Below, one piece after another: positions 1 through 64,000 of a DNA stretch of 64,000 nucleotides; within the stretch, counting starts at the first letter, position 1, and every line of letters starts with the position of its first letter. A program made the translations under genes and the position numbers. Source of the stretch: Hydrogenovibrio sp. JE_KL2 (GTDB taxonomy: Bacteria; Pseudomonadota; Gammaproteobacteria; Thiomicrospirales; Thiomicrospiraceae). The DNA lies in contig NZ_WBJR01000001.1 of NCBI RefSeq assembly GCF_009296185.1, positions 744,001 through 808,000 on the forward strand. Reading direction: 5' to 3'. The notes under the pieces were generated by a model. That model was not told the DNA's origin, searched no databases, and worked only from the letters and a program-made list of their open reading frames with translations.

Positions 1-1
1 G

Positions 2-1198
2 CATTTAAAAGTCGAACCGGATCGTTTGACCATCAACCTCAATAACATCAACCCGATTTATTCACGTAAAGACTCAGGTCATTACTTTGTGGCTAAAGTT
101 TCGCTACGTACGCTAACATCCCCATCTCTCGAAGGCTATCCGCTTTACCTAAAACCAATCCATCGTAACCCGGAAGTTTATGAGACATTGGGACCGAATA
201 AACAAACGGTGCTCGTACGCGCTTACCAAAGCGAGTTCCATGGTGAAACGCTTACACTCTACGTTGCTGAAGATCATAGTCCGATTCAACATATGATTCA
301 TTTGTTCGATATCGTTTTTGCGGTACTGACTTTGCTCAGCCTGATAACACTTTATCTATTGCAACGCTATCTATTGCAGAACGGATTTAACCGCTTAACG
401 CCTATCAATACCGCATTACAAGCATTGCATAAGGGTAAGGCCGTCAAGCTCAAACCAGAAGACTATCCAACCGAAGTTTCCAGTTTGATTGAAAGTTTGA
501 ACCAAGCGGTATCCAGTGCCACTGCGCTATTGGAAAAATCCCGTCAATCCAATGCAAACCTCGCGCATAGTTTGAAAACGCCATTGAATATCATCTTTCA
601 AATCTCAGACAGCCCGATTCTCACAGATTACCCGGAACTACAAAAAACACTGTCGGAACAATCGCAAAAAATCCTGCGTTTGATTGAGCGGGAGCTAAAA
701 TCCGCCAGGTTGGCCTCTGGCATGATTTCGATGATTCCCTTTTCCCTCAAGGTACAAAACACACCTGATGCTTCACCAAGCGATTTGGAAGATTTGCTCA
801 GCTCATTCGCGCAGCTTTATCCTCAACGTCATATTGAAGTCATCGACAACACCGAACAAAAACAACTTCCTTTGGAGAAAGAGGATGGTTTCGAATTGCT
901 GGGCAATCTTATCGATAATGCCTGTAAATACGGAAACCATCATGTGCGCTTGACTCTAAACGGCAGTGACAAGCAATTAACCATTCAAGTTGAAGATGAT
1001 GGCACAGGCGTTCCTCCAGAAGCCGTTGAACAAATTCAACAACGAGGTTTCCGTTTAGATGAAGAGCAACCCGGGCATGGTATCGGGCTGTCCATCGTCA
1101 AACAAATCGTCTCAGCTTACCGCGGCAATATTGATTTTCAACTCTCCGAACTAGGCGGTTTGTCCGTCACTCTCTCTTTTAATCTGGATAACGACTGA
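2..1198 (+). CDS. sensor histidine kinase, PhoQ-like, 5' end outside window
   Basis: The reading frame is open from the first bases of the window, so the N-terminus lies upstream; the first possible start seen inside is a TTG at 26, which is probably internal. Counting from that TTG, a periplasmic-type sensor part comes first, then a membrane segment at about residues 91-113 (VFAVLTLLSLITLYLLQRYLL), a dimerisation H-box ANLAHSLKTPLNI with the phospho-accepting His at about 181, and an ATPase domain with N box NLIDNACKYG, VEDDGTGVP and GHGIGLSIVKQI. The HSLKTPL form of the H-box is typical of the PhoQ group. It sits just upstream of a metal-efflux operon on the same strand, so it probably controls that operon together with a response regulator beyond the left edge (inference). 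Confidence 0.9.
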   Translation, partial: HLKVEPDRLTINLNNINPIYSRKDSGHYFVAKVSLRTLTSPSLEGYPLYLKPIHRNPEVYETLGPNKQTVLVRAYQSEFHGETLTLYVAEDHSPIQHMIHLFDIVFAVLTLLSLITLYLLQRYLLQNGFNRLTPINTALQALHKGKAVKLKPEDYPTEVSSLIESLNQAVSSATALLEKSRQSNANLAHSLKTPLNIIFQISDSPILTDYPELQKTLSEQSQKILRLIERELKSARLASGMISMIPFSLKVQNTPDASPSDLEDLLSSFAQLYPQRHIEVIDNTEQKQLPLEKEDGFELLGNLIDNACKYGNHHVRLTLNGSDKQLTIQVEDDGTGVPPEAVEQIQQRGFRLDEEQPGHGIGLSIVKQIVSAYRGNIDFQLSELGGLSVTLSFNLDND

Positions 1199-1334
1199 AC
1201 AACTTTTTAATCTTTTTTAAGGTTCAATTCAGTTTCCTTTTCTAAGCTTAGACATAAGTATTAAAAAACCGCTTTGATTCAATAAGCCATCGTCATCGAA
1301 TTAAAGCGATAAATTCACTTTTTATGGAAAGCAT

Positions 1335-2594
1335 ATGAAAAGTATCAGCACGATCCCTAACTTTGGAACCGCTCTAAAGAAACCTTTGTTGATTGCATCC
1401 TTCGTGGCCATGTCATCATTCGGTTCTTTGACAATGGCGGCAGAAAGCACCAATCAAGTGGCGCCAAGTCTTCAACAATTGTTGGAGCACGTCAAAACCC
1501 AACTTCCCGAACAAGAGAAAAAGCAGGCATTGCAACAGTTGACACAAGCCAACGGCAATGCCGCTGACTCATGGATTGCCGGCGATGTGGATTTGGTCGT
1601 TCGCCATGAGAATGATGGCATGACCGGCAATCAGGGCTATCAATCCTGGGAAGTCGGTGCGGCTTTCCCTATCTGGTTACCGGGTCAGAGTGGCGCTAAA
1701 CAACAGCTCTCAGAAGACTATCGCTCTTTGCAAAGTGCGCAAACTGCACGCTTGGCACTGATGGCTTCCGGCAAGATACGCAACTTGGTCTGGCAGTTGA
1801 AAAAGGCGGAAACAACCCTTGCCTATCGCCAAAAAAGCCACCAACAAGCGCAAGCTTTGGAGCAATTGGTCAAACAGCGTGTCGATGCGGGCGAAAACCC
1901 AAAAATGGACTTATTGATGGCGCAGCAAGTCACACTTAACGCCATGAAACAACTGACACTTGCTGAACAGGATTATCGTATCGCCTTGAACGCCTATTCA
2001 ACTTGGACAGGGAGCGAGCAATTGCCTAAAACCTTTGCCGAACATGAACAATCCTTACCTCTAGCGGAACACCCTGACATAGCTTTCCTGCAAAGCCTTC
2101 AATCCATAGAGGCTGAAAAACTGCAACTGACCAAATACAGCCAAAAACAAAATCCGAATCTTTATTTGGGCTCCAAAACAGAAAAAAGCCACCAAATGTC
2201 GGACAACACGATGTTGATTGCGCAAATCAGCTTTCCTCTGGGCGTTAACAAACAAAGTGCCATTGCGGTTTCAGAACAAAACCAAAACAAGGTGAATGCC
2301 GATATTGCATTAGCTAAAGCAAAACAGCAGATTGCCATTGACCGTCGTAATGCCGAAACCCGTTTACAACAAGCACAGCAGACACAAACGTTGGCAAAGT
2401 CTCAATTTGACCTTTCCAGCCAAAGCGTCTTACTTGCCAAACAGGCTTACCAGCAAGGAGAAACTTCCATTCAGATCTTGCTTCAAGCCACACAACAGCT
2501 TTATGACAACGAACTGAACTATCGTCTCAGCCAGTTAAACACACAACAATCACTTTCAGACTATAACCAAGCACAGGGAGTTAGCCTACAATGA
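1335..2594 (+). CDS. outer-membrane efflux protein, TolC/CzcC family
   Basis: A 419-residue protein with an N-terminal signal peptide (basic start, hydrophobic stretch around residues 18-34, ending near MAAES) and long Gln/Ala/Leu-rich helical repeats typical of the TolC barrel-and-tunnel family. It would form the outer-membrane channel of a tripartite RND pump. Its stop overlaps the ATG of the adaptor gene by four bases (ATGA), indicating translational coupling. CzcC/CusC-type proteins are normally about 420-460 residues, so this is full length. The substrate cannot be told from this subunit. Confidence 0.9.
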   Translation: MKSISTIPNFGTALKKPLLIASFVAMSSFGSLTMAAESTNQVAPSLQQLLEHVKTQLPEQEKKQALQQLTQANGNAADSWIAGDVDLVVRHENDGMTGNQGYQSWEVGAAFPIWLPGQSGAKQQLSEDYRSLQSAQTARLALMASGKIRNLVWQLKKAETTLAYRQKSHQQAQALEQLVKQRVDAGENPKMDLLMAQQVTLNAMKQLTLAEQDYRIALNAYSTWTGSEQLPKTFAEHEQSLPLAEHPDIAFLQSLQSIEAEKLQLTKYSQKQNPNLYLGSKTEKSHQMSDNTMLIAQISFPLGVNKQSAIAVSEQNQNKVNADIALAKAKQQIAIDRRNAETRLQQAQQTQTLAKSQFDLSSQSVLLAKQAYQQGETSIQILLQATQQLYDNELNYRLSQLNTQQSLSDYNQAQGVSLQ

Positions 2595-3787
2595 GCGCGC
2601 TGCAAACCCCATCCATGAAGATTTCATCTAAATTCAACACAGACGCATTGAACCGTCACCTAAGAGCTTCTTTGCTGCTGGTATCTCTCGGTATGGCGCC
2701 GATGGCGTCACATGCGGCTGAGCCTTTGGTTTTTTCCAGTCAACAAATCACCACTTTGGGCATTGCCACCGCACCGGTGAAAAGAATCCACCAATACCCT
2801 AGTGAAACCTACCCTGCGGAAGCGGTGGTGCCACTTAGCCAAACCCACTTGGTGACGACGCCTATTTCTGGCTTGGTAACAAAAATTGATCACGTGCATG
2901 GTCCAATCAAGCAAGGCGAAGTGATTGCGGAAATCCTCAGCCCAGAGTTGCTGAATGCACAGAAAAACTATCTGAACACCCTATCGGACTTGTCGACTGC
3001 ACAGAACAATCTTGCACGTGCAATGAAACTGACGCAAAACGGTGTGGTCTCGGTCAAAAACAAGCAACAAGCACAAGCAGACGTCAACAAGCTGTCGCAA
3101 ATCAAACGCCAACAACGACAAGACCTGACGTTGATGGGCATGGCGGAAACCGCTATTGAAAAACTGGAAAAGACCAGAAAACAGCAACCGGCCATCATCC
3201 AGGTGCCTGCGCCGGTAACGGGTGAACTTTTCAATCTTAAAATCAAGGTCGGTGAGCGCTTGACCGCTAACCAAACATTGATTTCCATTGGTATCGTCGA
3301 CCCAATCGTTATTGACGTGAGACTACCTGCTTCGCAACTGTCACAAGTCAGCGAAGGCATGACCTCCCTTGCGCTGACAACCCGTGGTGAAATCATCTCG
3401 AAAGGCATTGTCGCCCACATTTCGAGCTTCATTGATCCGATGACTCAATCGGTCGAGATTCATAATCGCTTCAACAATGAAGAAGGGAAAATCCATCCAG
3501 GAGAATTGATGCAAATTGAATTCGTCAATGAAGTCGCTGATGGCGACTATGTTTATCAGGCACCCGGTTCGGCTATCGGCAATTATGATGGGCATGATGT
3601 CGTTTTCTTGATGCACCAGCGCCAAATCACTGTGCAGCCGATTCAAGTGCTATTACAGCAAGACGGCGTGATGGTCTTTAAAACCAAACAACCTATTGAC
3701 GATGCGCAACAAATCGTCTCACAAAGCACTTCTGCGGTGAAAGCCGCCCTGCTTTCCGCTAGTGAACCTTCAAACGGAGAAGAATAA
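2591..3787 (+). CDS. RND efflux periplasmic adaptor (membrane fusion protein), CzcB/CusB type
   Basis: A 398-residue adaptor with a signal sequence ending near residue 42 (SHAAEP). It shows the usual halves of a lipoyl-like domain (VTTPISGLVTKIDHVHGPIK and VPAPVTGELFNLKIKVGERL) flanking a coiled-coil hairpin around residues 115-200, followed by a beta-barrel region. It bridges the inner-membrane pump and the outer-membrane channel. It overlaps the upstream gene by 4 bp and is 2 bp from the pump gene, so the three are one operon. No His-rich metal-binding N-terminus of the CzcB kind is visible. Confidence 0.9.
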   Translation: MSALQTPSMKISSKFNTDALNRHLRASLLLVSLGMAPMASHAAEPLVFSSQQITTLGIATAPVKRIHQYPSETYPAEAVVPLSQTHLVTTPISGLVTKIDHVHGPIKQGEVIAEILSPELLNAQKNYLNTLSDLSTAQNNLARAMKLTQNGVVSVKNKQQAQADVNKLSQIKRQQRQDLTLMGMAETAIEKLEKTRKQQPAIIQVPAPVTGELFNLKIKVGERLTANQTLISIGIVDPIVIDVRLPASQLSQVSEGMTSLALTTRGEIISKGIVAHISSFIDPMTQSVEIHNRFNNEEGKIHPGELMQIEFVNEVADGDYVYQAPGSAIGNYDGHDVVFLMHQRQITVQPIQVLLQQDGVMVFKTKQPIDDAQQIVSQSTSAVKAALLSASEPSNGEE

Positions 3788-3789
3788 TC

Positions 3790-6700
3790 ATGCTATCCCG
3801 ATTGATTCAGTTTTTTCTGACCCAACGCATGATGGTGGTGTTGATTATCTTCGCCCTTACCGCCGGTGGCTGGGTCGCCTTTAAAAATACACCGATTGAT
3901 GCCTTCCCTGACGTTTCCCCTACTCAGGTCAAAATGATTTTCAAAGCACCGGGGATGACGCCTTCCGAAGTGGAACAACGCATTATCGCGCCAATCGAAA
4001 TGGAAATGCTCGGCTTGCCGAACCAAAAACTGTTGCGTTCGCTGGCAAAATACTCGATTGCGGATATCACCATCGACTTCAAAGAAGGCACCGATATTTA
4101 CTGGGCTCGCCAACAGGTGGCGGAAAAGCTCAATGGTATTTCTTTGCCTGATGGCGTGACAGGTGGTATCTCACCGCTATCGACGCCTTTGAGTGACATC
4201 TTCATGTTCACCATTGATGGTAACACCTTGAACAACCAAGAGAAGCGAAGCCTATTGGATTGGGTTATCCGCCCTGCTCTGCGCTCGGTACAAGGAGTTG
4301 CAGACGTCAACTCACTGGGTGGTGAGGTTAAGGTATATAGTGTTGAACCGAACTTCACTAAGTTACAAGCCTACAAGATTCCTTTGGAAAAGCTGATTTC
4401 TGCGGTGAAAGCCAACAACCGAAACGATGGTGCCGGTCGTTTGAACCAAGGCGAGGAAGTCTTGCTGGTGAGAACACAAGGTAACCTGACGTCAGTGAAA
4501 GACATTGAAAACACCGTTGTCGCTTACCAAAACGGCTATCCGGTCAAAGTAAAAGATGTCGCCAAAGTCAAAATCGATTCCCTTTATCGTAATGGCGCGG
4601 TAACCGATAGCGGTAAACATGAAGCCGTAGAAGGCTTGGTTATCGCACTACGCGGTGCCAACGCCAAACAGGTGGTGGAGTCTGTTCAAAATCGTCTGGA
4701 TGAACTGAAGCCTTCTTTGCCAAAAGGCATTTCTCTAAGTGTCTTCTACAACCGAAGCGCGCTGGTGGACAAAGCCATCTCTACTGTATCCAGCGCTTTG
4801 ATGGAAGCGGTTGTACTGGTGGTATTGGTACTGGTCGTTTTCCTTGGTAACTTAAGAGCCGCCATTACCGTGTCGTTGATTCTGCCGATGGCGGCATTGA
4901 TGACCTTTATTCTGATGAATATCTTTGGTTTGTCTGCCAACCTCATGTCATTGGGAGGGTTGGCGATTGCCGTCGGTATGCTGGTGGATGCCGCCGTGGT
5001 GGTGGTTGAAAACATCGTCACCATGCAGGAAAAAGACAAGGCCAACCTGCCTAAACTGCATTTGATTTACCGTGCATTGCAGGAAGTCTCCATTCCGGTG
5101 GTATCAGGCATCTTGATTATCATGACGGTATTCCTACCTTTATTGACACTCACTGGTCTCGAAGGCAAGCTGTTCGTTCCGGTTGCCCTGACGATTATCT
5201 TTGCCCTTGGTAGCTCGCTGATTCTATCTTTGACGGTGATTCCGACTTTGGCATCTTTCATTCTAGGCAAACCTTCACATAAAGAGCCTTGGTTGATTCG
5301 TAAGTTGTCGAATTTCTACCGTCCGGTTCTGGAGTGGAGTTTGATACATGACCGAATCGTGATAGGTTCCGCCATCGGTGCGCTGGTCATTGCTGGTGTG
5401 GTTTATACCCAAGTCGGTAAGACCTTTATGCCGACCATGGATGAAGGCGGCATTATCCTTCAGGTTGAGAAGATCCCTTCTATCGGCTTGAAAGAAACCG
5501 TTAAATTGGATTTGCGCATTCAACGTGAAATCATGAAACAGGTTCCTGAAGTTAAGCGCATCGTGGGCCGTGTCGGTTCCGACGAGCTGGGACTTGATCC
5601 GATGGGCTTGAACGATACCGATACTTTCTTGGTGTTGAAACCGAAATCCGAATGGCGCGTCAAAACCAAAGACGAACTGATTGAGGAAATCCGTCGTGTC
5701 ATGGAAGAGAACTTCCCTGGCTTCAACTTCGCCTTCACGCAACCTATTCAGATGCGTGTTGATGAAATGTTGACGGGTGCGCGTGGTGACGTCGCCATCA
5801 AAATCTTCGGTGACGATACCCAAACCCTTAACCAAGCGGCAGAACAACTCGTCAACCTAGTGAAGAAAATTCCAGGTGCAACAGATGTCTATACGCCGCA
5901 AAACGACGGGCTACGTTATCTGAAACTGACCGTAAACCGCGTCATGGCGGGAAGACTTGGTTTAACTGTCGAACAAGTTCAGGACATTTTGCGCGTGCAG
6001 GTCAACGGCTTGCCTGTCGGCATTATTTATGAAGGCATTCGCCAAATCCCATTGATTATTCGTGGACCGGATGCCTATAAATCCTCCAAGCTGGAAATGT
6101 TGAAACAGCCTATCGCCCTGCCGAATGGCGAAAGCGTGCAACTTGGACAGTTGGTGAATGCTGAAGAAGTTGAAGGGCCTGTTGCCATCAAACGTGAGCA
6201 GAGCAAACGCTTCTCAACTGTGGTTGCCAACGTGACCGGACGTGACTTGGTCAGCTTCGTAGAAGAAGCCAAACAAGTCGCCAAACAAGTGACACTTCCT
6301 CCCGGTTATTACTTTGAGTGGGGTGGACAGTTTGAAAACCAACAACGTGCCGCGGCGAAACTTGCTGTGGTTGTTCCGATTGCATTGGTGTTGATTTTCA
6401 TTATCCTGTTCAGTACCTTTCAATCTGTTTCTCAGGCGGTCATGGTTCTAACCAACGTGCCTTTCGCATTGATTGGTGGCATCCTCGCGCTTTGGATGAC
6501 AGGGCAATACTTATCAGTGCCGGCATCGGTCGGGTTTATCGCCCTACTGGGTATCGCGGTATTGAACGGTGTGGTGATGATCAGCTACTTTAACCAACTG
6601 GCTGCGAAAATCGATGATGCTAAAACCATCGTGGTTGAAGGCGCATTGAGACGTTTAAGACCCGTTTTGATGACCGCATCCATCGCGGCATTGGGTCTGG

Positions 6701-6879
6701 TTCCGTTGGTCTTCGCAACCGGTCCGGGTTCTGAAATTCAAAAACCTTTGGCGATTGTTGTTATCGGTGGCTTGATTTCATCCACCCTATTGACACTGTT
6801 GATCTTACCGATCATCTATCAACGTTTCGGCTTGAGATCACTTTCTGCCAAATCCGCCTCCAATAAAGAACAGGAGTAA
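3790..6879 (+). CDS. heavy-metal efflux RND pump, CzcA/CusA family
   Basis: A 1029-residue inner-membrane proton antiporter of the HME-RND family. The family signature DFKEGTDIYWARQQV is present at about residues 96-110, and two sets of transmembrane segments flank two large periplasmic loops. The TM4 motif reads AIAVGMLVDAAVVVVEN, with a single Asp and a Glu. This is closer to the monovalent-cation (CusA-like) pattern than to the DFGxxVDGAVVxxEN of zinc/cobalt CzcA pumps. On that basis a copper/silver-like substrate is possible but unproven. Length is normal for the family and there is no sign of damage. Confidence 0.93.
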   Translation: MLSRLIQFFLTQRMMVVLIIFALTAGGWVAFKNTPIDAFPDVSPTQVKMIFKAPGMTPSEVEQRIIAPIEMEMLGLPNQKLLRSLAKYSIADITIDFKEGTDIYWARQQVAEKLNGISLPDGVTGGISPLSTPLSDIFMFTIDGNTLNNQEKRSLLDWVIRPALRSVQGVADVNSLGGEVKVYSVEPNFTKLQAYKIPLEKLISAVKANNRNDGAGRLNQGEEVLLVRTQGNLTSVKDIENTVVAYQNGYPVKVKDVAKVKIDSLYRNGAVTDSGKHEAVEGLVIALRGANAKQVVESVQNRLDELKPSLPKGISLSVFYNRSALVDKAISTVSSALMEAVVLVVLVLVVFLGNLRAAITVSLILPMAALMTFILMNIFGLSANLMSLGGLAIAVGMLVDAAVVVVENIVTMQEKDKANLPKLHLIYRALQEVSIPVVSGILIIMTVFLPLLTLTGLEGKLFVPVALTIIFALGSSLILSLTVIPTLASFILGKPSHKEPWLIRKLSNFYRPVLEWSLIHDRIVIGSAIGALVIAGVVYTQVGKTFMPTMDEGGIILQVEKIPSIGLKETVKLDLRIQREIMKQVPEVKRIVGRVGSDELGLDPMGLNDTDTFLVLKPKSEWRVKTKDELIEEIRRVMEENFPGFNFAFTQPIQMRVDEMLTGARGDVAIKIFGDDTQTLNQAAEQLVNLVKKIPGATDVYTPQNDGLRYLKLTVNRVMAGRLGLTVEQVQDILRVQVNGLPVGIIYEGIRQIPLIIRGPDAYKSSKLEMLKQPIALPNGESVQLGQLVNAEEVEGPVAIKREQSKRFSTVVANVTGRDLVSFVEEAKQVAKQVTLPPGYYFEWGGQFENQQRAAAKLAVVVPIALVLIFIILFSTFQSVSQAVMVLTNVPFALIGGILALWMTGQYLSVPASVGFIALLGIAVLNGVVMISYFNQLAAKIDDAKTIVVEGALRRLRPVLMTASIAALGLVPLVFATGPGSEIQKPLAIVVIGGLISSTLLTLLILPIIYQRFGLRSLSAKSASNKEQE

Positions 6880-6882
6880 GTC

Positions 6883-7185
6883 ATGGCCAATAACTACCTA
6901 TTACAACTGATTGTCGATGGTAAGGTCGCTCACGAAGTGATTGACCAACTCCTGACATTCGAGACGCCGCTAAAGTTCAATGTCGAGGCAATCAGTGCCT
7001 ATCACGCTGCTCAAAGACTTAGTTCGACCAGCGAGCAAGTTTCCGGGCATGTGAAAAGAATCAAAATCGAAGTATTGGTGACTGAAGACAATTATCAGGC
7101 GGTCATCAAGCATGCCAAGGAACCACTGACCTATTCGGAAATGCGGTATATCCTCATGCCGATTACTGCGTTGGGGATTGCTTGA
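6883..7185 (+). CDS. DUF3240 family protein
   Basis: A 100-residue soluble protein that matches my memory of DUF3240, a small PII/CutA-like family found beside heavy-metal RND pumps. It begins 3 bp after the pump gene, so it is the last gene of the efflux operon. Such proteins are thought to modulate or sense metals, but no mechanism is established to my knowledge. A conserved-looking C-terminal block (YSEMRYILMPI) is visible. Function remains inferred from context. Confidence 0.75.
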   Translation: MANNYLLQLIVDGKVAHEVIDQLLTFETPLKFNVEAISAYHAAQRLSSTSEQVSGHVKRIKIEVLVTEDNYQAVIKHAKEPLTYSEMRYILMPITALGIA

Positions 7186-7213
7186 GTCAACCTGAAGAAA
7201 GCTATATAGGCTG

Positions 7214-7241
7214 TTGAAGCCTAACTGCTTTCCCCTATAAT
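7214..7241 (+). promoter_or_regulatory. sigma-70 type promoter of the DUF302 gene
   Basis: TTGAAG at 7214-7219 and a perfect TATAAT at 7236-7241 are separated by 16 bp, about 40 bp ahead of the ATG at 7282, which itself has a GGAG ribosome site. This marks the DUF302 gene as its own transcription unit, separate from the efflux operon. Confidence 0.6.
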
Positions 7242-7281
7242 GACCACGACAGATAAAACTTAAAAACGCATTGGAGAAAAA

Positions 7282-7665
7282 ATGAAATATGTTGTCACTT
7301 CGGATAAATCAATCGACGAAGTTTGTCAGGCAATGGAAGAAGCCGTTCCTGCACATAAATTCGGTATCGTCGGTATCCATGACCTGAAAGCCACCATGGC
7401 AAAAAAAGGGGTGGAATTCGCAAACGAAGTTCGAGTATTTGAAATCTGCAACCCAATGAAAGCGAAAAGTGTTTTGGAAGTGGACATGGACTTGGCGTCT
7501 GCCTTGCCTTGCCGTATTTCCGTTTACCAAGACGGTGGTGTCACCAAAATCGGCATGATCAACCCGACCGATATGCTGAAAGCATTGAGCAACAACCCAG
7601 CTCTAGTAGCGGTTGCCGAAGAAGTAGAAGCCATTTCCATTGATATCATCAACACCGTTAAATAA
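7282..7665 (+). CDS. DUF302 domain protein
   Basis: A 127-residue soluble protein with the DUF302 pattern: an N-terminal region with regular SxDEVxxxMEEAVPAHKFGI spacing, a central EVRVFEICNPMKAKSVLEVD block and a SALPCRISVYQDGG strand pair. No signal peptide is visible. DUF302 proteins are frequent in sulfur-oxidising and metal-stressed bacteria, but their molecular role is unknown. It has its own promoter and is followed by a long perfect hairpin made of two inverted copies of the dispersed repeat, which probably ends its transcript. Confidence 0.8.
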   Translation: MKYVVTSDKSIDEVCQAMEEAVPAHKFGIVGIHDLKATMAKKGVEFANEVRVFEICNPMKAKSVLEVDMDLASALPCRISVYQDGGVTKIGMINPTDMLKALSNNPALVAVAEEVEAISIDIINTVK

Positions 7666-7679
7666 CGTCATTTCTGATT

Positions 7680-7730
7680 AAAATCTGCCAGGTTGGGGGT
7701 TGCTTGATTTACCCCAACCTGGCAGATTTT
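7680..7730. repeat. inverted pair of the 19-bp dispersed repeat, hairpin
   Basis: Copy in reverse orientation at 7680-7698 (AAAATCTGCCAGGTTGGGG) and forward copy at 7712-7730 (CCCCAACCTGGCAGATTTT), a perfect 19-bp stem with a 13-nt loop. It lies 15 bp after the DUF302 stop and ends in TTTT, between two convergent genes, so it can act as a terminator on either strand. Confidence 0.9.
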
Positions 7731-7754
7731 CAAACTAGTGTGTTTTCCTAGGGT

Positions 7755-8204
7755 TTAAGGTTTATCCATTACGAAGTCTTCGTAATCTTCAATCTCATCC
7801 GAGTCCACAACCAATAGCGGTATCGCCAGCAAACCCACACCCGCCAATTTGACCGACTCCTTCTTGCCCGAATTCAACGGGTGCCAATCAGCCAGTTTGT
7901 CACCGCGATAAATCACACGATACGCACAAGAATCCGGCAACCAATCAAACTCTGCAATGCCTTCCAGCGTTAAAGGCACACAAGTGGGTACATTGGTTGA
8001 ACGGTTGGCATAGTCACTACACTGCCCGGTTTGCGTATCTGAAAAACGACAAACCACCGAGGTATAAACGATTTCATCCGTGTCTTCATCCTGCAGTTTC
8101 GTCAAGCAGCACAAACCACAACCATCGCATAGAGATTCCCACTCTTCCTGAGTCATTTCTTCAAGCGTTTTGGTATCCCAATAGCGTCCTGACGGCTTTG
8201 TCAT
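7755..8204 (-). CDS. YcgN/UPF0260 family cysteine-cluster protein
   Basis: A 149-residue protein with the conserved Cys cluster CDGCGLCCLTKLQDEDT followed by VVCRFSDTQTGQCSDYANR and VPTCVP, the recognisable pattern of the YcgN/UPF0260 family (zinc- or iron-type cysteine cluster). No catalytic role is known. It lies downstream of glgP on the same strand but beyond a strong terminator at about 8222-8246, so it is probably expressed separately or by readthrough. Confidence 0.85.
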   Translation of the reverse strand: MTKPSGRYWDTKTLEEMTQEEWESLCDGCGLCCLTKLQDEDTDEIVYTSVVCRFSDTQTGQCSDYANRSTNVPTCVPLTLEGIAEFDWLPDSCAYRVIYRGDKLADWHPLNSGKKESVKLAGVGLLAIPLLVVDSDEIEDYEDFVMDKP

Positions 8205-8221
8205 ATCCTAAAAATCCTATA

Positions 8222-8246
8222 ACAAAAAACGCCTCGAAAGAGGCGT
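8222..8246 (-). terminator. Rho-independent terminator after glgP
   Basis: Perfect 7-bp stem ACGCCTC/GAGGCGT with a GAAA loop at 8229-8246. On the minus strand it is followed by a run of six T. It closes the glycogen operon. Confidence 0.8.
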
Positions 8247-8271
8247 CTGAAAGTTGTAAAAGCTGACAATA

Positions 8272-10764
8272 TCAATCGTGTGAGACTGGTGTCAGCTTCC
8301 AAATGTCGTCATTATACTCGATCATAGTTCTATCCGTTGAGAAGATACCACTTCGTGCAGAGTTAATGATGCTCATGGTATTCCAATGCTCATGATCTTG
8401 GAATGCCAAACCGATTTTATGCTGTGCATCGATATAGCTGCGGAAATCCGCCAATGTCATCCAAGGGTCATGCGGTGACTTCAACGAGTTGATGATGTCG
8501 TTGAAGATATTCGGTTCAAATTGATTGAAGTGACCGGATTCCAACAACCCCATCACTGCACGCAAATCTTCATCACTATCAATGAAATGTTGTGGGTTGT
8601 AATGGTGTCGCATTTCTTCGACTTCCTGCGTTTTCAAACCGAACAAGAAGAAGTTGTCTTCTCCAACGGCTTCAAGAATCTCGACATTCGCACCATCCAA
8701 GGTACCAATGGTTACTGCACCGTTCATCATGAACTTCATATTCCCGGTACCGGAAGCTTCTTTACCTGCCGTTGAAATCTGCTCAGACACATCCGTCCCC
8801 GGACAAATGACTTCCATCGCAGAAACGCGATAATTTGGAATGAAAGCGACTTTCAACTTATCGCCCACTTCCGGGTCATCGTTAATGATTTCCGCTACAT
8901 TGTTGACCAGTTTGATGATGTTTTTCGCCATCTGGTAGCCGGGGGCCGCTTTCCCACCTATGATGACACAACGGTTGGTCCATCTATCGGTTTCACCTCG
9001 TTTGATTTTCGCGTACAGGTGAATCACGTGCAGGACATTCAGCAATTGGCGTTTGTATTCGTGGATACGCTTCACCTGCACATCGAATAAGGAAGCAACC
9101 GGGAATTCGATGCCTGTTGACTCTTTTACCAAAGCGGCTAGACGGGCTTTGTTTTCACGCTTTACATTCATCCATGCCTGACGGAAAGGCTTGTCATGAA
9201 CAAAATCTTCTAGCTTGCTTAATTCGGTCAAGTTGGTAATCCAACCTTCCCCGATTTTCTGTTTCAACAGTTCACGTAACCCAGGGTTACAGGCGGCCAT
9301 CCAACGACGTTGAGTGACACCATTGGTTTTGTTGTTGAAACGTTCCGGCCATAGCTCATAGAAGTCATGAAACAAGCCTTCTTTCAACAACTGCGAGTGC
9401 AGTGCCGCCACGCCATTGATGGAGAAACTACCGACAATCGCCAGATACGCCATACAGACATTATTGCCTTCATCAATCAGCGACATGCGGCGGAATCTCG
9501 CCGTATCCCCCGGCCACTTCATCGCAACCTGTTTGAGAAAGCGTCTGTTGATTTCATAAATGATATCCAACGGGCGTGGCAATAGCTTCTGGAACAACGG
9601 CACTGACCAACGTTCCAAAGCTTCCGGCAACAAGGTGTGGTTGGTGTAGGCCATACAACTGGAAACAATATGCCAAGCCTCATCCCACTCCATGGCGTAG
9701 TCATCCAGGAAGATACGCATCAGTTCGGCAACCGCCAAACTCGGATGGGTGTCATTCAATTGGAAAACATTACATTCCGCAAAGGTGGAGAAATCGCCAT
9801 CATGACGTTTATCCCACTGGCAAACAACATCTTGCAAGGATGCAGACACCAAAAAGTACTGTTGCTTCAAGCGCAACTCTTTACCATTCTCACTGCTGTC
9901 ATTCGGGTAAAGCACCATGGTGATGTTTTCAGCATCAGACTTTTGCGCTACCGCTTCAAAGTAAGAACCGGCATTGAACTCACTCAGGTTAAAGTCTTCT
10001 TCAGCACAAGCAGACCACAGGCGCAGCGTATTGACCGTTTTGTTCTTGAAGCCGGGAATCGGCACATCAAAAGGTACGGCAATCACATCGTCGGTTTCTT
10101 CCCACAAGGTGGTAAGTTTTCCGGTGTGCGGATCTTTGAATAAATGCGTCATACCACCGAACTTCACGGTGCGGGCATACTCGGTACGTTGCAATTCCCA
10201 AGGATAGAAACCAAATCCCAACCAATGATCCGGGTCTTCTACTTGATAACCGTTTTGAATACGTTGTTTGAACATCCCATACTCGTAACGTAGTCCATAG
10301 CCCATCACAGGCAGTTGCAAGGTTGCGCAAGAATCCATGAAACAGGCCGCCAAACGCCCTAGACCACCGTTACCTAAACCAGCGTCTTTTTCGGCATCTT
10401 CAATTTCTTCAAGCGATAAACCAAGTTCATACATGGCTTTTTCCGCTTCAGTTTCAATGCCGAGGTTAAGCAGGTTATTGGTCAATGAACGGCCGATAAG
10501 AAACTCCATCGACAGATAGTAGGCCTTTTTACAGTCGGTTTCTTTGTAGGCGTTCCATGTCTGTTTCCAATACCCCATCAAGCGGTCGCGTACCGTATAG
10601 GACATGGCACGGAACTGATATTCCATATCGGCATCAACATTACGCCCTAGCGTGTTATAGAGATAGTGTACAAAGCCGTTTTCAATATCTTTTGTCGACA
10701 TACCGAGGTCTTGTTGAACCTTGGCAACTTTTTTGGCGGTTTCAGTTTTCTTTGCAGCAGACAT
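8272..10764 (-). CDS. glgP: glycogen/starch phosphorylase
   Basis: An 830-residue protein of the normal length for glycogen phosphorylase, which releases glucose-1-phosphate from alpha-1,4 chain ends. The pyridoxal-phosphate region is clear (EASGTGNMKFMMNGA with the Schiff-base Lys, then TIGTLDGANVEI). The N-terminal AYYLSMEFLIGRSL and GLGNGGLGRLAACFMDS blocks and the RIHEYKRQLLN motif are also present. It is the last gene of a seven-gene leftward operon, 68 bp after glgA. It supplies the catabolic arm within the same operon that makes glycogen. Confidence 0.97.
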   Translation of the reverse strand: MSAAKKTETAKKVAKVQQDLGMSTKDIENGFVHYLYNTLGRNVDADMEYQFRAMSYTVRDRLMGYWKQTWNAYKETDCKKAYYLSMEFLIGRSLTNNLLNLGIETEAEKAMYELGLSLEEIEDAEKDAGLGNGGLGRLAACFMDSCATLQLPVMGYGLRYEYGMFKQRIQNGYQVEDPDHWLGFGFYPWELQRTEYARTVKFGGMTHLFKDPHTGKLTTLWEETDDVIAVPFDVPIPGFKNKTVNTLRLWSACAEEDFNLSEFNAGSYFEAVAQKSDAENITMVLYPNDSSENGKELRLKQQYFLVSASLQDVVCQWDKRHDGDFSTFAECNVFQLNDTHPSLAVAELMRIFLDDYAMEWDEAWHIVSSCMAYTNHTLLPEALERWSVPLFQKLLPRPLDIIYEINRRFLKQVAMKWPGDTARFRRMSLIDEGNNVCMAYLAIVGSFSINGVAALHSQLLKEGLFHDFYELWPERFNNKTNGVTQRRWMAACNPGLRELLKQKIGEGWITNLTELSKLEDFVHDKPFRQAWMNVKRENKARLAALVKESTGIEFPVASLFDVQVKRIHEYKRQLLNVLHVIHLYAKIKRGETDRWTNRCVIIGGKAAPGYQMAKNIIKLVNNVAEIINDDPEVGDKLKVAFIPNYRVSAMEVICPGTDVSEQISTAGKEASGTGNMKFMMNGAVTIGTLDGANVEILEAVGEDNFFLFGLKTQEVEEMRHHYNPQHFIDSDEDLRAVMGLLESGHFNQFEPNIFNDIINSLKSPHDPWMTLADFRSYIDAQHKIGLAFQDHEHWNTMSIINSARSGIFSTDRTMIEYNDDIWKLTPVSHD

Positions 10765-10832
10765 GGTTCGCTCCTAACATTCAATCGTTTGGAAATCGCT
10801 TCGTTGCAACTTCAATAGGGTTCAAAATAAAT

Positions 10833-12314
10833 TCAGTTCTTTTTGCCGGTTTCTTTGAACAAGCTTAAATATTGTTTGGCACTTTTCTCCCAGCCGAAAT
10901 CAACGGACATGGCCGTTTTCTGGATTTTTTGCCAAGTGCGCGTCTTGGTATAAAGATACAAAGCGTGCAACAGTGCCGACTTAAAGGCATGATGACTTGG
11001 GTCGTAGAACACAAACCCTGTTGCTGTGCCTTCTTTGATATTTTCTTCGGTGGCATTCACCACCGTATCTGCCAAGCCTCCGGTATTATGAACAATCGGT
11101 AGCGTTCCATAGACCAAGCTATACATTTGGTTCAACCCGCATGGCTCGAAACGTGATGGCATCAAAAACAGATCGGAACCCGCTTCAACCTTATGCGCCA
11201 AAACTTCGGAATAGCCGATATAGACCATCACTCTGCCCGGGTATTGATGAGCCAACTCGCTCAATGCATATTCGTAATCCGAAGAACCGGAACCGACAAA
11301 CACGAATCGAGCATCTGTCTGCTCAATCACGTCATGCACAACATCCAACACTAGGTCGATACCTTTTTGCGGTACAAGGCGCCCAACAAACCCTACCACG
11401 GGTGCGGTCGATTCAACGATCTCATCCGCCAAATCCCAAAAGCGCAGTAAATCTTTCTTGTTCTCTTTTTTGGCGGCCACCCGTCCTTTTTCAAGATCAT
11501 AATGACGCTTGATATAGGTGTCTTTTTTCGGGTTCCAAATATCGGTATCAATCCCGTTCAGAATACCGACCAAACGCCCTTCTTCCTGGCGCTTTAGTAA
11601 AACGCCTTCCAAACCATAGGCATACTCGGGAAAACAGATTTCTCGTGCATAGGTCGGGCTAACGGTGTTGACCCAATCCGCAAACAAAATACCGGCTTTC
11701 AGCATCGACATATTGTTGTAGAACTCAATGCCTTCAGGCGTCCACCAGTGCCACGGCAACCACAAGCTCTCGAACAAAGATTTCGGGAACAGTCCGGCAT
11801 ACGCCATGTTGTGAATCGTAAATAATGTCTTGGGACGTTCGTCTTCAAGTGACAACAATGCCGGTACCAAACCAGTTTGCCAGTCATTGCTATGAATCAA
11901 ATCTGGTTTCCAGTTCAAACCGACTCGATCCATTGCGATTTCAACCACCGCCTTTGAAAAAACTGCGAAACGCTCACCATTGTCCCACCAATCATCGCCT
12001 TCAGGAGATAAGTAAGGATTACCGGGGCGATTAAACAAATCCGGCACATCAACCAGCCATACAGGCGTACTCAAACCTTCCGCTTTGGCTTTGAACACAC
12101 GAACGTGCACATCTCTATTACAACCACCCACCATGAAATCGGTCAGTTCTTTCACATCAGTGACCTTCTCCCAAACATCGCCATAGGCCGGCATAATGAG
12201 CTTGACATGATGCTTGAGTTTGGCATAAGCACTCGGCAAACTTCCCGAAACATCACCCAATCCCCCCGTTTTGATTAAAGGGTGTGCCTCTGAAGTGGCA
12301 AATAAAATCTTCAC
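10833..12314 (-). CDS. glgA: glycogen synthase (ADP-glucose), GT5
   Basis: A 493-residue GT5 glycosyltransferase. The ADP-glucose-binding KTGGLGDVSGSLP motif lies near the N-terminus, with a second Rossmann half containing GFVGRLVPQKG and the EPCGLNQMYSLVYG catalytic block near the C-terminus. It extends alpha-1,4 glucan using ADP-glucose made by GlgC, encoded in the same operon. It begins 31 bp after glgB. Confidence 0.96.
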   Translation of the reverse strand: MKILFATSEAHPLIKTGGLGDVSGSLPSAYAKLKHHVKLIMPAYGDVWEKVTDVKELTDFMVGGCNRDVHVRVFKAKAEGLSTPVWLVDVPDLFNRPGNPYLSPEGDDWWDNGERFAVFSKAVVEIAMDRVGLNWKPDLIHSNDWQTGLVPALLSLEDERPKTLFTIHNMAYAGLFPKSLFESLWLPWHWWTPEGIEFYNNMSMLKAGILFADWVNTVSPTYAREICFPEYAYGLEGVLLKRQEEGRLVGILNGIDTDIWNPKKDTYIKRHYDLEKGRVAAKKENKKDLLRFWDLADEIVESTAPVVGFVGRLVPQKGIDLVLDVVHDVIEQTDARFVFVGSGSSDYEYALSELAHQYPGRVMVYIGYSEVLAHKVEAGSDLFLMPSRFEPCGLNQMYSLVYGTLPIVHNTGGLADTVVNATEENIKEGTATGFVFYDPSHHAFKSALLHALYLYTKTRTWQKIQKTAMSVDFGWEKSAKQYLSLFKETGKKN

Positions 12315-12345
12315 GCTAACTTTCTCTTCCTAAAATCGTCTTAAA

Positions 12346-14568
12346 TCAATTTGTCAGTTTAAATACCAGTACCGATAACGGCGGTAGCGTCAACTCGGCG
12401 GAATATGGACGATTCATCCAAGCGATTTCCTGAGTGTCAATACCACCACTATTCCCGATATTTCCGCCGCCATAAATCTCTGAATCCGAATTCAACAATT
12501 CCTGATAATGTCCTGCTTCCGGTAAGCCTATGCGATAGTTTTCTCTCGGCACGGGGGTGAAGTTACAGATGCAAATCAGTTTTTCGTCATCGGCGATACG
12601 GATAAAACTCAAGATAGATTGCTCGTAATCATGACAATCTATCCACTCGAAACCACTGGACTCGAAATCACGCTGATGCAATGCAGGCTGTGCCTGATAC
12701 AAATGATTCATATCACGAACCCACAGTTGAACGCCACGGTTTGATGGCTGGTCACACAAATACCAATCCAGACCACGTTCTTCGGACCATTCGCCGTATT
12801 GCGCGAATTCTCCGCCCATAAACAACAGTTTTTTACCGGGGTTGACCAGCTGATAACCCAGCAACAATCTTAAGTTTGCCATTTTCTGCCAATGGTCACC
12901 CGGCATCTTGCTGACCAGCGCATTTTTCATATGCACCACTTCATCATGCGACAGCGGCAGAATGAAATTTTCCGAGTAGGCGTACATCTGGCTAAAAGTC
13001 AAATCGTTATGATGATAAGGGCGATAGACACAGTCCTTCTCGAAATAACCGAGCGTATCGTTCATCCACCCCATATTCCATTTCATCGAAAAGCCCAAGC
13101 CCCCCATCCAAGTGGGACGTGACACCATCGGCCAAGACGTCGACTCCTCCGCCATCATCACAATGCCAGGACATTGGGAATGCACTTCCGCATTCAATGT
13201 CTGCAAAAACTCAATGGCTTCAAGGTTCTCTCGCCCGCCATGTTTATTGGGTATCCATTGACCATCCTCACGCGAGTAGTCTAGGTACAACATGGAAGCC
13301 ACCGCATCCACACGCAAACCGTCAAGGTGGAACTCTTTCAGCCAAAACAGTGCATTGGCAATCAGGAAATTACGGACTTCATTGCGTCCGAAATTGAAGA
13401 TATAGGTCCCCCAATCCTGATGCTCACCCTGCCTTGGATCTTCATGTTCATACAGTGCCGAACCATCAAAACGCGCAAGCGCAAACTCATCTTTTGGAAA
13501 GTGCGCCGGTACCCAATCCAAATAAACACCAATGCCATTTTGATGGCAGTGGTCAACCAGGTAACGAAAATCATCCGGTGAGCCAAAACGAGAAGTTGGT
13601 GCAAAATATCCCGTTGTTTGGTAACCCCAAGACTGATCCAATGGATGTTCGGTAATCGGCAATAACTCAATATAAGAAAAGCCCATCCACTTCACATACT
13701 CGACCAAACGATGGGCAATTTCACGGTAGCTCAAAAAGTTCCCGTCATCGTCTCTCTGCCATGACCCCAAATGCACTTCGTAGATGTTCATTGGGGAAGT
13801 CGCCCATTGATCTTCGGCACGATTCGTCAGCCACGATTGATCTTGCCACTCATACTCTGAGTGATAAACCACACTGCCAGTCTTAGGGCGTACTTCCATC
13901 CATTTTGCATAAGGATCGGTTTTGGTATGGCAGTAGCCTGTTCGCGCATTGCGAATTTCAAACTTGTAGATATCGCCGGGGTGTAGCCCAGGAATAAACA
14001 GCTCCCATACGCCACCACCGATTGTACGCATAGGGTGGCGCAAACCGTGCCATCCGTTGAAATCCCCTACCACCGACACACGATTGGCGGCAGGCGCCCA
14101 AACCGCAAACTGCACACCGGAAATACCGTCTACAGTTTTGAAATGTGCACCAAGAATATCGTAAACATGCCAATGCCGGCCTTCTTGGAACAAATGCATA
14201 TCCAGCTCGCCGACGGTCGGCAAAAAGGTATAGGGAGAGACCACTTCATGTGTTGAACCATCCGCCTCGGTCCATTGCACGTTGAAGTGCTGTGGCAAAG
14301 ATTTTTTAGCGGTTTTGGTGATTTTGGCGACGAACATATCGGTGCCATCAATACGAGTCAGGGCATGCGTATTTTCCACCATTGCCTGTTCGGCAGTCGG
14401 CAACCAGACACGGATTTCCCAATGTTTGCCAGTTTCATGACACCCAAGCACCTGAAATGGGTCGTGATGAGTACCTGAATGCAACCGGGCAATGTCCTGC
14501 TCAATTCTTTTCAATTCATCTTCCGTAATGACCGAAACGGATTTTGAGGCTTTCGTGGTTTTTACCAT
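12346..14568 (-). CDS. glgB: 1,4-alpha-glucan branching enzyme, GH13
   Basis: A 740-residue GH13 branching enzyme with two N-terminal carbohydrate-binding (CBM48-type) beta domains ([11 protein letters not shown] and [20 protein letters not shown]) and a TIM barrel. Catalytic motifs are visible: [18 protein letters not shown] with the Asp nucleophile, [10 protein letters not shown] with the acid Glu, and LSHDEVVH. It introduces alpha-1,6 branches into the GlgA product. Length matches the E. coli-type enzyme. Confidence 0.97.
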
Positions 14569-14612
14569 AGTGTCTCTTTTGCGTTACCTGTTTTTACCAA
14601 CCGCTCTTTTGT

Positions 14613-15974
14613 TCAGGCGGTTCGTTTGTATTTTTCAATTAATGTTTTGATTCTAGCAGACAAGTCGTCCGGTATCTCCTGCCATCCAAATTGCCATGCC
14701 CAGTTTCCGTCACAAGTACCGGGGATATTCATGCGTGCTTCTGTTCCCAACCCCAGATAATCCTGCAAAGGCGCAATCATCGTCAACGCAGGCGAAGACA
14801 TCGCCGCCGCAATCAACGGCCAAGGCATATCGCCGGCAAACTGGAAATCTGCCAGCTGTATATCAACCCAATGACGGGTGTCATCGTCAAGACTATCCCA
14901 CCACCCCAAAGTGGTGTCATTGTCATGTGTCCCTGTATAAACAATGGAGTTTTCTACCTGCTCTTTCAGATCATGCGGATTGTCAGGCAGTCCGTTAAAG
15001 CCAAACTGCAACACCGACATACCCGGTAAATTAAAGGCTTCTTTCAACGCCACCACTTCCGGCGTAATGACCCCCAAGTCTTCAGCCACCAAATTCATAT
15101 GCGGGAAATTACGATGCAAGTCAGACAACAATTTATCGCCAGGTACTTTACGCCACTGCCCGTTCATCGCAGTTTCTTCTTTGGCATCAATTTCCCAACA
15201 GGCTTCCAAACCGCGAAAATGATCGATACGAACGTAATCGAACTGTGAAATCGCTTGCGCAATACGTTTATGCCACCAATCAAAACCGTCTTCCAGCATC
15301 ACTTCCCAGTTGTAGTGAGGGTTACCCCAGTGCTGCCCAGTTTCAGAAAAATAGTCAGGTGGCACACCTGCGACGACGGTTGGTTTGAGATGTTCATCCA
15401 GCTTGAATTGGTCGGGATTCGCCCACACGTCAGCACTGTCATAAGCGACGAAAATCGGCATATCGCCAAACAGCATAATGCCTTTTGCGTTGGCATCCGT
15501 TTTCAGTTGCTGCCAGATAGTGGCTAACACAAACTGCTCTTTCTTCAAAAGAGTGATACGTTCCTGATGTTTTTGAGCAAAATTTGCCAACGACAACAAA
15601 TCACGTTTTTGGTAAACCTCCGGCCAGCTTGACCAAGGTTCATAATTGAATTCTTCCCTTAAGGTCATAAATAGCGCATAGTCATCTAGCCAATGCGGCG
15701 GATCCAGCAAAAAGGCATCAAACGCCGTGGCATCAAATTGGTTCTGCCAATCATCCGGCAATAGCGCCGGATTCATCGCAAAAGCAGATACACTTTGATA
15801 AGGTGACAATCCCTGCACCGGTTGGGTCAGCGGCAGCATTTGCCAAACGCTCAAACCGGCATTTTCCATCCAGTCAAGAAAACGCCAAGCTGCTTTGTCC
15901 AACTTGCCAAGCGATTTTTCATGCGGCAAGGATGTCGGATGCAACAGCACCCCTGCGTGTCTCGCCGCCATCAT
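14613..15974 (-). CDS. malQ: 4-alpha-glucanotransferase, GH77 (amylomaltase)
   Basis: A 453-residue GH77 enzyme of the short plant/cyanobacterial type: HAGVLLHPTSLP at the N-terminus, YVRIDHFRGLEACWEI with the nucleophile Asp, LVAEDLGVITPEV with the acid Glu, and GTHDNDTTLGWW. It disproportionates short maltodextrins. Its start overlaps the stop of the GH57 gene by one base (TAATG), so the two are translationally coupled. Two adjacent ATG codons are possible starts. Confidence 0.95.
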   Translation of the reverse strand: MMAARHAGVLLHPTSLPHEKSLGKLDKAAWRFLDWMENAGLSVWQMLPLTQPVQGLSPYQSVSAFAMNPALLPDDWQNQFDATAFDAFLLDPPHWLDDYALFMTLREEFNYEPWSSWPEVYQKRDLLSLANFAQKHQERITLLKKEQFVLATIWQQLKTDANAKGIMLFGDMPIFVAYDSADVWANPDQFKLDEHLKPTVVAGVPPDYFSETGQHWGNPHYNWEVMLEDGFDWWHKRIAQAISQFDYVRIDHFRGLEACWEIDAKEETAMNGQWRKVPGDKLLSDLHRNFPHMNLVAEDLGVITPEVVALKEAFNLPGMSVLQFGFNGLPDNPHDLKEQVENSIVYTGTHDNDTTLGWWDSLDDDTRHWVDIQLADFQFAGDMPWPLIAAAMSSPALTMIAPLQDYLGLGTEARMNIPGTCDGNWAWQFGWQEIPDDLSARIKTLIEKYKRTA

Positions 15975-17707
15975 TAGGAAATGCCTCTCTGCATCACACC
16001 ACCGTTATCCATTTCGCCGCCTCCTTGAGATAAAGGAATTTGTAATTGCTCCGGTGGACGTTCGCCGAGCAACTGATAAAGCTTTTCCAGATGACGACGA
16101 TAGAGCTGATCAAAATCTTTGACGCTTCCCGCCGGATTGTAATCACCAAACCACCAGAACCAATCCGAGCCTTCGCATATCGCCAACTGCTCAGTCACTG
16201 CCTGTTTTTGGCTGGCCGTCAACGTGCCGGAAGTCATGACCTTGTCGTAAGTTTGTTTTGCTTCCACCAGCAAATCCCAACCTGCGTTTTTGTCTGGCTC
16301 GCCAATCCAGGTAGAGAACGAACCATATACCCAGCTTCCCGCCTTCAATATAGGTAAATGTCTAAGCGGAATATCTTCTGCCAGAGCATCGGAAAAAGTC
16401 GTCATATCAATCCGTTCGTCTTTACCGAGCTTTTCATACAGTGTTCTCAAGAAATAGTACGCATTCTCAGGATAGTACTCCCAGGCGTTTTCACCATCAA
16501 GAATGACCGACACCACATGATCCTCGACTTTATCGCCAAGAAACTCGGCGATATTGTGTAGGTTGTGCAGGAAGTTATTCGCAGCATCCTCAGGATTCCA
16601 ATCTTTATATTGAAAGCCGATCAAGTCGGATAAACCATCATCTCTAAAGAACATGGCGCACTTTTGTGATGCATGTTGCAACGGCTGATACAACGCCCGC
16701 TTGGAAGCAATATCGTGGTGATCCAAATGCGATGCTTCACAGGAGTGTCGCCAAACGCCCTCACCGGAAGCCGTCCATTGAATACCATAATGATCCAACA
16801 AGCCTACCGAAGCACTACTGACTGCCCCTTCGGACAACCAGACGCCTTTTGGCTTGCTGCCGAAATAGTGTTCATAAACCTCAAATCCTTTTTCCATGTG
16901 CCATTTTGCGCGCTCATAGCCATCCGGGTAGGCTTCACTCGATGGCATAGGGGCATGAGGCAAAGCGTCTTTCATGGAGTTGAAATCGATCAACAAGGGG
17001 ACAATCGGGTGTCCATAAGGTGTCATGGAAATTTCGATTTGCCCTGACTCCATCAATGCCCGATAACGCGGGATAATCCCTTCGATTGCATCCGCCATCA
17101 CTTTAATCAAAGTTCTTTGATCTTCAGGCGAGAAGTGCTGTCCAAGATTGCCTTTTTTAATGAGCGCTTTGACTCTATCGTCTTTCAGACGCAGACTGGT
17201 TCCCATCCATGTCAGGTGGTACCACATCAACAAGTCAATGAAAAACTGATCATTAAAATAGGACAACCCTTTGGACTCTTCGAATGGGGTGTTTTTATCG
17301 CACTGCGCCATGATAACCAAACTTTTGAATGCCGGATAAGGGTCAATCATCGTAGGCGAAAACGCCTTTTGGCAGGCTTGAACAATCTCAAAACGTTGTT
17401 CAAGATCAGGACTGATAGCCTTCTCACCCGACACCCAGTTCAGTAAGGGATCACACATCTCTATGCCTGAAGCCAACCAATCACGCATTTGTTTCGCGTA
17501 ATCGTCCATCTGCTCCAACAGCACAGGCGCAAAGTTCACCACCACGCGTGCTTTCGGGCAGTTTTCAAGGTGCGCAACCATGTCGGTATAGTCTTTGATG
17601 CCATGCAGATACACCCAAGGCAAACGATACAAGCCATCCAAACCGTCGCGATAATGTGGCTGATGCATATGCCAGCAAATCACCAGTTTGAGTTTTTTGT
17701 TTTCCAT
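15974..17707 (-). CDS. glycoside hydrolase family 57 (alpha-amylase/debranching type)
   Basis: A 577-residue GH57 protein. The family's first motif HMHQPHYRD is near the N-terminus, the nucleophile region reads GVWLSEGAVSSASV, and LDGENAWEYYPEN carries the likely acid Asp. It is cytoplasmic, with no signal peptide. GH57 members include alpha-amylases, amylopullulanases and branching enzymes. Since no glgX-type debranching gene occurs in this operon, a debranching or amylopullulanase-like role in glycogen recycling is plausible (inference). Confidence 0.9.
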   Translation of the reverse strand: MENKKLKLVICWHMHQPHYRDGLDGLYRLPWVYLHGIKDYTDMVAHLENCPKARVVVNFAPVLLEQMDDYAKQMRDWLASGIEMCDPLLNWVSGEKAISPDLEQRFEIVQACQKAFSPTMIDPYPAFKSLVIMAQCDKNTPFEESKGLSYFNDQFFIDLLMWYHLTWMGTSLRLKDDRVKALIKKGNLGQHFSPEDQRTLIKVMADAIEGIIPRYRALMESGQIEISMTPYGHPIVPLLIDFNSMKDALPHAPMPSSEAYPDGYERAKWHMEKGFEVYEHYFGSKPKGVWLSEGAVSSASVGLLDHYGIQWTASGEGVWRHSCEASHLDHHDIASKRALYQPLQHASQKCAMFFRDDGLSDLIGFQYKDWNPEDAANNFLHNLHNIAEFLGDKVEDHVVSVILDGENAWEYYPENAYYFLRTLYEKLGKDERIDMTTFSDALAEDIPLRHLPILKAGSWVYGSFSTWIGEPDKNAGWDLLVEAKQTYDKVMTSGTLTASQKQAVTEQLAICEGSDWFWWFGDYNPAGSVKDFDQLYRRHLEKLYQLLGERPPEQLQIPLSQGGGEMDNGGVMQRGIS

Positions 17708-17739
17708 GATTGAACCTTAATTTTGTTAGCTTAAAAGAC

Positions 17740-19008
17740 TTAGCGCGTGATATGCAGTTTTTGTCCGAGCATATCCGGTGTTACCAGCACGATTCCAGAA
17801 CTAGGCTCGACATAAAAACGCTCGGCATCTGCAACCGGATCTTCCCCGATAATCATACCGTCAGGAATCACCGTTCCCTTATCAATCACCGCATTCTGAA
17901 TGCGACAATGACGACCCACTTCTACACGTGGTAAAAGCACCGAATCCTTAATCAAGCTATAACTGTGCACACGACCACCGCTTGAAATCACCGAACGCTT
18001 GATGCGCGCACCTGAAATAATGCAGCCGCCGGCAACCATGGAGTCAATGGCTTCGCCTCGACGGCCATCGTCATCGAATGTGAATTTCGCTGGCGGCATT
18101 TGTGCCTGATAGGTCCAAATCGGCCAGTCTCTATCGTAAAGGTTCAACTGTGGCGTGATGCTACACAAGTCAAGATTCGCCTTCCAAAAAGATTCAATGG
18201 TTCCGACATCTCGCCAATAGGCTGGTTCGTCATTGTCATCAACAAACGGATAGGCTTTCACACGCCAATCTTCAATCACTGAGGGAATGATGTCCTTTCC
18301 GAAGTCGTGGCTGGATGACGAGTTGTCATAATCTTCAATCAGCTTTTGGAACAAAAATTCTCTGGAGAAAACGTAAATACCCATCGATGCCAAAGCAGTG
18401 TCCGGCTTGCCCGGTAAGGTGTCTGGCTCTGCGGGTTTTTCGGTAAATTTGGTAATGGTCAGGGTACGGTCAACAGACATAACCCCAAAGCCTTTGGCTT
18501 CGTTAACCGGCACTTCAATACAACCGATTGTCACATCCGCTGCCGAGGCGACGTGCGCCATCAACATCTTGCTGTAGTCCATCGAATAAATATGGTCTCC
18601 GCCCAACACCAGCACATATTCAGGTGTATGACGACGCATGATATCCAGGTTTTGAAACAAGGCATCCGCAGTTCCACGATACCAGTCCTTATCGACACGT
18701 TGTTGTGCAGGAAGCAATTCGACAAACTCCCCTACTTCATAACGCATGAAAGACCATGCACGTTGTACGTGGCGAATCAGGGAGTGAGACTTGTATTGCG
18801 TCAACACCCCAATCTTACGAATACCGGAGTTCACACAGTTGGACAACACAAAATCGATAATACGATACTTGCCTCCAAACGGCACTGCAGGCTTTGCGCG
18901 CCATTTGGTCAAATCTTTCAGTCGGCTGCCTTCTCCACCAGCCAGAACCAGCGCCAGAGTGTTTTTCGTCAAATCTGTCTCTGTCTTGGTCTCACAGTAA
19001 TACTTCAT
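17740..19008 (-). CDS. glgC: glucose-1-phosphate adenylyltransferase
   Basis: A 422-residue ADP-glucose pyrophosphorylase. The N-terminal nucleotide-binding signature [32 protein letters not shown], the GTADALFQN block and the C-terminal left-handed beta-helix region ([15 protein letters not shown]) are all present. It catalyses the committed step, ATP plus glucose-1-phosphate to ADP-glucose. It is second in the operon, 23 bp after the glucokinase gene. Confidence 0.97.
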
Positions 19009-19031
19009 GAATGTCTCTCTCCTGCTGCTAT

Positions 19032-20015
19032 CTATTTATTATTTTTTTGACTAAATCGTTGTTTGGCTAAATGTTTCATCCCCAACAAACCAATTTGATC
19101 GTTTATCACCAAATAAACGGGGATATCTTTGACCAAATTCGACATACGACCCTTTGCCGTCATTGATTTTATAAAGCGGGGCTGTTGCATCCAGTCGCGT
19201 ATTTTCGGGCCAATACCGCCGGCGATATAAACGCCTGCTTTGGCTTGCCATAGCAATGAGACATTGCCGATATACGCGCCATAAACTTCAACAAAAGTGT
19301 TCAAGGTTTTCTGTGCAATAGGTTCTCCTTTAATGGCAAGCTCATGGACCTGCTCGGCAGAACAAATTGGGGTGAGGTTGTGATGGCTATGTCCGTGATT
19401 TTCAGCGTTGAAAAACGCATAGAGAAACTCAATCCCTTCACCAGATAGAATACGCTCATATGACACGTGCGTCCATTTTTTGTGCAACCAATCAAACAAT
19501 TTCAATTGGGTGCTATCCAAAGGTGCAAAATCCATATGTCCACCTTCAGATGCCTGAGGAATAAACTCTCCCCCACAATTTTTAATAGGCGAAATTCCTA
19601 ATCCTGACCCTGCGCCAACAATCAGTTTGTTCCCCGCCTCATCGTAATCTCCCGCTTGCAGACACAAAGTATCTTCTTCAGACAATTCATTTATCCCCAG
19701 CGCCGCCGCTGCGAAATCATTCATAATTTCCACATAATCTATATGACAGTCTTGCGCTAAGGCATCCGCATCTATAATCCAAGGCAAGTTGGTTAAATGA
19801 ACTTGTCGAGCCGACACCGGTCCAGCCAAGCCCAAGCAGGCAACATCAAAATGGGTAAAGGAAAATTCTTGTTGAAAGGTTTGGATCAATTCAGAGAGTG
19901 CATTGAAGTCTGCACTGAGATAGCGTTTTTCCGCCAAGGTAGTGTCTGTTTCGGCATCGAACGCCGAAACCAAGACTTTTGTTGCGCCGACATCAACTGC
20001 TAGCAGCTTCCCCAT
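19032..20015 (-). CDS. glk: glucokinase
   Basis: A 327-residue glucokinase of the bacterial Glk type: N-terminal phosphate loop [32 protein letters not shown], the [11 protein letters not shown] block with the catalytic Asp, and an [11 protein letters not shown] adenosine site. A GAGG ribosome site precedes the ATG. As first gene of the glycogen operon it would phosphorylate glucose released by MalQ or GH57 and return it to the hexose-phosphate pool. Confidence 0.92.
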
Positions 20016-20292
20016 TACTCTTACCTCGAGTTATCAACACTTGAAATCTATGTCGTTAGTGTGCGATTACGCCATGTTAAGAAAGGATTCTAACAATGCG
20101 CTTGGGGGCAAATATGACGACTGCATGAAAATAAAAAGACGACAAGATTAATAAATCCTGTAACTTACATACAGAGCATGAACTTTGTTGTTTTGATTAT
20201 TTTTGTTTGAATAACCCCAATGAAAATAAGAATACTATAATCTGCTTATTTAACAGAAGTGTTTTTTCCAATTTTTTACACTTGTTTTCTAA
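20016..20292. other. intergenic leader of the glycogen operon
   Basis: A 277-bp AT-rich gap between the end of the pseudouridine synthase gene and glk, both leftward. It must hold the glycogen operon promoter, but no convincing -35/-10 pair could be assigned by eye on the minus strand. No RNA gene was recognised. Confidence 0.4.
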
Positions 20293-21054
20293 CTACTTGG
20301 TCTCAAAGACTTTCCAAGCCTCTCGCCACTGTCGGATTTGTTCGATACAGGCTTGCGCCAAAAAACATTGTCCTTCTTGCGGAAACACACTGAAGGCGTA
20401 GCTTTCACCAAACAATGTAAACCGGATGGCAAAGGCATGTAGATACCCCCTATCCTCCTGCTGAGCTTGTTGCAGGTTCTGATAGCGCTCATCTCCAGCG
20501 ATTGGCGCGCCAAGACTTTTGAGTGCCACGCGTATTTGATGTGTTTTTCCGGTCAGAGGTTTTACCAAGAACAGTCTTTGGTTTGGCCCAATGCTTTGAC
20601 TGATAAATCTTGTTATGGCTGGGTTATCTTGCGTTGATGCCAACTTCCAACTGCCACGCCTGGCGGAGTGCATATCGCCTTTGATCCACCCTTGTTTTTT
20701 CTTGGGCTTATCCGTCGCAATCGCCAAATAGAACTTATCCATCTCCCGGTTTTCAAACAGAGTTTGAAACGTTTGTGCCGCTTCTTTAGTCAATGCAAAC
20801 AACACCAGCCCCGAAGTCATCTTGTCCAAACGATGCACCGGATAAAGCCCAATTTCTCCTGAAGGTATCTCTGCCTGCAACTGTTGCTTCACCACAACCG
20901 CTAAACCGGCTTCTTCTTCTGAATGAAAGTTCATACCGGCAGGCTTATCCACCAAAACGAAGTGTTCATTTCGATAAAGCATTTGCACTCGATATGAACT
21001 GTTAGATGTTTGCTCTGGTTTGATGACTGAATCCATTGTCATGATGCTTGGCAC
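20293..21054 (-). CDS. RluA-family pseudouridine synthase
   Basis: A 253-residue protein with the RluA catalytic motif HRLDKMTSGLVLFA (catalytic Asp in HRLD), the substrate-contact PLTGKTHQIRVAL block and GDERY near the C-terminus. It lacks an S4 domain, so it is a short stand-alone synthase. The RNA target cannot be assigned from sequence. Several in-frame Met codons lie near the N-terminus, so the exact start is uncertain. Confidence 0.9.
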   Translation of the reverse strand: MPSIMTMDSVIKPEQTSNSSYRVQMLYRNEHFVLVDKPAGMNFHSEEEAGLAVVVKQQLQAEIPSGEIGLYPVHRLDKMTSGLVLFALTKEAAQTFQTLFENREMDKFYLAIATDKPKKKQGWIKGDMHSARRGSWKLASTQDNPAITRFISQSIGPNQRLFLVKPLTGKTHQIRVALKSLGAPIAGDERYQNLQQAQQEDRGYLHAFAIRFTLFGESYAFSVFPQEGQCFLAQACIEQIRQWREAWKVFETK

Positions 21055-21138
21055 TATTCGCTCTATTGCTATTGTGGGTAGATGCCTATTTTATCGAATA
21101 CCGCTGTTTGTCAGCGTCAATTTTTTTGCCTTTTCAAA

Positions 21139-21157
21139 TTGGCACGCTTCTTGGAAT
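21139..21157 (+). promoter_or_regulatory. possible sigma-54 promoter
   Basis: TTGGCACG followed by four bases and TTGGA matches the -24/-12 layout of sigma-54 promoters (GG, ten bases, then GG where GC is expected). The -24 half is perfect but the -12 half has one mismatch at the normally invariant C. It lies about 100 bp before the ATG of the helical protein gene at 21257. Confidence 0.3.
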
Positions 21158-21256
21158 AGAGTCATTGAAATAGGATTTTTCATCCAAAAATAGTCATTTT
21201 TTTGACACAAAAAACATTTCGGACATGACGTCATACGAAAATACAAGGGGCCAGAC

Positions 21257-21709
21257 ATGAAACAGAAGTTGATGACACCAGAAGAGAAAGTACATTCCTG
21301 CTTGGAATACATTGATGAGCGCTTGGAAAACACTTCCGAGCAAACACTGCACATTGCAGAAACCATTATCGATGATATCAAATCACTCTCTAGCAGCTAT
21401 AAAGACGCTATTGAAAGCCACCGCCTTCGCGAGCATGCCGACAAGGTTCACGATACCCAAATGAAATGGGTCAACCAATTGCACGATATTATCTTGGATC
21501 AAACCAATCGTGAGTTGAACAATCAAGTCATTCAGGCATTACAAAATTTCGTCAATAACCTGAACAAAAAGCAAATGAAGCATTTGGACTTTGAGCTACC
21601 CAAAGCGGTTGATTATCAATTCAAAAACGGTAGAACCCCTGCCAAAACACCGACGCTACCGTTTAAAAACCTGATGCATACCCGAAACAATAACCCAACA
21701 AAACACTAA
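21257..21709 (+). CDS. predicted all-helical cytoplasmic protein, function unknown
   Basis: A 150-residue protein I do not recognise. It looks almost entirely alpha-helical through residue 105 (heptad-like EYIDERLEN, ETIIDDIKSLSSSY, NNQVIQALQNFVNNLNK) and ends in a polar, probably disordered tail rich in Asn, Thr and Lys. There is no signal peptide or membrane segment. The ATG follows a weak purine-rich site (AAGGGGCC). A possible sigma-54 promoter and a 10-bp palindrome ATGACGTCAT (21225-21234) lie upstream. A signalling or flagellar/chemotaxis adaptor is one guess, with no direct support. Confidence 0.6.
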   Translation: MKQKLMTPEEKVHSCLEYIDERLENTSEQTLHIAETIIDDIKSLSSSYKDAIESHRLREHADKVHDTQMKWVNQLHDIILDQTNRELNNQVIQALQNFVNNLNKKQMKHLDFELPKAVDYQFKNGRTPAKTPTLPFKNLMHTRNNNPTKH

Positions 21710-21734
21710 TTTTATTTTTCATCATTACCCTTTT

Positions 21735-21791
21735 CCCAACTGGTAGATTTTACTTTCCCCTTGTTTTCAAACAAAAATCTGCCAGGTTGGG
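21735..21791. repeat. inverted pair of the dispersed repeat (one arm degenerate)
   Basis: Forward arm CCCAACTGGTAGATTTT at 21735-21751 lacks one C of the consensus; the reverse arm AAAATCTGCCAGGTTGGG is at 21774-21791. The RNA stem still pairs with one bulge and one G-U wobble. It lies about 25 bp downstream of the helical protein gene. Confidence 0.75.
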
Positions 21792-21888
21792 TATTTTTTA
21801 ACACCAGCCAAACTTCTTTCACACTTCAAATAGTGACAAATTTACGCCTTACTGCATACAATAGAGTCCAACTACAGTTGAATGACCT

Positions 21889-23109
21889 ATGAGCAAAACG
21901 GAACCCTCTATCAAAGAAATGACTCAAGAACTGCTCTCGCAGATTGAAATCAAATCCTTTTCCTCTATTGATCAGATTCCTGCCGATCAGTGGAATGCTC
22001 TAGTACCAAATCATTACCCTTTTATCCTGCACGAATACCTCAACGCACTGGAAACCCATGAATGTGTTGGCGAGAAATATGGCTGGATTCCCTGCCACCT
22101 CGGTATTTTTCATCAGGACACACTCATCGCAGCCATGCCTTTGTACGAAAAATATAACAACTATGGCGAATTCGTTTTCGACCAAGCGTGGGAAAGCGCC
22201 TGGAAACAAGTCGGGTTGGATTACTATCCCAAATTGGTCAGTGCCATGCCTTACACCCCGGCGCGAGGGCCAAGGTTCCTTACAACAGACAATCATCCGG
22301 ACATCCCTGTCGAACAACAACGCAAGCTTTTGCTCAATGCCATGAAGTCTCTTTGCACAAACTATGAGTTAAGCGGCGCGCATATTCTGTTTGCCAATGC
22401 CGAACAACAAAACTGGCTGGAGTCTTTACCGGATGAAGGTCACCTGCTTTTCCGCTTCGGTACACAGTTCCACTGGATTAATCAGCGCTATGAAAGTTTT
22501 GATGATTTTCTCGCACAACTGACCGCCAAAAAACGCAAAAATATCAAACAAGAACGTCGCGCCATTCAGGAATCTGGCGTCACCTTCCGCATACTGGACG
22601 GCCACACTGCCACAGAAACTGATTGGGCGAACTTCAGTTATTTCTACGATAAGACCTTTATTGAAAAATGGAGCACGCCGACCCTCAACAAAGACTTCTT
22701 TATTGACGTCGCACAAAAACTGCCGGACACCATTGTGTTGGTGCTTGCAGATTTGGATGGACAATGTATTGCCGGCGCCTTGATGTTCCAATCTGACGAC
22801 ACGCTGTATGGACGTCACTGGGGCGCCATCAAAGACGTCAAACACCTGCATTTTGAAACCTGTTTCTATCAAGGCATTGAATACGCTATTGAAAAAGGCC
22901 TAAAGATTTTTGAGCCCGGCGCAGGCGGTGAGCATAAGATCGCGCGCGGATTTATTCCCGTGCCGATTCACTCTACCCACTGGCTAAGGGTGAATCCGTT
23001 TGCAGAAGGTATTGACCATTTTATCGAACAGGAAAAGGCCGCCATCAACGGCTATATGGATGAGTGTGCAGACATGAGTCCTTACAAGGTCAACCCAGAA
23101 ATAGACTAG
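21889..23109 (+). CDS. DUF482 / FemAB-like GNAT-fold protein
   Basis: A 406-residue cytoplasmic protein matching the DUF482 (peptidogalycan-biosynthesis-like, FemAB-related) family: conserved WNALVPNHYPFILHEYLNAL, a YTPARGPRFL block, LTAKKRKNIKQERRAI, and a C-terminal FEPGAGGEHKIARGF motif. The fold is a double GNAT acyltransferase; the substrate is unknown. It has its own transcription unit, flanked on both sides by hairpins built from the dispersed repeat. Confidence 0.85.
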   Translation: MSKTEPSIKEMTQELLSQIEIKSFSSIDQIPADQWNALVPNHYPFILHEYLNALETHECVGEKYGWIPCHLGIFHQDTLIAAMPLYEKYNNYGEFVFDQAWESAWKQVGLDYYPKLVSAMPYTPARGPRFLTTDNHPDIPVEQQRKLLLNAMKSLCTNYELSGAHILFANAEQQNWLESLPDEGHLLFRFGTQFHWINQRYESFDDFLAQLTAKKRKNIKQERRAIQESGVTFRILDGHTATETDWANFSYFYDKTFIEKWSTPTLNKDFFIDVAQKLPDTIVLVLADLDGQCIAGALMFQSDDTLYGRHWGAIKDVKHLHFETCFYQGIEYAIEKGLKIFEPGAGGEHKIARGFIPVPIHSTHWLRVNPFAEGIDHFIEQEKAAINGYMDECADMSPYKVNPEID

Positions 23110-23133
23110 GGTTTCTCACCCCCTAAAACAACA

Positions 23134-23215
23134 AAACCCAACCTGGCAGATTTTCTCGCCTTACCCCTTCGGGCGGCGAGTGCTTCGTTTCATGAAAATC
23201 TGCCAGGTTGGGTTT
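23134..23215. repeat. inverted pair of the dispersed repeat enclosing a second hairpin
   Basis: Arms at 23134-23155 and 23194-23215 pair over 22 bp. The loop contains its own stem CTCGCC/GGCGAG (23155-23160 with 23175-23180) capped by a C(UUCG)G-type tetraloop. The structure sits 24 bp after the DUF482 gene and 38 bp after the stop of the convergent lipoprotein gene. Confidence 0.88.
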
Positions 23216-23253
23216 AGGCTTAAAACAAATTTTGTTTTAAATTCAGAAGCGAA

Positions 23254-23577
23254 TTATGGCTTACATTTGTAAATATCAAATGTCATGGTGCCATCTTTCA
23301 ACGGGCTAGTGGCAACGATAGAATCCCCACCCATTGAAGCCGCTGTATTTCTAGCTAAATCCGCTAGTTCCTTCTTCATGGTTTCAGGATCACGTTTGAT
23401 AATACCGATCTTATCCGCAACATTCGTTGTGGTTGAGCCGACTTTTTTACAATCCTTCACATTGAAATCTTTCACCAAGGTCACTTGAGCACCCTCTTTT
23501 GTGGTTTGCACAAATGAACACGCTGACAAAGACACTACTGCGGCCACAACCGCTGAAAACAACAATCTTCTCTTCAT
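23254..23577 (-). CDS. small lipoprotein, DUF4156-like
   Basis: A 107-residue lipoprotein. The ATG at 23577 is chosen because GGAGAAG lies directly ahead; an in-frame TTG four codons upstream is less likely. The signal peptide begins MKRRLLFSAVVAAVVSLSAC, with the lipobox LSAC giving the acylated Cys at residue 20. The mature part contains VKDCKKVG and KGD-poor, Cys-ended strands (DIYKCKP), resembling the DUF4156 family. The role is unknown; it is a probable outer-membrane lipoprotein. Confidence 0.8.
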   Translation of the reverse strand: MKRRLLFSAVVAAVVSLSACSFVQTTKEGAQVTLVKDFNVKDCKKVGSTTTNVADKIGIIKRDPETMKKELADLARNTAASMGGDSIVATSPLKDGTMTFDIYKCKP

Positions 23578-23601
23578 AAACTTCTCCAACTTTAATTAAA
23601 A

Positions 23602-23907
23602 CTACTCTGGACGCTTACCGTTTGGATTCGGTCGCATCGTCAACAATTCTTCAACTTCATGCTGAGTATAGCCACGCTCAAAAGCAAACTGCGCCAACTG
23701 GCGCGCCCGATCGTGCAACGCATCTATCTCTACACCGTTTTCAATCGCCTCTTCCAACCACTCGGACAACAAGTCTATTGTCCCGGCTTCCGACTCATTA
23801 CCGTCGGCATCCACGCCTTCTTCCTTCAAGCGCTTCAGATTCAAATCAAAAGCATCCAGCAGTTGCTTGGCTTTCAAACGGTATTTAATATTCAACACTT
23901 CACTCAT
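23602..23907 (-). CDS. hypothetical acidic helical protein
   Basis: A 101-residue acidic cytoplasmic protein that I do not recognise. It has an N-terminal helical part (IKYRLKAKQLLDAFDLNLKRL), an acidic linker (EGVDADGNESEAG) and a C-terminal helical part ending RPNPNGKRPE. It lies 24 bp upstream of the lipoprotein gene on the same strand and may be co-transcribed with it. Confidence 0.65.
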   Translation of the reverse strand: MSEVLNIKYRLKAKQLLDAFDLNLKRLKEEGVDADGNESEAGTIDLLSEWLEEAIENGVEIDALHDRARQLAQFAFERGYTQHEVEELLTMRPNPNGKRPE

Positions 23908-24103
23908 AGCCGACGCCTTATTCTTATTATGGATAACGTCTTACCTCTAACCCTCTTTGTGCGAGTGCCACAAAACAAGGTTACCCTAAGTTTGGCTTAA
24001 AAACATGCAGAGTTCAATATGCATTTTATATGGGTCAAGCATTGTATAAAGAGTAATGACTATCCTATCATTACACTATGACAATTCATTTACGATGCGA
24101 ATC

Positions 24104-24883
24104 ATGGCAAATAACGCCTCAGACATCCTAAACGGCATCAAAGCCGTTTTCCTCGATTTAAGCGGTGTGCTCTACGAAGGACATCGGCTGATTGAAGGTG
24201 CCGTCGAAACTGTGCAATGGCTGCGTCAGCAAGGCTATGTTTTGCGCTTTGTCACCAATACCGCCACCAAATCGCACCACATGATTTTTGATGAATTGAT
24301 TGCGCTGGGTTTCCATCTTGAAGAATACGAGCTATTCACCGCGCCGCAAGCTGCCAAGAACTATATTATCGAGCACCAGCTTAAGCCCTATTGCATCCTG
24401 CACCCCAACCTTATGCCCGAGTTTGCAGAGCTGCAATCCGACACCCCAAATTGCGTACTGCTAGGCGATGCGCAAGATGAACTCAACTACGGCAACCTCA
24501 ACAAAGCTTTTCGTTTGATAGAAGACGGCTGCCCGCTGATCGGCATAGGCAAAAACAAATACTTCATGAGTCATGACGGCTTAAAACTGGATGCCGGTGT
24601 GTTCATCCACGCGTTGGAATGGGCAAGCGGAACCGAAGCCATTATTATGGGCAAACCCGACCACCACTTCTTTCACGAAGTGGTCGCTTCAACAAATTTC
24701 AAACCGGAAGAATGCCTGATGATAGGCGATGATGTCATTGGTGATGTCAAAGGCGCCATTGATGCCGGATTAAAGGCTTGTTTGGTGCAAACAGGGAAAT
24801 TTAAAGACAGCGATTTAATTCACCTGCCGGCAAAAACTGTCTTAATTGACAGTATCCGTTCGCTCAGCAAAGCTACCTTCTAA
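24104..24883 (+). CDS. HAD-IIA family phosphatase
   Basis: A 259-residue HAD hydrolase of the IIA (NagD/LHPP-like) subclass. Motif I is present as VFLDLSGVLYEG, with the nucleophile Asp and Ser in place of the second Asp (DLS rather than DxD). Motif II follows as FVTNTATKS, and the motif IV region reads MIGDDVIGDVKGAIDAGLKACLVQTGK. LHPP-like proteins (phospholysine/phosphohistidine phosphatases) often share this pattern. The ATG at 24104 is preferred over an in-frame one 16 codons upstream because the HAD core begins soon after it. The substrate is unknown. Confidence 0.85.
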   Translation: MANNASDILNGIKAVFLDLSGVLYEGHRLIEGAVETVQWLRQQGYVLRFVTNTATKSHHMIFDELIALGFHLEEYELFTAPQAAKNYIIEHQLKPYCILHPNLMPEFAELQSDTPNCVLLGDAQDELNYGNLNKAFRLIEDGCPLIGIGKNKYFMSHDGLKLDAGVFIHALEWASGTEAIIMGKPDHHFFHEVVASTNFKPEECLMIGDDVIGDVKGAIDAGLKACLVQTGKFKDSDLIHLPAKTVLIDSIRSLSKATF

Positions 24884-24889
24884 TCAGAC

Positions 24890-25819
24890 TTATCTGTTTG
24901 ATCGAAAATCACAACATAACCGTTCAAGTTCATCATGATACTCTTGAATTTTAGGAGGTTCTTCAAAGGTTATAGTTCCATTTATCGGACTCAAATCACC
25001 TTTATCTCTCCTGGAAACGGTCAACAGAACCTCCAGCATTTGATGAAAAGCATCACGTATTACAGTTGCCCACCCAGATTGAATTTGATGCACAAATTCG
25101 AAGCCGTCAGGCACTTGAATAGTCCTGCCTTCTATTTCAAATTCATATAAATTTGTATATAAATCTTTAATTAAGTCAGCAACCCTAATAACATCCGTAT
25201 AGTTAACTTCTCGCCCTTCGTCTGGATGAATAGCTTGAACAAGATCTGAAATTAGTAATGTTTTAGATACCTCAACCATTTTTATAAGGTTCTCGGGTCT
25301 AGTGACAAGCCATTGCATATATTCTTCTATATCCATCACCCTAGATATTTTTATATGAACTCTGTTATTAAGAACATCATCTAAAGCTTGATCTATAAAT
25401 TCTATTCTTTCCCTTAATAACTCATAGGCTAATGCATATTCCCAAAATGGCTTTTTGACTCTTACAATTTTATGAACTTGAATACTCTCGTTCTCTAATC
25501 CGAGTGGAATATGACGCTTATATTCCAAAAAACTATGCACAACAGCTACTAAAAACGATACAGCCAAAATCCCCAACAGAACAATATGGCTATTTAGAGA
25601 AATCTTTGGATAAAAAAAGTTCAATACCTCAACCGTTAACCATAAAACACTGAACCATGATAATAAATACAAGGAAATTTTTTTCCACTGCTGTTTTATA
25701 AACTCAATTAGTTTTTGGTACCAAGTTAAATAAGACAGGCTGCCTTGTTTTCTATTTATTAAATCGTAACCTTCTTCATTTTCCATACGTATATCATTTA
25801 CCGTAAATACACAAAACAT
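24890..25819 (-). CDS. hypothetical membrane protein, AT-rich gene
   Basis: A 309-residue protein of no family I recognise. Two membrane segments lie at about residues 47-68 and 80-98, followed by a cytoplasmic domain of about 200 residues, mostly helical (LAYELLRERIEFIDQALDDVLNN). An alternative start (MENEEGYD) lies 11 codons in. The gene is visibly richer in A+T than its neighbours, with many AT-ending codons, suggesting acquisition by transfer. It ends 6 bp from the convergent HAD gene and has no obvious partner gene. Confidence 0.65.
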   Translation of the reverse strand: MFCVFTVNDIRMENEEGYDLINRKQGSLSYLTWYQKLIEFIKQQWKKISLYLLSWFSVLWLTVEVLNFFYPKISLNSHIVLLGILAVSFLVAVVHSFLEYKRHIPLGLENESIQVHKIVRVKKPFWEYALAYELLRERIEFIDQALDDVLNNRVHIKISRVMDIEEYMQWLVTRPENLIKMVEVSKTLLISDLVQAIHPDEGREVNYTDVIRVADLIKDLYTNLYEFEIEGRTIQVPDGFEFVHQIQSGWATVIRDAFHQMLEVLLTVSRRDKGDLSPINGTITFEEPPKIQEYHDELERLCCDFRSNR

Positions 25820-26036
25820 ACATCTTATTTTATATAGTCTGCGTTAGTATGCTTTCAAGAAATGATGTCATACAAATTCGCCCAAAGAGATATTTATTCG
25901 CAAGAAATTTAGTATAAACTTTTCCTATTTAAGGATTAAGCTAGTTTTCTATTCAATAAATAGCACTACAAAACTTTTTGGTTATAATGAAACTCTTATT
26001 TTCAACTAGCACTAGAACTTAGAAAAAAACTACACA

Positions 26037-26318
26037 ATGAAAGCAACCCTAACAAAACTATTCTCTCCTATCCTAAAGCTATTTGAAAAAGGCGAGGAAC
26101 CGGAACACTATCAACCTTCTCACCGAAAAATCCTATTGATTATGGGCATACTATTCTTAGGGTTGGCAGGTGTTTCTTTGTATTTCACTTTCCGCACAGA
26201 TCAAATGGCGGCATTATTACCAACTTTGATTTTTGCAGGTGTTGGCTTGATTTGCGCCATTGTCGGCTTCTTGGGCAGTGATAAGGCGGTTTCAAATATC
26301 TGGCGTAGTGCGCGTTAG
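26037..26318 (+). CDS. small two-TM membrane protein
   Basis: A 93-residue protein with a polar N-terminal part (FEKGEEPEHYQPSHRK) and two membrane segments (about residues 38-56 and 65-84). No family recognised. It ends 12 bp from the convergent LysR-type gene. The ATG follows TACACA without a strong ribosome site. Confidence 0.65.
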   Translation: MKATLTKLFSPILKLFEKGEEPEHYQPSHRKILLIMGILFLGLAGVSLYFTFRTDQMAALLPTLIFAGVGLICAIVGFLGSDKAVSNIWRSAR

Positions 26319-26330
26319 GGGATTGTTGTT

Positions 26331-27200
26331 CTAGCGGATCAACGCGCGAATCCAATGGGTGTTATGCCCGAGATCGGGCAATAGCATAGACAAGGGACGG
26401 ATAATTCTGTCTTCTTCGCGCAAACTTCGCCAGCGAATTGTCGGTGGCAAGGTTTCCACCGCCAACTTGGAGACCAACGCAATACCCAGCCCGACCCGCA
26501 CCGCTTCTTTAATGGACTCGGTGCTGTAAAGTTCAATAACGGGTTCTATTTCCAAATCCAGCCGCTGTTTAAAGGCAAGCTCAATCATCTCTCGCGTTCC
26601 TGACCCCTGCTCCCGCATGATTAGCGGATAGTCATAGAGTGATTCCAGCGTAATCTCTTCCACCTCTGCCAAAGGGTGTTTTTCAGGCATAATCAAAATC
26701 AACTCGTCCTGTTTCCAAGCGGTTGGATAGTAACCTGTGTTTTTGATGCCATGCACGCGCCCTTCTACAAAGGCGGCATCCAAACTCGTCAAATTGTGCA
26801 AAATCTTTTGGGTATTGCCGACCAGTACATTAACCTTAATCGCGGGATAATCCTTATGGAACTGGGCAATCAAAGTCGGCAGCGCATAGTTGGCAATGGT
26901 GGTCGAAGCGCCAACCTTTAAGGTGACGACCTGATCGTATTCCATCTGTAGTCGGAAAGTCTCAGCATCTATCAACAACTTTGCCTGACGTTGCGCGTAG
27001 GGTAATAAAGATTTCCCCAGCTCGGTTAACTCAATACCCATGCCTTTGCGTTCATACAAAGGTTGCGTAAACGACTCCTGTAAAGCTTTCAGCTGACCGG
27101 AAACGGCGGGTTGCGAGCGGTGCAAGGCTTCTGCTGCCAGAGAAATGTTCTTCAACTCGGCAACCTTGGCAAAGGTTTGAAGGTGGCTGGCTTTAATCAT
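26331..27200 (-). CDS. LysR-type transcriptional regulator, YeiE/CbbR-like
   Basis: A 289-residue LTTR with the N-terminal winged helix (FAKVAELKNISLAAEALHRSQPAVSGQLKALQ) and a periplasmic-binding-like effector domain (LKVGASTTIANYALP, MREQGSGTREMIE). It is transcribed away from a YeiH-family permease, the same divergent arrangement as yeiE-yeiH in enterobacteria, so it most likely controls that gene. The GSGTRE block is common to the CbbR/CysB/YeiE branch that senses small anions or metabolites. Confidence 0.9.
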   Translation of the reverse strand: MIKASHLQTFAKVAELKNISLAAEALHRSQPAVSGQLKALQESFTQPLYERKGMGIELTELGKSLLPYAQRQAKLLIDAETFRLQMEYDQVVTLKVGASTTIANYALPTLIAQFHKDYPAIKVNVLVGNTQKILHNLTSLDAAFVEGRVHGIKNTGYYPTAWKQDELILIMPEKHPLAEVEEITLESLYDYPLIMREQGSGTREMIELAFKQRLDLEIEPVIELYSTESIKEAVRVGLGIALVSKLAVETLPPTIRWRSLREEDRIIRPLSMLLPDLGHNTHWIRALIR

Positions 27201-27216
27201 CAGAATTTCCGATAGT

Positions 27217-27248
27217 TTATATAAATAAATAGGATTTTATTATATATA
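27217..27248. promoter_or_regulatory. AT-rich dyad in the LysR/YeiH divergent promoter
   Basis: An imperfect dyad with core AATAAA-TAGGA-TTTTATT flanked by TATATA on both sides lies midway in the 113-bp divergent spacer. Position and symmetry suit an LTTR operator (T-N11-A type). Assignment is by position only. Confidence 0.35.
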
Positions 27249-27313
27249 GACTTTTCTAAAATAACACCTAAATCAATCCCAACTTAATCTATTCAATATT
27301 TAGGAGCGTTATT

Positions 27314-28345
27314 ATGTTTGCTACCGCCACCCTTCGGGGTCAAACCTTAAACGGTATTTTGCTGGTCGCTTTGTTTGCGATTGCCGCTCATGCCATTTCT
27401 CAAACCAGCATCATTACCAGCTTGGGCTTAAGCCCGCTGATTGTCGGAATTCTTCTGGGTGCCATTTACGGCAATACACTACACCAGCATATTCCGATGG
27501 AATGGCACGCTGGTATTCATTTCTCAGCGAGAAAAATTCTGCGTTTGGCGATTATCCTTTACGGGTTTTCCATCACATTACAGGAAGTTGCTTCTATCGG
27601 TTGGCAAGGCATTTTACTTGCCGCTATCGTGGTCGCGACCATCTTATCGGTAGGCTATGTGATTGGTACCAAAGTCCTTAAAATGGAACCGGAAACCGCG
27701 CTACTGACGTCTGCCGGCAGTGGTATCTGCGGTGCAGCAGCGGTATTGGCAATGGAGCCTGTCACCAAAGCACAAGGTCACCAAACGGCTGTTGCGGTTG
27801 CAACGGTGGTGGTTTTCGGTACGCTGGCGATGTTCTTGTATCCTCTGTTGGATAGCCTGCATCTTTTCCAACTGGGTACTGAAGCCAAAGGCTTGTATTT
27901 TGGCAGTACCATCCATGAAGTGGCACAAGTGGTGGGGGCTTCCAGTATTTTGCCAAGTCATGCGCAGGATTATGCGGTGATTGAGAAAATGACTCGCGTG
28001 TTGATGATTGTGCCTGCCATTTTGGTGGTTGGCTGGTTTATGTCTCGCAGACAGTCTGCCGGGCAAGCCGGAAAGTCATCACTGGTTGCTTCCATTCCTT
28101 GGTTTGCGGTTGGGTTTCTTGCGGTCACAGCGTTCAACTCTTTAAACCTATTGCCGCATGACATCGTCAATTCGATTCATGGAATCGATACGTTCCTGCT
28201 GACGATGGCAATGGTGGCTTTGGGGATGGAAACCCAAGTGAGCAAAATGAAACAGGTTGGGTCAAGTGCCTTTATTCTGGCAGGCATCTTGTTCCTGATA
28301 CTAATGGTTGGCGGCTACTTCTTGGTTAAATTGATGATTGTTTAA
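27314..28345 (+). CDS. YeiH/UPF0324 family permease (putative sulfate exporter family)
   Basis: A 343-residue inner-membrane protein with about ten hydrophobic segments and the family's conserved TSAGSGICGAAAVLAMEPV and STIHEVAQVVGAS blocks. The ribosome site TTTAGGAG precedes the ATG. Members are annotated as putative sulfate exporters but direct biochemical proof is sparse. In a sulfur oxidiser, export of sulfate, sulfite or a related anion would fit. It is divergent from its likely LysR regulator and followed by a clear terminator. Confidence 0.88.
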   Translation: MFATATLRGQTLNGILLVALFAIAAHAISQTSIITSLGLSPLIVGILLGAIYGNTLHQHIPMEWHAGIHFSARKILRLAIILYGFSITLQEVASIGWQGILLAAIVVATILSVGYVIGTKVLKMEPETALLTSAGSGICGAAAVLAMEPVTKAQGHQTAVAVATVVVFGTLAMFLYPLLDSLHLFQLGTEAKGLYFGSTIHEVAQVVGASSILPSHAQDYAVIEKMTRVLMIVPAILVVGWFMSRRQSAGQAGKSSLVASIPWFAVGFLAVTAFNSLNLLPHDIVNSIHGIDTFLLTMAMVALGMETQVSKMKQVGSSAFILAGILFLILMVGGYFLVKLMIV

Positions 28346-28364
28346 TCAATCCCACGCCAAAAAC

Positions 28365-28398
28365 AACAAACCCACCTTTCGGTGGGTTTTGTTTTTTT
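28365..28398 (+). terminator. Rho-independent terminator after the YeiH-like gene
   Basis: A nine-base-pair stem AAACCCACC/GGTGGGTTT with a TTTC loop, followed by TGTTTTTTT on the plus strand. Confidence 0.9.
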
Positions 28399-28412
28399 AC
28401 TTGGCATTCAAC

Positions 28413-29009
28413 TTACCTTGAAATCACACTATTGATAGACAGTGGCAAACCATTGAAAGAGATACCCATTGCGTGACCGTTTTTACTGGCACGCATATGC
28501 AAATGCGGCTCAAGGGAGTTACCCGAGTTACCGACTTGTGCGATGGGGTCTCCCTCCAACACCAACTGCTTGGGTGCCACTTGAATACTACCTTGTTTCA
28601 AATGCGCTAACAGCAACTCTCCCCCATCACATTCGATAACAACGTTGTTGCCCTCTGGCATGGAAGGGTTTGGATGCATTGGTTCGTTATCAACAATTCC
28701 GTTATGCACTGACACCACCTTACCGCTACAGGGGCTATACACGGTTTCGCCATAGATGTTGTAACCGTTCAGATCACTTGGTGCCAGACTGGATGCCCTA
28801 TTGCCCAAAATATTCAGTTTAACGATGTCCATCGCTTTGTATAAACCTCCAAGCGTATGGAAAGGATTGGTGACAAAGCTATCACCGCCTTGTAGCACAT
28901 AGTAGCGCCCAGACTTGAGTGGGAAATCAATATTCAGAGTGTTGTCCGACGGGTAGCGAGACAAGATTGCGATAATGCTTAATGTCATGAACATCAAAAA
29001 AAACAGCAA
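28413..29009 (-). CDS. M23 family metallopeptidase, C-terminal part of a probably frameshifted gene
   Basis: A 198-residue frame carrying the M23 (LytM) peptidase domain: KAMDIVKLN with the metal-ligand Asp, LLAHLKQGS, an AQVGNSGNS turn and the terminal HLHMRAS (HxH) motif. It would cut peptidoglycan peptides in the periplasm. The frame is open upstream of the first ATG back to about 29072. That extension encodes a sensible arginine-rich, membrane-anchor-like lead (PRWFLWRRLLFFLMF) that continues the preceding frame in a different register. The true gene is therefore probably 28413-29316 with a single-base shift. Confidence 0.8.
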   Translation of the reverse strand: MLFFLMFMTLSIIAILSRYPSDNTLNIDFPLKSGRYYVLQGGDSFVTNPFHTLGGLYKAMDIVKLNILGNRASSLAPSDLNGYNIYGETVYSPCSGKVVSVHNGIVDNEPMHPNPSMPEGNNVVIECDGGELLLAHLKQGSIQVAPKQLVLEGDPIAQVGNSGNSLEPHLHMRASKNGHAMGISFNGLPLSINSVISR

Positions 29010-29316
29010 CCGACGCCAGAGAAACCACCTTGGTATTGGTGGTGTCAGGTTCGACTTCGGAAATGCCCAATATCATTTTGAGGTAAGAGTAAACGACGGC
29101 AACCGCAAATACCGCGACCAGCAAATAGCGCAAATAATAACTGGAGTAAACCCAAGGACTGGTCAAATAGACAAACAGCATGACACTGCTCGTCGCCAAT
29201 AACAGCGCAATCCAGTTCACCCAATTATGGCGATGCGCTCCATATATCCAAAAAGTCGCTATTGCCGCTAACAGCAAAGGATAAAGTGCAAATAAGTAGG
29301 GAAGAACAACATCCAT
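28927..29316 (-). CDS. multi-TM N-terminal part of the M23 peptidase gene (frameshifted)
   Basis: A 129-residue frame with three clear membrane segments within about the first 82 residues (VLPYLFALYPLLLAAIATFW, WIALLLATSSVMLFVYL, YLRYLLVAVFAVAVVYSYL). After about residue 90 the sequence loses any hydrophobic or domain pattern. It overlaps the M23 frame by 83 bp, which is unusual for two real genes. The likely reading is one approximately 300-residue membrane-anchored M23 peptidase with an indel between about 29000 and 29072, where an eight-A run (29005-29012 on the plus strand) is one candidate site. Confidence 0.6.
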   Translation of the reverse strand: MDVVLPYLFALYPLLLAAIATFWIYGAHRHNWVNWIALLLATSSVMLFVYLTSPWVYSSYYLRYLLVAVFAVAVVYSYLKMILGISEVEPDTTNTKVVSLASVAVFFDVHDIKHYRNLVSLPVGQHSEY

Positions 29317-29433
29317 GAGAGACTCCCTGCCAGACGTTTTTAACCTGGCTAAACTTAAAAATGAGGTTCTACTATATTACATCAATCGCTCAACGTCACC
29401 CTACATAAAAATTCTGTAAGCATTTGAAAAACA

Positions 29434-29604
29434 TCACTCTTTCAGCTCTGCTTTCGGCTTTACAAACAATACGAAGATGATTGCCAATGGCCCGAACAGA
29501 AGCGCCATCACCACCCAAAATACGACATCGGCACCTTTCTTATTGGCGATAAAATAAACAATAACCATCGACACCAAGGTGATAACAATCAATAGCATCA
29601 TCAT
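29434..29604 (-). CDS. 56-residue two-TM membrane protein
   Basis: A small gene found by reading the minus strand. It begins with three consecutive ATG codons preceded by AGGAAA at a good distance and ends in TGA at 29436-29434. The protein has two hydrophobic segments (LLIVITLVSMVIVYFI and VVFWVVMALLFGPLAIIFVL) separated by NKKGAD and a charged tail KPKAELKE, the typical hairpin of small inner-membrane proteins. It lies downstream of the AlkD-like gene on the same strand, with a 26-bp gap. Confidence 0.7.
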   Translation of the reverse strand: MMMLLIVITLVSMVIVYFIANKKGADVVFWVVMALLFGPLAIIFVLFVKPKAELKE

Positions 29605-29630
29605 AACAATGTTTCCTGAAAAAACACTGG

Positions 29631-30335
29631 CTAAACCTTGCCTTGCAGATAACGTTTGCGCTCAGGCTCTTCAAAGCGTTCAATGGCGTAGCGCAGCATG
29701 GTTCTCGGCATATTTGGGTAATGCTGTTTCAAAAAAGCTTTCAAAACCTGCTCATCTCGTTTGCCGACTTCTCTAAGCATCCAGCCCACTGCCTTATGCA
29801 TCAAATCCTCTTTGTCTTGCAGAAGCATTTCGGCAAGTTTCAAAGTATCATCAAACTGGTTGTTACGGATAAAATGAAAGGTCGAAACAATGGCAATACG
29901 TCTTTCCCAGAGCATTGACGAGATAGCCCAATCATAGAGCAATGTCTTCTCACGCTCCAATAAGTAAGCTCCCACGACATAAGGCGCGGAAGCATCCACC
30001 AAGTCCCAGTTGTTGATACGGGCTGTATGCGACTTGTAGAGTTGAAAAATAGCTTCCTGCTCGTCTGCATCCGCTTTCTTGTAACGCTCCGCCAACAGCA
30101 ACAATGCAAATAAACGGATTTCATGAATGTGGGATTTTAGAAGTGGCGGCACTTCCTCTAAATCCAGCGCAAAAAATTGTTTTACCTGCTGACGTAACAC
30201 AGGCACACGAATACCGATAAACACATCACCTTCACCATACTCGCCCTTGCCCGTTTTAAAGAAACGCTGAGCGTGCTCCGCCATCTCGGCGTTTCCCAAG
30301 CTCACAAGCCTTTGATTAATGATGTCTGCGTTCAT
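29631..30335 (-). CDS. DNA alkylation repair protein, AlkD-like
   Basis: A 234-residue HEAT-repeat protein of the AlkD family, which removes alkylated bases from DNA. The characteristic INNWDLVDASAPYVVG block is present, along with WERRIAIVSTFHFIRNN, DLMHKAVGWMLREVGKRD and MPRTMLRYAIERF. No signal peptide. It is followed by a small membrane protein gene on the same strand. Confidence 0.9.
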   Translation of the reverse strand: MNADIINQRLVSLGNAEMAEHAQRFFKTGKGEYGEGDVFIGIRVPVLRQQVKQFFALDLEEVPPLLKSHIHEIRLFALLLLAERYKKADADEQEAIFQLYKSHTARINNWDLVDASAPYVVGAYLLEREKTLLYDWAISSMLWERRIAIVSTFHFIRNNQFDDTLKLAEMLLQDKEDLMHKAVGWMLREVGKRDEQVLKAFLKQHYPNMPRTMLRYAIERFEEPERKRYLQGKV

Positions 30336-30539
30336 TCTATGTTTCTTTCTCCATGGCTTGGTAGTGTTGAGATGATAAAAAACCTTACATCCTCTTGCGT
30401 CTGGTGACTGCGTTGATGTTTCATGCCTGCTTGAATATGTATCCCTTCGCTAGCATGAAGTGCGTAGAAAGTAGACTCAACCTCTACTCTAGCCTGATTG
30501 ATTGATTTTAAACAGCATGACACGTTTTATTTGTTTGCT

Positions 30540-30872
30540 TTAATTATTTGCTCTAAGTGCCGCTTCATAACCCAAACCCGCCCAATAGCAGAGGGTATCG
30601 AGATCATCGATCACCTCTTCGGGAACCGTATAGTAGGACAAATAACAGGTCTTGCCTTGGCGCAGATAGGAAAACTTCTCCAACCCTTTTTCTTCAAACA
30701 AGGCACGGTTTTCATCATCGACCTTAACGTAAAGTTCTCCTGAGATGATGAGCGCAAACATCAAATCACCGCAAAAAATGCCATGCCCGCCGAACATACG
30801 TTTTGCCGTCGCCGGACAAAACAACTGAAGGTTATCTATGATATGGTCAACAAAATCATCGCGCTTCTTCAT
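30540..30872 (-). CDS. TfoX N-terminal domain protein
   Basis: A 110-residue protein with the TfoX-N fold (KRMFGGHGIFCGDLMFALI and a LYVKVDDENRALFEE strand-helix). The ATG at 30872 is chosen because an upstream extension would translate through a copy of the dispersed repeat and into the preceding gene. It lacks the C-terminal TfoX domain, so a role in competence regulation is not implied. The repeat fills the short gap to the upstream YaiI gene and places an AGG close to the start. Confidence 0.85.
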   Translation of the reverse strand: MKKRDDFVDHIIDNLQLFCPATAKRMFGGHGIFCGDLMFALIISGELYVKVDDENRALFEEKGLEKFSYLRQGKTCYLSYYTVPEEVIDDLDTLCYWAGLGYEAALRANN

Positions 30873-30874
30873 AA

Positions 30875-30892
30875 CCCAACCTGGTAGATTTT
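30875..30892 (+). repeat. dispersed repeat copy
   Basis: CCCAACCTGGTAGATTTT, occupying nearly the entire 23-bp gap between the stop of the YaiI gene and the ATG of the TfoX-N gene. On the coding strand it reads AAAATCTACCAGGTTGGG, two bases from the ATG. Confidence 0.9.
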
Positions 30893-30895
30893 TGT

Positions 30896-31351
30896 TTATT
30901 TTGCCTTGTTCTTCGCCAGCCATTTATCCAATTGGTTGGCGAATGCCTGTCTGTCTTTTTGGTTGAACGCATCCGGCCCGCCAGTTTGAATACCACTGGA
31001 GCGAAGGGTTTCCATAAAGTCGCGCATATTGAGGCGTGCGCGGATATTGCTTTCCGTATACAGCTCACCCCGAGGGTTCAATGCTAATGCGCCTTTTGCA
31101 ATAACTTCTGATGCCAGCGGAATATCCTGCGTGACCACCAAATCGCCTTGTTGACACTCTTTAACAATCCAGTTATCGGCAACATCAAACCCTTGAGTCA
31201 CTTGCCGAAAGTCCACCCACTTTGAAGCAGGAATGCGCATGGCATGGTTGGCAACCAAAGTCACCTGTGTTTGCGTGCGGTTTGCCGCCTTGAAAAGAAT
31301 TTCTTTAATCACCACGGGACAGGCATCGGCATCTACCCAGATTTGTTTCAT
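30896..31351 (-). CDS. YaiI/YqxD (UPF0178) family protein
   Basis: A 151-residue PIN-like protein. The family hallmark [19 protein letters not shown] opens it, followed by [17 protein letters not shown] and a C-terminal [21 protein letters not shown] block. The fold suggests a nuclease-like domain, but its function is unknown. It is probably co-transcribed with the TfoX-N gene 23 bp downstream. Confidence 0.92.
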
Positions 31352-31375
31352 TCGGTATTTCTCATTACTTGAAGG

Positions 31376-31984
31376 TTAAATGGCAAAGTACTCTTTGATT
31401 CCCGCTAGAACGTTAGAGACCGCCATGGCGGCCAGAATCATCCCCATCACCCGGCTGACGATACTGGCGCCACCATTGCCAATAAAGCGGTGAACCCAGG
31501 TCGCCAATAGCATCAACACCAGCACAACCAATAGCACCGCTAAAATCATCAAAGAAGTTTGTACTTGTTCAAACAGGTTGTAGCGGTTGTTTTCAGTCAT
31601 GAGAACCGCCGCTAAAATGGCTCCCGGACTGGCGATAGATGGTACCGCAAGCGGGAAAATTGCCGTTTCATTGGCGTTTGCAGCCATCTTGATTTCTTCT
31701 TCCGGCTTGCTTTCGCCAAAGATCATCGTCAGGGCAAATAGAAACAGGATGATGCCTCCCGCTATCTGAAAGGCGGACAAGGGAATATTGATGGCATTGA
31801 GGATTATCTCGCCTGCGGCGACGAAGAAAATCAAAATGATTGCCGAAACGAATGTCGCCTGAAAAGCGATTTTTCGTTTGATCTTTTCTTCATAGTGGCT
31901 GGTGACAGAAATAAATACTGGCACGGTTCCAATGGGGTCTATTACCGCAAAAAAGAAAATAAAAGTCGCCAATAATTCGTTCAT
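31376..31984 (-). CDS. MarC family integral membrane protein
   Basis: A 202-residue inner-membrane protein with six hydrophobic segments. The MarC opening MNELLATFIFFFAVIDPIGT is taken as the start (ATG at 31984), since the upstream extension is polar and unlike the family. FPLAVPSIASPGAILAAV is the conserved second-half motif. The transported substrate is unknown; the old link to multiple antibiotic resistance has not held up in E. coli as far as I know. Confidence 0.88.
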   Translation of the reverse strand: MNELLATFIFFFAVIDPIGTVPVFISVTSHYEEKIKRKIAFQATFVSAIILIFFVAAGEIILNAINIPLSAFQIAGGIILFLFALTMIFGESKPEEEIKMAANANETAIFPLAVPSIASPGAILAAVLMTENNRYNLFEQVQTSLMILAVLLVVLVLMLLATWVHRFIGNGGASIVSRVMGMILAAMAVSNVLAGIKEYFAI

Positions 31985-32073
31985 AACCATCCAACATGAA
32001 TTCGTTTCAACCATCCTAAGTGAGGATGACTTTGGGGTCAATGCCCTCGCCAAGGCAGTGCCACAATAAAGCA

Positions 32074-32109
32074 TAAAAAAACCCGCCGGATAATCTTATC
32101 GGGCGGGTT
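32074..32109 (-). terminator. Rho-independent terminator after the rhodanese gene
   Basis: Stem AACCCGCC/GGCGGGTT (32080-32087 with 32102-32109) extended by an imperfect inner part, followed on the minus strand by a run of seven T. It separates the rhodanese gene from marC downstream. Confidence 0.85.
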
Positions 32110-32147
32110 CTCTAAGTGGTCTTTAAAAGCGTCGCTTAAACAAAGAC

Positions 32148-32576
32148 TTAGTCAATACGACATGGCTCTTTCAGTGTCACCGTCATATTTTCATCAGAAG
32201 GAATAACCATGGGGTAACCTGCCGCTTGCCAACCACCCATGCCACCAACCAAGTTAGTGACGTTGCTGAAGCCCATCTCATTCAAGGTTTTGGTCGCCAA
32301 TGCTGCGCGCCCACCAGATAAACACACTACTAACCAAGCATCATCACGTGCGTCGCGCAATGCAGGATTCGCACCCGGGTAGTTTAAATCCGCCGCAGGT
32401 TCCAGCACGCCTCTCGGTACATTGATAGCCCCTTCGATTGCGCCTGCCAGATATTCACCTGGCTCACGAACGTCCAATACCTTAATACCCTTTTCCACCA
32501 ACGCGTGCCCTTCTTCTGCGGACACTTCGTTAATCTGCTGTTTGGCTTCTTCGATATAATCCATTAAACCTTTCAA
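32148..32576 (-). CDS. rhodanese-like domain protein
   Basis: A 142-residue single-domain rhodanese. The domain start VLDVREPGEYLAGAIEGAINVPRG and the active-site loop VVCLSGGRAA with the catalytic Cys are present, followed by NLVGGMGGWQAAGYP. No signal peptide, so it is cytoplasmic. It would carry sulfane sulfur as a persulfide, fitting a sulfur-metabolising organism, but the partner is unknown. Confidence 0.9.
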   Translation of the reverse strand: MKGLMDYIEEAKQQINEVSAEEGHALVEKGIKVLDVREPGEYLAGAIEGAINVPRGVLEPAADLNYPGANPALRDARDDAWLVVCLSGGRAALATKTLNEMGFSNVTNLVGGMGGWQAAGYPMVIPSDENMTVTLKEPCRID

Positions 32577-32617
32577 AAGTTTTCTCCTTTTATCATTAAT
32601 TTTTTATTGATACTTGC

Positions 32618-33247
32618 TTAAGATTGCGTGCTTTTCAATAATGCCATGCGAATGCCGGTAACCACCAAAGTGATGCCTGCGGCTTTATTGATGAGGTTCA
32701 CTACCCATGCCTTCATACGTTGCTTGGCAAGCTGTGCGCCCATGTGGCTGAATACGCTATAAACCAAAATATCTGCAACCACACCAGTGATCCCCATTAC
32801 AAAAAGTTGTAACGCAATCGGTTTGCTTGGGTCGATAAATTGAGGCAATAAGGCAGAGAAGTACATCAAGGCTTTGGGGTTTGACAGTTGCACCACCAAC
32901 CCTTGTCTGTAGAGTTTTAAGGAACTGGAGCTCACTGGCGCTTCGTGAATGCGTATCGCACCGGATTTACTGAACAATGCGGTAATACCTAGATACAGCA
33001 GATAGATCACTCCGACCCACTTGATAATATTGAATAGCACACTGGAAGCGACAATCAGAGAGGCAATTCCCGTGGCGGACAACAGGAAGAAAATCGCGTC
33101 CGCGCTCGCCACACCCAGAACGCCCACCAATGCTCTCGGTGCGGTATTTGAAGCACCCTGTGCAGCGACCGTAATGGCGCTTGGCCCCGGCACCATAATC
33201 AACATCACTGTTGTCACGAAAAAGATTGAATAAAGTCCAATATCCAC
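32618..33247 (-). CDS. LysE family translocator
   Basis: A roughly 209-residue inner-membrane exporter with six hydrophobic segments and the LysE/RhtB signature MVPGPSAITVAAQGAS near the N-terminus. A GTG start at 33247 is preferred because GGAAAG lies seven bases ahead; an in-frame TTG five codons further up is the alternative. The family exports amino acids or related compounds; no specificity can be read from sequence. Confidence 0.88.
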   Translation of the reverse strand: MDIGLYSIFFVTTVMLIMVPGPSAITVAAQGASNTAPRALVGVLGVASADAIFFLLSATGIASLIVASSVLFNIIKWVGVIYLLYLGITALFSKSGAIRIHEAPVSSSSLKLYRQGLVVQLSNPKALMYFSALLPQFIDPSKPIALQLFVMGITGVVADILVYSVFSHMGAQLAKQRMKAWVVNLINKAAGITLVVTGIRMALLKSTQS

Positions 33248-33342
33248 GTTTTGTCTTTCCAAATATAAATGGATTCAATGCTTTTAAATGGGCATGAATA
33301 ATAGTGCGTTAGTATAAACCATCTTCCAGTGAACGCCACGCC

Positions 33343-33921
33343 TTATCTTGTCAATAAGGCGTGAATACGTGCTTTCAACTCAGGTAAGACCTCCTGCTCA
33401 AACCAAGGGTTTTTGGTTAGCCATAGATTGTTTCTCGGGCTAGGGTGAGGTAAAGGAATTTTGTCCGGCCAATAGACTTGCCAGTTTTTGATTCTGTCGG
33501 TCAAGGATAGTCCATCATTACCAAAGTGGTAATCATGAGCATAACGCCCTACCACTAACGTCAGTTCAAGCTTTGTCATTTGTGACAAAAGCTGTTCTCG
33601 CCAAGCAGGCGCACACTCAGGTCTAGGTGGCAAGTCACCGTTTTTGCCTTTGCCCGGGTAGCAAAAACCCATGGGCAAAATGGCGATGGCTGTCTCGTCA
33701 TAAAACACTTCTCTGCCAATGCCCATCCAGTCACGCAATCTGTCTCCACTGGCATCATTGAACGGAATGCCGGTTTCATGTACTTTGCGTCCCGGCGCTT
33801 GTCCGGCAATCAGGATTTTCGCATCCGGATGAAACTGCAATACGGGTCGAGGCGTATGCGGTAACACATCCTTGCATATCTGGCACTGTCTCACGCGTTG
33901 CAGTAAAGGTGTTTCAAACAT
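33343..33921 (-). CDS. uracil-DNA glycosylase family protein
   Basis: A 192-residue UDG-superfamily protein. The first motif ILIAGQAPGRKVHETGIPF and the second motif HPSPRN are visible, with a GDRLRDWMG block between. Cysteines are present (CQIC and others), but an iron-sulfur cluster is not certain. The ATG at 33921 has GGAG ahead, whereas the TTG upstream would itself overlap that site. It excises uracil or a related damaged base from DNA; exact family membership is unresolved. Confidence 0.85.
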   Translation of the reverse strand: MFETPLLQRVRQCQICKDVLPHTPRPVLQFHPDAKILIAGQAPGRKVHETGIPFNDASGDRLRDWMGIGREVFYDETAIAILPMGFCYPGKGKNGDLPPRPECAPAWREQLLSQMTKLELTLVVGRYAHDYHFGNDGLSLTDRIKNWQVYWPDKIPLPHPSPRNNLWLTKNPWFEQEVLPELKARIHALLTR

Positions 33922-33996
33922 TATCTTGCGACTCTCCAATGGCTTCTCTGTCGTATTCGCTATAATGGAAACAACTCAACCTATAAAGTATCGACT

Positions 33997-34611
33997 ATGT
34001 TACAGCAAGACCGCTCCCGTAAACCATTTTCATCCTCGAGTGAAGAAAACAAACACGTGATTCTTGAGGCGATCTCGCCCCTGCTGACAACGCGTTCAAC
34101 CGTCTTGGAAATCGCCAGCGGCACCGGGCAGCATGCCGTGCATTTTGCCGCGGAAATGCCACATCTGATTTGGCAAACGTCTGATCTAATGGAATCTCAT
34201 AATGGCATTCAACAGTGGATTGCCGATGCCGAACTCGCCAATGTGTTGCCACCACTTTGTCTGAATGTATCAGAAGATGCATGGCCAAGTAAAAGTTACG
34301 ATGCAGTGTTCACCGCCAACAGTTTTCATATCATGGCGCACAAAAATGTAGAGGATTTCTTTGCCAGTATTTCATCCGTATTGAATGAAAACGGCATCAT
34401 CATGATTTATGGGCCGTTCAATTATAACGGACAGTACACCAGCGACAGCAATGCACGATTTGATGTTTGGCTAAAACAGCGTAACCCGGAAAGTTGTATC
34501 AAGGATTTTGAATGGTGTGATGGCTTGGCGAAAGATGCCGGTTTAAAGCTGAAAGCGGATATTGAAATGCCGCAGAACAACCGTATTCTGATTTGGCAAC
34601 ATAAGCCTTAA
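33997..34611 (+). CDS. DUF938 SAM-dependent methyltransferase
   Basis: A 204-residue class I methyltransferase-fold protein. The SAM-binding motif TVLEIASGTGQHAVHFA follows the family's N-terminal KPFSSSSEENKHVILEAI block. YDAVFTANSFHIMAHKNVE and IIMIYGPFNYNGQYTS match DUF938. The substrate is unknown. It is divergent from the UDG gene and convergent with dps across a shared terminator. Confidence 0.88.
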   Translation: MLQQDRSRKPFSSSSEENKHVILEAISPLLTTRSTVLEIASGTGQHAVHFAAEMPHLIWQTSDLMESHNGIQQWIADAELANVLPPLCLNVSEDAWPSKSYDAVFTANSFHIMAHKNVEDFFASISSVLNENGIIMIYGPFNYNGQYTSDSNARFDVWLKQRNPESCIKDFEWCDGLAKDAGLKLKADIEMPQNNRILIWQHKP

Positions 34612-34642
34612 AAAAACAAAAGCCACCGTTAAAGGTGGCTTT
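34611..34642. terminator. bidirectional terminator between DUF938 and dps
   Basis: Stem AAAGCCACC/GGTGGCTTT with a GTTAAA loop. The minus-strand side continues as TTTTGTTTTTTT, so it mainly serves dps. Confidence 0.85.
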
Positions 34643-34670
34643 GCATCATAATCGGCAAATAAAAAATCGG

Positions 34671-35120
34671 TTAGACGTACTTTGCTTCGCCCTTGGTTGC
34701 CAATAACATCCAATCTTCTTTTTCCAACACTTCCAATTGGTCATCGGCCAATGCCGCCGTGGTGCGATCTCCTTCATCGTCAGCGGTTTCTGCGAGGGTT
34801 CTGTAACTGTCAATCAAATGCTTCAGCATCTTCTCAACATACGCCAATACTGCTTTTTCATCAAAAACCTTATCGTTCAATGGCGCCAATGTCGAAGCGG
34901 CTTTCAACTCATCCACGTTCAAAAGCGGCATCGCCCCTTTTTGCAGTAAACGTTCTGCGGCGTCGTCATACATTTCCGACATACGTTCATAGTAACCTTC
35001 CGTCATTTCGTGCATGGCTTTAAATCGTGGCCCTTGCACCAGCCAGTGAATTTGATGGAGTTGAAGATAATAGGCGTGGGCGTTGGCTTGAATGGTTTTA
35101 AGTTGAGTGATGACTGACAT
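34671..35120 (-). CDS. dps: Dps-type ferritin-like DNA-protection protein
   Basis: A 149-residue Dps/ferritin-like four-helix protein. The ATG at 35120 has AGGAGA ahead; an upstream extension is unlike the family. The inter-subunit ferroxidase residues are present in HQIHWLVQGPRF and EMTEGYYERMSEMYDDAAERLL. Dps oxidises and stores iron and protects DNA from peroxide. A perfect 17-bp palindrome in the promoter region suggests control by a Fur/PerR-class or similar dimeric regulator. Confidence 0.9.
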   Translation of the reverse strand: MSVITQLKTIQANAHAYYLQLHQIHWLVQGPRFKAMHEMTEGYYERMSEMYDDAAERLLQKGAMPLLNVDELKAASTLAPLNDKVFDEKAVLAYVEKMLKHLIDSYRTLAETADDEGDRTTAALADDQLEVLEKEDWMLLATKGEAKYV

Positions 35121-35147
35121 GTTGTTTCTCCTGATGTTTTTAACCCA

Positions 35148-35164
35148 ATAAGAACAGTTCTTAT
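35148..35164. promoter_or_regulatory. perfect 8-1-8 palindrome upstream of dps
   Basis: ATAAGAACAGTTCTTAT is a perfect 17-bp palindrome 28 bp ahead of the dps ATG, close to where the promoter -10 and start point would fall. The central 7-1-7 layout resembles Fur/PerR-family boxes, though the bases differ from the standard Fur consensus. Confidence 0.5.
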
Positions 35165-35253
35165 ATTTGCAAAAAACCACCCCAATAGCAAGAAAGGAGT
35201 ATGGACAGAGAACGAATATTTATTAATCGCCTCAATAGTTTATGTCTATTGAT

Positions 35254-35300
35254 AAAAAAAGGGGGATGGCCGGTTCATCCTAAACACAGCTCCATCCCCC
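35254..35300 (-). terminator. terminator after the small ParA partner gene
   Basis: Nine-base-pair stem GGGGGATGG/CCATCCCCC (35261-35269 with 35292-35300), followed on the minus strand by seven T. Its right arm overlaps the start of a dispersed-repeat copy. Confidence 0.75.
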
Positions 35301-35316
35301 CAACCTGGTAGATTTT
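35298..35316 (+). repeat. dispersed repeat copy
   Basis: CCCCAACCTGGTAGATTTT, 33 bp downstream of the small ParA-partner gene and overlapping the arm of its terminator. Confidence 0.9.
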
Positions 35317-35349
35317 TCAGTTTTTCAAAACAGAAAACTCTACAGGAAC

Positions 35350-35613
35350 TCAGTCAGGCCAAACGCGTCGGTTTGACCCCATCGGTTTAATGGTTTCAGA
35401 CGCTTGCTCAGCTTTTGGTGCGGGCTTTGCAGTTGTTCTCGTAGCGGTTGATTTTGCTGCAGGCGCTCTTCGGGTAGTTGGTTTTGCTGCTGTTGTTTTT
35501 GGTGTAGCTGTTGTTGCCTTTTCTTCGTCTGCCGCTTTGTTTTCGGTTTGCGCGGTCTTAGCTCGACGTACGCTATTGGTTAGTTTTGATCCTGCTGTTT
35601 GTGTATTGCTCAT
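35350..35613 (-). CDS. small disordered basic protein, partner of ParA-type ATPase (McdB-like candidate)
   Basis: An 87-residue protein dominated by Ala, Thr, Lys and Pro, clearly disordered, with TTRRAPAAKSTATRTTAKP in the middle and a C-terminal NRRVWPD. Its only Trp lies two residues from the end. Its ATG overlaps the stop of the ParA-type gene (ATGA), so the two are translated together. Small disordered partners of orphan ParA ATPases include McdB of alpha-carboxysomes, which to my memory carries an invariant near-terminal Trp. It could also be a histone-H1-like DNA-binding protein. No carboxysome genes are in the window. Confidence 0.7.
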   Translation of the reverse strand: MSNTQTAGSKLTNSVRRAKTAQTENKAADEEKATTATPKTTAAKPTTRRAPAAKSTATRTTAKPAPKAEQASETIKPMGSNRRVWPD

Positions 35614-36242
35614 AATACCTCCTCAATAATTTCATCTACTTCCTGCGCTGCCGCTGCACCTGTCTTGCCAACACAGTAAACACTCGCACCATCGACTGCC
35701 GCATTACGATAAATCGCTCTGCGACGAATACCGCCTTTCAATGCGGGAATATCAAACTCTTCCAACGCTTGCTTCATCGCATTCGACAATGCACTACGAG
35801 GTTCTAACTGATTCACCACGATATAAGGCTTCAGCGCACGGTTTTGCATCTTAGCTTGTTCAATCGCTTCAACCAAACGGATACTCGCCCACAAGTCCAC
35901 TGGCGACGGCAATACCGGTATCAATATCACGTCCGATACTTTCATTGCCATTTGCATCACACCCGTTTCAAGCGTTGGCGGGCAATCAATGACCACAAAG
36001 TCATAATCCTGTGCGAAACGCTTTACTTCTGTCGCCAGGTTGCCGCCAACGCGAATCACCGATACCGGGAATAATCTGTCTTCCGGCGCAAGGCTGCACC
36101 ATTGCCCGGCTGAACCTTGTGGGTCGGCATCAATCACTAAAGCTCTTCCGCGTTTGGCTAGACCTGCGGCAAAATTCATACTCAAGGTGGTTTTGCCGGT
36201 TCCCCCTTTTTGGTTGGCGATTGAAAAAATACGTGCTGGCAT
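35610..36242 (-). CDS. ParA/MinD-type ATPase, orphan positioning ATPase (McdA-like candidate)
   Basis: A 210-residue ParA-family ATPase with the deviant Walker A KGGTGKTT, the A' motif VIDADPQGSAGQW and Walker B FVVIDCPPTLE. It is short, with no N-terminal helix-turn-helix, unlike chromosomal ParA, and no parB gene or parS-like array is nearby. Such orphan ATPases position cargos such as carboxysomes, chemoreceptor clusters or polymer granules by oscillating on the nucleoid. The immediately downstream disordered gene is the likely cargo-linked partner. Confidence 0.88.
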   Translation of the reverse strand: MPARIFSIANQKGGTGKTTLSMNFAAGLAKRGRALVIDADPQGSAGQWCSLAPEDRLFPVSVIRVGGNLATEVKRFAQDYDFVVIDCPPTLETGVMQMAMKVSDVILIPVLPSPVDLWASIRLVEAIEQAKMQNRALKPYIVVNQLEPRSALSNAMKQALEEFDIPALKGGIRRRAIYRNAAVDGASVYCVGKTGAAAAQEVDEIIEEVL

Positions 36243-36420
36243 TCAGGCTTCCAAGTTTAGTTTGCTCGCCAGCAGCAACCGCCGGTTCGCAAAAATAATG
36301 ATTAACTGCAATCTATTATATTTTTACGGGTGATTTGCAATCAGTGTTTTCTCCTATGGACTAATGACAACCCATAGACTTTGTGAATGGATAAAAAATG
36401 CGCTAACTCGGCAAGCACAA

Positions 36421-36449
36421 ACAAAAAAGCCCGCAAAATGCGGGCTTTT
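36421..36449 (-). terminator. Rho-independent terminator after the ABC-F gene
   Basis: Ten-base-pair stem AAAAGCCCGC/GCGGGCTTTT with a short A-rich loop at 36425-36449, continuing with T on the minus strand. Confidence 0.85.
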
Positions 36450-36469
36450 GAAAAACGCTTGAATCAGGA

Positions 36470-38071
36470 TCAAGCATCAAGCGTTTTAAGGTATGACTCG
36501 TAGTCTCCACGGTAGTCTTCAATACCGTTTTCCGTCATCACCAAAACGCGTGTCGCAATCGAGGAGACGAACTCACGGTCATGGGAAACGAAAATCACCG
36601 TTCCTGGATAGTTTTCCAATGCGATGTTCAATGACTCGATTGATTCCATATCCAAGTGGTTGGTCGGTTCATCCATAATCAACACATTTGGCTTTTGCAG
36701 CATCAGCTTACCGAACAGCATTCTGCCTTGCTCTCCCCCGGAAAGCACTTTGACCGACTTGTCGATTTCTTTTTGCGAGAATAACAAACGCCCCAAAATA
36801 CCGCGAATAGCTTGCTCGTCATCGCCCGGTTGTTTCCACTGGCTCATCCAGTCCAACAGACTCAAGTCTTCAGCAAAGTCCGCCGCATGATCCTGCGCGT
36901 AATAACCGATCTTAACGTTTTCAGACCACTTCACTTCACCGGATGTCAGCTCAGTATCCCCGACCAAACATTTCAGGAAGGTGGTTTTACCGATACCGTT
37001 ACCCCCGATAACCGCAAGACGTTCTTCCACTTCCAACATCATGCTGAAGTCTTTAATCACTTCATTATCGCCATCGTCGTCATGATAAGTTTTGCTTAGG
37101 TGTTCGATTTCCAATGCCAGACGGAACAGCTTTTTGTCTTGTTCAAAACGGATAAACGGGTTTACACGGCTAGAAGGCTTAACCTCTTCCAATTGAATCT
37201 TATCAATCAACTTAGCACGCGAAGTCGCTTGTTTGGCTTTAGACGCGTTGGCAGAGAAACGGCTCACGAAAGTTTTCAATTCATTGATTTGCGCTTGTTT
37301 CTTGGCGTTGTCAGACAATAGACGATCGCGCGCTTGCGTCGCCGCCACCATGTACTCGTCATAGTTGCCAGGGTAAACACGTAACTCACCATAGTCCAAA
37401 TCTGCCATGTGCGTACAAACACTGTTCAAAAAGTGTCTATCATGCGAGATGATAATCATCGTACTTTTACGCTCGTTGAGTACGTTTTCCAACCAACGAA
37501 TGGTGTCGATATCCAAGTTGTTTGTCGGCTCGTCAAGTAACAGAATATCTGGATCGGCAAACAGTGCCTGTGCCAACAAAACACGCAGTTTCCAACCCGG
37601 TGCGACTTCACTCATCGGCCCGAAATGTTGATCGACGGGAATCCCTACGCCCAACAACAATTCGCCCGCACGGGATTCAGCAGTGTAACCATCCATTTCC
37701 GCAAATTTCACTTCCAAATCTGCGACTTTCATGCCGTCTTCTTCAGACATTTCCGGCAAGCTGTAGATACGATCACGCTCTTGCTTCACTTCCCAAAGCT
37801 CAGGGTCGCCCATAATCACGGTATCGACCACAGTGAATTCTTCATAGGCGAACTGATCCTGCTTCAGTTTCCCTAAACGCTCATCCGGGTCAAGACTCAC
37901 ATTACCGGAGGTAGGTTCCAGGTCGCCCCCAAGGATTTTCATCAGGGTAGACTTTCCGCAACCATTCGCTCCAATCAAACCATAGCGATTACCTTCGCCG
38001 AACTTGACTGAGATATCTTCAAAAAGCGGTTTTTCACCAAATTGCATCGTAATGTTTGCGGTCGATAACAC
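36470..38071 (-). CDS. ybiT: ABC-F family ATPase, YbiT type
   Basis: A 533-residue soluble protein with two ABC domains: Walker [13 protein letters not shown] and GGNGIGKTT, Walker [13 protein letters not shown] and [12 protein letters not shown], and an ABC-F linker region of about 80 residues rich in charged helices (residues 240-305). There are no membrane segments. Length and linker match E. coli YbiT. ABC-F proteins act on the ribosome E site; YbiT's exact role is still poorly defined. Confidence 0.92.
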
Positions 38072-38233
38072 CTTAAAAAATCCTTATTTAACTGACGGGT
38101 CGAATGAACTTAACTGACTGAATTTCTAACCAATAAAATGAATGCGGTATTCTGACATAACTCAAAGGAAATTTGGGGCGAATACGCTAGTTTTTAGTGA
38201 GTTTTAATACAGATTTAATGGTTGAGTCAAACA

Positions 38234-38252
38234 CCCCAACCTGGCAGATTTT
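38234..38252 (+). repeat. dispersed repeat copy
   Basis: CCCCAACCTGGCAGATTTT, 26 bp downstream of the DUF4282-like gene stop. Confidence 0.9.
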
Positions 38253-38278
38253 ATTGGAGGGTTGTCCCTACTACAAAA

Positions 38279-38614
38279 TCAATGCGGTAATACCACTGAG
38301 ATTTGCGACTGCACCAAGGCATCGCGCATTTGCATATAAGCAATCAAGAACTCAAACAACATACGCCAGAACAACTCCATGAACAAAAATGCCATGACAA
38401 AAAAGAACAGTAACCAACCCTTTTGCTTTGGCGACAATGCCTGCCAAAAAGTCTTTTTGCCCGTTTCATAAGCCGAACGAACAAAACTGTATTTTCTAAC
38501 GAGCCAGACCACTAAAAACCATGCCGCCGTCGGCAGTACTACAGCGCCCAGATAGTAAAAAATAATCAAGGCATCAATGCTGATAAAACGTTTAAATGTG
38601 AGAAAATCCATCAT
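38279..38614 (-). CDS. small two-TM membrane protein, DUF4282-like
   Basis: A 111-residue inner-membrane protein starting MMDFLTFKRFISIDALIIFYY, with membrane segments at about residues 15-40 and 67-91 separated by a basic stretch (KTFWQALSPKQKG). The opening and two-TM layout resemble DUF4282. Function unknown. It lies between ybiT and the FKBP gene as a separate unit. Confidence 0.7.
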   Translation of the reverse strand: MMDFLTFKRFISIDALIIFYYLGAVVLPTAAWFLVVWLVRKYSFVRSAYETGKKTFWQALSPKQKGWLLFFFVMAFLFMELFWRMLFEFLIAYMQMRDALVQSQISVVLPH

Positions 38615-38685
38615 CTTGTCGTCTCGCCTCTAAAGCTCAAAAACCCATTCTACCCCAATACTGGGTTTTACCCTTCTGCAAAAAC

Positions 38686-38713
38686 ACAAAAGCCCGCAAA
38701 TGCGGGCTTTTGT
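38686..38713. terminator. terminator hairpin after the FKBP gene
   Basis: Thirteen-base-pair stem ACAAAAGCCCGCA/TGCGGGCTTTTGT with an AA loop, just past the stop of the FKBP gene at 38738. It is nearly identical in core sequence to the ybiT terminator at 36425. Confidence 0.85.
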
Positions 38714-38737
38714 CGAGCAAAAAGTCAAATGTTTAGC

Positions 38738-39352
38738 TTAAGACGCAATGCCCAATAACTCAACTTCAAAAACCAAGGTTTGATAAGGCCCGATTGCGCC
38801 ACTTGAACCTTGCTCACCATACGCCAAATCGTAAGGGATTGTCAGACGCCATTTTGAACCAACCGGCATCAGTTGTAAGGCTTCTGTCCAACCGGCAATC
38901 ACTCGGTTCACTGGGAATTCCGCTGGTTGACCACGTTCAACTGAGCTGTCGAAAACCGTACCGTCAATCAATGTCCCGTGATAGTGCGTAGAAACCACAG
39001 AATCCGCTTTAGGTTTTTCACCATTGCCTTCCACCAGAATTTCATATTGAAGACCGGATTCAAGAACCACGACATTGTCTTTTTTAGCGTTTTCCATCAA
39101 GAAGGCTTCCCCTTCTGCCGCAGCTTCTTTGGCTTTTTCAGCTTGCTTTGCCATCATCACATCATTGATTTCCTGGAAAGCATCTTGCATAGCAGCTTGG
39201 TCGATTGGGTTTGCTTTACCACTTAGCGTATCCATCAAACCTTGCGCCATGGCTTCGGCATTCAAACCATCAAACGGATCTGCCGCCAACTGATCACCAA
39301 ACTGACGCCCTAATGTATAACTCACAATATCTGCAGAAGAAGTATAAGACAT
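38738..39352 (-). CDS. FKBP-type peptidyl-prolyl isomerase, FklB-like
   Basis: A 204-residue FKBP of the FklB/Mip-like group: an N-terminal helical dimerisation half (SYTLGRQFGDQLAADPF) and a C-terminal isomerase domain with VVSTHYHGTLIDGTVFDSS, PVNRVIAGWTEALQLM and LAYGEQGSSGAIGP. The ATG at 39352 is chosen over an in-frame TTG five codons upstream. No signal peptide is visible, so it is probably a cytoplasmic folding catalyst. Confidence 0.93.
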   Translation of the reverse strand: MSYTSSADIVSYTLGRQFGDQLAADPFDGLNAEAMAQGLMDTLSGKANPIDQAAMQDAFQEINDVMMAKQAEKAKEAAAEGEAFLMENAKKDNVVVLESGLQYEILVEGNGEKPKADSVVSTHYHGTLIDGTVFDSSVERGQPAEFPVNRVIAGWTEALQLMPVGSKWRLTIPYDLAYGEQGSSGAIGPYQTLVFEVELLGIAS

Positions 39353-39440
39353 AATTTCACTACTCAATCAATTCAAAAGAGGCGTAGCTTAACATAGTTT
39401 TACCCACTTTTTTCGGGTTTGACCCGCTCAAATAAAGGCA

Positions 39441-39477
39441 TAAAAAAACCGCCAGGTTGGGGTAGCATGGCGGTTTT
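39441..39477 (-). terminator. terminator containing a degenerate dispersed-repeat core
   Basis: Stem AAAACCGCCA/TGGCGGTTTT (39445-39454 with 39468-39477); the minus strand continues in T. Its left arm and loop read GCCAGGTTGGGG, the core of the dispersed repeat, at 39451-39462. It ends the dUTPase operon. Confidence 0.8.
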
Positions 39478-39502
39478 ATTTGGAACTTTCAGTACTTTGA
39501 CG

Positions 39503-40189
39503 CTAAGCAAGCTGGGAATAGCTTTCCTTCAAGCTGATATAAAGTTCATCGCCGGAAAAGGTCGTCATGCGCTCAATAATCTCAAACATCACCACATTAT
39601 CTTCCTTACCATTCCACACCTTAATATAAGTGCCTTCTTTGTAGCCATGGTCTTGGCGGAATTTATTCAATACGTTCTTCGCCATGTAGATTTGGTACAA
39701 CTGTTCAAACTCAAGTTCGGCAACCTGACAAGACCTGAAGAAGGTCACTGCGAGTGCGGACAGATAGCTGTCTGTCACTTGCGTTTTTATCAACGCCTTT
39801 GCCATCATCGCCTCGTGAACCTGTACTTGTATAATAACCGACAAGTCTTTTAGCTTTTCGTCATCGCTCGACTCATAAGCTTTGTTCAGAATATCTGCGG
39901 CTTCGTCCTTACTGAAATTTTCCAACGCCAAACTCAATAAAAAATGCCAAATATCCACCAACTCGACACGGACGTTTTCCATATCGGTGGTCGCATCAAC
40001 ACTCTTCCAGTGTTTCCAAGGATAACTGTCGATCAACTCCGCCGTTTCCATCACGATGCAGCGTCGCCAATCAATCACTTTACCGAGCGCGGTTTTACCA
40101 CTGCGCCAGTCTGCTCCGTTCGTCATTTCATTCAATGCCGCCTGCATTGAAAGCATTTCATTAATCTCGTTAAGTTTATTCATCGTCAA
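39503..40189 (-). CDS. dimeric (all-alpha) dUTP diphosphatase
   Basis: A 228-residue all-alpha NTP pyrophosphatase of the dimeric dUTPase type seen in Campylobacter and trypanosomes. The metal-binding helices are visible as VMETAELIDSYPWKHWK and VRVELVDIWHFLLS. It hydrolyses dUTP to dUMP, keeping uracil out of DNA. Its start directly abuts the stop of the upstream hypothetical gene, so the two form an operon. Confidence 0.88.
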   Translation of the reverse strand: MTMNKLNEINEMLSMQAALNEMTNGADWRSGKTALGKVIDWRRCIVMETAELIDSYPWKHWKSVDATTDMENVRVELVDIWHFLLSLALENFSKDEAADILNKAYESSDDEKLKDLSVIIQVQVHEAMMAKALIKTQVTDSYLSALAVTFFRSCQVAELEFEQLYQIYMAKNVLNKFRQDHGYKEGTYIKVWNGKEDNVVMFEIIERMTTFSGDELYISLKESYSQLA

Positions 40190-40525
40190 TTACCAATCCC
40201 TTGATGAGGTTGAATTTACCAAATGCTCGTCAATCAAGGTGACTGCAAACTTCTCATCAAACTCGCCATGACCGATATCATCAATCCACTCAGGGTTGCT
40301 AAACCCGCCATAAGCATCCGGCTCATAAAACGCAAAACCGACTTTATATTCGTCACTCATGCGAGCAAACATCAGAACCAACTTTTTGCTGTTTTGCTTG
40401 TTCTTGATCTCACAGGTATTGTTGTCGTTTTTCTGAAAAACGATTTCCGCCGCCTCATTCTGTGTCAAATAAGCATCAATGGCCGATTGAACCGTGGCAT
40501 ATAAATCATCATAATTTTCAATCAC
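40190..40525 (-). CDS. hypothetical protein co-transcribed with dUTPase
   Basis: A 111-residue acidic cytoplasmic protein that I do not recognise. It has alternating strands (KKLVLMFARMSDEYKVGFAFYE) and a C-terminal acidic block (PEWIDDIGHGEFDEKF). Its stop immediately precedes the dUTPase start, suggesting translational coupling and a linked role, but nothing more can be said. Confidence 0.7.
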   Translation of the reverse strand: MIENYDDLYATVQSAIDAYLTQNEAAEIVFQKNDNNTCEIKNKQNSKKLVLMFARMSDEYKVGFAFYEPDAYGGFSNPEWIDDIGHGEFDEKFAVTLIDEHLVNSTSSRDW

Positions 40526-40641
40526 GTTGTTTCTCCAATTTTTTCAAAGATTCTACCCTAAATGATGCTTTCCGACGAATTTTGAATTGTTATCTTAATC
40601 CGCCCGCCATCCTAAACGAGTCAATGATTTCCCCCCTTGCA

Positions 40642-40660
40642 CCCCAACCTGGCAGATTTT
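40642..40660 (+). repeat. dispersed repeat copy
   Basis: CCCCAACCTGGCAGATTTT in the divergent spacer between the dUTPase operon and the first DEAD-box gene, one of the few copies not next to a gene 3' end. Confidence 0.9.
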
Positions 40661-40701
40661 GTCGGTATTTTGTATTTATCTTGTCATTTGGGCTGAGCTT
40701 T

Positions 40702-40731
40702 CTGACATTTATGTGCGTAATGCTTTATAAT
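40702..40731 (+). promoter_or_regulatory. sigma-70 promoter of the first RhlE-type gene
   Basis: CTGACA at 40702-40707 and a perfect TATAAT at 40726-40731 with an 18-bp spacer, about 78 bp before the ATG at 40809, leaving an untranslated leader of about 70 nt. Confidence 0.6.
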
Positions 40732-40808
40732 TCAACGGCATCTCTCCTAATTCACCATTCCTGTTTTACCAGCCTACCCGCTATTGATTCGTACCTATGA
40801 GGATTTCT

Positions 40809-42002
40809 ATGTCATTTTCGCAACTTGGATTGTCTGCTCCGATCGTTAAAGCGGTTACCGAGCTTGGTTATGACACACCTACTGAAATCCAGCAACAGGC
40901 GATTCCGGTTACTTTGTCGGGCAAGGATCTCATGGCGGCAGCGCAGACTGGAACGGGAAAAACTGCCAGTTTTGTGTTGCCTTTGCTGGAAAAACTCACT
41001 GCGTTTGATGCTATCCGTGGGCGCTCCATCCGCGCACTTATCCTTGCACCAACACGCGAACTGGCGGTGCAGGTTGAGAAAAATATCGTGGATTACGCCA
41101 AGCACTTGAACCTAAGTTCATTGGTGGTTTATGGCGGTACCGATTTAGAGCCGCAAAAGCAGCGTCTGTTGCAAGGTGTCGATTTATTGGTGGCGACACC
41201 GGGTAGATTGCTGGACTTGGCGTATCAACGCGCCCTGTTCTTTGATGACTTGAAATTTCTGGTTTTGGATGAAGCCGACAGAATGCTCGACATGGGCTTT
41301 ATTGATGACATCAATAAAATCATCGACCGTTTGCCGCTTAATCGTCAAAGCCTGCTGTTTTCTGCCACACTGACGGATGATGTACGTTATCTTGCCGACA
41401 CGGTTTCCCATAGTGCCGTCGAAATCTCGGTTTCGCCTCAAACCAAAGCGGCTCCGAAAATCAATCAATGGTTGGTGACGGTGGATAAAGATACCAAGTC
41501 CGCACTACTGAGCCATTTGATTAACGAACATCACTGGGATCAGGCACTGATTTTTGTTGAGAAAAAACACTCCGCCGCCAAACTCGTCGAACAGCTTGGC
41601 AAGCGAGGCATTGTTGCAGACTCCATCCACAGCGGTAGAAGTCAGGCAATGCGAGAACAGGTTTTGTCCGACTTCAAATCCGGCAAACTCAAATATTTGA
41701 TTGCCACCGGCATTGCTGCCCGTGGTATTGATATAAACAACCTCAGCCGCGTAGTGAACTACGATCTGCCTTATCCGGCTGAAGAATACATTCACCGCAT
41801 CGGTCGTACAGGTAGAGCCGGTGCCACAGGCGAAGCCATCTCTCTGGTATCGAAAGATGACTTCAAGAACCTCTGCGCCATTGAAAGCTTATTGGGGCAC
41901 CTTATTCAACGTATAGAAATCGAAGGCTTTCCGGTCAAAAAGACCGTCCCCATTTCGATTCTGAATTATCAACCTAAAAATAAAACACAACATAAAAGAT
42001 AG
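40809..42002 (+). CDS. DEAD-box RNA helicase, RhlE-like
   Basis: A 397-residue DEAD-box helicase with FSQLGLSAPIVKAV Q-motif region, [11 protein letters not shown] (Walker A), [29 protein letters not shown] (DEAD), SAT, and the second-domain ARGIDINN and [10 protein letters not shown] motifs. AGGATTT precedes the ATG at 40809. It lacks the long basic tail of its neighbour. It unwinds RNA duplexes, probably in ribosome assembly or RNA decay. Confidence 0.93.
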   Translation: MSFSQLGLSAPIVKAVTELGYDTPTEIQQQAIPVTLSGKDLMAAAQTGTGKTASFVLPLLEKLTAFDAIRGRSIRALILAPTRELAVQVEKNIVDYAKHLNLSSLVVYGGTDLEPQKQRLLQGVDLLVATPGRLLDLAYQRALFFDDLKFLVLDEADRMLDMGFIDDINKIIDRLPLNRQSLLFSATLTDDVRYLADTVSHSAVEISVSPQTKAAPKINQWLVTVDKDTKSALLSHLINEHHWDQALIFVEKKHSAAKLVEQLGKRGIVADSIHSGRSQAMREQVLSDFKSGKLKYLIATGIAARGIDINNLSRVVNYDLPYPAEEYIHRIGRTGRAGATGEAISLVSKDDFKNLCAIESLLGHLIQRIEIEGFPVKKTVPISILNYQPKNKTQHKR

Positions 42003-42068
42003 GTTGAACCCCACAAACAAAAGCGCTCATATAACGACCGCTGACTTAAAATTTAATATCGAGAAAAA

Positions 42069-43442
42069 ATGAAATTTACCGAACTTGGCTTAAATGCCCA
42101 AATTACACAAGCCATTGCCAACACTGGCTATACGACACCAACCCCTATTCAGGCACAGGCAATTCCTGCTGTCTTAGAAGGACACGATGTCATGGCCGCC
42201 GCCCAAACAGGTACAGGCAAAACCGCGGCCTTTACGTTGCCCTTGCTTGAAAACCTTTCTAAAGGACCTAAAGCAAAATCCAACCAAGCGCGTGCGCTGA
42301 TTTTAACGCCAACAAGAGAGTTGGCGCTGCAAGTCAGCGAGAGTGTTGAAACCTACGGCAAAGAGCTCACACTGACCTCTACAGTGGTTTACGGTGGCGT
42401 GAAGATCAATCCACAAATGCAACGCCTGCGCAAAGGCGCAGATATTTTGGTTGCCACGCCCGGCAGACTGCTTGACCTTTATCAGCAAAACGCCGTGCGT
42501 TTCGATCACTTGGAAGTACTCATCTTGGACGAAGCCGACCGTATGTTGGATATGGGCTTTATTCGCGACATCAAAAAGATACTAACCTTACTGCCTAAAA
42601 AGCGCCAAAACCTCCTGTTTTCAGCCACCTTCTCCAATGAGATTAGAGCGTTGGCAAAAGGCTTGGTTCACAATCCTGTCGAGATTTCGGTTACCCCGAA
42701 AAACTCTACCGCAGAAACCGTTAAACAGAAAATCTACCCTGTTGATAAGGCGCAAAAAACCAAACTACTGATTCAGCTCATTAAAGACCATGCCTGGTAT
42801 CAAGTGCTGGTCTTTACCCGCACCAAACACGGTGCTAACCGACTTGCCACGCAGTTGGATAAAAGCGGCATCAAAGCCGACGCTATCCATGGCAATAAAA
42901 GCCAAAGTGCGCGTGTTCGTGCCTTAAATGGATTTAAAGAAAACAAATTGCAGGTGCTGGTGGCTACAGACATCGCCGCACGCGGTATTGATATTGATCT
43001 GTTACCCCACGTGGTGAACTTCGATTTACCGAATGTGTCGGAAGATTACGTGCACCGTATCGGCAGAACAGGTCGTGCTGGCGAGAGTGGTGAAGCCATT
43101 TCTCTAGTGTGTGCTGAAGAGTTCAGCGAATTGGTCGGCATTGAAAACCTGATTAATCAAATTCTACCAAGGGAAATCGTTGCTGGTTTTGAGCCGAAGA
43201 ACCCATTGGGAGAATCCAAAATCGGTCTCAAACCGAAGAAACCCAAAAAGCCTAAAAAACCGAAAGTGTTTGAAGACAAGCACACAGGCAAAGCACCCGC
43301 TGCGCCAAGAAGAGGTCAAAACAAACCTAACGCAGGCAAACCAACGGGCAACGACTCCCCTTACCGCAAAAGCTCTAAGCCGAATCAGTCTGGCCGCAGC
43401 CGCAAACCAGCGAATACGCAAAACGCCGGCAAACAAAGCTAA
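42069..43442 (+). CDS. rhlE: DEAD-box RNA helicase RhlE with basic tail
   Basis: A 457-residue paralogue of the upstream gene with the same complete motif set ([54 protein letters not shown]). It carries in addition a roughly 75-residue C-terminal tail very rich in Lys, Pro, Asn and Arg ([14 protein letters not shown] onwards) that should be disordered and bind RNA. The gap to the first helicase gene is 66 bp, so they may share a transcript. The tandem arrangement indicates local duplication followed by divergence. Confidence 0.93.
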
Positions 43443-43483
43443 ATCCACTTTTACCGGGGTATTTCGGCTGTTTAAGTCTTGTA

Positions 43484-43502
43484 CCCCAACCTGGTAGATT
43501 TT
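43484..43502 (+). repeat. dispersed repeat copy overlapping a stop codon
   Basis: CCCCAACCTGGTAGATTTT. Its last two T, with the following A, form the TAA stop of the minus-strand YrhK-like gene. Confidence 0.9.
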
Positions 43503-43785
43503 AAGCGGCTGAAGCACTTGCTTCAGTCATGCTTCGGTGGATTCTTGCCAAGTGAACCAAGCTGGTCAGCTTGACCAGCGGCTTAATCAAAAACTGGGCA
43601 CTACCGACAATAAACAACCAAGTACCGCTTTCCATCAATGAGTTGTTCAAGAAAAAGAAACTACCAACCAAAAACCAAATTGCTATCAGCAAATCATTCA
43701 GTGCGCCAATCGCTTCATAGCGGCGCTGAATAATCAAATGATGGTTCCATAGCTTGATGTCGAATTCTTGAGTACCTTGTGACAT
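43501..43785 (-). CDS. YrhK-domain membrane protein
   Basis: A 94-residue protein with the YrhK pattern: LIIQRRYEAIGALNDLLIAIWF, two membrane segments (about residues 31-48 and 54-70), and a polar tail. Convergent with rhlE. Function unknown. Its stop codon is formed at the edge of a dispersed-repeat copy. Confidence 0.75.
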   Translation of the reverse strand: MSQGTQEFDIKLWNHHLIIQRRYEAIGALNDLLIAIWFLVGSFFFLNNSLMESGTWLFIVGSAQFLIKPLVKLTSLVHLARIHRSMTEASASAA

Positions 43786-44056
43786 TATTTCCTCTTTCAG
43801 TTTCTGATGTATTCAACATTAGAACAAGAAAGCCTGCCAGATAAAACCTTTGAGCAAGGAATCTTAAGGTTCATTCCAGAATAGGATTCGGAATCGCAAC
43901 GCTTGAAACTGTGTCACTTCCTTTGCAAGCTGATTTTTCCGCAAAACGATTTCTATAAAAAAACAGTCATAGTTTTTCAAGTAAACAGGTACGAGATTAT
44001 CTTAGGATAGTCCGGTTAGCTATTTTTACTTTTAACTGGAAATGAGGGATTATTAA

Positions 44057-44323
44057 ATGGCGCAGAAAATACAAAAATTTGGTTCTATCGGTGCAAGTGG
44101 CAAAGAAGCCCTGAAAAAAGCCATTATCCTGAGTATTCCGCTCTTTGTTCTTAACTTCATTATCGTTTCTCATGTGATTAACGATATCGGGTTGCCTTAC
44201 TTCCTATCTCATTTCAAAGTGGCTTTCTATATGCTGTTCAATACCGCAGCGGATGTGATTACGTTTTACATTGTCTTGATGCAGTTCCACAAAATCGAGC
44301 ACCACAAACTTCAGCTAGGTTAA
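44057..44323 (+). CDS. small two-TM membrane protein
   Basis: An 88-residue protein with a basic N-terminus and two membrane segments (about residues 21-40 and 55-76) and a His-containing tail (FHKIEHHKLQLG). The family resembles small DUF2061-like membrane proteins, but I am not certain. GAGGGA precedes the ATG. It stands alone. Confidence 0.65.
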   Translation: MAQKIQKFGSIGASGKEALKKAIILSIPLFVLNFIIVSHVINDIGLPYFLSHFKVAFYMLFNTAADVITFYIVLMQFHKIEHHKLQLG

Positions 44324-44366
44324 GACGGTTCTACTTAAGCAAGTAATTTTTCAGAACTTTATTGAT

Positions 44367-44401
44367 ACCAGTCGACAACCTGAATCAGGCTATCGACTGG
44401 T
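44367..44401. terminator. double hairpin between convergent genes
   Basis: Outer stem ACCAGTCGA/TCGACTGGT with an inner CCTG/CAGG stem. It lacks a strong T-run, so termination is possible but not certain. Confidence 0.5.
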
Positions 44402-44424
44402 GAATGTTGCAAAACAATTCCGCT

Positions 44425-45600
44425 TTAGACTTCGCTGTTGTATTTGCGTTCGTCTTCCTTCAGCAAGTAGGTGTTAAACCCAAAAACCTTGCCTGCCCAG
44501 ATAAACATCAGCCACACCATCAATCCAAATGGCAAGTAACCAAAGTAGCCTTCCAACGGCATTTCAGAGAAGATGTGAATGACATTCACATAAGGTACGT
44601 CGTATACCCAATAGTTAGGATTGGCAATCGGGTTCGTCGGGTGCGTACTGCCGTAGTTCCACATTTCCCAGAAGAAACCGTTGAACAAAGCAGACAACGC
44701 GATCAAAATCATCGGGCTCCAGTTACCTTTTGCCAACTCACTCAAGGGCGAAGGAATCTTTCTCACAACCAACACGCCAGAGAAGGCGAGCATAATACCG
44801 ACCCAAATCGCCCAAAAGAATGGGTAAGGATAGAACACCATAATGGTGATTAACACCAAACCGACAACCAACAACGGATATCCCGGCAGTTTGACTTTTG
44901 GACCGTTCGAATACTTCACCGCCAATTTCGGAAAGGTATGCAACAAAGCATACCACTCGAACACTGCCGGCCAGACGGTGGTATAGGCTACCAAATAGAG
45001 AACGACAATCTCCGGGTGGGATAATGCCGGAATCAAGACCGTATTCGGGTAATACCAGTTACCCAGTGCAAAGTAGTCGAAATACTCAAAGTAAAACCAA
45101 GCAAACATCGACACCACTATGGTGATGGCAAACAGCTTTGGCTTCTTGCTCATCAGCGAGTAGCCACCACTTCTGGCATACACCAAGCCATCAATCAGAA
45201 TGATAAAGCCCCACCATAACGGCGTGAATGACAAATAAACAAGATTGATTAAGGCTTCCGGGCGCGCCCACATCAAATACCAAAAGAATAAGGTGATAAT
45301 CAACCCTGCCCAAAACCACCATGGCAAAGGTTTACGGTCATAAGGGGTTGGCGGTTCCACAGGTTTGAAACCGAACTTTTGGGGAAACAATAAAAAGACA
45401 ACCAGCAGTGCTTCCACGACCAACAACACAAGGAATACCGTCAGGTTAAAGCCCGGCGTTGGCGGTTCGGTCACCTGTAGCGGAGGGAACACGCCAAAGC
45501 CAGGAGGCAAGTGGTCTGCATAGGCAAACCATGAGGCAATCAATGGCAAAATCGTTAACGCGATTATCGGTAAAACTAGGCCTTTCTTTGGTGAGTACAT
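44425..45600 (-). CDS. polytopic membrane protein of unknown function, coupled to a GGDEF gene
   Basis: A 391-residue protein with about ten hydrophobic segments, many aromatic residues and proline-rich linkers (VEPPTPYDRKPLPWW). Conserved-looking blocks such as ALFNGFFWEMWNYGSTHPTNP and EMPLEGYFGYLPFG lie near the C-terminus. I do not recognise the family. It begins 2 bp after the stop of the 7TM GGDEF gene, so both are co-translated. This suggests it is controlled by, or transmits signals to, c-di-GMP metabolism (inference). Confidence 0.8.
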   Translation of the reverse strand: MYSPKKGLVLPIIALTILPLIASWFAYADHLPPGFGVFPPLQVTEPPTPGFNLTVFLVLLVVEALLVVFLLFPQKFGFKPVEPPTPYDRKPLPWWFWAGLIITLFFWYLMWARPEALINLVYLSFTPLWWGFIILIDGLVYARSGGYSLMSKKPKLFAITIVVSMFAWFYFEYFDYFALGNWYYPNTVLIPALSHPEIVVLYLVAYTTVWPAVFEWYALLHTFPKLAVKYSNGPKVKLPGYPLLVVGLVLITIMVFYPYPFFWAIWVGIMLAFSGVLVVRKIPSPLSELAKGNWSPMILIALSALFNGFFWEMWNYGSTHPTNPIANPNYWVYDVPYVNVIHIFSEMPLEGYFGYLPFGLMVWLMFIWAGKVFGFNTYLLKEDERKYNSEV

Positions 45601-45602
45601 CC

Positions 45603-47240
45603 CTATCTCCCTTTGTTAAGTTCTTTTTTACGTCTATATTTATTTTCATACATCCTAATATCAGCGAGGTGTTTCAATTCGGTTGAATTGGTAACTTCAT
45701 TCATGAAAGCTGCACCGGAACTGACGCCAACATGATCAAAACCGGTCGCTCTCATTTCATCGACAACCTGATCTATAAGTCCTCGCACTTCTTGCTCGTT
45801 GCCGTCCTGACTGATGATTGCGAACTCATCCCCGCCGACACGGAAAATACGTGCATTTTCATTGCTGTTCTCCAATATCTGCTGCATCAACTTGGCAAAC
45901 ATAGACAGCATCTCATCCCCCTTCGCATGCCCGAAACGGTCGTTATAGAACTTCAGGTTATCCATATCTATGTAGGTCAAAGAGGCATAAGGTCCCATTG
46001 AAGCAAACGCCATTTCCAAGGAGTAACGGTTTGGAATTTGGGTAAGAGAATCGGTATGCGCCAGCTTCTTATTATGGTCAAGGTGATTCAATATATTTAG
46101 GCGCTCTCGGTAAAGCTCTCCCACACGATAGGTCAAGGTCAACGCTAGCAAAATCGCCTCAAGTGCAATTGCCGCCAGCCCATAGTGCTCAACATCAATG
46201 GTGTTTGAACTCAATTGCGTCGGTAATGTCGCCATGCTCGCAAGCGAGATAAACGCCACCAGTGCCACCAAATACAAACGGGCGACAACGCTTCCCTGTC
46301 GTGCGCGCGAGATTCCCGCTATAAAACCATACAGCAAAAAGACCCATACACCATAACGTGCCATTTCATTGATCCAATTCGGTGCCATCAGCGCAAACAT
46401 GGCAAATATCGCCAACAACACCAACCCAACAACACCTAAGGTATACAACCTTTTGTTTTTAAGTGGATGGATTTCCAATAACCGCATGACAAAGAGAACA
46501 TAGAAAAAGTTGGATATGAGGATGGGAAAGGACACCAGATAGAAATTATGCCAGTTCAGCATCTGCGCAAAAATCAAATGCGCTCCGGCATTGAATATCA
46601 AATTGGAGAAGATAAAGATGGCATAGAAAAGCTCTGTTTTGCGAGAGCTGGCAAATGACAATGCGCCATAATAAATACCCAAAGCAAGGAAAACGCCGAT
46701 GCCAATCAAGACAATCGCATCTCCCAGCTTTATCTCCTGTTGGTAATTGCTAAGTGTTTCGATATAAGGAACGGGTTGTGCGATAAAGTATGGCGAAGAC
46801 ACTTCCGCCATTAATTTGTAATGCCCGGCTTTCAAGTCAAACATCCGTCCATGACGCAGAAAGAATAGATTAAACGCCTTGCTACCTATACCGCCATTGG
46901 CACTGGCGATGAGATTGTTTTGTTGATCATAGATGTAAAAAGAAAAGCGGTCTATCGTCGTCGTGTTTTTGAAATCGACAACGTAATCTCCTGTTTGATC
47001 AATGCTCAGATTTCCAACATAGAGATAATGGCCGCCAACCAACGAAATCCCATCTACTTTTCGTAAACCTTTTATCTCGGGGTTGCTGGGATCAAATGGC
47101 ATGCTGCCATTAACGCTATAAAGCTGCCAATCAATATGTTGAGGTTGTGCAAAAGAAGGACGGCTGAAAAAGGCAAAACTGAGTAACAAACCAATGAGTA
47201 GCCATGTCTTGTTAATTCCATAGTGCGGCGGACTGTTCAT
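45603..47240 (-). CDS. 7TM-DISM type diguanylate cyclase
   Basis: A 545-residue membrane protein. From the ATG at 47240 there is a signal sequence (WLLIGLLLSFAFFSRPSFAQ), a periplasmic beta domain of about 170 residues of the 7TMR-DISM type, seven membrane segments, then a GGDEF domain with FRVGGDEFAII. The cyclase motif is intact, but the inhibitory RxxD site five residues upstream of GGDEF is absent, so product inhibition there is unlikely. It probably makes c-di-GMP in response to a periplasmic ligand. Confidence 0.88.
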   Translation of the reverse strand: MNSPPHYGINKTWLLIGLLLSFAFFSRPSFAQPQHIDWQLYSVNGSMPFDPSNPEIKGLRKVDGISLVGGHYLYVGNLSIDQTGDYVVDFKNTTTIDRFSFYIYDQQNNLIASANGGIGSKAFNLFFLRHGRMFDLKAGHYKLMAEVSSPYFIAQPVPYIETLSNYQQEIKLGDAIVLIGIGVFLALGIYYGALSFASSRKTELFYAIFIFSNLIFNAGAHLIFAQMLNWHNFYLVSFPILISNFFYVLFVMRLLEIHPLKNKRLYTLGVVGLVLLAIFAMFALMAPNWINEMARYGVWVFLLYGFIAGISRARQGSVVARLYLVALVAFISLASMATLPTQLSSNTIDVEHYGLAAIALEAILLALTLTYRVGELYRERLNILNHLDHNKKLAHTDSLTQIPNRYSLEMAFASMGPYASLTYIDMDNLKFYNDRFGHAKGDEMLSMFAKLMQQILENSNENARIFRVGGDEFAIISQDGNEQEVRGLIDQVVDEMRATGFDHVGVSSGAAFMNEVTNSTELKHLADIRMYENKYRRKKELNKGR

Positions 47241-47297
47241 GCTTATATTCTTATCACTCAAGTAAAAGTTATGATAATGATTGAAAAATACCAAAAG

Positions 47298-48209
47298 TTA
47301 CAATTTGTTAATCGAAACCACCTGGTTACGGCCATTTGACTTGGCTTCATATAAGCAAGTATCGGCAGCTTCTATAAATGTATACATATTAAAATCAAAT
47401 TCTGGTGAAATCGTGCTCACCCCTAAACTAACTGTCAGTATCGAATGCACCGCTGAACTTTCATGCGGCGTTTTTAAATCGAGAACAGTCACTCTACAAC
47501 GCTCAGATAATTTAATGGCATCCGCCAACCCCGTATTGGGGAGCAAAATGGCGAACTCCTCTCCACCGTAACGCGCGACAATATCAGACGCTCGTTTAAC
47601 CACTTTGGACAAAGTGCTGGCAACCAGCCTCAAACAATCATCCCCTGCCAAGTGACCATAAGCCATGTTGTAATTTCTAAAATGATCTATATCGACAATG
47701 ATTAGCGAAAGCTCGGTGTCATCCCTTAGCGCACGCTTCCACTCTTTTTCCACCACTTCATCAAAGGCGCGTCTATTGAGCACACCCGTCAGTCCATCGT
47801 AAGTGGATATTCTTTCAAACTTGTTATTCAGGCGCTCCAACTCAGCTTGTTGCGTTTTGCTGTCAGTCACATCCTGAATATAACCGTTCCAGATAACGGC
47901 ATCCCCTTGTTTTCTGTCTGTTGGCTGAGCAGAAACTCGAATCCACACCTCTCCTTTCGATGGGTGCACTAACTTGGAGTCAAAAGCAGAAGTGCTCTCA
48001 TCCAAACCGTCAGGATCAATTAAACGCCAAAACGTATCCATGTCTTCAAGTAAGTCTTCTTGGGAATAACCCAAAACATCGTGACTTTTAGGGCTAATGT
48101 AAGTCAGCTTTCTAGAACCATCTGCATGAAGCACATACTCGAACAATACACCCGGTAAAAACTCTACTAAGCTCATCATTGTGTCTGCATTAGGCATGCT
48201 TACTGCCAT
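47298..48209 (-). CDS. PAS-GGDEF diguanylate cyclase
   Basis: A 303-residue cytoplasmic protein with an N-terminal PAS domain (PGVLFEYVLHADGSRKLTYI, with a PAC-type VWNGYIQDVTDSKTQQ end) and a C-terminal GGDEF domain with the intact active site RYGGEEFAILLP. RASD lies exactly five residues before GGEEF, forming an inhibitory I-site. It is upstream of the 7TM GGDEF gene with a 57-bp gap, making two diguanylate cyclases in one probable operon. Confidence 0.9.
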   Translation of the reverse strand: MAVSMPNADTMMSLVEFLPGVLFEYVLHADGSRKLTYISPKSHDVLGYSQEDLLEDMDTFWRLIDPDGLDESTSAFDSKLVHPSKGEVWIRVSAQPTDRKQGDAVIWNGYIQDVTDSKTQQAELERLNNKFERISTYDGLTGVLNRRAFDEVVEKEWKRALRDDTELSLIIVDIDHFRNYNMAYGHLAGDDCLRLVASTLSKVVKRASDIVARYGGEEFAILLPNTGLADAIKLSERCRVTVLDLKTPHESSAVHSILTVSLGVSTISPEFDFNMYTFIEAADTCLYEAKSNGRNQVVSINKL

Positions 48210-48544
48210 TTTTCAATCCCTTGCCACTCAATGAATGGATACCAAATATCTCTCGGAAATACAGGTGAACTTTTTTGTACCAATTTAATGTGATGCAAAT
48301 TAAAAAGCACACTCTCAACTATGATTTTCAATATAAATAGAATTCGTAATTTTTACAATCGTTTTTTCTTTCGCGACAACATGATAATTTAATCGCGACA
48401 GTGACTTTCATACTCATTCAATCATAAACGCAACCCTCAAGAAGCAATCGCGCGTTATACTTTGAACGTTACTCAACAAATCAATTTACTGATTTTGTTG
48501 TATGGATTCGCAACAACGTCCATTCATGAAGAAGGAGACATGCA
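48210..48544. other. divergent regulatory spacer
   Basis: A 335-bp AT-rich gap between the leftward PAS-GGDEF gene and the rightward Old Yellow Enzyme gene. It holds a possible -10 (TATACT, 48456-48461) and the dyad at 48474-48500. No gene or RNA was recognised. Confidence 0.5.
48474..48500. promoter_or_regulatory. dyad upstream of the Old Yellow Enzyme gene
   Basis: CAACAAATCA and TGATTTTGTTG form an inverted repeat with one bulged base around ATTTAC, lying just downstream of a possible -10. It fits a repressor operator (for example TetR-class) for the reductase gene. Confidence 0.4.
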
Positions 48545-49621
48545 ATGCCGACAGATACAACGCCCCTGTTTCACCCGGTAAAGCTTGGTGATCTAACACT
48601 AGCCAACCGCTTTGTTATGGCACCGCTTACCCGCTGTAGAGCCATCAACCATATTCCCAACGACCTGATGGCGGAATACTACACACAACGCGCCAGCGCT
48701 GGCTTAATCATCACCGAATGCACCATGGTCACCCCACACACTTCTGCCTTTGGTAACGACCCGGGCATTTATTCGTTGGAGCAAATCGAAGGCTGGAAAA
48801 AAACCACCGAATCCGTCCACAAAGCCGGCGGAAAAATTTTCCTACAAATCTGGCATGCCGGACGTGCCGCGCACCCATTGCTAAATGATGGCAAAGAAGC
48901 CGTTAGTGCCAGCGCCATAGCGATTGATGGTGAAACCCAAACACCAGAAGGCAAGCAACCTTACACCGTACCTCATGCACTCACCAAAGAAGAAATTGCC
49001 GATATTGTGTTGGATTTTCGCAAGGCGGCGGCAAATGCCATGGCGGCAGGATTCGATGGCGTGGAGGTGCATGGTGCCAACGGCTACCTTATTGACCAAT
49101 TCCTGAGAGACAGCGCCAATGAACGTACTGACGAATACGGTGGTTCACTGGAAAACCGTGCGCGTTTTTTGATGGAAATTCTCGAAGCCGTCACCGATGA
49201 AATCGGCAGTGGCAGTGTCGGCTTACGCCTCTCGCCATTGAATAGTTTCAATAGCATGAAAGACAACCACCCAACCTATTGGATCAGTTACCTGGCAGAA
49301 CAGGTCAACCGATTCAATCTGGCGTACCTGCATGTGATGAGAGCAGATTTCTTTGGCTTGCAACAGGCGGATGTCATTCCTATTGCTCGTGAGCATTTCA
49401 AAGGACATTTGATGGTGAATATGGGTTATACCGCTGATGAAGCCGCAGAAGTGATTGCCAACAACTTGGCAGATTCCGTAGCCTTTGGTACCGGGTTCCT
49501 TGCCAACCCAGACCTGCCAGCACGTGTAAAAGCGGGTGCCGAGCTGAATGCGCCGGATCAAGACACCTTCTACACTTCAGATGCAAAAGGCTATACCGAC
49601 TATCCTTTCATGAAAGCTTAA
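48545..49621 (+). CDS. Old Yellow Enzyme family alkene reductase
   Basis: A 358-residue FMN enzyme of the NemA/OYE class. LFHPVKLGDLTLANRFVMAPLTRCRA, IWHAGRAAHP, FDGVEVHGANGYLIDQFLRDSAN (HGAN catalytic block) and VAFGTGFLANPDLP are all conserved. It reduces activated alkenes or nitro-esters with NADPH. AAGGAG precedes the ATG. The dyad upstream suggests induction by electrophiles. Confidence 0.93.
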   Translation: MPTDTTPLFHPVKLGDLTLANRFVMAPLTRCRAINHIPNDLMAEYYTQRASAGLIITECTMVTPHTSAFGNDPGIYSLEQIEGWKKTTESVHKAGGKIFLQIWHAGRAAHPLLNDGKEAVSASAIAIDGETQTPEGKQPYTVPHALTKEEIADIVLDFRKAAANAMAAGFDGVEVHGANGYLIDQFLRDSANERTDEYGGSLENRARFLMEILEAVTDEIGSGSVGLRLSPLNSFNSMKDNHPTYWISYLAEQVNRFNLAYLHVMRADFFGLQQADVIPIAREHFKGHLMVNMGYTADEAAEVIANNLADSVAFGTGFLANPDLPARVKAGAELNAPDQDTFYTSDAKGYTDYPFMKA

Positions 49622-49646
49622 ATGAAAGGTTAAATAACAATCAGGT

Positions 49647-49680
49647 AAAAAAGGCAGGTTTCAATACTTTGAAACCTGCC
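49647..49680 (-). terminator. terminator of the glucosaminidase gene
   Basis: Twelve-base-pair stem GGCAGGTTTCAA/TTGAAACCTGCC with a TACT loop (49653-49680), followed on the minus strand by six T. It lies between two convergent genes and directly abuts a dispersed-repeat copy. Confidence 0.85.
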
Positions 49681-49698
49681 CCCAACCTGGTAGATTTT
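49680..49698 (+). repeat. dispersed repeat copy
   Basis: CCCCAACCTGGTAGATTTT, joined directly to the arm of the terminator hairpin and 32 bp past the glucosaminidase gene stop. Confidence 0.9.
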
Positions 49699-49730
49699 AC
49701 TCGCTAATGTCCAACCATCATCCCTGACAA

Positions 49731-50573
49731 TTATTGTCGCCAAGCACGATTAAAAGCTTTTCCTTGATTGATTTCCTTAGTCAAGTCACACAATCCCGCA
49801 TTGTCCATCACCTTGGATACATGCTTAATCCATGCTGGTCTCGTATTAAAACTTCTTGGTTTACCGCCAATGCTTTTCAAAAACGCTTTTGCGACCTTAC
49901 AGTTCAACAAGATGTTTTTGCCCTTCTTCGACACCAATTTATCCATCTCTTTTGAAGCCTTAAAAAACACAGGTACTTTAGACTTCTCGCTAATCCAACT
50001 ACCGGAAAAATCCTGCATAACATGCGCATAGGCTTGCTTTAAAGCTTGAGGGTGATTGCGAAAATAAAGCAGATTATTTTTTGTGCCGGCATAAGGCTTA
50101 GGACGATAATCCTTTTTCAAACTCGGTGGTCTTTTTTGCCATACCACCTGGCTTTTCGGTAGCTGTTTTGCCTTTTTGAAATCAATCATGAGCTTGTTGG
50201 TCGCAAGATTTCTCGGCAAGGTTAATGGTGGCAACTCGGGCTCGCCCTTACGTGCGCCCAAACTCATGATATTACCGGTAATCTGAGAAACATAGCCCTG
50301 CCCAAAACCTGACTCCCAACCGGCAATCGCCAAGATAGCCGCTGGCGGAATGTTTTCTTTCATGCCAATTTTTACCGCCTCTTTAGCGGTTAAACCGTAA
50401 AACTGTTCAACATGAGGGTATTTGCGCAATGAGTACTGAGAAGTATTAGAAGCCGTGTTAGAAGCAGCATGGGAAGCTTTGTTATGAATCTCTGTGTTCG
50501 CCTGCGCTCCCATAAATAATCTCTCGGTGAGAACAGCACTAACAATAGACAGGAATAAGATAAAAAATTTCAT
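49731..50573 (-). CDS. exported glucosaminidase-domain protein
   Basis: A 280-residue secreted protein with a signal sequence (FFILFLSIVSAVLTERLFM) and a glucosaminidase domain (lysozyme subfamily 4, FlgJ-C/Bax-like). AAILAIAGWESGFGQG carries the likely catalytic Glu, followed by NIMSLGARKG and KNNLLYFRNHPQALKQAYAHVM. It would cleave peptidoglycan glycan strands in the periplasm. It is not linked to flagellar genes here. Confidence 0.85.
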   Translation of the reverse strand: MKFFILFLSIVSAVLTERLFMGAQANTEIHNKASHAASNTASNTSQYSLRKYPHVEQFYGLTAKEAVKIGMKENIPPAAILAIAGWESGFGQGYVSQITGNIMSLGARKGEPELPPLTLPRNLATNKLMIDFKKAKQLPKSQVVWQKRPPSLKKDYRPKPYAGTKNNLLYFRNHPQALKQAYAHVMQDFSGSWISEKSKVPVFFKASKEMDKLVSKKGKNILLNCKVAKAFLKSIGGKPRSFNTRPAWIKHVSKVMDNAGLCDLTKEINQGKAFNRAWRQ

Positions 50574-50625
50574 CGCATTATTTTATCGAATTCCAATCGG
50601 GTTAGCTTATTTTCAATAACCTCCC

Positions 50626-50644
50626 CCCCAACCTGGTAGATTTT
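50626..50644 (+). repeat. dispersed repeat copy
   Basis: CCCCAACCTGGTAGATTTT at the end of an eight-base C/T-rich run, 16 bp downstream of the GFA-family gene stop. Confidence 0.9.
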
Positions 50645-50660
50645 GTTGAATACCTAAGCT

Positions 50661-51067
50661 TTAAGCTGGCGCGCCCTCAAACATGACAACTTTTTCCAAT
50701 TCACTATCCCACGTTGCTTTACTCGCAGTGAAAATGTGCGCATTTGGTTTTATAGATAGATGAGTATCAAGGCTTCCCGCCGGAACGACCAATAGTTTCC
50801 CGCTCATCTGCATATTTGGCAACGCAGATCCGCAATTAGAACAAAAGCTCTTGATATGTTGTGTGGATAGTAAGTTAAAAGTCGTCACCAACTCTTCGCC
50901 AGAGATCAACTTAAGCTGGCGTTGGTGGAAAATAGATTTGCCGCATGGGCTGAACCTGTATCTTTTTGGCAATACTCACAATGGCACAGATAGAAGCTCT
51001 CAAAACTTCCCTCAATTTCAAAATGTACTTTGCCACACAGGCAAGAACCATGATGTTTTGTACTCAT
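50661..51067 (-). pseudogene. GFA family (glutathione-dependent formaldehyde-activating enzyme-like), frameshifted
   Basis: Two frames together give a normal GFA-fold protein of about 135 residues. The first frame starts at ATG 51067 and encodes GSCLCGKVHFEIEGSFES and LCHCEYCQKDTGSAHAANLF before hitting TGA at 50908-50906. The second frame continues with LISGEELVTTFNLLSTQHIKSFCSNCGSALP and runs to 50661. Zinc-binding cysteines of both halves are present. A single missing base near 50908-50916 (around CTTAAG) would restore the frame. It is either a recent pseudogene or a sequence error. Confidence 0.85.
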
Positions 51068-51130
51068 GTGTATCACCAAAGTTTGATTGAATAGTTTTTC
51101 TGTATTTGTATAAGGTTCAGGGTAAAAAGC

Positions 51131-51340
51131 TTATTTTCTTAAGGGATCAAGAAGCGACTTTAAACCATTGTGATCCAACTCCTGCATCAGCGCCAATAAC
51201 TCCCCTAAATTACCAGATGGAAAGCCCTTACGCGCAAACCAATTAAGGTAATTCCCCGGCAAATCAGCAATAATCCGCCCCTTGTATTTTCCATAAGGCA
51301 TCGTGACTGTAACGAGTTTTTTTAAGTTCTCTGGGTTCAT
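51131..51340 (-). CDS. DUF3820 family protein
   Basis: A 69-residue cytoplasmic protein with the DUF3820 block TVTMPYGKYKGRIIADLPGNYL and NWFARKGFPSGNLG. The family is small, widespread and uncharacterised; a nucleic-acid-related role has been suggested elsewhere but is not shown here. Full length for the family. Confidence 0.85.
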   Translation of the reverse strand: MNPENLKKLVTVTMPYGKYKGRIIADLPGNYLNWFARKGFPSGNLGELLALMQELDHNGLKSLLDPLRK

Positions 51341-51383
51341 AAGTTAAAGTACAAAAAAACAATCGAGTCTGACCCCATTGATT

Positions 51384-52186
51384 TCAAATAGAACTCAGCT
51401 TTTCTGAAAGATGACAGGCCATTAATTCTACTAATGCTAACTGCAGCAGCAATATTTTATCTTTTCGACTTTCCAAAACGGAAATAGAGTCGAAATTATC
51501 AAAATCATTACCATGTGCAACTTCATGACGTTTTTTATTTGATTCATCTAAAAACTCTTGCCACAAAGTTCTTTGAACCTGCTTATCTGAAATTGATAAC
51601 GAAAAGTCAGAACGCTGTGAAGAATATGGAAATGTTTTGATGTGTTCTTTTATCTGTTCTTTTGAATTTGAAATAAACTCTTTCAACTCACTACTTGTCA
51701 TCGAAAAAGCACCATCAAACTGTGATTCATTGAGGCATGCAAAAACTTTCTTTTGTCCAAAATTTAAAAATATGGTTTCTACTATATTAGGGTTCGGGTT
51801 TTTGTTATTGCTTTTTATAAATGGTTGGTATTCAATTTTTGTGTTTATTTCTGAAAACTTTTCAACTAACTGGTTAACTTTATAATCAAAACTACCATTT
51901 TCATTGTCGTGTTGCTCTCCTAAAAATTTAGTGCAATACCTTCTTTGAAGTGCCACAGGCATATCAACGTATTCATAATTTTCATTCAAATCATTGATGA
52001 TTGCTTTTGCAAGTTCTTTCATAAAGCCTTCAAATGAGCTATTGTAAAAACGGTAATGGAGCGACAAAGTGCTTTATATAAAGCTGGGTTAGAATCTTGC
52101 TTATCTTTAGCCTCTACAACTAGTAAATCAATTTCTTGCCAATTATCCAAAAACTTTTCTAAAAACTCATAAAGAGACGAATCCAT
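51384..52186 (-). pseudogene. MAE_28990-like HEPN protein, frameshifted
   Basis: The intact gene would start at ATG 52186, overlapping the DUF262 stop as TAATG, and run to 51384. The first 55 codons (MDSSLYEFLEKFLDNW up to CRSITVFTIAH) meet TGA at 52019. The second frame continues as FEGFMKELAKAIINDLN to the end. One extra T at the T-run near 52031-52034 joins them seamlessly. The C-terminal half carries RHEVAHG, an RX4H motif typical of HEPN RNases. Gene content is clearly AT-rich. Confidence 0.75.
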
Positions 52187-53271
52187 TATCTGATAGCCTC
52201 AAGACCTTTACTGATTCTAGTATTGAGCTTGGAAACATCATTCACACTTCCTTCAACCGCTGAAAAGTATTCTTTGTCTTTAAATAACTCTCTAAAAGCA
52301 TCAATATCGAATATACCTTCTTTATCTGATTGAGACAAAGGAACAATAATAGAATCATATACAGCCGCATTAAATTTAGACATTCTTGCAAGTTGACCAT
52401 CATCATCAACTTTATATTTAGAAAATGGATTTTCTATTGAACTTTTAGAAATATATGCGAAAGTCTCCAAAAAGTTTTGTTCCATTTCAACTAATTTTGC
52501 TAAGGACAGAGTATTAAAATATTCCATTTTTTCCGTAAGAAACTTTTTAAACCCACCTTTATAAGATTGGTACCCATTTTCGAAAGAAAGAGCAAAATAT
52601 CTAACAACTAGCTCTTCATCTTCCATTTTTTCTACTCGTTTCCCTTCTGGATCCAAATTCGCTAAGGCTACAAAATCATCTGATTTGGCAAGCTTTTTAA
52701 TAAGGTCTTTGAAAGGACCACGACACACCGCATTTCTCAATTCTTGAGCTTCCAACTTTACTGAACCTGAATTCAAGCGCTCAAAAATATCATATTTAAC
52801 CTGGCCATCTAAAGTTGAATCTATTCTAAGACAGCGTATTGTTCTCTCTTCTAATCTCCTAATTAAAAAAGAGGGCAAATCTTTGTAAAAAGAACCATTA
52901 AGCTCCCTCAAAACGTCCAAGCCGTCCAAAGCGTACTTATTTTTGAAAAACTCATAAATTGCGGTCAATCTTTGCTGACCATCAATAACAGAATACCTTG
53001 ATATGTCATTTTCTACTTCCTCATCGACATCAACATCCTGTGAAATATAAATAAAAGGAACCGGAATATTTAAGATTAAACTTTCTATAAGTCTAGATGA
53101 AAACTCAGGACTCCATCTGTGGCGGCGTTGATAATCTGGATTAAGTTTTATCACATGTTTATCAATCTTTTTTACCATTGTTTCAAGGTCATACTCAATG
53201 GTTTGAGTTTTTACCGTTCGCTCTATAGCTTTTCTCTGAATATTCTCTAGGTTTTGTTTTAATTCAGTCAT
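52186..53271 (-). CDS. DUF262 domain protein (ParB/GmrSD-like)
   Basis: A 361-residue protein with the DUF262 hallmark: LNPDYQRRHRWSPEFSSRLIESLI and SVIDGQQRLTAIYEFF (DGQQR motif), then a helical C-terminal region. The ATG at 53271 is chosen over a GTG nine codons upstream. It lacks the DUF1524 HNH half of full GmrSD proteins. DUF262 proteins are ParB-fold NTP-using components of defence and modification-dependent restriction systems. Its stop overlaps the ATG of the HEPN gene, and both are AT-rich, pointing to one mobile unit. Confidence 0.88.
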   Translation of the reverse strand: MTELKQNLENIQRKAIERTVKTQTIEYDLETMVKKIDKHVIKLNPDYQRRHRWSPEFSSRLIESLILNIPVPFIYISQDVDVDEEVENDISRYSVIDGQQRLTAIYEFFKNKYALDGLDVLRELNGSFYKDLPSFLIRRLEERTIRCLRIDSTLDGQVKYDIFERLNSGSVKLEAQELRNAVCRGPFKDLIKKLAKSDDFVALANLDPEGKRVEKMEDEELVVRYFALSFENGYQSYKGGFKKFLTEKMEYFNTLSLAKLVEMEQNFLETFAYISKSSIENPFSKYKVDDDGQLARMSKFNAAVYDSIIVPLSQSDKEGIFDIDAFRELFKDKEYFSAVEGSVNDVSKLNTRISKGLEAIR

Positions 53272-53414
53272 TGTTTTATCTCTATCTATCACCAACACCA
53301 GGTTATCTTACTAATAATTCTTATAGGAAATAAATTATTACGTACATTATTTTTACTAAATTAATTACATACAAAAATCAAATCGGGAAATAAAACGCTC
53401 AAATTCGTGGCGGG

Positions 53415-53493
53415 AAATGTTGATCATACTAAAAGCGCCCAAAGGGCATAAAATATGTGAGCGTTTTTCGAACAAAGAAGTTGAGTATTTAGA
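53415..53493 (+). repeat. imperfect palindromic element, copy 1
   Basis: Begins AAATGTTGATCATACTAAAAG and ends TATTTAGAC, with a GCGCCC-AAA-GGGC hairpin inserted compared with copy 2. Confidence 0.55.
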
Positions 53494-53523
53494 CCCAACT
53501 TACGTGCTAAAAAGAAAAATTTC

Positions 53524-53564
53524 TCAAAAAAAAGCCCAGATTCTAAATGTAGAATCTGGGCTTT
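53524..53564 (-). terminator. Rho-independent terminator of the pdh operon
   Basis: A perfect 15-bp stem (53531-53545 with 53550-53564; arm ends AAAGCCCAG and CTGGGCTTT) with an AATG loop, followed on the minus strand by a run of T. It lies about 120 bp after the lpd stop. Confidence 0.88.
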
Positions 53565-53612
53565 TTGAGACTTTGAGTGTTGCGAAATAAAACTTATCAG
53601 TTCAAGGCATGA

Positions 53613-53675
53613 AAATGTTGAGCATACTAGAAGTATGTGACCATTTTCATAACGCAGAAATGGCAAGTTTTAGAC
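53613..53675 (+). repeat. imperfect palindromic element, copy 2
   Basis: Begins AAATGTTGAGCATACTAGAAG and ends GTTTTAGAC. It folds as GAAAATG/CATTTTC around CATACT-AGA-AGTATG. Same strand as copy 1. Confidence 0.6.
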
Positions 53676-53686
53676 GTAACCCTAAA

Positions 53687-55468
53687 CTATTTTCTTTTCT
53701 TCGGTGGCATAAGGTCAGTAATCGTCCCCTCCGCCATTTCCGCTGCGAAACAGATGGTTTCGCTTAGCGTTGGATGCGGATGAATGGTTAGACCAATATC
53801 CTGCATATCTGCGCCCATTTCGATGGCAAGCATAGCTTCTGCTATCAACTCCCCAGCGTTAGGCCCGACAATACCACAACCTAGCAATCTGTGTGTTTTT
53901 GCACAGAACAGGGCTTTAGTCATGCCTTCATCTCTGCCTAAGCTTAGGCTTCGACCAGAAGCTGCCCAAGGGAAAGCACCTTTTTCGTAATCAATGCCTT
54001 CATCTTTAAGCTGTTGCTCGGTTTTACCCGCCCAAGCCACTTCTGGATCAGTGTAAGCAACAGATGGAATACCCATTGGCGTAAACGCGCTTGGCATACC
54101 CGAGATCACTTCTGCGGCAACCTTCCCTTCATGTACGGCTTTGTGCGCCAACATAGGTTGACCAACGATATCACCAATCGCGTAGATATGATCGACATTG
54201 GTTTTTTGACGTTCATCGACTTCAATGAAGCCCCAGTCGTTAACTGCAACGCCGGCTTTTTCGGCATCAATCAGTTTACCGTTAGGCACACGACCTACAG
54301 CAACCAAGATACGGTCAAAGGTATCGGTTTCTGGGCAATCTTTCCCTTCAAAAGTGACAACCAAGCCTTCTTTTTTGGCTTCAACGTTAGTGACTTTTGA
54401 TTTCAGGTAGATGTTCTCGTACTTCTTCTTGATCTTGTTCAGAAGTGGTTTAGAGATGTCTTTGTCCGCACCTGGAATAATGGTGTCGCCCAACTCAACC
54501 ACAGTGATGCTTGAACCAAGAGAATCGTAAACTTGCGCCATCTCTAGACCGATGATCCCGCCACCGATAACGAGCATACGTTTTGGTATTTCTTCCAACT
54601 CTAGTGCGTCAGTTGAGTCCATAACACGAGGATCATCATGTGGAATGAAAGGCAGTTTCACCACGCGAGAACCGGCAGCGATAATGGCTTTTTCAAAGGC
54701 GATGGTTTTGGTCGTGCCATCGGCAGCTTCTACGGTAACGGTATTAGCTGAGCTGAATTTTCCGTAGCCATGAACCACTTCAACTTTACGTGCTTTTGCA
54801 AGACCTGACAGCCCACCGGTCAATTTACCGATAACGCCATCTTTGAATTCGCGCATTTTATTGATGTCGATTTTAGGCTCGGCAAAAGTAATACCGTGTG
54901 CGCCCATTTCACGTGTTTCGTTCAACACGACAGACATGTGCAATAAGGCTTTTGAAGGAATACACCCTACGTTCAAGCACACACCACCGATGTTTTCATA
55001 ACGCTCGATCATGATGACTTTTTTGCCAAGATCGGCCGCACGGAATGCAGCAGTGTAACCACCTGGACCAGAACCCAACACCAAGACTTCACACTGCATA
55101 TCCGCAGGTGGAAGGTCAGCGGAAGAAACCGGAGTTGACGCTTCTTGCTTAGGCGTTTCAGGCGCTTTTTCTGGTGCAGCAGATGCCGCAACGCTTTGCT
55201 CAACGTTAGCGGCAACCGTATCGCTACTGGCGATTTCCATTTGACCGATAATCGACCCTTCGGAAACCTTATCCCCTACCGCTGCAGTGAAAGAGACAAT
55301 CTTACCGGCATAAGGTGCTGGGATTTCCATCGTCGCCTTGTCGGATTCCAAGGTAATCAAGGAATCATCTTGTGCGACTTCTTCACCTTCAGCGACCAAA
55401 ACTTCGATAACATCAACCGAAGCGAAATCACCAATATCAGGAATCGTGATGTCTACAACTTTACTCAT
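53687..55468 (-). CDS. lpd: dihydrolipoyl dehydrogenase with N-terminal lipoyl domain (E3)
   Basis: A 593-residue protein. Residues about 1-80 form a lipoyl domain with the lipoylation site ESDKATMEIPAP. An Ala/Pro/Glu-rich linker follows, then the flavoprotein core: VLVLGSGPGGYTAAFRAADLG, the redox-active disulfide GGVCLNVGCIPSKAL, an NAD site VIGGGIIGLEMAQVY, and the C-terminal catalytic base in HPHPTLSE. Last gene of the aceE-aceF-lpd operon, 13 bp after aceF. The lipoyl fusion is a known variant in several beta- and gammaproteobacteria. Confidence 0.95.
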   Translation of the reverse strand: MSKVVDITIPDIGDFASVDVIEVLVAEGEEVAQDDSLITLESDKATMEIPAPYAGKIVSFTAAVGDKVSEGSIIGQMEIASSDTVAANVEQSVAASAAPEKAPETPKQEASTPVSSADLPPADMQCEVLVLGSGPGGYTAAFRAADLGKKVIMIERYENIGGVCLNVGCIPSKALLHMSVVLNETREMGAHGITFAEPKIDINKMREFKDGVIGKLTGGLSGLAKARKVEVVHGYGKFSSANTVTVEAADGTTKTIAFEKAIIAAGSRVVKLPFIPHDDPRVMDSTDALELEEIPKRMLVIGGGIIGLEMAQVYDSLGSSITVVELGDTIIPGADKDISKPLLNKIKKKYENIYLKSKVTNVEAKKEGLVVTFEGKDCPETDTFDRILVAVGRVPNGKLIDAEKAGVAVNDWGFIEVDERQKTNVDHIYAIGDIVGQPMLAHKAVHEGKVAAEVISGMPSAFTPMGIPSVAYTDPEVAWAGKTEQQLKDEGIDYEKGAFPWAASGRSLSLGRDEGMTKALFCAKTHRLLGCGIVGPNAGELIAEAMLAIEMGADMQDIGLTIHPHPTLSETICFAAEMAEGTITDLMPPKKRK

Positions 55469-55481
55469 CTGTTACTCCCGA

Positions 55482-56819
55482 TTACATAATCAACTGACGT
55501 AAGTCAGATAGGTATTGGCTAACGGTTGTGGTGAAGCGTACGCCTTCGGCACCGTCAACAGCACGGTGATCGTAAGAAACGCTGAATGGCATCATCAAAC
55601 GTGGCTCGAACTCTTTACCGTTCCATACCGGTTGCATCTTAGCTTTTGACAAGCCCATGATAGCCACTTCCGGTGCATTGACGATAGGTGTGAACTGGGT
55701 TCCCCCGATACCGCCAAGACTTGAAATAGTGAAACAACCACCAGACATATCCGCCGGGCTCAACTTGCCGTCACGCGCTTTGGCGGAAAGCGCCATCAAG
55801 TCACGAGACAGGTCGTAAATACCTTTTTTATCAACGTCTTTCACGACAGGGACCACCAAACCGTTTGGCGTATCAACCGCAATACCGATGTTGTAATATT
55901 TTTTCTTGATGATGGATTGACCGTCAGGCGACAAAGACGCGTTGAAAGATGGGTAATCTTGCAAGGCTTTGACAACCGCTTTCATCACGAAAACCAATGG
56001 GGTTAGTTTGACGCCTTGCTTCTCGGCTGTGGCTTTCATGTCTTTACGGAATTGATCCATCTCGGTGATGTCACACTCGTCAAACTGTGTAACGTGAGGA
56101 ACGTTCAACCAGCTAGTGTGAAGGAACTTACCGGAAATCTTCTTGATGCGACCCAACTCTTCTGTTTCGGTTTCACCGAATTGCGAGAAGTCGATAAACG
56201 AAACTGGAGGAATACCCGCACCACCCGTTGCGCCAGCCGAAGCTGGTGCAGAACCTTGCATGACGGATTTGATGAAAGCTTCCACATCCGTTTGCATGAT
56301 GCGACCTTTTGGTCCAGACCCGGAAACTTGTGAAAGCTCTGCCCCTAGTTTTCTGGCAAACGCACGTACTGATGGCGAGGCATGGTATGCTGCGCCCATT
56401 TCTTGCGTATTGACAGGTTTGGCATTAGCAATGGCAACCGGACTTGGTTGCGCAGGTGCTGGCTCTGCTTTTGGCGCAGGCGCTGGTGTAGGTTCCGCAG
56501 CTTTTTCAGGGGCTTTCTCAGAAGTTTTATCTGCCGGAGCAGGTTTTGATTCTGCCACAGGGGCAGAAGCAGCTGCTTCGCCACTGACTTCGATATCCAG
56601 CACATAAGTGCCTTCAGAAACCTTATCGCCGACAGAAACGGAAACTTTGGTAACTTTACCGGAAAACGGAGATGGAATCTCCATGGTGGCTTTATCGGAT
56701 TCAAGCGTTAATAAAGAATCATCAACCGCAACGACATCGCCTTCCGAAACTAAAACTTCAATGACATCGACCGAATCGAAATCGCCGATATCAGGAATTT
56801 TGATTTGTTCAACTGACAT
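55482..56819 (-). CDS. aceF: pyruvate dehydrogenase E2, dihydrolipoyllysine acetyltransferase
   Basis: A 445-residue E2 with one N-terminal lipoyl domain (TLESDKATMEIPSP), an Ala/Pro-rich linker around residues 85-135, a peripheral-subunit binding domain (SPSVRAFARKLGAEL, GSGPKGRIMQTDV) and the catalytic domain ending with VSYDHRAVDGAEGVRF (HxxxDG). It transfers acetyl groups to CoA and forms the core of the complex. One lipoyl domain here plus one on E3 differs from the three of E. coli AceF. Confidence 0.95.
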   Translation of the reverse strand: MSVEQIKIPDIGDFDSVDVIEVLVSEGDVVAVDDSLLTLESDKATMEIPSPFSGKVTKVSVSVGDKVSEGTYVLDIEVSGEAAASAPVAESKPAPADKTSEKAPEKAAEPTPAPAPKAEPAPAQPSPVAIANAKPVNTQEMGAAYHASPSVRAFARKLGAELSQVSGSGPKGRIMQTDVEAFIKSVMQGSAPASAGATGGAGIPPVSFIDFSQFGETETEELGRIKKISGKFLHTSWLNVPHVTQFDECDITEMDQFRKDMKATAEKQGVKLTPLVFVMKAVVKALQDYPSFNASLSPDGQSIIKKKYYNIGIAVDTPNGLVVPVVKDVDKKGIYDLSRDLMALSAKARDGKLSPADMSGGCFTISSLGGIGGTQFTPIVNAPEVAIMGLSKAKMQPVWNGKEFEPRLMMPFSVSYDHRAVDGAEGVRFTTTVSQYLSDLRQLIM

Positions 56820-56854
56820 ACTTTGTGTCCTTTTTATTCATGCTATCACTATTG

Positions 56855-56881
56855 GGAGCCGTATCGATTGAATACGACTCC
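56855..56881 (-). other. intercistronic hairpin between aceE and aceF
   Basis: Inverted repeat GGAGCCGTAT/ATACGACTCC around CGATTGA, closing with one G-U wobble in the RNA. No T-run. It could set the ratio or stability of the two cistrons. Confidence 0.5.
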
Positions 56882-56900
56882 TAGCGCATCCCTCACGCCA

Positions 56901-59561
56901 TTAGGCGTGTGTTGGGAAAACCTTGTCTGCATCCAAGCCATATTTCTTAATGGCATCTGCAACGATTTCAGGTTTGATACTGCCTGCGTCGGCAAGAGCT
57001 TTTAGAGCTTCTACCACAACGTAGTGGCGATCTACTTCAAAGAACTTACGCAGTTGTTCACGCGTGTCAGAACGTCCGAAGCCGTCTGTACCAAGGACAT
57101 AGTAGTCACCTGGAACATATTGGCGGATACGCTCTGGATAGTCACGAATGTAGTCGGTAGCGACTACAAAAGGACCTTTAGCATCCTTAAGCACTTCTGT
57201 GACATAAGGAACTTTAGGTTTGTCGGTTGGGTGTAGTGTGTTCCAACGAGTCGTTTCGATACCGTCACGACGTAGTAGGTTGAAACTTGGTACACCCCAG
57301 ATGTCTGCTGCTACTTTCCAGTCTGCTTCCAGCATCTCTGCTGCGGCGATGACTTCACGGAAAATCGTACCAGACCCCATTAGTTGAACTTTCAACTTAT
57401 GTTTGGCTGTTGATTTCTTGAATGGGTAAATCCCTTTCAAGATACCTTCTTCTGCACCTTCTGGCATTGCCGGATGAACGTAGTTTTCGTTCATACCGGT
57501 AATGTAGTAGTAAACGTCTTCTTTGTTGTGCATCATGCGACGGATACCGTCACGAATGATGACTGCCATTTCATAGGCGAAAGTCGGATCGTAAGTTAAA
57601 CAGTTCGGTACATGGTCGAATTGAATCAGGTTATGGCCGTCTTGGTGCTGTAGACCTTCCCCTTCAAGGGTTGTACGACCAGCAGTACCACCAATCAAGA
57701 AACCTCTTGCACGGGAGTCACCTGCCGCCCAAGCCAAATCACCAATACGTTGGAAACCGAACATTGAGTAGTAGATGTAGAAAGGAATCATACTCACGCC
57801 GTAGTTGGCATAAGCAGTTGCCGCAGCAACCCAGTTCGCCATGGAACCGGCTTCGTTGATTCCTTCTTCGAATACTTGACCGTTAGCGGACTCTTTGTAC
57901 CACATCAATTGGTCTGAATCCATTGGCTGATAAAGCTGTCCAGCAGGATCGTAGATACCGACTTGACGGAACAAACCTTCCATACCGAAAGTACGTGCTT
58001 CGTCAGGAATGATTGGTACAACGCGTGGCCCTAATGCCTTATCACGCAACAGGATAGAGATGATACGAACGAATGCCATGGTAGTAGACATTTCACGATC
58101 ACCCGTACCATCGGTCAACATTTTGAATGCGTCCATATCTGGAACCGGTAAAGGCTCAGCGTCGTCATGACGTGCTGGCAGGCTTCCACCTAGCGCTTCA
58201 CGACGCTCTTTCATATAGCGCATGATGTCTGAGTTTTCTTCTGGACGGTAAAAAGGAATGTCTTTATCCAATGCTTCGTCGGAGATCGGTACAGAGAAAC
58301 GGTCACGGAAATATTTCAAACCGTCGATATCCAATTTCTTCTGTTGGTGAGCTGTGTTTGCCGCTTCACCGTATTGCCCCATACCGTAACCTTTGATGGT
58401 TTTGGCTAGGATAAGTGTTGGTTGACCTTTGGTTTCTGTCGCACGCTTGTAAGCGTTGTAAATCTTACGAGGCGAGTGACCACCGCGGCTTAGCTTGAAG
58501 ATTTCATCATCAGTCATGTCTTCAACCAAAGCACGTGTCTCTGGGTACTTACCGAAGAAATGTTCACGAACGAAAGCACCATCTTTGGCTTTGTAGGCTT
58601 GGTATTCGCCGTCAACGACTTCACCCATACGCTCGATCAGCTTACCGCTGGTATCTTTTTGTAATAGACGATCCCAACCTGAGCCCCAGATAACTTTGAT
58701 AACGTTCCAACCTGCACCACGGAAGACACCTTCTAGCTCTTGGATGATTTTGTCATTACCGCGAACAGGGCCGTCTAGACGTTGTAGGTTACAGTTGATA
58801 ACGAAAATTAGGTTGTCCAGTTTCTCACGTTTAGCCAACTGAATCGCACCACGTGATTCTGGTTCGTCCATCTCACCATCACCTAGGTAAGCCCAGACTT
58901 TACGACCTTCAGTTTTAGCCAAACCACGTGCATGCATGTATTTCATGAAACGTGCTTGGTAGATAGCCATCAAAGGCCCTAGACCCATCGATACGGTTGG
59001 GAACTGCCAGAAGTCAGACATCAACCACGGATGAGGATAAGAAGAAAGACCGTTACCGTCTACTTCTTGACGGAACTTGTGTAATTGGTCTTCATTTAGG
59101 CGGCCTTCCATAAAGGCACGTGAATACATTCCTGGCGCGGTATGACCTTGGAAAAAGACCATGTCAGCACCCAACTCATGCTTTGGACCTTTGAAGAAGT
59201 GGTTCATCCCCACTTCATAAAGCGTACAACTTGAGGCATAGGAAGCGATATGTCCACCCACACTGGTATATTTGTTTGCTCTTGCCACCATCGCCATCGC
59301 ATTCCAACGCAAAAGCGCTCTCATGCGTTTTTCAAGACTTAAGTCACCTGGATAGTTTTCTTGCTCTTCAGGGGCGATAGTATTGATATAAGGGGTGTTT
59401 GCAGAATAAGGAATATCAATTCCGTGGACGCGTGCTTTTTCGATTAAGCTCGCGATAAGGTGTTGAGCCTTGTCTGAACCTTCAAACTCAACAACTGCTT
59501 CTAATGCATCGATCCACTCTTGTGTTTCTTGTGGATCTTGGTCGATGAACATCTCGCTCAT
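56901..59561 (-). CDS. aceE: pyruvate dehydrogenase E1, homodimeric type
   Basis: An 886-residue thiamine-diphosphate enzyme of the E. coli AceE type. VGGHIASYASSCTLYEVGMNHFF, the TPP/Mg motif LGDGEMDEPESRGAIQLA... reaching INCNLQRLDGPVRGN, and a C-terminal GTDGFGRSDTREQLRKFFEVD block are evident. It decarboxylates pyruvate and loads acetyl groups on lipoyl lysines of E2. First gene of the pdh operon. Confidence 0.97.
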   Translation of the reverse strand: MSEMFIDQDPQETQEWIDALEAVVEFEGSDKAQHLIASLIEKARVHGIDIPYSANTPYINTIAPEEQENYPGDLSLEKRMRALLRWNAMAMVARANKYTSVGGHIASYASSCTLYEVGMNHFFKGPKHELGADMVFFQGHTAPGMYSRAFMEGRLNEDQLHKFRQEVDGNGLSSYPHPWLMSDFWQFPTVSMGLGPLMAIYQARFMKYMHARGLAKTEGRKVWAYLGDGEMDEPESRGAIQLAKREKLDNLIFVINCNLQRLDGPVRGNDKIIQELEGVFRGAGWNVIKVIWGSGWDRLLQKDTSGKLIERMGEVVDGEYQAYKAKDGAFVREHFFGKYPETRALVEDMTDDEIFKLSRGGHSPRKIYNAYKRATETKGQPTLILAKTIKGYGMGQYGEAANTAHQQKKLDIDGLKYFRDRFSVPISDEALDKDIPFYRPEENSDIMRYMKERREALGGSLPARHDDAEPLPVPDMDAFKMLTDGTGDREMSTTMAFVRIISILLRDKALGPRVVPIIPDEARTFGMEGLFRQVGIYDPAGQLYQPMDSDQLMWYKESANGQVFEEGINEAGSMANWVAAATAYANYGVSMIPFYIYYSMFGFQRIGDLAWAAGDSRARGFLIGGTAGRTTLEGEGLQHQDGHNLIQFDHVPNCLTYDPTFAYEMAVIIRDGIRRMMHNKEDVYYYITGMNENYVHPAMPEGAEEGILKGIYPFKKSTAKHKLKVQLMGSGTIFREVIAAAEMLEADWKVAADIWGVPSFNLLRRDGIETTRWNTLHPTDKPKVPYVTEVLKDAKGPFVVATDYIRDYPERIRQYVPGDYYVLGTDGFGRSDTREQLRKFFEVDRHYVVVEALKALADAGSIKPEIVADAIKKYGLDADKVFPTHA

Positions 59562-59891
59562 ATTTTATTAACCTCATTGGTTGGTATTGGTTTACCAGCT
59601 CACCATCCAACAGGGTAAGTCAGATGGTCACTCGGTCTGTGTAGTTCATACACAGAGCCGTCCAAAAAAACACCTTATTTTTCTGCTACTTAGTACTCAT
59701 AAGGCGCCGAAACCCCTGAAAAAAGACACAGGAATTCCTATCTAATTATTAAAACAGGTGGCAATAATAACACTTTTTACATGGGGGCGCTATTGATGAA
59801 AGCCCCCTAGAGTAGTTGCTGCGGTGATAGAAGGGAAAGTTTTTAATGAAGAGAATGGGTTAGCGTTGCTAAAAGAATCTTTTGAAAAAGA
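59562..59891. other. pdh operon leader and rppH 3' region
   Basis: 330 bp without a gene. It contains a hairpin TCTGTGTA/TACACAGA extended by CGG/CCG (59633-59660) in the aceE leader and a GGGGGC/GCCCCC hairpin (59783-59807) downstream of rppH. No T-run follows either. No promoter was assigned with confidence. Confidence 0.5.
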
Positions 59892-60404
59892 TTAACTCTC
59901 TGATTCCACAGGATTCTTTTCGTTCAACCAAAATTTTTGCAAGTGTTCTTCAAGCTCGGTCAAGGCCTGGTGATAAACCCCCTGTTTGAAATCGACGACA
60001 TTTTGCACGGGAAGCCAATACTCAACCCACTGCCACCCTTCGAACTCGGGTGTTTCATGACAATCGAGGTTAATCTTCGCCTCTTCACCGACCATACCCA
60101 GCAAAAACCAGATTTGTTTTTGTCCGATACAAACAGGATGACTGTAGTGGCGAATGAGATGCTTGGGAAGATCATAAGAAATCCAATCTTTAGTTCGCCC
60201 CAATATACGTACATCGGAAGGGTCAAGACCGACCTCTTCTTTCAGCTCACGAAAAACAGCTTGTTGCGGCGTTTCGTGCACACAAACACCACCCTGAGGA
60301 AATTGCCACGCATCCTGATTGACGCGTTTTCCCCAGAATAGCTTACCTTCCTTGTTTACGATAATGATGCCGACATTCTGCCGATAACCATCTTCATCAA
60401 TCAC
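59892..60404 (-). CDS. rppH: RNA 5'-pyrophosphohydrolase
   Basis: A 170-residue Nudix enzyme beginning MIDEDGYRQNVGIIIVN. The WQFPQGG motif is followed by a Nudix box (GGVCVHETPQQAVFRELKEEVGL, positions about 38-60) with intact catalytic glutamates REL..EE. It removes pyrophosphate from mRNA 5' ends to start decay. It is divergent from a HAD-IB gene, a neighbourhood common in gammaproteobacteria. Confidence 0.95.
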   Translation of the reverse strand: MIDEDGYRQNVGIIIVNKEGKLFWGKRVNQDAWQFPQGGVCVHETPQQAVFRELKEEVGLDPSDVRILGRTKDWISYDLPKHLIRHYSHPVCIGQKQIWFLLGMVGEEAKINLDCHETPEFEGWQWVEYWLPVQNVVDFKQGVYHQALTELEEHLQKFWLNEKNPVESES

Positions 60405-60622
60405 TTTTTACCTTGAAAACACTTAAATTTAATACTGATATTATGGCAGTAAAAGGCGGCAAGTTACAAATTTTTGCATTAAATATGCGTAAGGTTCTTC
60501 CTTACAACAGCCTCCTTTCTTTTTGCACTCACCTAATTCTTCATTGAGAATCTGCAATAACCCTGTGTTTTCGTTACAATAGGCCGCTATTTCAACTATT
60601 AATACTAAGATGATTTTTCGCT

Positions 60623-61276
60623 ATGGCTCTAGCAATTTTTGATTTGGACAATACCCTCATCAGTGGTGACAGTGATTACCTCTGGGGCAAGTTTTTGATT
60701 AAGCAAGGTTTAGTTGATGCCGAAAACTTTGAGCAACAAAATGATTTGTTTTATGAAGAATACAAAAAGGGGTCGTTGGACATCATGGCCTACCAACGTT
60801 TCTCACTTGCCCCTATCGCTAACCGCCCGATGGAAGAACTGAATGCTTGGCATCAACAATTCATGGCGGAGTTTATCCAGCCAATCTATCTGGACAAGGC
60901 ACAAGCTCTAGTCAACCAGCATAGAGAGAAAGGCGATACTTTACTGGTGATTACCGCCACCAACAGTTTTGTGACACGCCCTATCGCCAAGCTTTACGGC
61001 ATCGAGAATCTTTTGGGTACCGACCCTGAGATGAAAAATGGAACCTTCACAGGCGAGGTGGACGGTATTCCGACTTTCCAACATGGTAAGGTCGAGCGCC
61101 TAAATATGTGGTTGGCAGAGACCGGCGAAACCCTAGAAAACAGCTACTTCTATTCAGACTCCCATAATGACATTCCATTATTGGAAGAAGTCACTTTTCC
61201 AACGGTTGTTGATGCCGATGATCAACTTCTGGCTCACGCCCAGAAGAAAGGTTGGCCAAGCATCAGTTTGCGTTAA
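60623..61276 (+). CDS. HAD-IB family phosphatase
   Basis: A 217-residue HAD hydrolase with motif I LAIFDLDNTLISGDSDYLW, motif II VITATNSFVTRPIA, and motif III/IV FYSDSHNDIPLLEEV. The DNTLI...SD pattern and length place it in the subclass-IB (CicA/SerB-like) group. The substrate is unknown; phosphoserine-like or small phosphate esters are possible. Confidence 0.9.
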   Translation: MALAIFDLDNTLISGDSDYLWGKFLIKQGLVDAENFEQQNDLFYEEYKKGSLDIMAYQRFSLAPIANRPMEELNAWHQQFMAEFIQPIYLDKAQALVNQHREKGDTLLVITATNSFVTRPIAKLYGIENLLGTDPEMKNGTFTGEVDGIPTFQHGKVERLNMWLAETGETLENSYFYSDSHNDIPLLEEVTFPTVVDADDQLLAHAQKKGWPSISLR

Positions 61277-61305
61277 ACCGCAACGCAAACCTAAAGCAAA
61301 CATCC

Positions 61306-61324
61306 CCCCAACCTGGCAGATTTT
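61306..61324 (+). repeat. dispersed repeat copy
   Basis: CCCCAACCTGGCAGATTTT 29 bp downstream of the HAD-IB stop, before its terminator. Confidence 0.9.
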
Positions 61325-61364
61325 TACGCATGTTGCGTTGAATATTGGGTTAAACGCTAGGCAT

Positions 61365-61395
61365 AAAAAAACCGGAACATGTTCCGGTTTTTTAT
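61365..61395 (+). terminator. Rho-independent terminator after the HAD-IB gene
   Basis: Eleven-base-pair stem AAAACCGGAAC/GTTCCGGTTTT with an AT loop, followed by TTTATTT on the plus strand and preceded by A on the other. Confidence 0.88.
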
Positions 61396-61397
61396 TT

Positions 61398-61593
61398 GAG
61401 AGCTTTGCACGAGTGGGGCACGAGACACGAAGAACTCGACAACCGAAGGGATAAGTCGAGATGAAAATGAGATAAAATTTTTCTGAATTAGGCGGAAAAG
61501 GAAGCTAATAGCTAGCTATTGGCGAGTTTTTCAACAACATTCAGGGAAATTTTAGCCATTTTTGACCGTGCATCCATCTCGTGCAAAGCTCTC
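61398..61593. repeat. 16-bp perfect inverted repeat enclosing 164 bp
   Basis: GAGAGCTTTGCACGAG at 61398-61413 and its exact reverse complement at 61578-61593. The interior holds CTCGAC/GTCGAG (61435-61440 with 61455-61460) and a perfect 14-bp palindrome AATAGCTAGCTATT at 61507-61520. No open frame specific to it and no target duplication was seen. The right arm is 12 bp past the ffh stop. Confidence 0.7.
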
Positions 61594-61605
61594 TACAAAC
61601 AAGTG

Positions 61606-62985
61606 TTATCGCATACCTGGTGGCAACATGCCGCCGCCCATACCAGGCATCTTACCTGCCATACCACGCATCATGTTCTTCATGCCGCCTTTAGAGACTT
61701 TTTTCATCATCTTCTGCATTTGCGTAAACTGCTTCATCAACTTGTTGATGTCTTGCACAGTCGTTCCAGAACCCGCAGCGATACGTTTCTTACGCGACCC
61801 TTTGATAATCAATGGGTGTGCTCTTTCCTGAGGCGTCATGGAGTAGATAATCGCCTCTAAACGCTTAAAGTCCTTTTCCATCGCGCCTTGGTTGATTTGG
61901 TCTTTGACTTGCGCCATTCCGGGCAGCTTGCCCATCAAACCACCTAGGCCACCCATATTGTTGATCTGTTGTAACTGTTGCAAGAAGTCTTCCAAATCGA
62001 ATTGACCAGTTTTTTGAACCTTCTTGGCAAACTTCTCAGCTTTTTCCTTGTCAATTTTCGTTTCGACTTCTTCAATCAAACTCAGGACATCGCCCATGCC
62101 AAGGATGCGACCTGCCATACGGTCAGGATGGAAAGGCTCCAATGCATCGGTTTTCTCGCCCATCCCGACAAACTTGATTGGCTTACCGGTAATCTCACGA
62201 ATCGACAAGGCCGCACCACCACGCGCGTCACCGTCTGTTTTGGTCAATACCACCCCTGTCAGCGGCAAGGCGTCGTTAAAGGCCTTGGCTGTGTTGGCGG
62301 CATCTTGCCCTGTCATGGAGTCGACAACAAACAGGGTTTCAATCGGCTTAATGGCTTTATGCAAGCGCTGGATTTCCGACATCATTTCTTCGTCAACATG
62401 CAGGCGACCCGCAGTATCGAGAATCAATACATCGGCAAATTTTCTACGTGCTTCGGCATGGGCGTTCTTTGCAATATCAACCGGGTCCTGATCCGCTGTT
62501 GATGGAAAGAACATCGCACCCACCTGATCGGCAACTGTTTCCAACTGTTTGATCGCCGCAGGACGATAAACGTCGGCAGACACCACCATGACTTTTTTCT
62601 TCTCGCGCTCTTGCAACCATTTGGCAAGTTTAGCAACGGTAGTGGTTTTACCCGCACCTTGCAAACCCGCCATCATGATGACCGCTGGCGGTTCAACATT
62701 GAAGCTTAAAGGTTCGGCTTCGCCCCCCATGACTTCAGTCAATTGGTCACGAACGATTTTGATAAATGCTTGCCCTGGATTCAGGCTTTTGCTGACTTCT
62801 TGACCTATGGCACGTGCTTGCACTTGGTCAATAAAAGATTTCACGACAGGTAAAGCAACGTCAGCCTCTAACAACGCTTTTCGCACATCACGAATTGCAT
62901 CCTTGATATTGGCTTCCGTTAGCTTTCCTTGACCGGTGATATTCTTAAATGTCTGGGCTAAGCGGTCTGATAGATTGTCAAACAT
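61606..62985 (-). CDS. ffh: signal recognition particle protein Ffh
   Basis: A 459-residue SRP GTPase with an N domain (FKNITGQGKLTEANIKDAIRDV), a G domain (GLQGAGKTTTVAKLA, LILDTAGRLHVDEEM, TKTDGDARGGAALS) and a Met-rich M domain ending in GMRGMAGKMPGMGGGMLPPGMR-like repeats. It binds signal sequences of membrane proteins at the ribosome with 4.5S RNA. Divergent from ypjD, as in E. coli. Confidence 0.97.
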   Translation of the reverse strand: MFDNLSDRLAQTFKNITGQGKLTEANIKDAIRDVRKALLEADVALPVVKSFIDQVQARAIGQEVSKSLNPGQAFIKIVRDQLTEVMGGEAEPLSFNVEPPAVIMMAGLQGAGKTTTVAKLAKWLQEREKKKVMVVSADVYRPAAIKQLETVADQVGAMFFPSTADQDPVDIAKNAHAEARRKFADVLILDTAGRLHVDEEMMSEIQRLHKAIKPIETLFVVDSMTGQDAANTAKAFNDALPLTGVVLTKTDGDARGGAALSIREITGKPIKFVGMGEKTDALEPFHPDRMAGRILGMGDVLSLIEEVETKIDKEKAEKFAKKVQKTGQFDLEDFLQQLQQINNMGGLGGLMGKLPGMAQVKDQINQGAMEKDFKRLEAIIYSMTPQERAHPLIIKGSRKKRIAAGSGTTVQDINKLMKQFTQMQKMMKKVSKGGMKNMMRGMAGKMPGMGGGMLPPGMR

Positions 62986-63039
62986 ACTGTCTTCCGAATA
63001 ATTAGGTTGATCTCAAAATGCATGGGATGACGCATTTTT

Positions 63040-63069
63040 TTGTCAATTTATTTTAATTTTCGCTATTAT
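63040..63069 (+). promoter_or_regulatory. sigma-70 promoter of ypjD
   Basis: TTGTCA at 63040-63045 and TATTAT at 63064-63069, 18-bp spacer. The promoter lies inside what would be coding if an upstream start were used, supporting the ATG at 63151. Confidence 0.55.
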
Positions 63070-63150
63070 ACGGGTTTACGACTTAAATATCTAAGAAGAC
63101 AGCGACAGCCTGTCAAACAAGAAAGAAAAAAGGGATCAAGGACTCATTGC

Positions 63151-63948
63151 ATGTATACCGCTACGATTTTGTTAGCCACACTTTCCAGTCTGCTATATTT
63201 CTACACCACTTACATGCTTTGGAGACGTTTTGACACGGATACTGCGGTCGCCCAATGGCCTCGTTCAAAATTCCTGACCTTAATTGTCTTTGCAGCCATT
63301 TTCCAATTCTTGTCTTTTGCAGGAAGTCTGTATTCGGATGGCATGATTTTGTTTAGCTTCGGCACCTCTCTTTCATTGATCAGCTGGTTAGCAGTTCTTT
63401 CGTTACTGGCAACCAATCTGAATAACACCACCGAGAACTTAGGCATTTTTATCTTCCCGATTGCTGGGATTACCAGTTTAATGCCTTTTGTATCTTCGGA
63501 AGTACACCCACTCCCTACCGAGTTAGGAAGCCATGTTTTGATTTCCGTCAGCGCCTACAGCATCATGGGGCTTGCTACTGCTCAGGCGATCCTTTACTCG
63601 ACTCAAGAAAAACGCTTCCGTAAAAAAGAATTAAGCACGCTTTTCAGGAACCTACCGCCATTACAGGTAATGGAAAAGATTCTGGTTCAATTAGTGATAA
63701 TCGGTTTTGTTCTACTAAGCTTCTCGCTATTGAGCGGCGCTTTCTTTATGGAAGATATGTTCGCGCAACACCTCATCCATAAAACCTTCTTCGCAATCCT
63801 TGCTTGGCTGACTTATGGCGTGTTCTTGATTGGTCATTTCCGCTTCGGCTGGCGAGGTCAAAAAGCTGCCTACTATACGATTTGGGCTTATTTTCTGTTA
63901 ATTCTGAGTTACATCGGAACTGAAATCGTGTTGCTTAATTTGAACTAA
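63151..63948 (+). CDS. ypjD: YpjD-like inner-membrane protein, cytochrome c assembly (CcsA/HemX) family
   Basis: A 265-residue protein with about eight membrane segments. The ATG at 63151 has AAGGA ahead and follows the promoter. It carries the CcsA-family C-terminal pattern (FFAILAWLTYGVFLIGHFRFGWRGQKAAYYTIWAYF), with conserved His residues that could ligate heme. The family resembles CcmC/CcsA heme-handling proteins, but YpjD itself lacks a proven role. The divergent ffh-ypjD pair is conserved in gammaproteobacteria. Confidence 0.9.
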   Translation: MYTATILLATLSSLLYFYTTYMLWRRFDTDTAVAQWPRSKFLTLIVFAAIFQFLSFAGSLYSDGMILFSFGTSLSLISWLAVLSLLATNLNNTTENLGIFIFPIAGITSLMPFVSSEVHPLPTELGSHVLISVSAYSIMGLATAQAILYSTQEKRFRKKELSTLFRNLPPLQVMEKILVQLVIIGFVLLSFSLLSGAFFMEDMFAQHLIHKTFFAILAWLTYGVFLIGHFRFGWRGQKAAYYTIWAYFLLILSYIGTEIVLLNLN

Positions 63949-64000
63949 GTAATTGATTACTACAGAATAAACCCCATTTAATTCCCTAAACTTTTTGAAA

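Follow-up and report, generated by a model that had tools for sequence, protein, structure and literature searches.

The window analysed here, a stretch of 64,000 nucleotides on one contig (C1) of the Hydrogenovibrio sp. JE_KL2 genome, encodes a ParA-type ATPase and a small partner protein which, judged by sequence comparison and with a probability of about 93%, form a displaced alpha-McdAB pair (type 1) for alpha-carboxysomes. This reading draws on the tail motif and the N-terminal motif of the small protein, on the grouping of the ATPase, on the co-occurrence of the pair with cso genes, and on the cso operon of the genome itself, and these lines of evidence support the displaced McdAB that the original prediction had proposed. 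A displaced alpha-McdAB together with an orphan type 2 McdB in the operon is an arrangement already in print, and the published description, in the parts consulted, fits the window pair feature by feature (PMC8262871).

The gene pair and its small protein

Both genes lie on the minus strand. The putative alpha-McdA, an ATPase of 210 amino acids, is encoded at 35610-36242, and the putative alpha-McdB of type 1, an adaptor of 87 amino acids, at 35350-35613, confirming the overlap of a short ParA-type gene with the gene for an 87-residue protein that had been described earlier. The 4-bp overlap reads ATGA, and a Shine-Dalgarno-like GAGGAGG within the 3' end of the ATPase gene (35618-35624, minus strand) precedes the second ATG. 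The 4-bp spacing is shared by 17 of the 18 genomes with an ATPase match, the deviating one (G011) having an uncertain start. A consensus scan places a weak candidate terminator with a 5-bp stem and a T run 3' of the small gene (35264-35280, minus strand), with 2 terminator-like sites in the stretch against 2.3 expected by chance, and the promoter scan of the stretch yields a single promoter-like candidate, which is on the plus strand, with counts at the chance level.

The ATPase matches the NCBIfam ParA_partition model (NF041546) with 204.3 bits at a cut-off of 180. Its deviant Walker A motif KGGTGKTT (residues 12 to 19; 36186-36209, minus strand) is the only occurrence of KGGxGK[ST] in the window, and the residues K12, G13, G14, G16, K17, and T19, where K12 and K17 include the signature lysine, are invariant among 20 aligned homologues. 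No ParB is found among the tested neighbours of the pair, in agreement with the earlier description of a ParA without a ParB. Directly 3' of the pair and likewise on the minus strand lies a ferritin-like gene (34671-35180; Pfam Ferritin), which the NCBIfam Dps models match below their cut-offs, and a DUF938 methyltransferase-like gene (Pfam PF06080) is found at 33997-34611. The cso operon likewise has a ferritin-like gene (L083:11648-12196), a parallel that is possibly a coincidence.

In a tree of 41 chosen rows, composed of 25 ATPases collected earlier and 16 from weaker ParA places and retaining long branches, the window ATPase shares a set, supported at 95/91, with ATPases from other families whose genes lie near CsoS2; one other ParA, on a long branch, falls into this set as well, while nine further ParAs make up a clade of their own. 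A quicker tree of 67 rows recovers a firmly supported set of 27 displaced ATPases that includes the window ATPase, and support is weak (66) for the larger set that also takes in the cso-linked ATPases. Its identity to cso-linked proteins is 62% (G054), 60% (G052), 44% (G048), and 39% (G042). With the reference ATPases defined by their nearness to CsoS2, and the Halothiobacillus neapolitanus pair compared through published descriptions, the window ATPase appears to belong with the ATPases encoded at cso operons.

The small protein is composed of 17 Ala, 17 Thr, 10 Lys, 7 Arg, 7 Pro, and one Trp among its residues, a biased composition with few hydrophobic residues as judged by residue counts alone. 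The Pfam and NCBIfam searches give no family match at the limits used, including DNA-binding families. The lone Trp precedes just P and D at the C-terminus, as had been noticed in the original prediction, and the ending RRVWPD (residues 82 to 87; 35353-35370, minus strand), the presumed carboxysome-binding tail, fits the R(V/I)WPD consensus given for alpha-McdB tails in the part of PMC11321042 consulted, bearing out the suspected likeness to the alpha-McdB C-terminus. Near the opposite end, SKLTNSVRRAK (residues 10 to 20; 35554-35586, minus strand) is the presumed McdA-binding helix, judged by motif counts, pN/pS, and the literature, where residues 1 to 20 of H. neapolitanus McdB are described as both required and sufficient for binding to McdA (PMC12204374, consulted in part). 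The pN/pS values, calculated from six same-genus homologues, uncorrected and with silent sites near saturation, are 0.17 for the N-terminal part up to RRAK, 0.56 for the middle, and 0.16 for the last 12 columns; because both ends show low values, the open reading frame behaves like a gene whose two ends are constrained. These two ends would fit the jobs of McdA docking and carboxysome binding.

A WPD-ending protein is also encoded directly 3' of the ATPase in relatives, its middle differing greatly in length and letters. The pattern for this tail plus a stop, MGNRTNTGGCCNGAYTRR, which is degenerate and tolerates Ser in place of Arg and Met in place of Val/Ile, has 51 matches in 55 related genomes versus 2 with the reversed control. 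Nine of the 51 end in TGG and were removed, and the remaining 42 end in a true stop, with 40 RVWPD tails, one RIWPD, and one SVWPD. The WPD-plus-stop is present in 28 of the 29 CsoS2-positive relatives versus 0 of the 26 CsoS2-negative ones, the sole CsoS2-positive relative without it being G020, whose CsoS2 is on a 14.8-kb contig. All 16 genomes of the closest named loci, some of them from the same species as among the 55 relatives, have a WPD pattern match and 15 have CsoS2; the CsoS2-less member is a 1.1-Mb genome, which is G106 by identical match places and has a BMC match.

A KLxxSVRxAK-type motif is found in 47 of 57 rows of ATPase-adjacent proteins versus 0 of 36 rows of orphans, for which the first 60 residues were used; with 3 duplicates among the adjacent rows, the count becomes 44 of 54 distinct rows by subtraction. 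The ten adjacent rows where it is missing are six from genus g6 of the host family, three near variants (G042, G048, and G011), and the L011 row, where a stretch is masked and the start is misplaced and whose actual frame carries the motif.

Carboxysome genes in the host and across the class

The genome, with Thiomicrorhabdus and Hydrogenovibrio as nearest named relatives, comprises 2.44 Mb in 15 contigs and has one cso operon, which lies on contig C10. The operon includes genes for the large and small rubisco subunits, CsoS2, CsoSCA, an EutN/CcmL-type protein, and BMC proteins, with a further open reading frame as a candidate second EutN/CcmL-type gene. Further on come the ferritin-like gene and a pterin-dehydratase-like gene, followed by an orphan gene whose product ends in RRRVWPD (L083:12459-12749). 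There are four BMC-domain matches on C10, the fourth of which lies, like a LysR-type regulator, beyond the orphan WPD gene. Judged by this gene set, the host would make alpha-carboxysomes. Every BMC and CsoS2 match of the genome is on C10 and none on C1, in line with the earlier remark that no carboxysome genes adjoin the pair.

A second McdA beside the cso genes was considered and rejected: no KGGxGK[ST] motif is found in any frame of the 32 kb around the operon (C10:108000-140000), and no second full-length match to the window ATPase exists in the genome, where it is also the only protein over the NF041546 cut-off. The next-best ATPase match, on C2, adjoins a ParB-like gene, forming a ParA-ParB-like pair (L084; named from translations). 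The original prediction had named an McdAB beside the cso operon as evidence against itself; the operon region has no ParA motif and the genome no second full-length match to the window ATPase, so this refuting case is absent, and the genome check leaves one cso operon, one orphan McdB-like gene, and no second McdA by these searches.

Across the host class, 369 genomes were searched with a profile built on 20 ATPases of this kind, including three g6 sequences. At 1e-32 the profile matches 100 of the 369 genomes, for which a manual sorting gave 68 strong and 32 weaker matches, the line between them, likewise set manually, falling at E ~1e-59; the partial match in G383 (1.5e-53, below the best weak match) was counted as strong with its place near CsoS2 in view. 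CsoS2 is present in 63 of the 68 strong-match genomes (62 of 67 without G383), in 9 of the 301 other genomes, and in 0 of the 32 weaker-match genomes, kinship being ignored in these and all other co-occurrence tests, and 9 of the 72 CsoS2-positive genomes of the class have no strong ATPase profile match. The strong matches reach wider than the McdA clade of the 41-row tree because the profile holds the three g6 rows, and a g6 genome (G015) is among the 68. Among the five strong-match genomes without CsoS2, four show BMC matches that pass the cut-off, though in three of these genomes it is a single weak or partial match; the fifth, G406, has no BMC match, and its ATPase lies 338 bases from a contig end, with a LysR-type gene and then a SulP-type transporter coming after it (names read from translations). 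A WPD-stop match lies within 1.3 kb of at least 56 of the 69 strong ATPase places, and the other 13 have no WPD match nearby among the matches listed; tails such as RTWPD or RCWPD escape the pattern, as do contig ends.

The orphan adaptor and relatives with other gene sets

The orphan at L083:12459-12749 lies in the cso operon and has the WPD tail, with no mcdA beside it; it carries no KLxxSVRxAK-type motif, and its first 30 residues include a few Lys and one Arg. In the parts of PMC8262871 consulted, alpha-McdB type 1 is described as being next to mcdA, in the cso operon or distant from it, and type 2 as an operon orphan without a charged N terminus, its role being called undetermined. That role is still given as open in the consulted part of a 2026 review (PMC12918739). 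The published mark of type 2 applies in part, because the orphan here, unlike the published type, keeps some basic N-terminal residues (PMC8262871). With this difference, the window pair and the operon orphan match the published split of type 1 and type 2 (PMC8262871, as far as consulted). The review also places a McdA-less McdB copy "removed from the cso locus" (PMC12918739, same part), whereas the McdA-less copy in the genomes here sits in the cso operon.

The presence of a second adaptor appears to vary with where the ATPase gene lies. Where the ATPase is elsewhere, at a distance of at least 12 kb from CsoS2 or on a different contig, at least 15 of 23 genomes have a further WPD match that is not beside the ATPase and is less than 12 kb away from CsoS2, versus at least 2 of 40 genomes with the ATPase within 12 kb (Fisher p = 4e-7, kinship ignored and among the matches listed); because a contig change can be an assembly break, some of these 23 ATPases may be near CsoS2. 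An extra match near CsoS2 is also found in at least 5 of the 9 CsoS2 genomes without a strong ATPase match. The orphans differ from the adjacent proteins in a further stretch, HIA[DE]x[IV][KQ], which precedes the tail in 15 of 36 orphan rows, one of which (G009) is off the CsoS2 contig, versus 0 of the 57 ATPase-adjacent rows. A HIADxIK-like stretch is seen in 14 of 17 host-family orphans, including L083:12459-12749, and in one orphan of another family, and no mention of it was found in the parts of the alpha-McdB literature consulted.

Four carboxysome genomes of the host family keep the operon WPD protein (G013, G016, G029, and G033; loci L112, L114, L122, and L126), and in them neither a protein search at 1e-20 nor NF041546 at its cut-off reveals an McdA. 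An operon WPD protein without McdA fits an ATPase-independent role of type 2. Two of the four, G013 and G016, have another short ParA, of the kind seen beside Gly/Asn/Tyr-rich proteins (below), with no WPD partner.

Genus g6 shows a further gene set. In 6 of its 6 sampled genomes, a WPD-tailed protein is encoded directly 3' of an ATPase outside the McdA clade (L136, L137, L138, L139, L141, and L142, about 9 to 56 kb from CsoS2), and the N terminus of this WPD partner also differs. Holding the g6 ATPases within the McdA clade is rejected with an AU p = 5e-7 in the thinly sampled 41-row tree with its long branches, a value that is too favourable because the tested group was named after the 67-row tree. 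A replacement of McdA in this genus is possible on these sequence comparisons. A WPD partner of an ATPase outside the McdA clade is not mentioned in the literature as far as it was covered, which does not extend to MacCready et al. 2021. Both the operon WPD protein that persists without McdA and the g6 ATPase outside the McdA clade may be new findings.

Taken further, the WPD tail could be a portable carboxysome address. In the host family, one ATPase would then serve a genome with two WPD adaptors, of which only one can dock on it, the operon adaptor would have an ATPase-independent job and persist without McdA, and g6 would carry the same tail on the partner of a ParA of different lineage, a non-orthologous replacement. 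We put this idea forward tentatively, and at somewhat less than even odds.

A different short ParA (open reading frames of 206 to 240 amino acids) is seen in G007, G013, G016, and G020 beside Gly/Asn/Tyr-rich, secreted-looking proteins (L140:432-3586, L135:105-3480, L143:294-3320, and L144:428-2133), and three of the four loci also have a one-helix membrane-like protein, both descriptions being read from translations. One neighbour matches the Pfam sulphur globule protein family SGP with an E of 0.001 and 20.3 bits, below the cut-off of 26.7. These loci may represent a sulfur-globule-linked ParA system, and the titles and abstracts searched describe no such pair.

Alternatives, mechanism, and known systems

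The original prediction had also left room for a related pair serving another cargo. A storage granule, a protein cluster, or a chromosome locus would be candidates for such a cargo, and the separation of the pair on C1 from all BMC and CsoS2 matches on C10 would agree with this reading. It was rejected on the co-occurrence with CsoS2 and is in our view very unlikely: 63 of the 68 strong-match genomes have CsoS2, four have BMC matches, and the ATPase of the last one, G406, is near a contig end. Further against it, the same-genus CsoS2-less genomes G002, G006, and G007 have, in 3 of 3 cases, no ATPase at 1e-20 and no BMC or WPD-stop match. Likewise, for 20 of the weaker ParA places, where the ATPase open reading frame was recovered in 16, the longest open reading frame just downstream has a WPD end in 0 of 16 (15 with such a frame, one without any).

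Even less probable is a partition module of a plasmid or integrative element, in which the ParA would work, as ParF does with ParG, with a small partner that binds DNA. The NCBIfam name of the ATPase, "ParA family partition ATPase", points that way, as do the nearest solved structures by sequence, plasmid ParF and a ParA (4dzz and 5u1g, E ~1e-23), the solved McdA 6noo being matched far more weakly (2.5e-5); but at the limits used the partner matches no DNA-binding family, it carries the carboxysome tail, and the nine other ParAs fall into a separate clade, and on these grounds the module was rejected. We give as little credence to the pair being a decaying leftover that is no longer needed, with the operon McdB copy doing the work. 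The four genomes that retain the operon WPD protein but show no McdA in the searches used would be in line with such decay, but the window protein has low pN/pS values at either end, which argues against it, as does the ATPase frame, which is open, with no internal stops, in 13 of 13 family genomes whose ATPase shares at least 70% identity with that of the window.

If the pair is a displaced alpha-McdAB, the ATPase would dimerise with ATP and coat the nucleoid, and the small protein would dock on it through the N-terminal SKLTNSVRRAK while its C-terminal RRVWPD holds carboxysomes, the cargo being made from the cso operon on another contig. Adaptor-bearing carboxysomes would release the ATPase locally, and the resulting gradients would spread the carboxysomes along the nucleoid. 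The RRVWPD protein of the operon, having no docking motif, probably binds the same carboxysomes and may tune the number of adaptors that engage the ATPase.

The analysis thus identifies the likely carboxysome-positioning ATPase of this genome, a role that the curated name would hide. The finding is largely expected, displaced McdAB pairs having been described, and the window pair itself is of modest interest; of higher interest are the natural experiments around it, where genomes with one McdA and two McdB-like proteins, and relatives with an operon McdB-like protein but no McdA found, provide natural gene sets that make the role of type 2 testable. With the plasmid ParF-ParG and ParABS systems the pair shares the ATPase family and the placement of the partner gene, and unlike in those systems the partner has no ParB or DNA-binding match and has a carboxysome tail.

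Closer to the window pair, the beta-McdAB of cyanobacteria also combines a nucleoid ATPase with an adaptor whose C-terminal Trp is essential (PMC11321042, PMC12918739), although its McdB is longer, coiled-coil, and oligomeric and serves a different carboxysome type (PMC8262871, PMC11321042). The alpha-McdAB type 1 of H. neapolitanus shares the ParA ATPase with the partner gene directly 3' (PMC8262871) and, compared by description, a short McdB, described there as disordered, with a basic N-terminal segment and the R(V/I)WPD tail (PMC8262871, PMC11321042, PMC12204374). That pair is close to the cso operon (PMC12918739), whereas the window pair is on another contig. All these comparisons refer to the consulted parts of the papers, and there the cso-distant alpha-McdAB accompanied by an operon orphan of type 2 is exactly the layout found here (PMC8262871).
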